Virus record (IMG/VR): IMGVR_UViG_3300031216_000062
Location: 1-25,201 of that record
Source of the DNA: a virus
Direction: 5' to 3' (one strand)
DNA: 25,201 bases
Part shown: piece by piece, positions 1 through 25,201 of the stretch
How positions within the stretch are numbered: position 1 is the first letter of the stretch
Layout: every line of letters starts with the position of its first letter
Position numbers and translations under genes: made by a program
Notes under the pieces: model-generated
Told to the model about the DNA's origin: nothing
What the model saw: only the letters and a program-made list of their open reading frames with translations
The model's database searches: none

Positions 1-190
1 CTGCGCTAGTAAAGTCGGCACTTGCCAAGGTATCCCCAGACTTCTTTATTGACAGTGTAAAAGTTCCACTTGGTGCGTTAAACATGAGAAGCTTAATTTT
101 TAAACCAGCAAAATGATAGATACGATCATAGCTTAGATTTATAGTCTGAGATAATGTAGTAATAAGCTCATCGCAAACAAGTGTCGTCAT
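1..190 (-). CDS. Tail-region protein, truncated by the left edge
   Basis: Sixty-three codons of an open frame start with the ATG at 188-190 and run off the left end. The visible protein begins MTTLVCDELITTLSQTINLS and continues as a beta-rich stretch (KIKLLMFNAPSGTFTLSIKK). The start overlaps the stop of the discoidin-like gene upstream as ATGA, so the two are probably translationally coupled. Its place downstream of the tape measure and discoidin-like genes makes it a tail tip, baseplate or fibre component by position. No catalytic motif is visible and the family is not recognised; most of the gene lies outside the window. Confidence 0.75.
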   Translation of the reverse strand, partial: MTTLVCDELITTLSQTINLSYDRIYHFAGLKIKLLMFNAPSGTFTLSIKKSGDTLASADFTSA

Positions 191-957
191 TTAGCCTCGA
201 TAATATCTAGTGAAGTATTATAGTAACCACTACTTATATTTACAAAGCTAGGCTCTGTTGAGAAATAATAAAGTCCGTTGTATCTATCATCATTATTGGA
301 TAGTGAAGCTGTCTCAAGATCAAAGTAAATAAAGAAAGGTTTAACCGTCCTATTAACATCGAATACAGAAAATATTTTATCCATCTCATCTTTGTCCATA
401 ATTTGAAAGGATAAGCCAGTTATTTCTTTTTGCGTCCCAATATCATCTATAAACTTTTGACCAAAACGATTAACAGACTGCTTAGATAAATCTCTATTCT
501 TATAAGACCAATTATAACTAACGCCATTAGTAGGTATCTCTGTCGCAGCACCTAAAAACATTTTAGATATTTCACAATAACCAAGTGTGGAAGTTAAAAC
601 AATCCTCCAGAACCTATAAGACTGAGAAGATGAAAACTTTTTAATACTTACTCCGAACTTAGTATCTAATGATGCGGTGGTTGTAAACGCTGGAGAACCC
701 CATGAGTCCGTACCGTTCGCTTCTATGGTTACCGAAGTTACACCGAAACCATTTTGCCAGTTATCTACAATTGCAAAGTGATCAACAGACTCAGCAGTTC
801 CAAAATCTATTACGATATTGTCGCTATTACTCGTAGATCTATAGGTCTTTGTCCTATGATCCACGTTTATATTTGAGATAGGATATTGAGCGTTGACCGT
901 AGAAGGCGTAATAACTGCGCTATCTATTAAATTATTTGATAAGAATTTTAAGCTCAT
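187..957 (-). CDS. Discoidin (F5/8 type C)-like tail protein
   Basis: This 256-aa protein has a central segment (about residues 45-138) that reads like a galactose-binding, discoidin-type beta-sandwich: IVIDFGTAESVDHFAIVDN near the start, then RFWRIVLTS and a closing CEISKMFLG strand. Such domains in phage tails usually bind glycans or act as tail-tip modules. The C-terminal 110 residues (from about YNWSYKNRD) resemble a separate tail-tip structural part. It is joined at both ends by ATGA overlaps (with the tape measure gene and the downstream tail gene), so it belongs to the tail operon. A role as distal-tail or receptor-contact protein is inferred from domain type and position. Confidence 0.65.
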   Translation of the reverse strand: MSLKFLSNNLIDSAVITPSTVNAQYPISNINVDHRTKTYRSTSNSDNIVIDFGTAESVDHFAIVDNWQNGFGVTSVTIEANGTDSWGSPAFTTTASLDTKFGVSIKKFSSSQSYRFWRIVLTSTLGYCEISKMFLGAATEIPTNGVSYNWSYKNRDLSKQSVNRFGQKFIDDIGTQKEITGLSFQIMDKDEMDKIFSVFDVNRTVKPFFIYFDLETASLSNNDDRYNGLYYFSTEPSFVNISSGYYNTSLDIIEAK

Positions 958-3233
958 TGAAATCCTTCCAATTTTTGGTTTCTTACAGATCGAGCAACTT
1001 CTCTCTCATCTATTTGAACTATACTAGTAACTTCTATTACCTGTGGCATACCATTCCCACTAGATTTATTGTCTGCTATATCGAAAAGAGTTTTTTGCTG
1101 ATTAGAATTTAGTATCATCTCTCCAGTTCTTACGCTTGCAGTTGTATTATCACCGCCGTTAGTTGCACCATTGAAACCACCAACTACACCACCGGTAGCA
1201 AACTTCTGCATTTGAGCTAATTGAGCAGCCTGAGCAGCCCCAGCAATACCGGCAAAAATAGCACCTAAGACTGGACCACCTGTAGCAGTACCAAACTTAA
1301 ATGAAGATGCGATCGCTGGAGGCGTTGCTTGTGCAATTTGTAATAACCCAGCAGCCTTTCCAATTGCAGCTAATGCGTCATTCTCGCTATTCGCAAGAGA
1401 CCTAGCCGCACCAAAGAAAGCAGCTCTATCTCTAAGGTTTTGAGCATCAAGTTCAGCCTTTGTTTTAACTTTATTTTTCTCTACTGCTATCTCTTTATTA
1501 GACCTTGCAATTGAGTTTGCTAAACCTTGGTTTTCTACATCTGTTATCGCTTTGTTTTTTGCCAACGCTGCGTTAAGTTCTATATTTGCTTTATTATCGT
1601 TAAACTCTTGTAGCTTTAGGAGCACAGCTTCTCGTTGCTCACCACCAAGTTCATCATCAAGCAATAAAGTCTCTTGTTCTTTTATCTTCTTATTTTCTTC
1701 TAGTAATGCAAGTTGCGCTTCAAACTGTGCTCGAGAAGCTAGCACTTTTTCATTAGTTTTTACTTCAGCCACGACTCTTGGGCTTGCATCAACATCAAAT
1801 TCAGCCTGAGCGGGCGCGGGCGCAGCTCCTTGAGTAACAAATTCTGACCTTCCAAATACAGCGTCATTTATAGCATCTAGGGCGTTTGCGTTTGCAACCC
1901 TAGACTCAACTAAGTTTTTTTCAAGACTGGTAACTTCAGCGATCTTTGCTTCATATAACTTAACACCAGCCTTAGCCTCATCAAGGTTACCGAGTAAGAA
2001 GTCTGGCAAATTAAAAGCGTTTTCCTCAATAGAACTAGCCTCTAACCTTAAAGCACTTAATTCCTTTCTAAGACCATCCAAACCTTGTTCTGCAAACTTA
2101 GAGTCTGCAGCGGTGTCGGTTAAGAATGCCACAACAGCATCAGATGCTTCAGCCAAAGCTGGTATAAATCTTTCGATAAAGTTTCTAGATACTGCGTCTA
2201 GGTTTGCGTTTAATACTTTGAATTTAAAGTCTACTGAGCTTTCTTTAAACTCTTCAAATGCTGAGTTTGCTGATCCAGCCTTACTAGAAAATTGCTCTAA
2301 TGCTGAAGCGTAGTCTCTGGCACCATTAGCACCTAATGTCTGAGCCGCCTGGACAGCTTCAGTTGAGCCTAATAGCTTTAACAAAGCCCCTGATCCACCT
2401 CCTGTTCTTTTTTCTAGTCTAGCTAATACGACAGCCAAACCTTCAGTCTTAACAGCAGTTAAATCAAATCCAGCGCCTAGTATTTTACCGTTACGTGCAA
2501 GACCTGTAAATAATGCATTGACTCGAGTTACAGCAACAGCCGTATCGAATCCTCGAGTTGTTAGTGTTGCTACTGCTGCGTTCAAACCATCGAAAGTTAC
2601 CCCTGCAGCCTTTGCCGCTGGGATTGCCTTACCAAGACTACTAGCAAGCTCATCAACAGTTGTTTTACCTAATCTTACGGCTGTGAATAAAGAGTCACTC
2701 GCTTGAGTAGAATTAAGATTTTCAATACCGTATGAATTTGTCGCCGATGTAAGAATATTAATTGCCGATGTAGTGTCACTTAGACCACCGACCGCGAGCT
2801 TATTGGCATCGTTTAAAAGATTATTTGCTTCTGTAGCATCAGTTACGCCAGCCGATATAACTTGATAATAAGCTTTGGCTTGCTGAGTCGCATCGGTCCC
2901 GTAACTTTTACCAAGTTCTTCTAATTGCTTTATTTGTATTTGTGTTAGTTTTGTATTTTTTGGTAGTATTGTGTTTATTTCTGTTAATCCCTTTTGGAAA
3001 GAGATAGCAGAATCAAAACCTTCACTTAATTTGTTACTTAAAAATCCTATAGCCTTACCAGCCGCATTAGCAGCGAGATTACCAGCGAAAGAAATAAAAG
3101 CACGGTCAACCTTAGTTACCTTTTTTGTTGTTTTGTCCGCAAAATCGTCTACACCCCTATTGAGTTTAGATAAAGCTCTTAATGCTTCTCTTTCCTCAAT
3201 ACTAATTTCAACGGTTACTTTTTCTTGTGCCAT
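954..3233 (-). CDS. Tail tape measure protein
   Basis: This 759-aa protein scaffolds the tail and sets its length. Residues about 75-290 match the TP901-type tape measure core: a run with YGTDATQQAKAYYQVISAG, then LGKAIPAAKAAGVTF and TLTTRGFDTAVAVTRVNALF. The middle (about 400-620) is charged coiled coil. A Gly/Ala-rich hydrophobic stretch follows (about 640-690, with GPVLGAIFAGIAGAAQAAQ), as expected for the part that later enters the host membrane. By the usual 0.15 nm per residue, a tail of roughly 110 nm is inferred. The start lies within the 3' end of the frameshifted chaperone frame (26-bp overlap) and has only a weak ribosome-binding site, so translational coupling is likely. Confidence 0.93.
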   Translation of the reverse strand: MAQEKVTVEISIEEREALRALSKLNRGVDDFADKTTKKVTKVDRAFISFAGNLAANAAGKAIGFLSNKLSEGFDSAISFQKGLTEINTILPKNTKLTQIQIKQLEELGKSYGTDATQQAKAYYQVISAGVTDATEANNLLNDANKLAVGGLSDTTSAINILTSATNSYGIENLNSTQASDSLFTAVRLGKTTVDELASSLGKAIPAAKAAGVTFDGLNAAVATLTTRGFDTAVAVTRVNALFTGLARNGKILGAGFDLTAVKTEGLAVVLARLEKRTGGGSGALLKLLGSTEAVQAAQTLGANGARDYASALEQFSSKAGSANSAFEEFKESSVDFKFKVLNANLDAVSRNFIERFIPALAEASDAVVAFLTDTAADSKFAEQGLDGLRKELSALRLEASSIEENAFNLPDFLLGNLDEAKAGVKLYEAKIAEVTSLEKNLVESRVANANALDAINDAVFGRSEFVTQGAAPAPAQAEFDVDASPRVVAEVKTNEKVLASRAQFEAQLALLEENKKIKEQETLLLDDELGGEQREAVLLKLQEFNDNKANIELNAALAKNKAITDVENQGLANSIARSNKEIAVEKNKVKTKAELDAQNLRDRAAFFGAARSLANSENDALAAIGKAAGLLQIAQATPPAIASSFKFGTATGGPVLGAIFAGIAGAAQAAQLAQMQKFATGGVVGGFNGATNGGDNTTASVRTGEMILNSNQQKTLFDIADNKSSGNGMPQVIEVTSIVQIDEREVARSVRNQKLEGFQ

Positions 3234-3711
3234 TATTTTTAGCCTGTTTTGCTTTTTCGGTTTCTTTTTCGCTTACTAAATTATGCACTAACGACATGAC
3301 TTCGACAAACTTAGCCGGTTGATTCATTAGTGAACCTTCAAATGGTAGCAAGCCTTTTTCGTATTGTGGATAATAATTAATTATGTCAGCCCAAAAACCA
3401 TTGTAATAATTCCCGACACATTTAGTATAAAGTATTTTAGGATTTCCGATATTGCAACCATCAGGTCTATATTCGTGCCGTGGCTTATCAGCAAAGTAGT
3501 TGCAAGCCATGTGCATTCTATGCTTAGTCCATTTATCACCATCAGATCTATACTTGCGCTTACAGTCACCACACCTATATTTAGGCTCAGTCAAAGTCAT
3601 AAAAGTGCTTGTTATTTCAGCATAATCTTTACTTGTAAGTGTTGAAATAGACTTTATAAACTCAAATAAATATTTTACGACTGGGCAACTAGAACCTCCG
3701 GTGACCTTTAC
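3208..3711 (-). CDS. Tail assembly chaperone, T-like extension made by -1 frameshift
   Basis: This frame has no convincing start of its own: the first ATG (3598-3600) lacks a ribosome-binding site. Read in the -1 frame from the slippery site at 3711-3717, the stretch 3711-3208 is open without interruption. It adds 37 residues (VKVTGGSSCPVVKYLFEF and onward) before that ATG, giving a 167-residue extension and a predicted G-T fusion of 303 aa. The extension carries a Cys/His cluster (CGDC, then HRMH and AC, later DGC and KC) that could bind zinc. In lambda, the equivalent gpGT recruits the tape measure protein. Gene order (major tail protein, G, T, tape measure) is exactly that of lambda-type tails. 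The C-terminus is basic (KNNGTRKSNR). Confidence 0.85.
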   Translation of the reverse strand, partial: VKVTGGSSCPVVKYLFEFIKSISTLTSKDYAEITSTFMTLTEPKYRCGDCKRKYRSDGDKWTKHRMHMACNYFADKPRHEYRPDGCNIGNPKILYTKCVGNYYNGFWADIINYYPQYEKGLLPFEGSLMNQPAKFVEVMSLVHNLVSEKETEKAKQAKNNGTRKSNR

Positions 3712-4118
3712 TTTCCCCCTGGAACAACCTCAAGAGTTACACCTTCCATCTTTTCTCCTGTCTCCAAATCGGTAAGTTCTTTTATCCCGTTTAGTAACTG
3801 CCAAGCAGAAGTCGTAAGCTTAGTTCTTTGGTCTAGACTTAGTATCTCGCTCACACAATCTTCTGTTAACTGATCGCCGTCAAATTCTAGTTCATAAGGC
3901 ACGTCATTATATCCCGTCAAACCTTCAACGTTTTTTACAGCATGTTTAATATATAGAGCCTGAGCACTTGATAGGTCATAATGCTCTTCTCCGTTTTTTA
4001 TTGTAGTACAGTTGGATAGGCTTAATTTGTGAAATCTATTTAATGGGGCTAGCGTAAATATAACGCCACCAATATCAAGCTTAATTCTATCTGATAATCT
4101 CAAGATCTTATTACTCAT
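3708..4118 (-). CDS. Tail assembly chaperone, G-like
   Basis: This 136-aa acidic protein (MSNKILRLSDRIKLDIGGVI...) sits between the major tail protein and the tape measure gene and ends on the frameshift site, ...EVVPGGK-stop. These are the hallmarks of lambda-gpG-type chaperones, which coat the tape measure protein while the tail tube assembles. The sequence itself is not strongly conserved, so the call rests on position, size and the frameshift. A ribosome-binding site GGAGGATTAA precedes the ATG. It is the first gene after the terminator at 4153-4180, so it is expressed by read-through or by an unseen promoter. Confidence 0.85.
   Translation of the reverse strand: MSNKILRLSDRIKLDIGGVIFTLAPLNRFHKLSLSNCTTIKNGEEHYDLSSAQALYIKHAVKNVEGLTGYNDVPYELEFDGDQLTEDCVSEILSLDQRTKLTTSAWQLLNGIKELTDLETGEKMEGVTLEVVPGGK
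3711..3717 (-). promoter_or_regulatory. -1 programmed frameshift slippery site GGGAAAG
   Basis: On the minus strand the zero-frame codons read CCA GGG GGA AAG TAA. The heptamer G-GGA-AAG is identical to the known lambda G/T slippery sequence and sits directly before the zero-frame stop. Slipping back one base continues GTA AAG GTC into an open frame of 167 residues ending at 3208. I see no strong downstream pseudoknot; a GGAGG lies about 12 bases downstream of the stop. Confidence 0.88.
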
Positions 4119-4152
4119 TTAATCCTCCACGGTTAACCAAAATAGTATACAT

Positions 4153-4180
4153 AAAAAAAGCCTTAGACAAGTCCAAGGCT
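4153..4180 (-). terminator. Rho-independent terminator after major tail protein
   Basis: On the minus strand, GCCTTGGAC-TT-GTCTAAGGC forms a 9-bp stem with one G-U pair, followed by seven T residues (4153-4159). It lies between the major tail protein stop (4205) and the chaperone start (4118). Partial termination here would make the abundant tube protein in excess over chaperone and tape measure. Confidence 0.85.
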
Positions 4181-4204
4181 ACTTAGTATTAAATTTGTTA
4201 ATTT

Positions 4205-5383
4205 CTATAAGAAAGAAATATACACCGAGTCATTTCCCAGGTTCTTATGAGCTTTAATCTCAATCGATTCGGCAACAATTCCGTCAGTGTCTGCTACTGG
4301 AGATGCTGTGATTTTACCCTGTGGTAACCAAAAAGCAACGATCTCGCTAAACTCACCAGCTGTACTTGATGGATTATAAGCATAAGTGAAAACGCTTACA
4401 TTAGTATTCGTATTAAACTTATCCCATGTAGCAGCCGTTGAATCGTCTTGCATGTATGGATTGAAAGTGAACGATGTAGCTTGATCCGTTATTCTAGAAC
4501 CAATCCTTCCATCAGCATCACATGCGTCTTGAATATAGTTGATTGTGTTCTCTATAGATAAAGAAGCTTCCGTATATGCTAGTTTTGCACCTGATAAGTA
4601 AACACAAGCCGACAAGGTAACCGGTGGCAATGCATCGGCTGTAAAGACTGGAGCGAAAGAAGCATTTTCGTCAACTCTGGCAATATCTAAACCTTGTAGT
4701 CCGAATTCCATTTGCGGTAATTGACCTACTGTAAAATTATTAATTGATCCACTTGCAGCTCTTAACCCTCTTACTTTTTGCTTAATTGCATTGTTACCTA
4801 AGTTGTGCTCGGCACTAAATGCTATAGCGTTCGCAGTATCAGAGTAGTAAGTTGTAACCTGAGCAACAACAACTTCACTTGCTGGAGCACCATTCTCAAG
4901 AGCGAAAGCTAATGTTATTGATTCGTCAGCAGTAATTGCTACAATTGGTCTGCACTCAAAAGCCCCTGCCTCTTTAACGAGAATTATATCCCCGATACTA
5001 AAAACTGATGTGTCTGCAAAATAAATAATCGTATCGGTATGAGTCGCAGCGTCACTTGTTTGACCTGAGAGTATTTGTCTCTTACCACCAAGTAAAGATC
5101 TAAGTAAGACATCCAAACTCTGGGGAGCATCACCCTCTGTAGCGCTAGCTTTAAGCTCAACCCCGACAGTTCCACTCGCCTCGGCAATACCAACTCTAGA
5201 AGCTTCAGCCTCAACGGTCCCACCTAGCGTATTTCTAGTAAGTTCTTCTCTTGTTTTATTAAATTCTGCGCCCTCTAAAACTTCTACATAATCAGTTCCA
5301 GAAGCCGGAGCTACATATGTGCCTTCAGTTGACTCGGGCATTAGCGCCACGGTTGATTCGTTAGTTACTATTCCAATTGCCAT
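4205..5383 (-). CDS. Major tail (tube) protein
   Basis: This 392-aa protein has the N-terminal layout of tail tube proteins: MAIGIVTNESTVALMPESTEGTYVAP, then DYVEVLEGAEFNKTREELTR and NTLGGTVEAEASRVGIAEASGTVGVELK, where a conserved strand leads into the tube beta-sandwich. The C-terminal third (from about SLSIENTINYIQDACDADGR) matches the return half of the same fold, with a middle insertion. Length is at the upper end for the family. GAGAGGG sits 5 bases before the ATG. It lies immediately downstream of the tail-terminator-like gene and is followed by a terminator, as in other siphoviruses. It would form the tube rings stacked around the tape measure. Confidence 0.88.
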   Translation of the reverse strand: MAIGIVTNESTVALMPESTEGTYVAPASGTDYVEVLEGAEFNKTREELTRNTLGGTVEAEASRVGIAEASGTVGVELKASATEGDAPQSLDVLLRSLLGGKRQILSGQTSDAATHTDTIIYFADTSVFSIGDIILVKEAGAFECRPIVAITADESITLAFALENGAPASEVVVAQVTTYYSDTANAIAFSAEHNLGNNAIKQKVRGLRAASGSINNFTVGQLPQMEFGLQGLDIARVDENASFAPVFTADALPPVTLSACVYLSGAKLAYTEASLSIENTINYIQDACDADGRIGSRITDQATSFTFNPYMQDDSTAATWDKFNTNTNVSVFTYAYNPSSTAGEFSEIVAFWLPQGKITASPVADTDGIVAESIEIKAHKNLGNDSVYISFL

Positions 5384-5394
5384 TATAACCCTCT

Positions 5395-5835
5395 CTAGTT
5401 AGTTGTTTGTTTTCTAAATTTTACGACGAAATTTACCCTTAAGGCAACACCGCCCTTTTCTATTTTCTCTGGAGCGTCGTGAGATATGCTACTCACTAGC
5501 AAAACATTTACATTATTTAATTTCTTTTGAAATACATTTACATCTATAGCCTCTAATTGATCATGTAAATCGCTGATTACAACCCTTTCAGATTCATCGC
5601 TAGACTTATTAACATAGCTACGAGTTAATATAACAAAGAAGTTAAAGTCGAATGTAATAGCTTTATTAGTACCCGACACGGTGTCTCCAGCATCAACACC
5701 AACTCCGTATCGCTTGTCTATACTCTTAGAGTTATTAGCCTCTAGATCGTATATATACTCAAGCTCTTTATAATCGGAACCTAGTGTTGCTGCGACCTGA
5801 GCCTCTAATGATGTTAATATTGAACTTACACTCAT
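5395..5835 (-). CDS. Tail terminator / tail completion-like protein
   Basis: This 146-aa protein begins with a helix (MSVSSILTSLEAQVAATLGS) followed by beta strands (ITFDFNFFVILTRSYV, then VALRVNFVVKFR at the end). That alpha/beta plan is typical of the small ring proteins that cap the tail tube (lambda gpU-like). No primary-sequence motif proves it. The position directly upstream of the major tail protein and directly downstream of a connector-like gene is the usual place. Its start overlaps the preceding gene's stop by 4 bases. Confidence 0.65.
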   Translation of the reverse strand: MSVSSILTSLEAQVAATLGSDYKELEYIYDLEANNSKSIDKRYGVGVDAGDTVSGTNKAITFDFNFFVILTRSYVNKSSDESERVVISDLHDQLEAIDVNVFQKKLNNVNVLLVSSISHDAPEKIEKGGVALRVNFVVKFRKQTTN

Positions 5836-6668
5836 CGTCTAATTAAACTCGCTGTATTTGAGGCTAATTCCTCAAATTGGTCAACCTTACCATCATCATC
5901 AACATCAACACTTAAGTAGAATGTCTTCATGGCTTTATTATATAAACTACGATAGCGGTCACTCTTTTGAATGTAAACATCGTCGGACTCATCAGATGCT
6001 TGAAACATAATCTTGGACATAGTTAAATATGTCGATGCTAGCTTAACTTGAGATATTTCCAGTAGATCAAAAGAAGTAATATCTTTAAGTTTACCAGTTG
6101 CAAAATCTTCTTTGTATCTTCCATCAGCTCTTAACTCTTGTATAATCTCATCTCTCGCAGCAGCGTGAGAAAGAATAAAAGACGCTTCACTTGGTGATTT
6201 ATATTTCTCAATATCAAAAAACTCTCTCTTAAGATCTTGATCATCACTAAAAACTATATTAATTCCGTTGATAACCATCTCTGTAGTATCGGCACTTAGC
6301 GTTATCTCATACCAAAACTTCTCTATAGAATTTACTGTCGACTTGGCTTCGTCGGTTTGATTTCTATCCCACCTAATGAACCCTGATCTAACAAGACCGT
6401 CACTGTCATCATGAAAACCCTCAACAGATACATAGGAACTTCCATTGTAATATTTAACAGAAGTTGTTGCGTTATTTGTGTTAGCCGTGTTCATGTCTAT
6501 ATAAAAAAGACTTATAGGCTTATAAAAACCTACATATAACTTATCATCTGCTGCAACGAATGTAACTGTCGCGGTGCCTCTGTCAAAACCAGCCATAGGG
6601 CTAGATAGGTCAGAGAAAACAGTATTGTTACTATATAGAATACTTAGTTTTTCGTTTATTTTAATCAC
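5832..6668 (-). CDS. Head-tail connector-like structural protein
   Basis: This 278-aa protein starts with GTG at 6666-6668; an in-phase ATG is not available and AGAGG lies 5 bases upstream. The N-terminal 160 residues are a beta-sandwich-like stretch (TVTFVAADDKLYVGFYKPIS, IRWDRNQTD, FWYEITLSADTTEMVINGI). The C-terminal half is helical (DLLEISQVKLASTYLTMSKI, SDRYRSLYNKAMKTFYLSVD), as in phage connector/adaptor proteins that sit under the portal. A short acidic DVDDDGKVDQFEE near the end looks like a calcium-binding EF-hand loop, but that is only pattern similarity. It lies between the lectin-like virion protein and the tail terminator-like gene. Confidence 0.6.
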   Translation of the reverse strand: MIKINEKLSILYSNNTVFSDLSSPMAGFDRGTATVTFVAADDKLYVGFYKPISLFYIDMNTANTNNATTSVKYYNGSSYVSVEGFHDDSDGLVRSGFIRWDRNQTDEAKSTVNSIEKFWYEITLSADTTEMVINGINIVFSDDQDLKREFFDIEKYKSPSEASFILSHAAARDEIIQELRADGRYKEDFATGKLKDITSFDLLEISQVKLASTYLTMSKIMFQASDESDDVYIQKSDRYRSLYNKAMKTFYLSVDVDDDGKVDQFEELASNTASLIRR

Positions 6669-6676
6669 ATGAACCT

Positions 6677-8365
6677 CTATTTAGTTATATCAAAAAATTC
6701 TATCTCTGCATTAATTTGCGTGCCTTGAACATCTACATAGTAAGCGACAAATTCAATATCAAATTTTTCATCAACAACGATGCCACCTACAAAAAAAGAA
6801 TCATAGTCTTGACTAGTTGAAATAGTGAAATCTCTAATTGAACGCCACGCCCCATTCAATGCCGAATCTTTAACTCTTAGCGAGACTGATGCCGACCCAG
6901 CGACACCGCTAGGCGTAGACATTGAGCAATTTACTCTTTTTATAATTCTACTTTTACCCTTAGGGACGGTATCAGAAGAAACTGACGCTTCACCGCTCAG
7001 GCTTGGAATGACAGCAAAGATATTACTTATCTCATCCTTACGCCTAACCGTGATATCACCTATATTTGTAAGGCTAGAACCAGCGCTTAAAATATGTGCC
7101 CTGGAGAGTCTCTTGTAGCTCCTAGTTAAATCAACCCAGCTTTCGCCAGACAGTAAAACGTCTTCACCTATAGGCTCAAGATTTAGATCTAGACCAGAAA
7201 CCCTAACCGACCTTGCACCATTACCACTAACAGTTGGATCGCCAGTAATGTATGGCATTGCCAAATCGTATCTATCATTAAAATAAAAAACAAGAGAGTC
7301 TCTCTCTGATGGGCTTAGTGTTTTTGAATAAAAAACAACTTCAGCCACCTTGTAATCACCTTTTTCTGCCCCCTGTATAAGTGCAAATAAATTTGAATCC
7401 GCCGAAGAGCTCTCTTGAAAAGATGATGTAGTGGGATAAGAAACACTTTCTGTTACTTCTAAAGCATTATCTACATAACATTTAATAGTATCGTTAACTA
7501 AGTCCATATTGAACTCGTGTAGAAACCAATCGGAAGTTGTTATATTGCCACCAACTGCATTGATACCGTCGTACGGATCTGTTGTATTAGGTGTACCACC
7601 AGCATCAAACTTTCCATCTGACCTTATTGCGGAGTAAAACTTTGAATCACCATTTGAAAGACCAATATCAAACATCGGATCGAGAGTATTAAAACTCATT
7701 CTTTTCACTAACAAAAAAGCCGTCGCACCAACCTTACCACTATAACTAGCACCAAAAGCTTGAGGTATCGCAAACCTAGTTGTATCCGAACTCATATCTA
7801 GTACTGGTTGATTGTTTAGAGTGGTATCTGATGAGCTATACGCTACACCGCCACTCGCACTTGTCACATCATAACCGTTGCCAGACTTGTCACCCCACGT
7901 AGTTACAAAACCACTACCATCTACAGTTTGATTGTCACCTGCTCTTAACCACATTCTCATCTCATCAACACTATCAGGCGCATAAGAAAACGCATCACTT
8001 GAAACTGGACCATCCGATATACTGGAAGATCTTATCTCTGTAGCACCAGCCGAGACCGGGTAACCATTATAAACCCCGGAGCCAGACCAAATTGTCTCCG
8101 GAACCGTGGTGGTATTTATTTGTCTATTTCTGCCAAATTTTGAATCAGTGATATGGTTTTGAATTTGATTTTTTGCAACTTCAAGACTGAAAGAAGAAAC
8201 CGAAAGAGCACCTTCTTTTAAAGACTTCACTTCAGCATACTCACCATCAGAATCAAGACCCTTAAGGGTGCTAGAAGTTTCTAAAAGATACTCAGACTTA
8301 TCACCTGGAGTCTTTTGCTTAGCACTCTTGCGTATAGCCTCGCCCCAGTTATCATCAACAGCCAT
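6677..8365 (-). CDS. Lectin-like (LamG/concanavalin A type) virion protein
   Basis: This 562-aa protein has three parts. An N-terminal segment (1-115) ends in IWSGSGVYNGYPVSAGATE. The central domain (about 130-345) has the laminin-G/concanavalin-like signature MWLRAGDNQTVDGSG, WGDKSGNGYDVT, FNMDLVNDTIKCYVDNALEV and KVAEVVFYSKTLSPSERD. C-terminal beta-rich modules follow (GDITVRRKDEISNIFAVIP, then FFVGGIVVDEKFDIEFVAYY). Such domains bind glycans or polysaccharide on virion surfaces. It lies between the capsid genes and the connector/tail genes, so it could be a neck, whisker or capsid-surface adhesin rather than a tail fibre. The start overlaps the previous stop by one base (TAATG). Confidence 0.65.
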   Translation of the reverse strand: MAVDDNWGEAIRKSAKQKTPGDKSEYLLETSSTLKGLDSDGEYAEVKSLKEGALSVSSFSLEVAKNQIQNHITDSKFGRNRQINTTTVPETIWSGSGVYNGYPVSAGATEIRSSSISDGPVSSDAFSYAPDSVDEMRMWLRAGDNQTVDGSGFVTTWGDKSGNGYDVTSASGGVAYSSSDTTLNNQPVLDMSSDTTRFAIPQAFGASYSGKVGATAFLLVKRMSFNTLDPMFDIGLSNGDSKFYSAIRSDGKFDAGGTPNTTDPYDGINAVGGNITTSDWFLHEFNMDLVNDTIKCYVDNALEVTESVSYPTTSSFQESSSADSNLFALIQGAEKGDYKVAEVVFYSKTLSPSERDSLVFYFNDRYDLAMPYITGDPTVSGNGARSVRVSGLDLNLEPIGEDVLLSGESWVDLTRSYKRLSRAHILSAGSSLTNIGDITVRRKDEISNIFAVIPSLSGEASVSSDTVPKGKSRIIKRVNCSMSTPSGVAGSASVSLRVKDSALNGAWRSIRDFTISTSQDYDSFFVGGIVVDEKFDIEFVAYYVDVQGTQINAEIEFFDITK

Positions 8366-8568
8366 TATATTTTATCCAGGTCTATGTTTTTTAGTTTTGT
8401 TGTGCGTGGCATCTTCTCGTCTGAATGGTTAAAAATGATGTACCACTTATCATCTTTTAACTCTGTGCCCTTAACTTCTATTCTATACGGCAATTCCCAA
8501 ACAAAGCGAGTCAGCTTGTCTAGATCTTTACTGCATATGTAAGTAATAAAGGTGAACTTATTTCTCAT
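8365..8568 (-). CDS. Unknown 67-aa protein
   Basis: This small protein begins MRNKFTFITYICSKD and has alternating aromatic and hydrophobic residues (YRIEVKGTELKDDKWYIIFN), suggesting a compact beta-rich fold. It is the first gene after the terminator at 8578-8601; its ribosome-binding site AAAGGA begins right at the end of the terminator U-tract, so it depends on read-through. It ends one base into the lectin-like gene (TAATG), so it may couple that gene's translation. No family is recognised. Confidence 0.65.
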   Translation of the reverse strand: MRNKFTFITYICSKDLDKLTRFVWELPYRIEVKGTELKDDKWYIIFNHSDEKMPRTTKLKNIDLDKI

Positions 8569-8577
8569 AAATCCTTT

Positions 8578-8601
8578 AAAGAAAAGGGAGCCGAAGCCCC
8601 C
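8578..8601 (-). terminator. Rho-independent terminator with UUCG loop after capsid genes
   Basis: On the minus strand, GGGGGC-TTCG-GCTCCC forms a 6-bp GC-rich stem closed by a C(UUCG)G tetraloop, followed by TTTTCTTT. It lies just downstream of the major capsid and putative decoration genes. It would set high capsid expression relative to the downstream tail genes. Confidence 0.88.
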
Positions 8602-8608
8602 TAATTAA

Positions 8609-9040
8609 TTATGGTAGAAAAAACTCTACATAGAAAATTACTTTTCCTGCTGTTAAATCTCCTGAAGCGATAGTGATGTTGAAATCTCTATCGTTTACAG
8701 AGTTAGCAAGGAATGGAATGCTGTGATCATTAGTATCATCCCAAAGTAAAGCAGCAGCGCCTGCAGCACCGTTACCTACAGCGTCGATAGCTAAGCTAGC
8801 TTCTGCAATCGCAGCTCCAGAATAACCATCAGCGTCAGTAGTGTTACCCCAAGACATTGTGCTTGTGCTACCCTCAACCGCTGCCTCTACGAAATAATGA
8901 ACTTCTTTTACAAGAGCATTATCAGGCAAAGACGATGAGTTTGATTTAGATGAAAGAGCTATAACCCCCTCAACTCCACCATCTTCTGCAAAATCATAAA
9001 CATATTTTTGCATATGTACTTTATTTCCAATTCTTGACAT
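8609..9040 (-). CDS. Putative capsid decoration / minor head protein
   Basis: This 143-aa protein is Gly/Ala/Ser/Asp-rich (MSRIGNKVHMQKYVYDFAED ... AAGAAALLWDDTNDHSIPF ... GKVIFYVEFFLP). It has predicted beta strands and no charged catalytic pattern, as in small capsid-surface proteins. A very strong ribosome-binding site (AGGAGG) lies 6 bases before the ATG. It is directly downstream of the major capsid gene and directly upstream of a strong terminator, both of which point to a high-copy virion component. The function is inferred from position and composition only. Confidence 0.6.
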   Translation of the reverse strand: MSRIGNKVHMQKYVYDFAEDGGVEGVIALSSKSNSSSLPDNALVKEVHYFVEAAVEGSTSTMSWGNTTDADGYSGAAIAEASLAIDAVGNGAAGAAALLWDDTNDHSIPFLANSVNDRDFNITIASGDLTAGKVIFYVEFFLP

Positions 9041-9054
9041 AAAAGCCTCCTAAA

Positions 9055-9897
9055 TTAGCTTATTTTAACAACTCTTTTGTTGTCTAATTGTTTAACACCA
9101 AATAAAAGGTCAACATTTACTCTGTTACCTCTTACACCATCTACACCAAGATCATAAACACTAATGTTTAAGTTATCTTGAATCGCCATAGTCATGAATG
9201 ATGGGTGAAAAGCATATCCAACATTTCCAAGCTCAGAAGTTAAAGCAACATCAAAACCAAGAACCGGAGTACTAATAGCCCCAGAAGTTAGTGGTGATCC
9301 AGCTGGAATAAAGTCTCTTGATGTGAATCCAGTAATATTGAAAAGGTCATTATACTGAGCTACACCTGAGATTAGCTTTCTATCTTGAGCTGGTACATCT
9401 TGATTATCAAGAAGCTCTTTAGCTTCAAGAATGTCTGCAAGAGCCATAGTCGTTCCACTATCAAAAGCGATTTGATGGTCTGGACCAGTTGCGCTAGGGA
9501 TAATAGTCTCGATAATGATTGACTGCATTTTCTTCATGATTGCATAAACAGCGTGCTCTCTAAGCTTATCCATCATTGGCAATGATTGAAGTTGAGCTCT
9601 CTTAGTTACAATAAAGTCTTTTACAAGTCTCTTGTTAACAACTAATTGCTGCTTAGTAATTGTAACAGCGTCAGCGTCATTTCTTTGACCTTCTGATAAT
9701 TCAGTTGCTCCAGAAAATTCTGGGATAGTTGAAATGTTTACGATATCACCAAGATCTGAGATTTCATTCTCATAGTCTCTTGAAATTGAACCGTTAAATG
9801 GAAGCTCAGCAAGTAGAACTTCATAAAAACGACCGGACCATAATTCTGGTACGATTGCTGCTGACTCTACGCCACTTGTAATTAATTGATCAGACAT
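9055..9897 (-). CDS. Major capsid protein
   Basis: This 280-aa protein opens with IVPELWSGRFYEVLLAELPF and SISRDYENEISDLGDIVNIS, and continues with VNKRLVKDFIVTKRAQLQS. This is the N-terminal pattern of coat proteins in which an N-arm and E-loop lead into an HK97 fold. The C-terminal part has SELGNVGYAFHPSFMTMAIQ, a typical end of the fold. It follows the scaffold gene and precedes the decoration gene. GAGG sits 8 bases before the ATG. I see no separate HK97-type prohead protease. The length is short but within the range for phages with a separate scaffold gene. Confidence 0.88.
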   Translation of the reverse strand: MSDQLITSGVESAAIVPELWSGRFYEVLLAELPFNGSISRDYENEISDLGDIVNISTIPEFSGATELSEGQRNDADAVTITKQQLVVNKRLVKDFIVTKRAQLQSLPMMDKLREHAVYAIMKKMQSIIIETIIPSATGPDHQIAFDSGTTMALADILEAKELLDNQDVPAQDRKLISGVAQYNDLFNITGFTSRDFIPAGSPLTSGAISTPVLGFDVALTSELGNVGYAFHPSFMTMAIQDNLNISVYDLGVDGVRGNRVNVDLLFGVKQLDNKRVVKIS

Positions 9898-9908
9898 TTT
9901 TTACCTCG

Positions 9909-10520
9909 TTAGTTTTTGATTAAGTGTCTTTTTTTAGTAATTATTTCCTGATACTTATCAGGGTCAGTTTTCTGCAATGCTAAGACCTCTTTAGACGAAT
10001 ACGTTTTGTCCTTACCGTCGTAGTTACCAGTTTTATTATTAATAGTAGGATCTACCTTCTGCTTAAACATTTTTGGCTTAGTGCTTTTTAAAGCCTCAAC
10101 CCATGTATCAGCACCATTAACAACAAATTGACCACTACTAGTAGTTTCAACCAGTATGTCCGAAGTGTCAAAAGCATCTAACATGTCTAGAAAGTCCTCA
10201 TCAATACCGTTTTTAAGTGCTTCCTCTTTTAGTTTAGACATTTTCTTGTCTTCTAAGATATTCCCAGTAAGCGATTTAAGCTTCCCTTCAATATCAGCTT
10301 TAGAAGTACGCTCTTTCTCCCAGAGTTCTTTATAGTTATTATTACCTTCAAGGTTTTTCTCTTCAAGTTCTTTAAATTTTCCTTGAAAATCCTCTAATTG
10401 CTTTTGAGTATCCATGAACTTGCGCTTAAAAGCGTGCATGTCGTTCTTGGTTTTCTCGTAAGCCTCGGCACTAATAGCTTCTGGTTCAACGATCTCTTCA
10501 GTCTCTAATTCTTCTGACAT
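9909..10520 (-). CDS. Capsid scaffolding protein
   Basis: This 203-aa acidic, coiled-coil protein (MSEELETEEIVEPEAISAEA, then DTQKQLEDFQGKFKELEEKN) has a basic C-terminal end (TKKRHLIKN), the common plan of internal scaffolds in which a basic tail contacts coat protein. I chose the start at 10518-10520 rather than the upstream in-frame ATG at 10550. AGAGGA lies 7 bases before it, and the extra ten residues (MMRVVPRGIN) would be read from a repeat-containing leader. It directly precedes the major capsid gene. A promoter candidate lies at 10614-10643. Confidence 0.85.
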   Translation of the reverse strand: MSEELETEEIVEPEAISAEAYEKTKNDMHAFKRKFMDTQKQLEDFQGKFKELEEKNLEGNNNYKELWEKERTSKADIEGKLKSLTGNILEDKKMSKLKEEALKNGIDEDFLDMLDAFDTSDILVETTSSGQFVVNGADTWVEALKSTKPKMFKQKVDPTINNKTGNYDGKDKTYSSKEVLALQKTDPDKYQEIITKKRHLIKN

Positions 10521-10532
10521 ATTTATTCCTCT

Positions 10533-10595
10533 GGGTACGACCCTCATCAAGTACGACTCGATGTTTTAATGTTTGCGATACCTAAGTACGACTCG
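10533..10595 (-). repeat. GTCGTAC repeats in the scaffold/capsid leader
   Basis: The 12-mer CGAGTCGTACTT (minus strand) occurs twice, at 10584-10595 and 10549-10560. A third core copy lies in GGGTCGTACCC at 10533-10543, which is also a small hairpin (GGGT/ACCC). All three fall between the candidate promoter at 10614-10643 and the scaffold ribosome-binding site, in a region with no gene. They may bind a regulator in DNA or RNA; the function is unknown. Confidence 0.7.
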
Positions 10596-10613
10596 TGTAT
10601 CTATTTTTACTTA

Positions 10614-10643
10614 ATTGTATTGTCTTATTTAATGAATTGGCAA
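10614..10643 (-). promoter_or_regulatory. Candidate promoter for scaffold-capsid genes
   Basis: On the minus strand, TTGCCA (10638-10643), an 18-bp spacer and TACAAT (10614-10619) give a sigma-70-like match with five of six bases in each box. It lies in the only clear gap of the head operon, just upstream of the scaffold and major capsid genes, where extra expression would make sense. The match is by eye only. Confidence 0.5.
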
Positions 10644-11105
10644 TTATTTAAATGCTTTCTTCACAGCTGCTCTGACAATAGCTATTATTTTATCCATAAC
10701 GTCTTGCTTGAATTTCTCATTTCTTCTTGGAAGTATCTTTCTTTTAGGCATATTACTATTTGAGCTAGGGTTATTGTGGTAGCTAGCGATAAGGTTTTGA
10801 TCATTACTTCTAAAGTCTATGACGACCGAACCAGTGTTTTTCTGCGTGGCTCTCATGTCTCTCAACATCTTTCCAGTAGCGGTGAGATCCACAGGATTAG
10901 ACTTACCGCTAGATTTTTTATATGACTTCGAATATCCTTTATATTTGTTTTGACCACTAACAGGAGAATTTCCCGATTTAATTTTATCAACTATTATTTT
11001 AACTATGTTTCTTTTAATCTCTTTAGCTGAGTTACTTCTAGCGTCGGGTAACGCTGCTCTTAATTTCTTACTCAGTCTAGTCCGACCGCTAATCTTCACT
11101 GGCAA
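10644..11105 (-). CDS. Virion morphogenesis (gp10-like) protein, copy 2
   Basis: This 153-aa basic protein carries NSPVSGQNKYKGYSKSYKK, DLTATGKMLRDM and LPRRNEKFKQDVMDKI, the pattern of head-tail joining/virion-morphogenesis proteins of the HK97 gp10 type. The same blocks recur in the gene at 11432-11911, so the two are paralogs. The start is TTG at 11103-11105, supported by AAGGA six bases upstream; a GTG two codons later is an alternative. It overlaps the end of the metallopeptidase-like gene by 17 bases. It would act as a neck or tail-completion component; which of the two paralogs fills that role cannot be told. Confidence 0.65.
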   Translation of the reverse strand: MPVKISGRTRLSKKLRAALPDARSNSAKEIKRNIVKIIVDKIKSGNSPVSGQNKYKGYSKSYKKSSGKSNPVDLTATGKMLRDMRATQKNTGSVVIDFRSNDQNLIASYHNNPSSNSNMPKRKILPRRNEKFKQDVMDKIIAIVRAAVKKAFK

Positions 11106-11430
11106 GTGATATCCTTAATAGATTCTCTAGGTAATATGTAAACTGCTCAGAATTATCGCTACTGTACTTAATGCCAGCAAAATCAAATAGGTTCATCGTT
11201 GCGTGGGTTAACTCATGAACTAGCTCAGGAATCATTTTTTTATACCTAACCCAGATAACAGTGAAGCAGCAACCATCAACATCACATATCTCGGCACAAT
11301 AACCATCATTTGAATAAACATTAACCTCTAATTCAAATCTATCTTTCATGAAATAAGAAAAATGACTACAACTAACCCCTCTAAAGATATAATATTTACG
11401 CTTATATAACTGACAATAATACTCTTTCAT
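11089..11430 (-). CDS. Small HExxH metallopeptidase-like protein
   Basis: This 113-aa protein has the zinc-metallopeptidase motif HELTH at residues 72-76 (in IPELVHELTHATMNLF) and a downstream Glu at about 95 (NSEQFTYYLENLL) that could be a third zinc ligand. Five Cys residues lie in the first 55 residues. I chose the ATG at 11428-11430 because it has GAGG nine bases upstream and begins one base after the previous stop; the frame is open eight codons further up. It sits between two paralogous neck genes. It might process a structural protein, but activity is unproven and the protein is very small for a full peptidase. Confidence 0.65.
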   Translation of the reverse strand: MKEYYCQLYKRKYYIFRGVSCSHFSYFMKDRFELEVNVYSNDGYCAEICDVDGCCFTVIWVRYKKMIPELVHELTHATMNLFDFAGIKYSSDNSEQFTYYLENLLRISLASED

Positions 11431-11431
11431 A

Positions 11432-11911
11432 TTAATCACCCTCATCTTGAGCATAAGAATCTATTATATCCTTTATATCTTTCATTATTTCACGCTTAAA
11501 TTTCTCATTCTTTTTTGGTATGAACTGCCTTGCTGGAACCTTTGACTTTAATGATCTCTGAGTTGTCTTATTGTGATTCTCAGCCTTAAGCATGTTCTCT
11601 GAGCCTGCGTCCTGATGAAGCCCCACTGACATCTCACTACCCTTAAACCTAGCCTCTACATTTTCTAACATACTGCCCGTTAAGTTTAAGTCAGCGGCTC
11701 CACTGCCCTTTGCTGCAATCTTTAGCTTCTTGTATTCTGGAGACAGATTCTTTTTAAATTGCCCCTTACTAACTGGACTATTTTGCCTACCAACTCTATC
11801 AACAATGTTATCCACAATATATTGGGCAACCTCAGCTTTAACAAGCTTCTTATCAGACTTAGATACCTTACTAAGATCTAGCTTAATCTTCTTGATTACC
11901 GCTTTCGCCAT
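11432..11911 (-). CDS. Virion morphogenesis (gp10-like) protein, copy 1
   Basis: This 159-aa lysine-rich protein contains NSPVSKGQFKKNLSPEYKK, then DLNLTGSMLENVEARF and FIPKKNEKFKREIMKDI. The order (an SP-YKK block, a DLxLTGxML block, a final basic helix) is that of phage virion-morphogenesis/gp10-type neck proteins. It overlaps the portal gene end by 29 bases, so it is probably coupled to portal translation. A perfect DnaA-box-like 9-mer lies within the coding region at 11808-11816. It is a paralog of 10644-11105. Confidence 0.7.
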   Translation of the reverse strand: MAKAVIKKIKLDLSKVSKSDKKLVKAEVAQYIVDNIVDRVGRQNSPVSKGQFKKNLSPEYKKLKIAAKGSGAADLNLTGSMLENVEARFKGSEMSVGLHQDAGSENMLKAENHNKTTQRSLKSKVPARQFIPKKNEKFKREIMKDIKDIIDSYAQDEGD

Positions 11912-13484
11912 CTTCTATCTCTTCCTTATCATCTGTTGCTTCATCAATAAAACTCGCTGCATTAGTTATTGCAAGTTTCATGTTTTCTTCGTGCTTAGCA
12001 AGTAAACTCTCAAGCGCATCTTCACGGCTTAGCTTCGGATTCTCTTCAATCATTGCATCAATTTTATTTATAGTTCCTAGCTCCATTCGCGACTTCATCG
12101 CTGCAAGCCTCTCAACTTCACTAGAGAAGTGTTGCGGCTTATCAAACTCGAGCATATAAAGAACCTCATCAACGCTACCAATATCATTAAACCCAATAGA
12201 CAAACCTGTTTTTGTATCAACTAAGTTTTGTTGCCACCTGTTTGCAATCTTTAAAATATTACTTTCTTTATCCATATACTGTTCTTGCTCATCTTCAATT
12301 GCAGTCATAGGCTCAGAGTTTTGAATTATTTCCTGTATTCCTGATGATGCGCTACTTCCATCTAATTTACCTTGGATAGAGTTAACGCCTAGGTCGTTTG
12401 TAGATAATAAGAAAGCAACATACTGCTCAATCATTGTCATATGATCACCAATTGGAGGATTAGAACTAGCAAAACCGATACTAGGAGTTGCTTCACCTTC
12501 CTCAACTTTCATTGTAATAGCTTTGTTCGGACCGATCTTAAATGTCTTTGGAACATTAGAGCCGAACATATAAAACAGCCCCATGCCCTGTACTTTAGCA
12601 ATGAAGTATAGATCTGTTAATAAAGTGTTGATAAGTATTGAGCCGTCGACAATGTCCTCTCCACCTGTAGACCAAAACGAGTTGTCTTGATCCTTAGAGA
12701 AGAATGTAAAGGGGAGCTCATTAACAGGATTGCTTCTATCTTGATCTTCATTGTCATCTTTGTTTATGTATTCGCCCTTAGAGTTACAAGTAAAGTGATA
12801 GTTCTTAGACCAAAAAACATACTCTTTATTCTCATCCCCTGGAGAGTCTGCAATTACTTGCTTCTTACCATCACCATCTCTAAAATTTCCCTTAAGACCT
12901 GATTTATTTCTGTTTTGTGGACTGGAATAGTTCTCGTTAAAAGACTTGTTTGCATAGTGGCTCAAGATTACAGCCCTAACCATAGACCTATTATCCTGAT
13001 CCTCTACAACGTCAAACTGATGAGGCGCTAATACCTCAAGCATATGTGACCATTTACCATCAACAGCATGATTCTTGTAAGGCTTATTGTACACTGCAAC
13101 ATTTCTAAAGGCTTCCTTATATCTATCAACCTTTTTCATTGTGGAGTTGAGATTTAAAAGGTCGACTAGGCTTGAGATAAAGTCACCTTCCTTTTCGACT
13201 AGAGGTGTTCTAATAGGAGCGTTCTTGTAAACTCGAGCTTTCTTCTGGACCATCTTTTTAAACATATTAACAGTGGCAATTCTCGACTGCATCTCGTTAA
13301 CAGTCTCATCATCCATCTCAAGAGAAAGGTTTTCTAGTATGTATTTCTTGATTCTATCTCTATAGATCTCATACCTCTTAAATGACTCTTTCTTTCTAGA
13401 TACGTTTTCTTCACCTTCAATCTCTTCAATAAGCATCGCTCTAAAGTCTTGGTCGAGTAGTTTGTCTTCATTATAGATTTGCAT
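11883..13484 (-). CDS. Portal protein
   Basis: This 533-aa protein forms the dodecameric DNA gate at the capsid vertex. It lies directly after the large terminase (TAA-ATG adjacent) and has portal-like features. The N-terminal half is helical (SFKRYEIYRDRIKKYILENL, FKKMVQKKARVYKNAPIRTP), followed by a wing-like beta region (MLEVLAPHQFDVVEDQDNRS, KEYVFWSKNYHFTC). A conserved core follows (IQGKLDGSSASSGIQEIIQN), then helices before an acidic tail (DDKEEIEDGESGNQED). Size and context fit SPP1/HK97-type portals. No catalytic function is expected. Confidence 0.88.
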   Translation of the reverse strand: MQIYNEDKLLDQDFRAMLIEEIEGEENVSRKKESFKRYEIYRDRIKKYILENLSLEMDDETVNEMQSRIATVNMFKKMVQKKARVYKNAPIRTPLVEKEGDFISSLVDLLNLNSTMKKVDRYKEAFRNVAVYNKPYKNHAVDGKWSHMLEVLAPHQFDVVEDQDNRSMVRAVILSHYANKSFNENYSSPQNRNKSGLKGNFRDGDGKKQVIADSPGDENKEYVFWSKNYHFTCNSKGEYINKDDNEDQDRSNPVNELPFTFFSKDQDNSFWSTGGEDIVDGSILINTLLTDLYFIAKVQGMGLFYMFGSNVPKTFKIGPNKAITMKVEEGEATPSIGFASSNPPIGDHMTMIEQYVAFLLSTNDLGVNSIQGKLDGSSASSGIQEIIQNSEPMTAIEDEQEQYMDKESNILKIANRWQQNLVDTKTGLSIGFNDIGSVDEVLYMLEFDKPQHFSSEVERLAAMKSRMELGTINKIDAMIEENPKLSREDALESLLAKHEENMKLAITNAASFIDEATDDKEEIEDGESGNQED

Positions 13485-14774
13485 TTACATTGCCTTGTAT
13501 GAGTTAAAGTTATCTTTACCTTGTAAATTGTATTCGTGAGTTATCAAATAGTCTAGGGTATCGGACGCATGAGTTAAATCAACATTAGTCCCGTCTTTGG
13601 TAAAATCTTTCTTTTGTACTACTTTCTTCATATCCTTCCATAGTACAGGGCATTTGTCTTTATTGATAAACAAGTAACCATGGTTAAATAATCCATTAAC
13701 TAAGACCTGTCTTTTCTTGAGTCTTTCGTTTCCTGATGATCTATACCTGACCGTTCCAAATGTTTCTTCTAGAACTTTAACATCTGACTTACCTGTAGTT
13801 TTCCTATTCTTACCCGATGCATCAACGGTGACAACAATATTACCAAGGTGAGCATAAAACTTTTGTTCTATCGCATCCCTCAACGCATAAGTATCAGCAC
13901 CATTATATTTAAGGACTATTTCATCAACAAAGTGAGTGTATTTATTTGAACCCTCATAATATATCTGAGCAATAGTACAGTGCATGTTCCCAACATTGAA
14001 ATCTACATTGCAATAGATAGGCATGTTAGTGTCGAGCTCTTTCTCTGATCTATTCTTAATAAGATCGAAAGCATAGTAAAATTTATTCGTTCCAATATTA
14101 CCGATCTTTCCAGCTTTAAATATTTTGAGTTGCATTGGATCGAGCATACCCTCGAGATAGGCACCATAATTCTCATCTAGATAAATATTCTCATCAGTGT
14201 CAGAATTTAGTAGTTTGAATGTATTAGGTTTAGTCTCGTTAATTTTCTCTTGCTTCTCAACAAAATCTTCAAGCCATCCATAAACGTCCTCTGGAGTACC
14301 GACCATTATTTTCTGTTTGCATGGTGCATTCTTGACTCGGACTCTTCTTAGCATCTCATTTATTCTTTCGTACTGAATAAGCGACATCTCATTAATTAAG
14401 CAATAGGCGAGGTTAGGTCCAGCAATAGGCTTTTCCCCTGTAAATATAAACAAAGGTTTTTTATTCCATATAAATTTATAGGTATGATCTGAGCCATGAA
14501 ACCACCAATGTTTACCCTGTTTCAATCCCATGTGATCTTCGAGGATCTCTTCAAACAATGGCTTAATATCTCTTTTAAAGTCTGAGAATGAAGGGCAAAG
14601 AAAACCTCCAGAGTAACCAACATTTAGAGCTGAAAGCTGTATAGCCTTTCGTACTGCACCGTGCGATTTTCCGCTGCCCAAACCGGACGACTGCATTATA
14701 ATGTCGGTATAGTTATCCTCGTAAAGAAGTTTTTGCGTTGGAAGCATGTCCCATGCGTCAATGTCTATGTTCAC
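13485..14774 (-). CDS. terL: Terminase large subunit
   Basis: This 429-aa protein is the packaging motor ATPase and nuclease. Walker A is SGLGSGKS at residues 30-37. The Walker B strand is LAYCLINEM at 122-130, with catalytic Glu129 but Asn128 where Asp is usual. A motif III-like VGTP lies at 158-161. The RNase-H-like nuclease has Asp258 (NVDFNVGNMH), Asp318 (VTVDASGK) and a C-terminal Asp (THASDTLDYLI). The start is GTG at 14772-14774 with a weak AAAAGAA upstream; it overlaps the methyltransferase end by 17 bases, so coupling is likely. An ATG nine codons in is an alternative start. Confidence 0.93.
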   Translation of the reverse strand: MNIDIDAWDMLPTQKLLYEDNYTDIIMQSSGLGSGKSHGAVRKAIQLSALNVGYSGGFLCPSFSDFKRDIKPLFEEILEDHMGLKQGKHWWFHGSDHTYKFIWNKKPLFIFTGEKPIAGPNLAYCLINEMSLIQYERINEMLRRVRVKNAPCKQKIMVGTPEDVYGWLEDFVEKQEKINETKPNTFKLLNSDTDENIYLDENYGAYLEGMLDPMQLKIFKAGKIGNIGTNKFYYAFDLIKNRSEKELDTNMPIYCNVDFNVGNMHCTIAQIYYEGSNKYTHFVDEIVLKYNGADTYALRDAIEQKFYAHLGNIVVTVDASGKNRKTTGKSDVKVLEETFGTVRYRSSGNERLKKRQVLVNGLFNHGYLFINKDKCPVLWKDMKKVVQKKDFTKDGTNVDLTHASDTLDYLITHEYNLQGKDNFNSYKAM

Positions 14775-15504
14775 TTATTCTTTTCGTTGCTACTTGAAAA
14801 TATTTATCATCCATCTCTATACCAACGAACTTTCTACTTAGGTTTTTACACGCAACACCTGTAGATCCCGATCCCATTGTAAAGTCTAAAACAGTTTCGT
14901 TTTCTAGTGTGTAAGTTTTGATTAGGTATTCTAATAGGGCTACTGGTTTTTGTGTTGGATGACCGCAGTACTCAGTCTTATATCTAGTAGAAACAGACTT
15001 TATATTTTTTATTATTGACCTTGGATAGTTTGAAGTTCTCTTACCTGAAAGCTCTTTTAATTTTCCGTATTGCTTAGTAACAATTTCGGATCTACTTCTT
15101 TTGCCGGTACCCTGCTTTATCAATTGCCTTTCTGTCATAGGAGTCATTATCGGAAAATAAGAACTGCCCCCAAAAACACTTACTATTTCATGCTCCTTTA
15201 GAGGTGCCTTCTTGCTGCTCATGAAATTAGAGGCTCTACTTTTGTTCCAAATCCAATCATATTTAAACATTTTTAAATTACTTAACCTTAAATAACTGCT
15301 AAACGGCTCACTTCCAAACAAACAAATAGCTCCATTATCTTTAGTAATTCTTTTTAATTCTTTCCACATTAATTCAAAGTCAATCACAGTATCCCATTTG
15401 CAGGCTGTAGTACCATAAGGAGGATCAGTTAAGACCATATCAATAGAATTGTCTGGTATATCTTTCATCAGCGTTAAGCAATCGCCATGCAGTAAATTAA
15501 TCAT
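14758..15504 (-). CDS. Beta-class DNA methyltransferase (N6-adenine or N4-cytosine)
   Basis: This 248-aa protein modifies an amino group on adenine or cytosine using S-adenosylmethionine. Motif IV, DPPYG, lies at residues 27-31 and comes before motif I, FTMGSGSTG at about 213-221; that order defines the beta class. HPTQKPVALLEYLI precedes motif I as usual. The middle (about 90-180) is the likely target-recognition region. It overlaps the small terminase gene by 8 bases and the large terminase by 17 bases, so it is fixed inside the packaging operon. It may protect packaged DNA from host restriction or mark packaging sites; the target sequence cannot be predicted. Confidence 0.9.
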   Translation of the reverse strand: MINLLHGDCLTLMKDIPDNSIDMVLTDPPYGTTACKWDTVIDFELMWKELKRITKDNGAICLFGSEPFSSYLRLSNLKMFKYDWIWNKSRASNFMSSKKAPLKEHEIVSVFGGSSYFPIMTPMTERQLIKQGTGKRSRSEIVTKQYGKLKELSGKRTSNYPRSIIKNIKSVSTRYKTEYCGHPTQKPVALLEYLIKTYTLENETVLDFTMGSGSTGVACKNLSRKFVGIEMDDKYFQVATKRISEHRH

Positions 15505-15958
15505 CTTTATGCTTGGTAACAGTAACGCTAATCTCTTGCTCAGAAAAATGCTCTACTTTCTCTCTAAATTTATCGGGCTGCCTATTCTTTAACCAAAAAA
15601 TCATTGATGTTGGGTCTGGAGGTAATTCTTTCCAGACCTCAACCTTTTCAATGTGGGCACCCATATGACCATCACTAACACTCATTGCTTTCTCTTCTTT
15701 GACCTTCATTCCTAAAGCTCTTTTATATAGCGAGTCAATTACATCAACATCAGCTAAAAGCTTAGATGCCTTTAAGGAGTCAAAAAATACTGGGTCATAC
15801 TTCTTATAATTATTAAGAGTTTGCTTAGTAATTCCGAACACTTCCGAGATTTGATCGTCAGTAAAACCAAACTTAGCTAGGCGCACTATCTTCTCTTTGT
15901 CTTTGTTTGTTAAAGCTTTTGGGCGACCTGATGTTTTATCTTTAGAGGTCTTGCTCAT
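15497..15958 (-). CDS. terS: Terminase small subunit
   Basis: This 153-aa protein recognises viral DNA and recruits the large subunit. The N-terminal 60 residues are a helix-turn-helix (KEKIVRLAKFGFTDDQISEV, then FGITKQTLNNYKK). The C-terminal block PPDPTSMIFWLKNRQPDKFR is a signature of many small terminases. It begins with TAATG overlapping the upstream gene's stop. It sits upstream of the methyltransferase and large terminase. Confidence 0.9.
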   Translation of the reverse strand: MSKTSKDKTSGRPKALTNKDKEKIVRLAKFGFTDDQISEVFGITKQTLNNYKKYDPVFFDSLKASKLLADVDVIDSLYKRALGMKVKEEKAMSVSDGHMGAHIEKVEVWKELPPDPTSMIFWLKNRQPDKFREKVEHFSEQEISVTVTKHKDD

Positions 15959-16311
15959 TATAGACTCACTGAGCTGTCAGAACTTCCAAACATGTTAGCT
16001 ACATCCTCTTTATCTTGAGCTTCTTTTATTCTTCTAATCTTTTCCATCTCTGAAACTGATTTTTCTTCTGCGGCTTGCAAAGCGGCTTTAGAAAAAGTCT
16101 TAGCATATTCTTTAGCTACAAATTCAACGTGATTAGTTTTAACCTTAAATACGCTTCCGAGTTCTGCAATTCTTATCTCTTTGGCAATATTATCGATGCA
16201 TAACTCTTTACGCTCATGGTCTAGTATAAATCTTTTTATTTGTTCGTTGCTTTCAAACAAAGTCTCGACCTCTCTGTTAAAAGTGGTCGCTATGAAGTCT
16301 CGTGTAGACAT
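15958..16311 (-). CDS. Unknown 117-aa protein upstream of terminase
   Basis: This helical, charged protein (MSTRDFIATTFNREVETLFE ... EMEKIRRIKEAQDKEDVANM) has an acidic-serine tail (FGSSDSSVSL). No domain is recognised. AGGAG lies 5 bases before the ATG, and the stop overlaps the small terminase start, so it is cotranslated with the packaging genes. A packaging accessory or early morphogenesis role is possible by position only. Confidence 0.7.
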   Translation of the reverse strand: MSTRDFIATTFNREVETLFESNEQIKRFILDHERKELCIDNIAKEIRIAELGSVFKVKTNHVEFVAKEYAKTFSKAALQAAEEKSVSEMEKIRRIKEAQDKEDVANMFGSSDSSVSL

Positions 16312-16319
16312 GATTACTC

Positions 16320-16820
16320 CTAGATTGCTGGGTTTCTAAGTTTTTCTGAGTCCTGACTTTTTATCTGATTAATCATGTTTAAAGCGTCTTGATTGTAGAC
16401 TCTCTGCATAATTCTTTCAGATCTTAAGTAAGTTACTACATGTTTATGATTATCATTCTCATAAGGAACTTCTACCCTTTGACCTTTAACTATTTTCATT
16501 TGATATGGTCCAGAACACTCAGCGATTAACTCCCCATCGACATCATTAACTACCATCTTATGAAAATGTGAAGCTGTTGGACATGTTTTGTATTGCGGTT
16601 TCCCATCAGAGTCGACAGTGTGGAACATATGTTTGTGTGGTATTTCTTCCCATATGTATTGATCTTTACGAAATGAAATATTTTTCTTAGTATTTGCTGG
16701 CTCTAACCTGAATAAGTCGTGATCAACTTCGATCTGACCCTTGTATTGCCTACCTGGTTTTTTTACTTTCTTCGTTTTTGTTGGTTTTTTTGATTGGTTT
16801 TCACCGTTTTGGTTTTCCAT
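16320..16820 (-). CDS. Unknown 166-aa His-rich protein, first gene of the late operon
   Basis: The protein begins with a basic disordered stretch (MENQNGENQSKKPTKTKKVK) followed by a folded region with clustered His and Cys: HKHMFH, CPTASHFHK, ECSG, NDNHKH. These could bind metal. No family is recognised. AGGAG lies 5 bases before the ATG and the strong minus-strand promoter at 16857-16885 is about 40 bp upstream, so this is the first product of the structural operon. A transcriptional or packaging regulator is possible but unsupported. Confidence 0.75.
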   Translation of the reverse strand: MENQNGENQSKKPTKTKKVKKPGRQYKGQIEVDHDLFRLEPANTKKNISFRKDQYIWEEIPHKHMFHTVDSDGKPQYKTCPTASHFHKMVVNDVDGELIAECSGPYQMKIVKGQRVEVPYENDNHKHVVTYLRSERIMQRVYNQDALNMINQIKSQDSEKLRNPAI

Positions 16821-16856
16821 CTCTACTCCTAATCGTTTCGGTTGGTTATTTTTAAT

Positions 16857-16885
16857 ATTAGATTACTTGTTTGCCATATTGTCAA
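16857..16885 (-). promoter_or_regulatory. Promoter of the structural operon
   Basis: On the minus strand, a perfect TTGACA (16880-16885), a 17-bp spacer and TCTAAT (16857-16862) make a strong sigma-70-type promoter. Its -35 box overlaps that of the opposite promoter. The half-site TACTTG (16864-16869) lies in the spacer. Confidence 0.75.
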
Positions 16886-16906
16886 TAAACCAAGTATTGT
16901 TTTAAT
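16879..16906 (+). promoter_or_regulatory. Promoter of the rightward early operon
   Basis: TTGTCA (16879-16884), a 16-bp spacer and TTTAAT (16901-16906) match sigma-70 boxes at five of six bases each. The predicted transcript starts near 16913 and reaches the gene at 16942. The half-site CAAGTATT (16891-16898) lies in the spacer, the same element found in the operators at 17756 and 18628. Confidence 0.6.
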
Positions 16907-16941
16907 TATTCAACAAACAAAACACTAACAAGGAAGTAATT

Positions 16942-17181
16942 ATGCAAGACACTGACAAATTAGAATTAGCAATTGATGGAATCAAGGGTGTGGTAAGCGT
17001 TGGCGAAAAGATTATGAAAGATGGAAAAGTTGGCTTTGAAGATTCTATCCACATTCCAGAGCTATACAGAGCATTACAAGAGTGCGTCGAAGCTGGTAAA
17101 GCTTATAAAGAATTAGGCGAGGAAGTTAAAGATATCCAGGCTGATGAGGCGATTAAACTTATCACTAAGATTTTTTCTTAA
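16942..17181 (+). CDS. Unknown 79-aa protein
   Basis: This small acidic, helical protein (MQDTDKLELAIDGIKGVVSV, then IPELYRALQECVEAGKAYKE and EVKDIQADEAIKLITKI) has no transmembrane segment. AAGGAAG lies 5 bases before the ATG. It is the first gene of the rightward operon and is joined to the next by TAATG. Together with the next two genes it forms a three-gene cassette ending in a lipoprotein. A lysis or superinfection role is conceivable from that context, but no motif shows it. Confidence 0.8.
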   Translation: MQDTDKLELAIDGIKGVVSVGEKIMKDGKVGFEDSIHIPELYRALQECVEAGKAYKELGEEVKDIQADEAIKLITKIFS

Positions 17182-17426
17182 TGGGAATCTTAACAATATT
17201 TAACGGTGTGGTTGCAATTGCGACCGCCGTTCCCAAAATAAAAGCTCTTATTGATGAGTTCTTAGCTCTTTGGGTTGACAAGAAAGTTGATGACATAAGA
17301 GAGAATTATAATCTCAAAGAAAATAAGATTGCAGTTTTGAATAAGATGCTTAAAGACGCAAAAACTAATGAAGAGATTGTAGTTCTCAGTATAGTTCTAC
17401 ATGACTTAAATAAAATTAAGGAATAA
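17181..17426 (+). CDS. Unknown 81-aa protein with hydrophobic N-terminus
   Basis: The first 31 residues are hydrophobic (MGILTIFNGVVAIATAVPKI, then a short polar break and FLALWV), followed by a charged helical tail (KVDDIRENYNLKENK, MLKDAKTNEE). The N-terminus could be a single weak membrane segment or an amphipathic helix. It is translationally coupled to both neighbours (TAATG at its start, TAA-ATG at its end). A small holin-like or membrane-associated accessory protein is possible; I am not confident of function. Confidence 0.8.
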   Translation: MGILTIFNGVVAIATAVPKIKALIDEFLALWVDKKVDDIRENYNLKENKIAVLNKMLKDAKTNEEIVVLSIVLHDLNKIKE

Positions 17427-17720
17427 ATGAAAATTGCAATTTACTTAATGATGTTTGTTTTTGTGACTGGGTTTAGCTCTTGCGCTAGTACCGATGCTTC
17501 TGTTTATTTTAATAAGCCTCCACTGCCTCAATGTTTAACCTTAATACAAGAGGGCGAAAGCCTTGGTAAGATGTCATGCAATGGAGTAATAAGAGATATA
17601 CCCTCCGCTTTGATTATATTTGAAGACTCTGAAACCGTTGAGGCTGCAAGAGCTTACTACACGAAAAGAGAAACGGGACACTATATTTGCTTAAGATATA
17701 GAAGAAAGTGCTCTCAATAA
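17427..17720 (+). CDS. Putative lipoprotein
   Basis: This 97-aa protein has an N-terminal signal with a hydrophobic core (IAIYLMMFVFVTGF) ending in the lipobox-like FSSC, so Cys19 would be lipidated and the protein anchored in a membrane. The mature part is small with Cys residues that could form disulfides (QCLTL, MSCNG, YICLRYRRKCSQ). It follows the preceding gene with no gap. Options are an outer-membrane spanin-like lysis protein or a superinfection-exclusion lipoprotein; the sequence does not decide between them. Confidence 0.75.
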   Translation: MKIAIYLMMFVFVTGFSSCASTDASVYFNKPPLPQCLTLIQEGESLGKMSCNGVIRDIPSALIIFEDSETVEAARAYYTKRETGHYICLRYRRKCSQ

Positions 17721-17755
17721 ACCTGTAAATCATAATTGTAATTAATACAAACTAC

Positions 17756-17795
17756 TCAAGTATTTACTTGATTTAAATCCATATATCTATATACT
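17756..17795 (+). promoter_or_regulatory. Promoter with overlapping palindromic operator, copy 1
   Basis: The perfect 16-bp palindrome TCAAGTATTTACTTGA (17756-17771) overlaps the -35 box TTGATT (17768-17773); a 16-bp spacer and TATACT (17790-17795) follow. The initially transcribed block CAATCAAGACTGATCA (17797-17812) is nearly repeated in the second copy at 18669. This layout suits repression by a dimeric regulator. Confidence 0.7.
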
Positions 17796-17841
17796 CCAAT
17801 CAAGACTGATCATTCACGATAATACATTTAAAAAATAAACA

Positions 17842-17859
17842 ATGTTCTACATGGAACAT
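17842..17859 (+). repeat. ATGTTC-N6-GAACAT inverted repeat in leader
   Basis: Perfect 6-bp arms flank TACATG about 40 bp downstream of the predicted transcription start and 40 bp upstream of the 71-aa gene. It could be a second operator or an RNA hairpin. It is not present in the paralogous leader at 18668-18750. Confidence 0.55.
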
Positions 17860-17870
17860 ATCTACAAACT

Positions 17871-17892
17871 AAAGCCCAATAAGGCTATGGAG
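17871..17892 (+). promoter_or_regulatory. Leader motif copy a: small hairpin plus ATGGAGA ribosome-binding site
   Basis: AAAGCCCAATAAGGCTATGGAG contains an AGCC/GGCT mini-stem immediately before GGAG, which is 7 bases from the ATG at 17900. The same layout recurs at 18114, 18598 and 18731. Confidence 0.65.
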
Positions 17893-17899
17893 AACTACA

Positions 17900-18115
17900 A
17901 TGAAAACAAAATTTAATATAGACGTAGAAGAAATTGCGGAATCACTAGCCAATACGGATGATTTAGAGATGGGAAAATTCTTTAATACTTTTTTTAAAGC
18001 ATTGAGAGTGAACTGCGAAAGTCCTTATAATTTTGATATGCAGCTACACGCTATAAATAAAAACCTGACTAAAAGAAGTTTAGAGTCAATTGAGTTTTTG
18101 ACCTTTGAAGATTAA
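17900..18115 (+). CDS. Unknown 71-aa protein
   Basis: This small acidic protein (MKTKFNIDVEEIAESLANTD, then FFNTFFKALRVNCESPYNFD and KRSLESIEFLTFED) has no recognised domain and no membrane segment. It is the first gene after promoter-operator copy 1 and leader copy a. The next leader copy begins one base before its stop codon's last base, so it is probably cotranscribed with the methyltransferase. Confidence 0.75.
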   Translation: MKTKFNIDVEEIAESLANTDDLEMGKFFNTFFKALRVNCESPYNFDMQLHAINKNLTKRSLESIEFLTFED

Positions 18116-18135
18116 AGCCTAGCAAGGCAATGGAG
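18114..18135 (+). promoter_or_regulatory. Leader motif copy b before the Dam-type methyltransferase
   Basis: AAAGCCTAGCAAGGCAATGGAG has a GCCT/AGGC stem with an AGCA loop directly upstream of GGAG. By comparison with the other copies, the ATG within ATGGAG is part of the leader, and the true start is the ATG at 18142, six bases after GGAG. Confidence 0.65.
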
Positions 18136-18141
18136 AATGAA

Positions 18142-18606
18142 ATGAAATCAATGAATGTGAAACATAATGATACTTTTAATACGCCTATTTCTTTTTTTAA
18201 TCAGTTAGACGCTATTTTTAGATTTTCGTATGATGGTGCATGTGACTCTTCAAACATTAAATGCTTAAAAGGTTCTCAACACGATCTCGGCGTCGATGGG
18301 TTGAATGAGAGTTGGTCTGGCGAGCGAGTTTTTTTAAACCCCCCTTTTTCGAATAAGAAAAAATGGATAGAAAAAGCAATATATGAAGTCGAGAAAAATA
18401 ATTGCCCTGTATGCGTTATGGTGCTTCCCCTTAATTGTATGAGTACTATTTTTTTTCAAGATATGATTATAGATAGATATAGATACGAGATACCTAAGGG
18501 TAGAATATCATTCCTTAATAATGAGACAAAAAAAACAGAAAAAGGTAATAACTCTGGGTCTGTTATAATTTATTTCACAAAAAAACTAGAAACAAATAAA
18601 TCCTAG
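18142..18606 (+). CDS. DNA N6-adenine methyltransferase, phage Dam type
   Basis: This 154-aa protein matches the phage Dam family: an N-terminal FNTPISFFNQLDAIF with FSYDGACDSSNIK, the catalytic NPPFS at residues 66-70 after ESWSGERVFLN, and VCVMVLPLN then PKGRISFLNN later. It would methylate adenine, using S-adenosylmethionine. The open frame extends to an ATG at 18130, but the leader-motif comparison favours 18142. It is the second methyltransferase in the window and, unlike the beta-class one, lies in the early region, so it probably modifies phage DNA soon after entry. Confidence 0.85.
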   Translation: MKSMNVKHNDTFNTPISFFNQLDAIFRFSYDGACDSSNIKCLKGSQHDLGVDGLNESWSGERVFLNPPFSNKKKWIEKAIYEVEKNNCPVCVMVLPLNCMSTIFFQDMIIDRYRYEIPKGRISFLNNETKKTEKGNNSGSVIIYFTKKLETNKS

Positions 18607-18616
18607 TAAGGCAATG
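18598..18616 (+). promoter_or_regulatory. Orphan leader motif copy c
   Basis: AAATCCTAGTAAGGCAATGG follows the other copies closely, but the downstream ribosome-binding site is altered (GGATAC instead of GGAGA) and no gene follows. It overlaps the stop codon of the methyltransferase gene. It looks like a relic of a lost gene or of a duplication junction. Confidence 0.55.
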
Positions 18617-18627
18617 GATACAAATAC

Positions 18628-18667
18628 TCAAGTATTATCTTGACTAAAATTCAGATTACTATACAAT
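18628..18667 (+). promoter_or_regulatory. Promoter with overlapping palindromic operator, copy 2
   Basis: TCAAGTATTATCTTGA (18628-18643; arms TCAAG/CTTGA) overlaps the -35 box TTGACT (18640-18645); a 16-bp spacer and TACAAT (18662-18667) follow. CAATTGAGACCGATCA (18669-18684) matches the transcribed block of copy 1. The operator and -35 are placed exactly as in copy 1. Confidence 0.7.
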
Positions 18668-18730
18668 GCAATTGAGACCGATCAACTCTCATAATATAAA
18701 TTAACAAATCAGCTTATTCAGTATTTCTGC

Positions 18731-18743
18731 GTAGGCAATGGAG
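18731..18743 (+). promoter_or_regulatory. Leader motif copy d (partial)
   Basis: GTAGGCAATGGAG keeps the 3' half of the leader motif. GGAG is six bases before the ATG at 18750, which sets the start of the downstream gene. Confidence 0.6.
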
Positions 18744-18749
18744 ACTATT

Positions 18750-19046
18750 ATGCTTTCAAACTGCGAAGAATTAACTTTTTACCAAAAATTGGCTGGCGAG
18801 GTTTTTTTAACTATTTATGTTAAATATACAATTTGCATAACCAAAGGTGACGAAGAGTGCAGCATTGAAGACATCGATGTTTTCGTTGGAGAGCTTGGTA
18901 CTGATAACAAGATAAACTTTACAAACAACTTATCCACAAATCAAATGAATGCTATTGAGGAGAAGGCAAGAGTCTTAGTTAATTACGAATACGAAAAAGC
19001 TAAAAAAGAAGATAATAACCGATCACTAAATAAATGGAGAGCGTAA
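18750..19046 (+). CDS. Unknown 98-aa protein
   Basis: The protein begins MLSNCEELTFYQKLAGEVFL and has a mixed alpha/beta make-up (TIYVKYTICITKGDEECS, DIDVFVGELG, then a C-terminal helix NAIEEKARVLVNYEYEKAKK). No family is recognised. An in-frame ATG four codons upstream belongs to the leader motif. A perfect DnaA-box-like TTATCCACA lies in the coding region (18930-18938). The stop overlaps the next start (TAATG). It is the first gene under promoter copy 2, in the operon that ends with RecT. Confidence 0.75.
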   Translation: MLSNCEELTFYQKLAGEVFLTIYVKYTICITKGDEECSIEDIDVFVGELGTDNKINFTNNLSTNQMNAIEEKARVLVNYEYEKAKKEDNNRSLNKWRA

Positions 19047-19264
19047 TGCTAAAAGAAAAAGCCTATGAATTAAAAATGAAGATGGTGGAAGCTATTGAGC
19101 ACTGCTTAAGAAATGACATTGCTTTTATGGCAAATTTTGATGAGAGCGATGATCACAGTTATTTCATGATTCAAGATGAGGTAAAAGTTATCCACACAAC
19201 GTACCTTAATAATTCAAAGTTTAACTCTGTAATGAATGAAGCTTTAAACACGGAGGGGAAATGA
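19046..19264 (+). CDS. Unknown 72-aa protein
   Basis: This small acidic protein (MLKEKAYELKMKMVEAIEHC, then FMANFDESDDHSYFMIQDEV) has no recognised domain. I chose ATG 19046 over 19034 because GGAG at 19036-19039 is its ribosome-binding site and TAATG couples it to the gene before. A perfect TTATCCACA lies at 19188-19196. The stop overlaps the RecT start as ATGA. It may be a recombination accessory protein by position. Confidence 0.75.
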   Translation: MLKEKAYELKMKMVEAIEHCLRNDIAFMANFDESDDHSYFMIQDEVKVIHTTYLNNSKFNSVMNEALNTEGK

Positions 19265-20241
19265 GCGATTTAGTAGCAAAAGAAAATGATAAATTAGTAG
19301 GATTTATTCAGGGACTTGAAAGCGAGTTCATGGAGGTTCTAGTAAATGATAACGTAATGTTTAAGCAAGAGGCATATTTTGCCGTACAGATACTTGAGAA
19401 AAACTCATATGCTCTAGGCATTGCCAGGAATAGCCCAAAATCACTAAAGAACGCAATTATTAATGTTGCTACGATTGGCTTATCACTTAACTCATCCATG
19501 GGATTGGCTTATCTAGTGCCTAGAAAAAACGAAATTTGTTTAGACATATCTTACCTTGGACTAATTAAATTAGCTCAAGATGTTGGTGGAATTAAAGAAG
19601 TTAAAGCTGAGCTTGTATTCGATAAAGATAAGTTTGAAATCAATGGAGCCTTTAAAGAGCCTACGCACGCCTATTCGCCCTTTGGAGAAAGAGGCAAGTT
19701 AGTTGGCGCATATGTTGTTGCGAGGACTCCTAGCGACAGTTACTTAACGACAGTGATGGCAATTGAAGAGATCATGGAGATACGAAACCTATCTGAGTCA
19801 TACAAAAACGAAAGAATGCGGAAACATTCACCATGGGTCAAGCATGAATCAGAAATGATAAAAAAAAGTGTTATTCGTAGAGCTTACAAGTCATGGAGTA
19901 AGTCAGAAAAAGCAAACGTACTTGATAAGGCTATAGAGATTAGCGACATGGCACAAGCCATTGAGTTTAAATCTGATTACCAAATTGAAAAAGAAGAAAT
20001 TGATCAAGATTTCCCTATTCCTGTCGAAGAGAAAGAATCAGGTTCTCCAGAGTACAGAATACAAAATGCGAAATACAGAGGCAAGCAACTTAAAGACGTT
20101 GATAATGATGATCTCTTTGACTATGTTGAGACTCTTGATAAACGCCACAAAAACAATGATGCGAAATCATGGGAACTTGAATTAAAAGAAAGTATTAACT
20201 TATACTTAACAACTTTTGACGCAGAAGATATAGGATTTTAA
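19261..20241 (+). CDS. recT: RecT-family single-strand annealing protein
   Basis: This 326-aa protein anneals complementary single strands in phage recombination. Residues about 20-220 carry the RecT core: AVQILEKNSYALGIARNSPK, SLKNAIINVATIGLSLNSSM, then GLAYLVPRKNEICLDISYLG and KKSVIRRAYKSWSK. After an acidic linker (QDFPIPVEEKESGSPEY) comes a short C-terminal module (about 262-326: NAKYRGKQLKDVDNDDLFDY). That module resembles the GKYKGK-type C-terminal domain of ExoX-like nucleases. No partner exonuclease gene is seen in the window. The start has a strong GGAGGGG and an ATGA overlap with the gene before. Confidence 0.93.
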   Translation: MSDLVAKENDKLVGFIQGLESEFMEVLVNDNVMFKQEAYFAVQILEKNSYALGIARNSPKSLKNAIINVATIGLSLNSSMGLAYLVPRKNEICLDISYLGLIKLAQDVGGIKEVKAELVFDKDKFEINGAFKEPTHAYSPFGERGKLVGAYVVARTPSDSYLTTVMAIEEIMEIRNLSESYKNERMRKHSPWVKHESEMIKKSVIRRAYKSWSKSEKANVLDKAIEISDMAQAIEFKSDYQIEKEEIDQDFPIPVEEKESGSPEYRIQNAKYRGKQLKDVDNDDLFDYVETLDKRHKNNDAKSWELELKESINLYLTTFDAEDIGF

Positions 20242-20382
20242 TGGGCTTTCTTTAAGCCTATAAGTGCTTAGTCGGGACTTTTCTCTGATCGGTTGTGGTC
20301 TCGGCTAGGTATTTTATATGAATGTATTTTAGAGAAGTTTTACAATGAATTAGACGTAATATTAAAAATGTGACATAAAAGC
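20242..20382 (+). ncRNA. Structured non-coding region after recT
   Basis: No gene fits this gap (20242-20506 overall). Directly after the recT stop, GGGCTT/AAGCCT pair (20243-20259). Next, CTTAGTCGGGACT (20267-20279) pairs fully with GGTCTCGGCTAGG (20297-20309) over 13 bp if G-U pairs are allowed, enclosing a 17-nt loop. The wobble pairs would be mismatches on the other strand, so this is a plus-strand RNA structure. It could be an mRNA 3'-end structure or part of a small RNA ending at the terminator at 20416. No promoter is clear. Confidence 0.4.
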
Positions 20383-20416
20383 AAAAAGCCTAGTTGGTCT
20401 AATAACTAGGCTTTTT
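20383..20416 (+). terminator. Strong bidirectional-looking terminator
   Basis: AAAAAGCCTAGTT and AACTAGGCTTTTT are perfect 13-bp arms around an 8-nt loop, ending in five T residues; the A-run on the 5' side would serve the other strand. It separates the recT operon from the replication operon. Confidence 0.9.
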
Positions 20417-20482
20417 AAATTAAACTTTCCGACACTAGCAACCTAGCAATAATCCCGTATTATTTCAAGTTCTTTTGTCGGT

Positions 20483-20488
20483 TATAAT
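20483..20488 (+). promoter_or_regulatory. Candidate -10 box of the replication operon
   Basis: A perfect TATAAT lies 19 bases upstream of the initiator gene's ATG, after the terminator at 20416. No good -35 box is found 16-18 bases upstream (TTATTT at 20460 is the best). Either an activator is needed or the promoter is weak. Confidence 0.4.
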
Positions 20489-20506
20489 CACAAAAGGTGA
20501 ACTAAT

Positions 20507-21268
20507 ATGAAGAATAATCACTGCGAAATTACTATATCTGATCCAGAAAGATGGAACCTAAAATACACTGACAAGAGAAAACATTATATACAATTACATG
20601 GCAATTTCTGGTCTGATAGTGACTTCTTAGCACTATCTAGCGGTCAAAAAGTGATGTTCTTATGGATTCTTAACGCATCCTTAAGGGTAAATAAGCCCTC
20701 TCTTAGCATCTGCTTAGAGTCTGCTAAGGGTATTCTTAAGTGTTCCTTAGATGAAGCTAAGGGACTTCTTAGCGGACTAGAATCCTTTAATATCATAAGC
20801 TTACAGACCAGAGTACGCAAAACAACAAAACCCCAATTAATAGAAGAGAATAGAATAGAAGAGAAGAGAAGAGAAGCAAATGAAAATAAAACAGAATCTA
20901 AAAGCGATTCTGAGCGTGAGCCTTTTGAAGTTGTTGTTGATACTTGGAACAAAGGTGCACCACATTATAATTTTCCAAAAGTTAAAGTTATTAACGCAGC
21001 AAGAAAAAAGGCTATTAAATCAGCGATGAAAGATTTTCCCGATCCTGAGGACTGGAAGAAAATATTTAATGTAGCAGCGACAAAAGGTTTTGAAAGAAAC
21101 GGTGCTGAGCCATTTGTTCCTAACTGGGATTATATTTTTAGAAATAATAATTGGGTTAAGTTCTATGATGAATACGAAATCTTATTTCCAGAAGAAGGCG
21201 CCTTAGGAACAAATGAAAAGGCTGCGGCGCAAGCTGAAGAATACCTCAAGAAAATGGTGGGCATGTAA
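20507..21268 (+). CDS. Replication initiator, lambda O-like
   Basis: This 253-aa protein is placed and built like phage O-type initiators. It has a wing-helix-type N-terminal domain (HYIQLHGNFWSDSDFLALSS, GQKVMFLWILNASLRVNKPS, CSLDEAKGLLSGLESFNIIS), a charged linker encoded by the GAAGA repeats (IEENRIEEKRREANENK), and a C-terminal helical domain (FEVVVDTWNKGAPHYNFPKV, NWDYIFRNNNWVKFYDEYEI) that would load the helicase. AGGTGA lies 7 bases before the ATG. The helicase-like ATPase gene follows directly (TAA-ATG). The DNA between codons 40 and 125 carries an iteron-like array, so the gene probably contains its own origin. Confidence 0.75.
   Translation: MKNNHCEITISDPERWNLKYTDKRKHYIQLHGNFWSDSDFLALSSGQKVMFLWILNASLRVNKPSLSICLESAKGILKCSLDEAKGLLSGLESFNIISLQTRVRKTTKPQLIEENRIEEKRREANENKTESKSDSEREPFEVVVDTWNKGAPHYNFPKVKVINAARKKAIKSAMKDFPDPEDWKKIFNVAATKGFERNGAEPFVPNWDYIFRNNNWVKFYDEYEILFPEEGALGTNEKAAAQAEEYLKKMVGM
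20624..20773 (+). repeat. Phased CTTAG/CTTAA iteron array inside the initiator gene
   Basis: Ten short related motifs (TTCTTAGC, TTCTTAAC, TCCTTAAGGG, TCTTAGC, GCTTAGA, GCTAAGGG twice, TTCTTAAG, TTCCTTAGA, and a final TTCTTAGC) start near 20624, 20667, 20678, 20701, 20712, 20723, 20733, 20743, 20756 and 20766. Most are about 10-11 bp (one helical turn) apart. They encode different residues in different reading phases, so the constraint looks like DNA, not protein. Confidence 0.65.
20843..20877 (+). repeat. Seven tandem purine pentamers (GAAGA/GAATA)
   Basis: Seven 5-bp units, GAAGA GAATA GAATA GAAGA GAAGA GAAGA GAAGC, follow the iteron array by about 70 bp and are almost pure purine. In lambda, an AT-rich, purine-skewed segment follows the O iterons and is the melting site. 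The pentamers also encode the initiator's charged linker. Confidence 0.85.
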
Positions 21269-22120
21269 ATGGAAAAGCTAGAATCAGTATCGAGTGGTTA
21301 TCAAAACCCAGAGCAACGAAAGAAATCAACTAACTCGCTGAGTGAATACGAATTTAAAAGCGACTTAAAAGTTTTTGCAGACCACAATGGATTTAGACGT
21401 GGTGAGTTACATACTATCATCGGGACAAAGGGATCTGGTAAATCAACATGGTCAAAAACAATACTTTCAGAATTGGCTTACCAGGAAAAGGGCGTTTTGC
21501 TTTATGTATCCGAGGAAAGAAAAAATAAATATCTAAGCTCTTTGAATAACTTCTTTGCTTTTTCTAAATTTTCAGAAGCTTCAATCAAGAATTACTTAGA
21601 AAACATAGTTGTGCTAGGCGAGCTTGATAGCAAGATTTCCAAAGAGGAAGAATTATTTTCCGAAATGAGAATGCTTATTGTCGAGGCTAAGCTAGATATA
21701 TTAATTTTTGATAACTTCACAACTTCATTTTTATCAGAGTTACCTATCAACGATCAATCCAGAATCTTAAGAAGATTTAAGTTTTTGGCTGACGATCTGA
21801 ATATCCCAGTAGTTCTTTTTTTTCACACTGGTAAACTGAAAAATACTTCTGGACTCGACGGCGACAATGTTCGGGGATCGGCTACAGCTATAAATATTGG
21901 TTCTTATAATTACGTTATCGCACAGCACAAAGACGGCGTTCAATTAAGAAACTTTATCTTTACAGAAAAAGCAAGATACCACAACAAGGCAAATAAAAAC
22001 ATGTATGAAATAACATATAGCCCTAGTGCTGGAATATTTACAAAGTGCGTTGATTTCTATATCGAATCGTTCCAATGTCTAGTGAGCGGAAAAGACAAGA
22101 GCACAAAGGGTTTTAAATGA
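21269..22120 (+). CDS. RecA/DnaB-type replicative helicase ATPase
   Basis: This 283-aa protein has Walker A GTKGSGKST at residues 52-60, the YVSEE strand end near 80-83 (a Walker-A-prime-like Glu), Walker B LDILIFDN at 142-149, and a sensor-type HTGK at 186-189 followed by DNVRGSATAINIGSYNYVIA. This is the RecA-like core found in DnaB/RepA-type hexameric helicases and related primase-helicases, without a DnaB N-terminal domain or a zinc-binding primase domain. Directly downstream of the O-like initiator, it most likely unwinds DNA for phage replication. A DNA-repair RecA-like ATPase is a less likely alternative. Confidence 0.78.
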   Translation: MEKLESVSSGYQNPEQRKKSTNSLSEYEFKSDLKVFADHNGFRRGELHTIIGTKGSGKSTWSKTILSELAYQEKGVLLYVSEERKNKYLSSLNNFFAFSKFSEASIKNYLENIVVLGELDSKISKEEELFSEMRMLIVEAKLDILIFDNFTTSFLSELPINDQSRILRRFKFLADDLNIPVVLFFHTGKLKNTSGLDGDNVRGSATAINIGSYNYVIAQHKDGVQLRNFIFTEKARYHNKANKNMYEITYSPSAGIFTKCVDFYIESFQCLVSGKDKSTKGFK

Positions 22121-22701
22121 ATCGCATAGAAAAATTAATTCAAGCAAAGAATTTTAAATCTCTCCCAGAAGAAATAAAGCTCCTAGCGAGCTGGGTCGAT
22201 TGGTTAAGTTACGATTGGTTTGAGACTGGGTCATCAGAAACTTATCACGAATACATCGAAGCGGTTAATTGGCTTCGCAACGAGCTTGCAATTTCCTATG
22301 GTGCTAACTTATTAATTCCAAAACAGGTCGATGAAAGCAACGCGACAAACCTATGGTTTAATTTTGCAATGAGATTCGATAAAGATTCTCTTCTCGACAT
22401 GGATTATGATCGTAGTTATGAAATAAAAATAAGAAACGGAAAATATTGCATGGTTGAAGTAAATTCTTTTTCATGCCTGTCTAGGGAAAATAAAAATAGG
22501 TTTTTGCTTTATAATTATTTACTCAGAAGAAAAACTGAGCTTGGAATAAACAGCAAGTGGCTGCTGCCTTACCTTGGATATTTAACAAAAAACAATTTAG
22601 GACTCAGCGTTATTCCTAAGAAATATAAAAATATCGCAATGGATAAGTATGAAAGTTTAATTCTTAGCTTGGGAGTCGATGCCAGTATGCTCTGTGAGTA
22701 A
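22117..22701 (+). CDS. Unknown 194-aa protein of the replication operon
   Basis: This mostly helical protein (MNRIEKLIQAKNFKSLPEEI, then YHEYIEAVNWLRNELAISYG, RFLLYNYLLRRKTELGINSK) has many Trp and Tyr residues and no known motif. It is translationally coupled to the helicase gene (ATGA overlap), so a replication-accessory role is likely by position. Confidence 0.7.
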   Translation: MNRIEKLIQAKNFKSLPEEIKLLASWVDWLSYDWFETGSSETYHEYIEAVNWLRNELAISYGANLLIPKQVDESNATNLWFNFAMRFDKDSLLDMDYDRSYEIKIRNGKYCMVEVNSFSCLSRENKNRFLLYNYLLRRKTELGINSKWLLPYLGYLTKNNLGLSVIPKKYKNIAMDKYESLILSLGVDASMLCE

Positions 22702-22960
22702 TTCTTTGTTAAGTAGGATTGGTTTACTGTGTATGGTGTGTGTGTTTTTAGGTTAGCTTGTAAAATGGCAAATAGGGCACATAGGATGATTGTAATTTTT
22801 ATAAACAAATTTAATTTTATAGAGTTTATTTATTAAAATTAAATTTCTGATAGATAAATATGATCGATAAGCTTAACAATTTTTGTATTAATATTAAAAC
22901 TTTAATGTATATTTTAACACCCCTAGAAAAACAAATAGTAACTTTAAAAAAGGTTTTGGA
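22702..22960. other. AT-rich non-coding gap with a 13-bp inverted repeat
   Basis: No gene is supported here. AAATTTAATTTTA (22807-22819) and its exact reverse complement (22834-22846) form a 13-bp A/T-only stem with a 14-nt loop. Upstream is a TG-rich run near 22730-22750. A possible weak promoter (TTGTAT at 22883, TATATT at 22908) has a 19-bp spacer and is not convincing. The stem could be a weak terminator or a melting site. Confidence 0.5.
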
Positions 22961-23185
22961 ATGAATAATTTTAAGCGTGGAGACATAGTTTATACAAAGA
23001 AAAACCTTGCTAACTATGTTGGTGCTGGTTGTATAGGTATAATTATTAATCAAATGGAAAGGTGCGAAGATACTTTTTTTTGTGACTGGGAATTGAAACA
23101 CTCTAAGCCTAGAAACTTTGTACACGATGGCTACAACTCTTGGCATGTTCCTAGTCACATTTTAGTAAAAATAGGAGAGCTTTAA
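22961..23185 (+). CDS. Unknown 74-aa protein
   Basis: The protein begins MNNFKRGDIVYTKKNLANYV and has a small beta-barrel-like plan (GAGCIGIIINQME, then a Trp- and His-containing loop and HVPSHILVKIGEL), as in small SH3/KOW-like accessory proteins. No family is recognised. AAGG lies upstream and the stop overlaps the next start (TAATG), so it leads an operon of small early proteins. Confidence 0.7.
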   Translation: MNNFKRGDIVYTKKNLANYVGAGCIGIIINQMERCEDTFFCDWELKHSKPRNFVHDGYNSWHVPSHILVKIGEL

Positions 23186-23580
23186 TGAGAAAGTTTAAAA
23201 TAAAATACAGGGATAATATAAAAATCGAATTGGGTGAATATGAAACCGTTCTCATGGTTGATAAAATTGGCGGTAAGCTTTTTTTAAGAAACCCTAAGAA
23301 TGAGATAAAGAGAAGTGCTTGCTATGCAAAGAGAGCAATCTCAGAAGTCTCAGTAGATGGGTTAAGTGGAGTTGTAAACTTTGAAAGTGGTCCAATCTCA
23401 TTTCATCTTGAAGATAGAATTGGCAGCGCAAAGCATAATATGACTTTTTTCTATCATGACGTTGTGGATAACTTATTTGTTGAGAAGTTATCCACAGGGC
23501 ATAAAGTTTTAAACAGTCATCCCTTTGGAGAGAAAGAAGATGGTGCTTGGATGAGTGGTTGTCACTCAGCAATATACTAG
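23185..23580 (+). CDS. Unknown 131-aa protein, paralog A
   Basis: This is the first of two tandem paralogs (with 23821-24207). Both open MRKF/MRKI-K/R and have a beta-rich body. They share the C-terminal signature EKL(S/T)TGHKVL...GEKEDG(A/S)WM, ending in a conserved H-(S/A)-AIY. No known domain is recognised. The coding region contains two perfect DnaA boxes in inverted orientation (23463-23496) that paralog B lacks. AGGAG lies upstream of the ATG, which overlaps the preceding stop. Confidence 0.75.
   Translation: MRKFKIKYRDNIKIELGEYETVLMVDKIGGKLFLRNPKNEIKRSACYAKRAISEVSVDGLSGVVNFESGPISFHLEDRIGSAKHNMTFFYHDVVDNLFVEKLSTGHKVLNSHPFGEKEDGAWMSGCHSAIY
23463..23496 (+). repeat. Inverted pair of DnaA boxes
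   Basis: TGTGGATAACTT (23463-23474) and AAGTTATCCACA (23485-23496) are perfect 12-bp inverted arms around a 10-nt loop. Each arm contains the consensus DnaA box TTATCCACA. It lies inside the 131-aa gene. Confidence 0.8.
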
Positions 23581-23588
23581 GAGAAAAA

Positions 23589-23729
23589 TTGAAAATAAAA
23601 ACCGTAAATTTAAAAGTTAAAGAGCAAGCTGAAAAAGACAGTTCTACTAGATTTGAAACGAAAGATTATATCTACACAAGAGGCAAGTTAGTCAAAGAGT
23701 GTAGTTTTAAGATTAAAGAAAGGGCTTAA
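23589..23729 (+). CDS. Unknown 46-aa basic protein
   Basis: This small lysine-rich protein (KIKTVNLKVKEQAEKDSSTR, then YIYTRGKLVKECSFKIKERA) starts with TTG at 23589, supported by AGGAG five bases upstream. The longer reading from 23547 would overlap the previous gene and has no ribosome-binding site. No domain is recognised; it could bind nucleic acid by charge alone. Confidence 0.6.
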   Translation: MKIKTVNLKVKEQAEKDSSTRFETKDYIYTRGKLVKECSFKIKERA

Positions 23730-23733
23730 ATTT

Positions 23734-23817
23734 AACCGCCACAGAGGGGCATAACTAATTATGTGTTTATACGCCTAGTCACCTCTTTTAAGGGCTAGGC
23801 AATTAATTTGAGAGGGG
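23734..23817 (+). promoter_or_regulatory. Leader with possible ribosome-binding-site sequestration
   Basis: CACCTCTTTT (about 23781-23790) can pair with the downstream ribosome-binding site GAGAGG before 23821, or with AGAGG further upstream (about 23743). GCCTAG/CTAGGC (6-bp arms) brackets the same segment. This could switch translation of paralog B; it is a pairing idea only. Confidence 0.3.
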
Positions 23818-23820
23818 AAA

Positions 23821-24207
23821 ATGAGAAAGATAAGGATTAGTACACGTGAAAAGATACGCCTTGAATATGGCAACATGAGGACGACTCTCGGGTTAGTCGG
23901 AAAGAATGGGGAGTACTTTTTAAACTTTCCAGTAAAAGAAAGCTCACGACATACCTCTTATGCAAAAGACGCAAGAGTTCAGATGAGCGATGGAAACAAA
24001 AGCGGCGTTGTCAGTTTTAAAGAACTAAAAGTTAACTTTGAAATAAAGCAAATTGGAGAAAGTCCAAGGCACGATTTTATATTTGACGATGTTGATTTTG
24101 TTTATGCTGAAAAACTTACGACAGGTCACAAGGTATTAGAAAAAAACCACTACGGCGAAAAAGAAGATGGATCATGGATGGGTTGCGGTCACGCAGCTAT
24201 ATATTAA
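23821..24207 (+). CDS. Unknown 128-aa protein, paralog B
   Basis: This is the second copy of the 131-aa family: MRKIRISTREKIRLEYGNMR at the start and YAEKLTTGHKVLEKNHYGEK, then EDGSWMGCGHAAIY at the end. The strong ribosome-binding site GAGAGGGG is 4 bases before the ATG. Conservation is strongest in the last 30 residues, which probably hold the functional site (Lys, His, Glu, Trp, His, Tyr). Function is unknown. Confidence 0.75.
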   Translation: MRKIRISTREKIRLEYGNMRTTLGLVGKNGEYFLNFPVKESSRHTSYAKDARVQMSDGNKSGVVSFKELKVNFEIKQIGESPRHDFIFDDVDFVYAEKLTTGHKVLEKNHYGEKEDGSWMGCGHAAIY

Positions 24208-24220
24208 AGGAAATACGAAA

Positions 24221-24742
24221 ATGATTATAAGTAAAACAAAAAACACAAAGATAAATGAAGCTATCTGGCTAGCTAACGACCTATTGAATAACAAAGGTTT
24301 TTACGAAGAAATTCTAGCTTTTGGTGAATTTGATATGTCAGACGCAAAGACAGAAAAAATCATTGAATTAATGAAAGTAGCTCATAAAGAATCGATCATG
24401 CAAGTTCATTCTTACTTTAAAAAATGGTCGAGAGCTTATGGATATTACGAACCAAACAGACCAACGAGAATAAACATAAATACTGCTAAGTTGAATCGCT
24501 CAATTGGCTCTTTGGTGGCATCAATAATTCACGAATATGTTCATTATGTTGATGGATTGACTCCGTTGAGTTTTGGTCATGGATCAAATTCGCCAAATGG
24601 AAAGAGTCGAACTTCTCCGTATGCAATCGATAACATCGCTCAGTCAATCATTGAAGGTGAATACATCGACAATAACGAGTCTTCTTTAATTATTAACACT
24701 TATACACCTTGGTATAAAAGATTGTTTAGGTGGTTATTTTGA
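24221..24742 (+). CDS. HExxH metallopeptidase-like protein, early region
   Basis: This 173-aa protein has HEYVH at residues 104-108 in SLVASIIHEYVHYVDGLTPL, a zinc-metallopeptidase-type helix, with a His-containing loop after it (FGHGSN) and an acidic helix (IAQSIIEGEYID) that could give a third ligand. I chose ATG 24221, preceded by AAAGGAAATACGAAA; the open frame begins earlier inside the paralog gene without a ribosome-binding site. It may target a host protein early in infection, but no substrate is visible. Confidence 0.65.
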   Translation: MIISKTKNTKINEAIWLANDLLNNKGFYEEILAFGEFDMSDAKTEKIIELMKVAHKESIMQVHSYFKKWSRAYGYYEPNRPTRININTAKLNRSIGSLVASIIHEYVHYVDGLTPLSFGHGSNSPNGKSRTSPYAIDNIAQSIIEGEYIDNNESSLIINTYTPWYKRLFRWLF

Positions 24743-24828
24743 ACGGTGCAAGAGCATTCGGACTGTGTGCGATTATCTGCACATGGTTTTGGTATTACGT
24801 TTATCAATTTGTGAGGGCATTTTTATGA
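24739..24828 (+). CDS. 29-aa membrane peptide
   Basis: TTG at 24739 starts a 29-codon frame (AFGLCAIICTWFWYYVYQFV in its core) that is one hydrophobic membrane-spanning helix with Arg residues on both sides. AGGTGG lies 5 bases upstream; the start overlaps the previous stop and its stop overlaps the next start as ATGA. That spacing and double coupling suggest it is translated. Small phage membrane peptides often act in lysis inhibition, superinfection or host takeover; its function is unknown. Confidence 0.5.
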   Translation: MNGARAFGLCAIICTWFWYYVYQFVRAFL

Positions 24829-25004
24829 ATAAAGAAACAAGAAAAAGAATTTTACCAATGGATTTAAGACTTAAAGAAGAAATGATCTTGCTTTCAAAAA
24901 TCAGAACAACTTCAAGAAAGAAAATGAAGTCCGACATAAGAAAGTTTGTGAAAGATGCGAAGTTGAAATATGAGGATGGGATTATGGAAGGGAGAAAACT
25001 GTGA
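24825..25004 (+). CDS. Unknown 59-aa basic protein
   Basis: This lysine/arginine-rich helical protein (MNKETRKRILPMDLRLKEEM, then KIRTTSRKKMKSDIRKFVKD) could bind nucleic acid. I chose ATG 24825, with GAGGG about 7 bases upstream; a GTG at 24765 in the same frame has no ribosome-binding site and overlaps the membrane peptide frame. The stop overlaps the next start (GTGA). Confidence 0.6.
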   Translation: MNKETRKRILPMDLRLKEEMILLSKIRTTSRKKMKSDIRKFVKDAKLKYEDGIMEGRKL

Positions 25005-25201
25005 TTAATTTAGAAAAACAACCATTTTTGCATTTAAAAACTGGAAAGACTTATATTCTTGAATTTTCCATAGGTCTTAAATTGTTTAGAAGATGGTTTT
25101 ACTTTTTGGTTTATAGAAACCCACAGAGCCATGTTTATTATGTGAGAACCGAAAGAGATTTTATGAAGAAATTTGAAATAACAGTAGATTATAGTACAGG
25201 A
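25001..25201 (+). CDS. Unknown protein, truncated by the right edge
   Basis: GTG at 25001 (GTGA overlap with the gene before; GGGAG six bases upstream) starts a frame that is open to the window end: MINLEKQPFLHLKTGKTYIL, then FSIGLKLFRRWFYFLVYRNP. It has an aromatic, beta-rich look. The family is not recognised. Confidence 0.6.
   Translation, partial: MINLEKQPFLHLKTGKTYILEFSIGLKLFRRWFYFLVYRNPQSHVYYVRTERDFMKKFEITVDYSTG

Follow-up and report, generated by a model that had tools for sequence, protein, structure and literature searches.

The viral record analyzed here (hereafter the window) is 25.2 kb long, and its gene at positions 20507-21268 lies within the order RecT gene, initiator gene, helicase-like RecA-fold ATPase gene. 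The features of the locus are as follows.

20507..21268, + strand: initiator gene, 253 aa (PHROG profile matches)
20626..20772, + strand: iteron array, ten CTWAR sites in 11-bp register (motif positions and codon-shuffle tests)
20669..20772, + strand: array core; of its ten successive 11-bp slots, nine hold an exact CTWAR (the slot at 20691 is degenerate, ATAAG)
20773..20838, + strand: spacer from iterons to pentamers, with no clear repeat
20839..20877, + strand: purine pentamer tract of AATAG/AAGAG repeats, 35/38 purine, encoding a IEENRIEEKRRE linker
21269..22120, + strand: RecA-fold ATPase gene, 283 aa (phrog_239, E 6.6e-15)

The product of 20507-21268 matched phrog_10469 (E 2.4e-7), phrog_19658 (E 5.6e-7) and the O-like phrog_345 (E 1e-6) at residues 109-219, and phrog_186 at residues 21-136 (E 2e-4), and no significant match was found in Pfam or NCBIfam. 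These weak but consistent PHROG matches suggest an initiator/DnaD-like helicase-loader protein, with a predicted layout of an N-terminal DNA-binding domain, a charged linker and a C-terminal domain of the initiator/helicase-loader type. An AF2 model of the window protein alone had a pLDDT of 37, too low to use, and neither the initiator nor the ATPase from the adjoining gene had a relative in the searched viral contigs, while phage records yielded no useful one for either. The ATPase itself scored below the cut-off with Pfam DnaB_C, and its match to phage primase-helicases is confined to their helicase half (353-604 of the 801 positions in phrog_239); it is possibly a stripped-down helicase without a primase domain of its own, and it is the likely partner recruited at the putative origin described below.

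The array sits 120 to 266 bp inside the coding region of the initiator gene and comprises ten CTWAR sites (8 CTTAR and 2 CTAAG), with CTTAG at 20626, 20702, 20713, 20746 and 20768, CTTAA at 20669, 20680 and 20735, and CTAAG at 20724 and 20757. A preliminary description of this DNA had counted ten CTTAG/CTTAA-type motifs spaced mostly 10-11 bp apart; the count holds, but the class has to be widened to CTWAR to admit the two CTAAG sites, and the spacing is tighter than had been thought, being exactly 11 bp or a multiple thereof except for one 10-bp step (20659 to 20669). Near-matches (CTAGC at 20637, CTTAT at 20659 and ATAAG at 20691) also fall on this grid. As CTWAR is near-palindromic, both motif orientations occur in the array. 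The claim that the motifs occur in different codon phases was borne out (phases 0, 1 and 2 are used 4, 2 and 4 times), and because all three phases occur, amino-acid or helix periodicity cannot explain the sites. The weak phrog_186 match, together with a low-confidence helix pattern, would place the array over the codons of the predicted DNA-binding domain.

We looked at chance under shuffles that keep the protein, 5000 by redrawing codons from codon usage and 5000 by synonymous permutation. The gene contains seven CTWAR pairs 11 bp apart, compared with shuffle means of 0.5 and 0.6 and maxima of 5 and 6, and nine sites on one grid, compared with means of 2.5 and 2.7 and maxima of 7 and 8, and the observed value was reached in 0/5000 shuffles for each measure. 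In a motif-free version of the test, the best 5-mer class had six copies on the 11-bp grid, a value reached in 0/3000 shuffles; the 19 other window genes gave at most four copies, as did other pitches from 7 to 25, such that the initiator gene alone, among the window genes tested, stands out at pitch 11.

The pentamers begin 70 bp beyond the array, in keeping with the gap of about 70 bp reported earlier, and read GAAGA GAATA GAATA GAAGA GAAGA GAAGA GAAGC (20843-20877), so that six of the seven supposed GAAGA/GAATA units are exact fits and the seventh is GAAGC. Their lag-5 identity (33/40, with a shuffle mean of 24.4) was reached in 4/5000 codon shuffles, and hence the pentamers beat the shuffles less strongly than the iteron phasing (0/5000), yet clearly. 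Both the array and the tract are thus present beyond protein-preserving chance. No other 38-bp stretch of the window is as purine-skewed as the tract (35/38), which lies at the 89th percentile of the window for instability calculated from nearest-neighbour energy, a moderate value. It is a candidate unwinding or loading element, and its moderate instability implies that, instead of melting easily, it may serve as a landing site in single-stranded form.

These tests bear on the idea that the protein itself gives rise to both signals as by-products, the 11-bp spacing through leucine-rich amphipathic helices with a periodicity of 3.6 residues (10.8 nt) and the pentamers through an E/K/R-rich linker. 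The stretch does encode predicted leucine-rich helices and an 11-residue near-repeat (CLESAKGILK / SLDEAKGLLS), but shuffles that preserve the protein lose the signal, and a protein by-product would keep the motifs in a single codon phase, with spacings divisible by 3, whereas the sites here shift from phase to phase at a pitch of exactly 11. Moreover, the array lies in the linker in most relatives, and in one pair of related initiators described below (L110 and L425) the amino acids change with the motif while the pitch is kept. We regard this explanation, which is largely refuted by the codon shuffles, the motif-free test and the L110/L425 pair, as extremely improbable.

A scan of viral contigs for four CTWAG at 11 bp found 62 stretches, of which 12 were left after removal of tandem repeats. 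Only three of these 12 non-tandem arrays lie in ORFs of >100 aa, and each of these ORFs is a phage initiator gene, the three representing different families: a DnaD-like loader gene (L135), a gene with a Lin1244-like N domain and C-terminal PHROGs common to the window initiator (L110), and a DUF1376 gene (L077). Most CTWAR 11-bp arrays from viral contigs are simple tandem repeats and usually fall outside ORFs, which raises the question of whether the window array is itself a decayed 11-bp tandem repeat left by replication slippage and without function. We consider this very unlikely, given that the spacers are poorly repeated (lag-11 identity is 0.44 over the window array and 0.68-0.81 in the L135, L110 and L077 arrays), that the motif occurs in both orientations and that non-tandem arrays within ORFs concentrate in initiator genes.

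CAWTG at 11 bp, meant as a negative control motif, instead marked initiator genes, mostly DUF1376-like, which voids it as a control and makes it a second motif at the same 11-bp pitch; the remaining controls are the codon shuffles and the neighbouring ORFs. One of the genes with a CAWTG array, L425, is 34% identical to L110 over most of its length, and the two carry 11-bp arrays in roughly matching positions, close to where the N-terminal domain ends, built of CTWAG in L110 and of CAWTG in L425 (1/1000 in the shuffle test for the latter). In this one pair, pitch and place are kept while letters and amino acids have changed, a pattern that would be expected under selection on DNA-protein contacts. 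Loci from the CAWTG scan (for example L184, L163, L192, L256, L177 and L218) include DUF1376-type and similar phage primosomal genes with 11-bp GCAATGC/GCATTGC arrays that directly precede a low-complexity linker (SESESE, KERKGKE or QPQPQP).

We also surveyed initiator genes picked by protein. Fifty-five replisome-organizer genes were gathered by protein similarity from two seeds, one motif-picked and one protein-picked, and significance was set at ≤1/200 codon shuffles. Lags 11 and 22 (iterons) and 10, 15, 20 and 25 (pentamers) were enriched beyond codon permutation, other lags were close to zero, and the 208 further ORFs from the surveyed loci showed no enrichment at lags 10, 11, 15 or 22. 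We found 11-bp arrays in 23/55 genes and pentamer arrays in 14/55, compared with either in 0/208 other ORFs, and the iterons came before the pentamers in all genes having both (6/6). Counted by protein cluster (n = 41), 17 had 11-bp arrays, 11 had pentamers and 23 had either; a significant array is absent from more than half of the surveyed genes. The iteron motif is mostly GGCAACC but may also be GTATCC, GTTAAAC or GCTTAGC. Three of the genes (L307, L311 and L319) carry CTTAG-type iterons like those of the window, and L311 and L319 pair CTWAG-type iterons with AAGAG pentamers, as the window does. Most relatives have their iterons in the linker, whereas in the window they lie over the predicted DNA-binding-domain codons. 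An hhalign comparison of the window protein with the 55 replisome organizers gave no significant match, just weak PHROG matches being held in common.

DUF1376-type genes carried 11-bp arrays in 40/77 cases (12/28 clusters), compared with 3/287 other ORFs, in a survey in which close relatives are biased because its alignment was built from motif-positive genes; no pentamer signal was found in these 77 genes. Named phages positive at 11 bp are phiRgIBDN1, phiLM21, PfDIW6, SW25, 53801, bIL285 and M102, and no lag-11 signal was found in 45A6, Rac ydaU, RM_A2, ppBeUSDA76-2, RHph_N28_2, TP901-1 or 80alpha. The pattern is thus not universal, as shown by the fact that TP901-1 rep, in which an in-gene origin has been reported, has no 11-bp signal and 80alpha gp20 gives lags 12 and 15. 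For two of these phages the repeats were noted: the phiLM21 gene (Sinorhizobium phage; L267, 1501-2409) carries GTTCAACGGAC at 11-bp intervals with CCAGAAG repeats after it, and the 45A6 gene (Ruegeria phage; L268, 1492-2373) has GAAAACC-type repeats at ~10 bp followed by GAAGA pentamers.

An origin inside an initiator gene is of a known kind, and the layout seen in the window recurs, with other site sequences, in many other phage initiator genes. In Tuc2009 the origin has been reported to lie inside rep (PMC8965321), a placement also given in a note to the Tuc2009 record, and in our shuffle test of this gene lag 11 gave 2/1000, lag 22 0/1000 and the pentamers 0/1000. ORF11 of r1t likewise has 11-bp iterons and then pentamers. 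The window likewise has 11-bp iterons beyond codon constraint inside an initiator gene and a purine-rich pentamer tract 3′ of them. There are also differences: Tuc2009 and r1t have ~4-5 iterons of the GCAACC/GGAACC type, located in the linker, whereas the window has ten CTWAR sites over predicted N-domain codons, and its gap between iterons and pentamers (70 bp) is longer than that of Tuc2009. However, the Tuc2009/r1t homologs L311, L319 and L307 even have CTWAG-type iterons, and the N domain of L311 shares ~50% identity with that of Tuc2009 Rep. By analogy, Tuc2009 rep comes nearest to functional evidence for the putative window origin, although that evidence is indirect.

It is also conceivable that the array is an operator through which the initiator or some other phage regulator represses or times its own gene, the origin lying elsewhere, and phased sites would suit any cooperative DNA-binding protein. 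The array, however, is 120-266 bp inside the coding region, and arrays of this sort are found in initiator genes and seldom in the ORFs around them (0/208 and 3/287). Those of relatives are accompanied by a purine pentamer tract, and the in-gene region of Tuc2009 is a reported origin. An operator without an origin is therefore unlikely, and the two roles are not exclusive, since an origin may also autoregulate.

The preliminary description had called the locus lambda-like, and in lambda, iterons are indeed followed by an AT/purine-rich tract inside initiator gene O (PMC7466680), so that the order was correctly recognized. Lambda O, however, has four annotated 18-bp iterons at 20- to 24-bp pitch and gives no 11-bp or pentamer signal (as a positive control it returned lags 20 and 23, and hence the lag test recovers known iterons). 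A lambda-type origin, with long inverted-repeat iterons of 18-19 bp at ~20- to 24-bp pitch, was rejected for the window, where the pitch is 11. The placement of an origin within, or putatively within, the initiator gene is also shared by the SPP1 oriL origin, shown to lie in gene 38 (PMC6316719), and by 80alpha ORF20, for which it was deduced from failed complementation (PMC5499656) and in which the lags are 12 and 15 rather than 11. RepA_N plasmids, too, have their origin within rep (PMC5703833); their initiator pSK41 Rep combines a winged-helix N domain with a DnaD-like C domain, and four Rep boxes making up the origin lie midway along the gene. AF2 of L311 (41 sequences) gave a confident winged helix within approximately residues 15-80, and a Foldseek search with this model put RepA_N N domains on top, a weak match (E 0.007, Z ~5) tied with many other winged helices. 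The similarity was thus not above the winged-helix background and concerns L311 rather than the window protein, which has no Pfam match. DUF1376 primosomal proteins resemble the window initiator in having 11-bp phased near-palindromic motifs in the gene and differ from it in N domain and motif (GCAATGC). We rejected DUF1376 (PF07120) for the window initiator because it has no match in the Pfam library that detects the domain in L077, and the window genome gave no match either.

Taken together, these sequence comparisons suggest that 20626-20877 is very probably the replication origin of this phage. The codon-shuffle tests and the recurrence of the layout in initiator genes, Tuc2009 rep among them, strongly support the earlier proposal of an origin candidate inside the initiator gene. 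That proposal was to fall if codon shuffles gave as many phased motifs or if homologs kept the amino acids without the DNA motifs; no shuffle did so (0/5000), and L110 and L425 keep the pitch while both amino acids and motif differ. The region is best described as an initiator-embedded origin of Tuc2009/r1t-like rather than lambda-like type, with an iteron sequence of its own, a description that the comparisons support. Specifically, we put a probability of roughly 85% on a theta-type origin in which a phased initiator array, opening of the tract and recruitment of the ATPase are combined. The initiator would bind the near-palindromic CTWAR sites at one per helical turn, a spacing that would align the protomers on one face of the DNA and so build a continuous nucleoprotein array. 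Together with negative supercoiling, this array would open the adjoining purine-rich pentamer tract, and the C-terminal domain of the initiator would then recruit the helicase-like ATPase whose gene comes next.

The part most worth pursuing is the possibility of an 11-bp rule that cuts across families. Phage initiators with unrelated N domains (winged helix, DUF1376 and Lin1244-like) may share an in-gene origin grammar of near-palindromic sites at exactly one per turn, often followed by pentamers, in which the sites are swapped freely (CTWAG, CAWTG, GGCAACC, GTTCAAC and GTATCC) at a constant pitch, which would point to a common protomer-per-turn filament; we give this generalization even odds. 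We found no description of such a rule in the literature searched, which covered few subscription papers. If the rule is true, an origin could be read from an initiator gene by a codon-aware 11-bp phasing test that needs no motif, giving replication origins for many uncultured phages, and relatives with different sites at the same pitch would be natural initiator-site pairs, useful for understanding how winged-helix and DUF1376 domains choose their DNA. A further case is provided by the window, where the array overlies predicted DNA-binding-domain codons, such that the same DNA may both encode the binding domain and be its target.

Several other features of the window were noted. Just upstream of the initiator gene, 20383-20416 contains a perfect 13-bp inverted repeat (AAAAAGCCTAGTT/AACTAGGCTTTTT), a likely two-way terminator. 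The GC skew changes sign at ~16500-17000, ~4 kb from the proposed origin, and the flip coincides with a switch in gene orientation, the structural genes running leftward and the replication genes rightward. No Pfam family was found for the product of 23185-23580 (+ strand), and this gene and its neighbour at 23821-24207 (+ strand), both of ~130 aa, resemble a tandem duplicate (MRKFKIKYRDNIKIELG... and MRKIRISTREKIRLEYG...).
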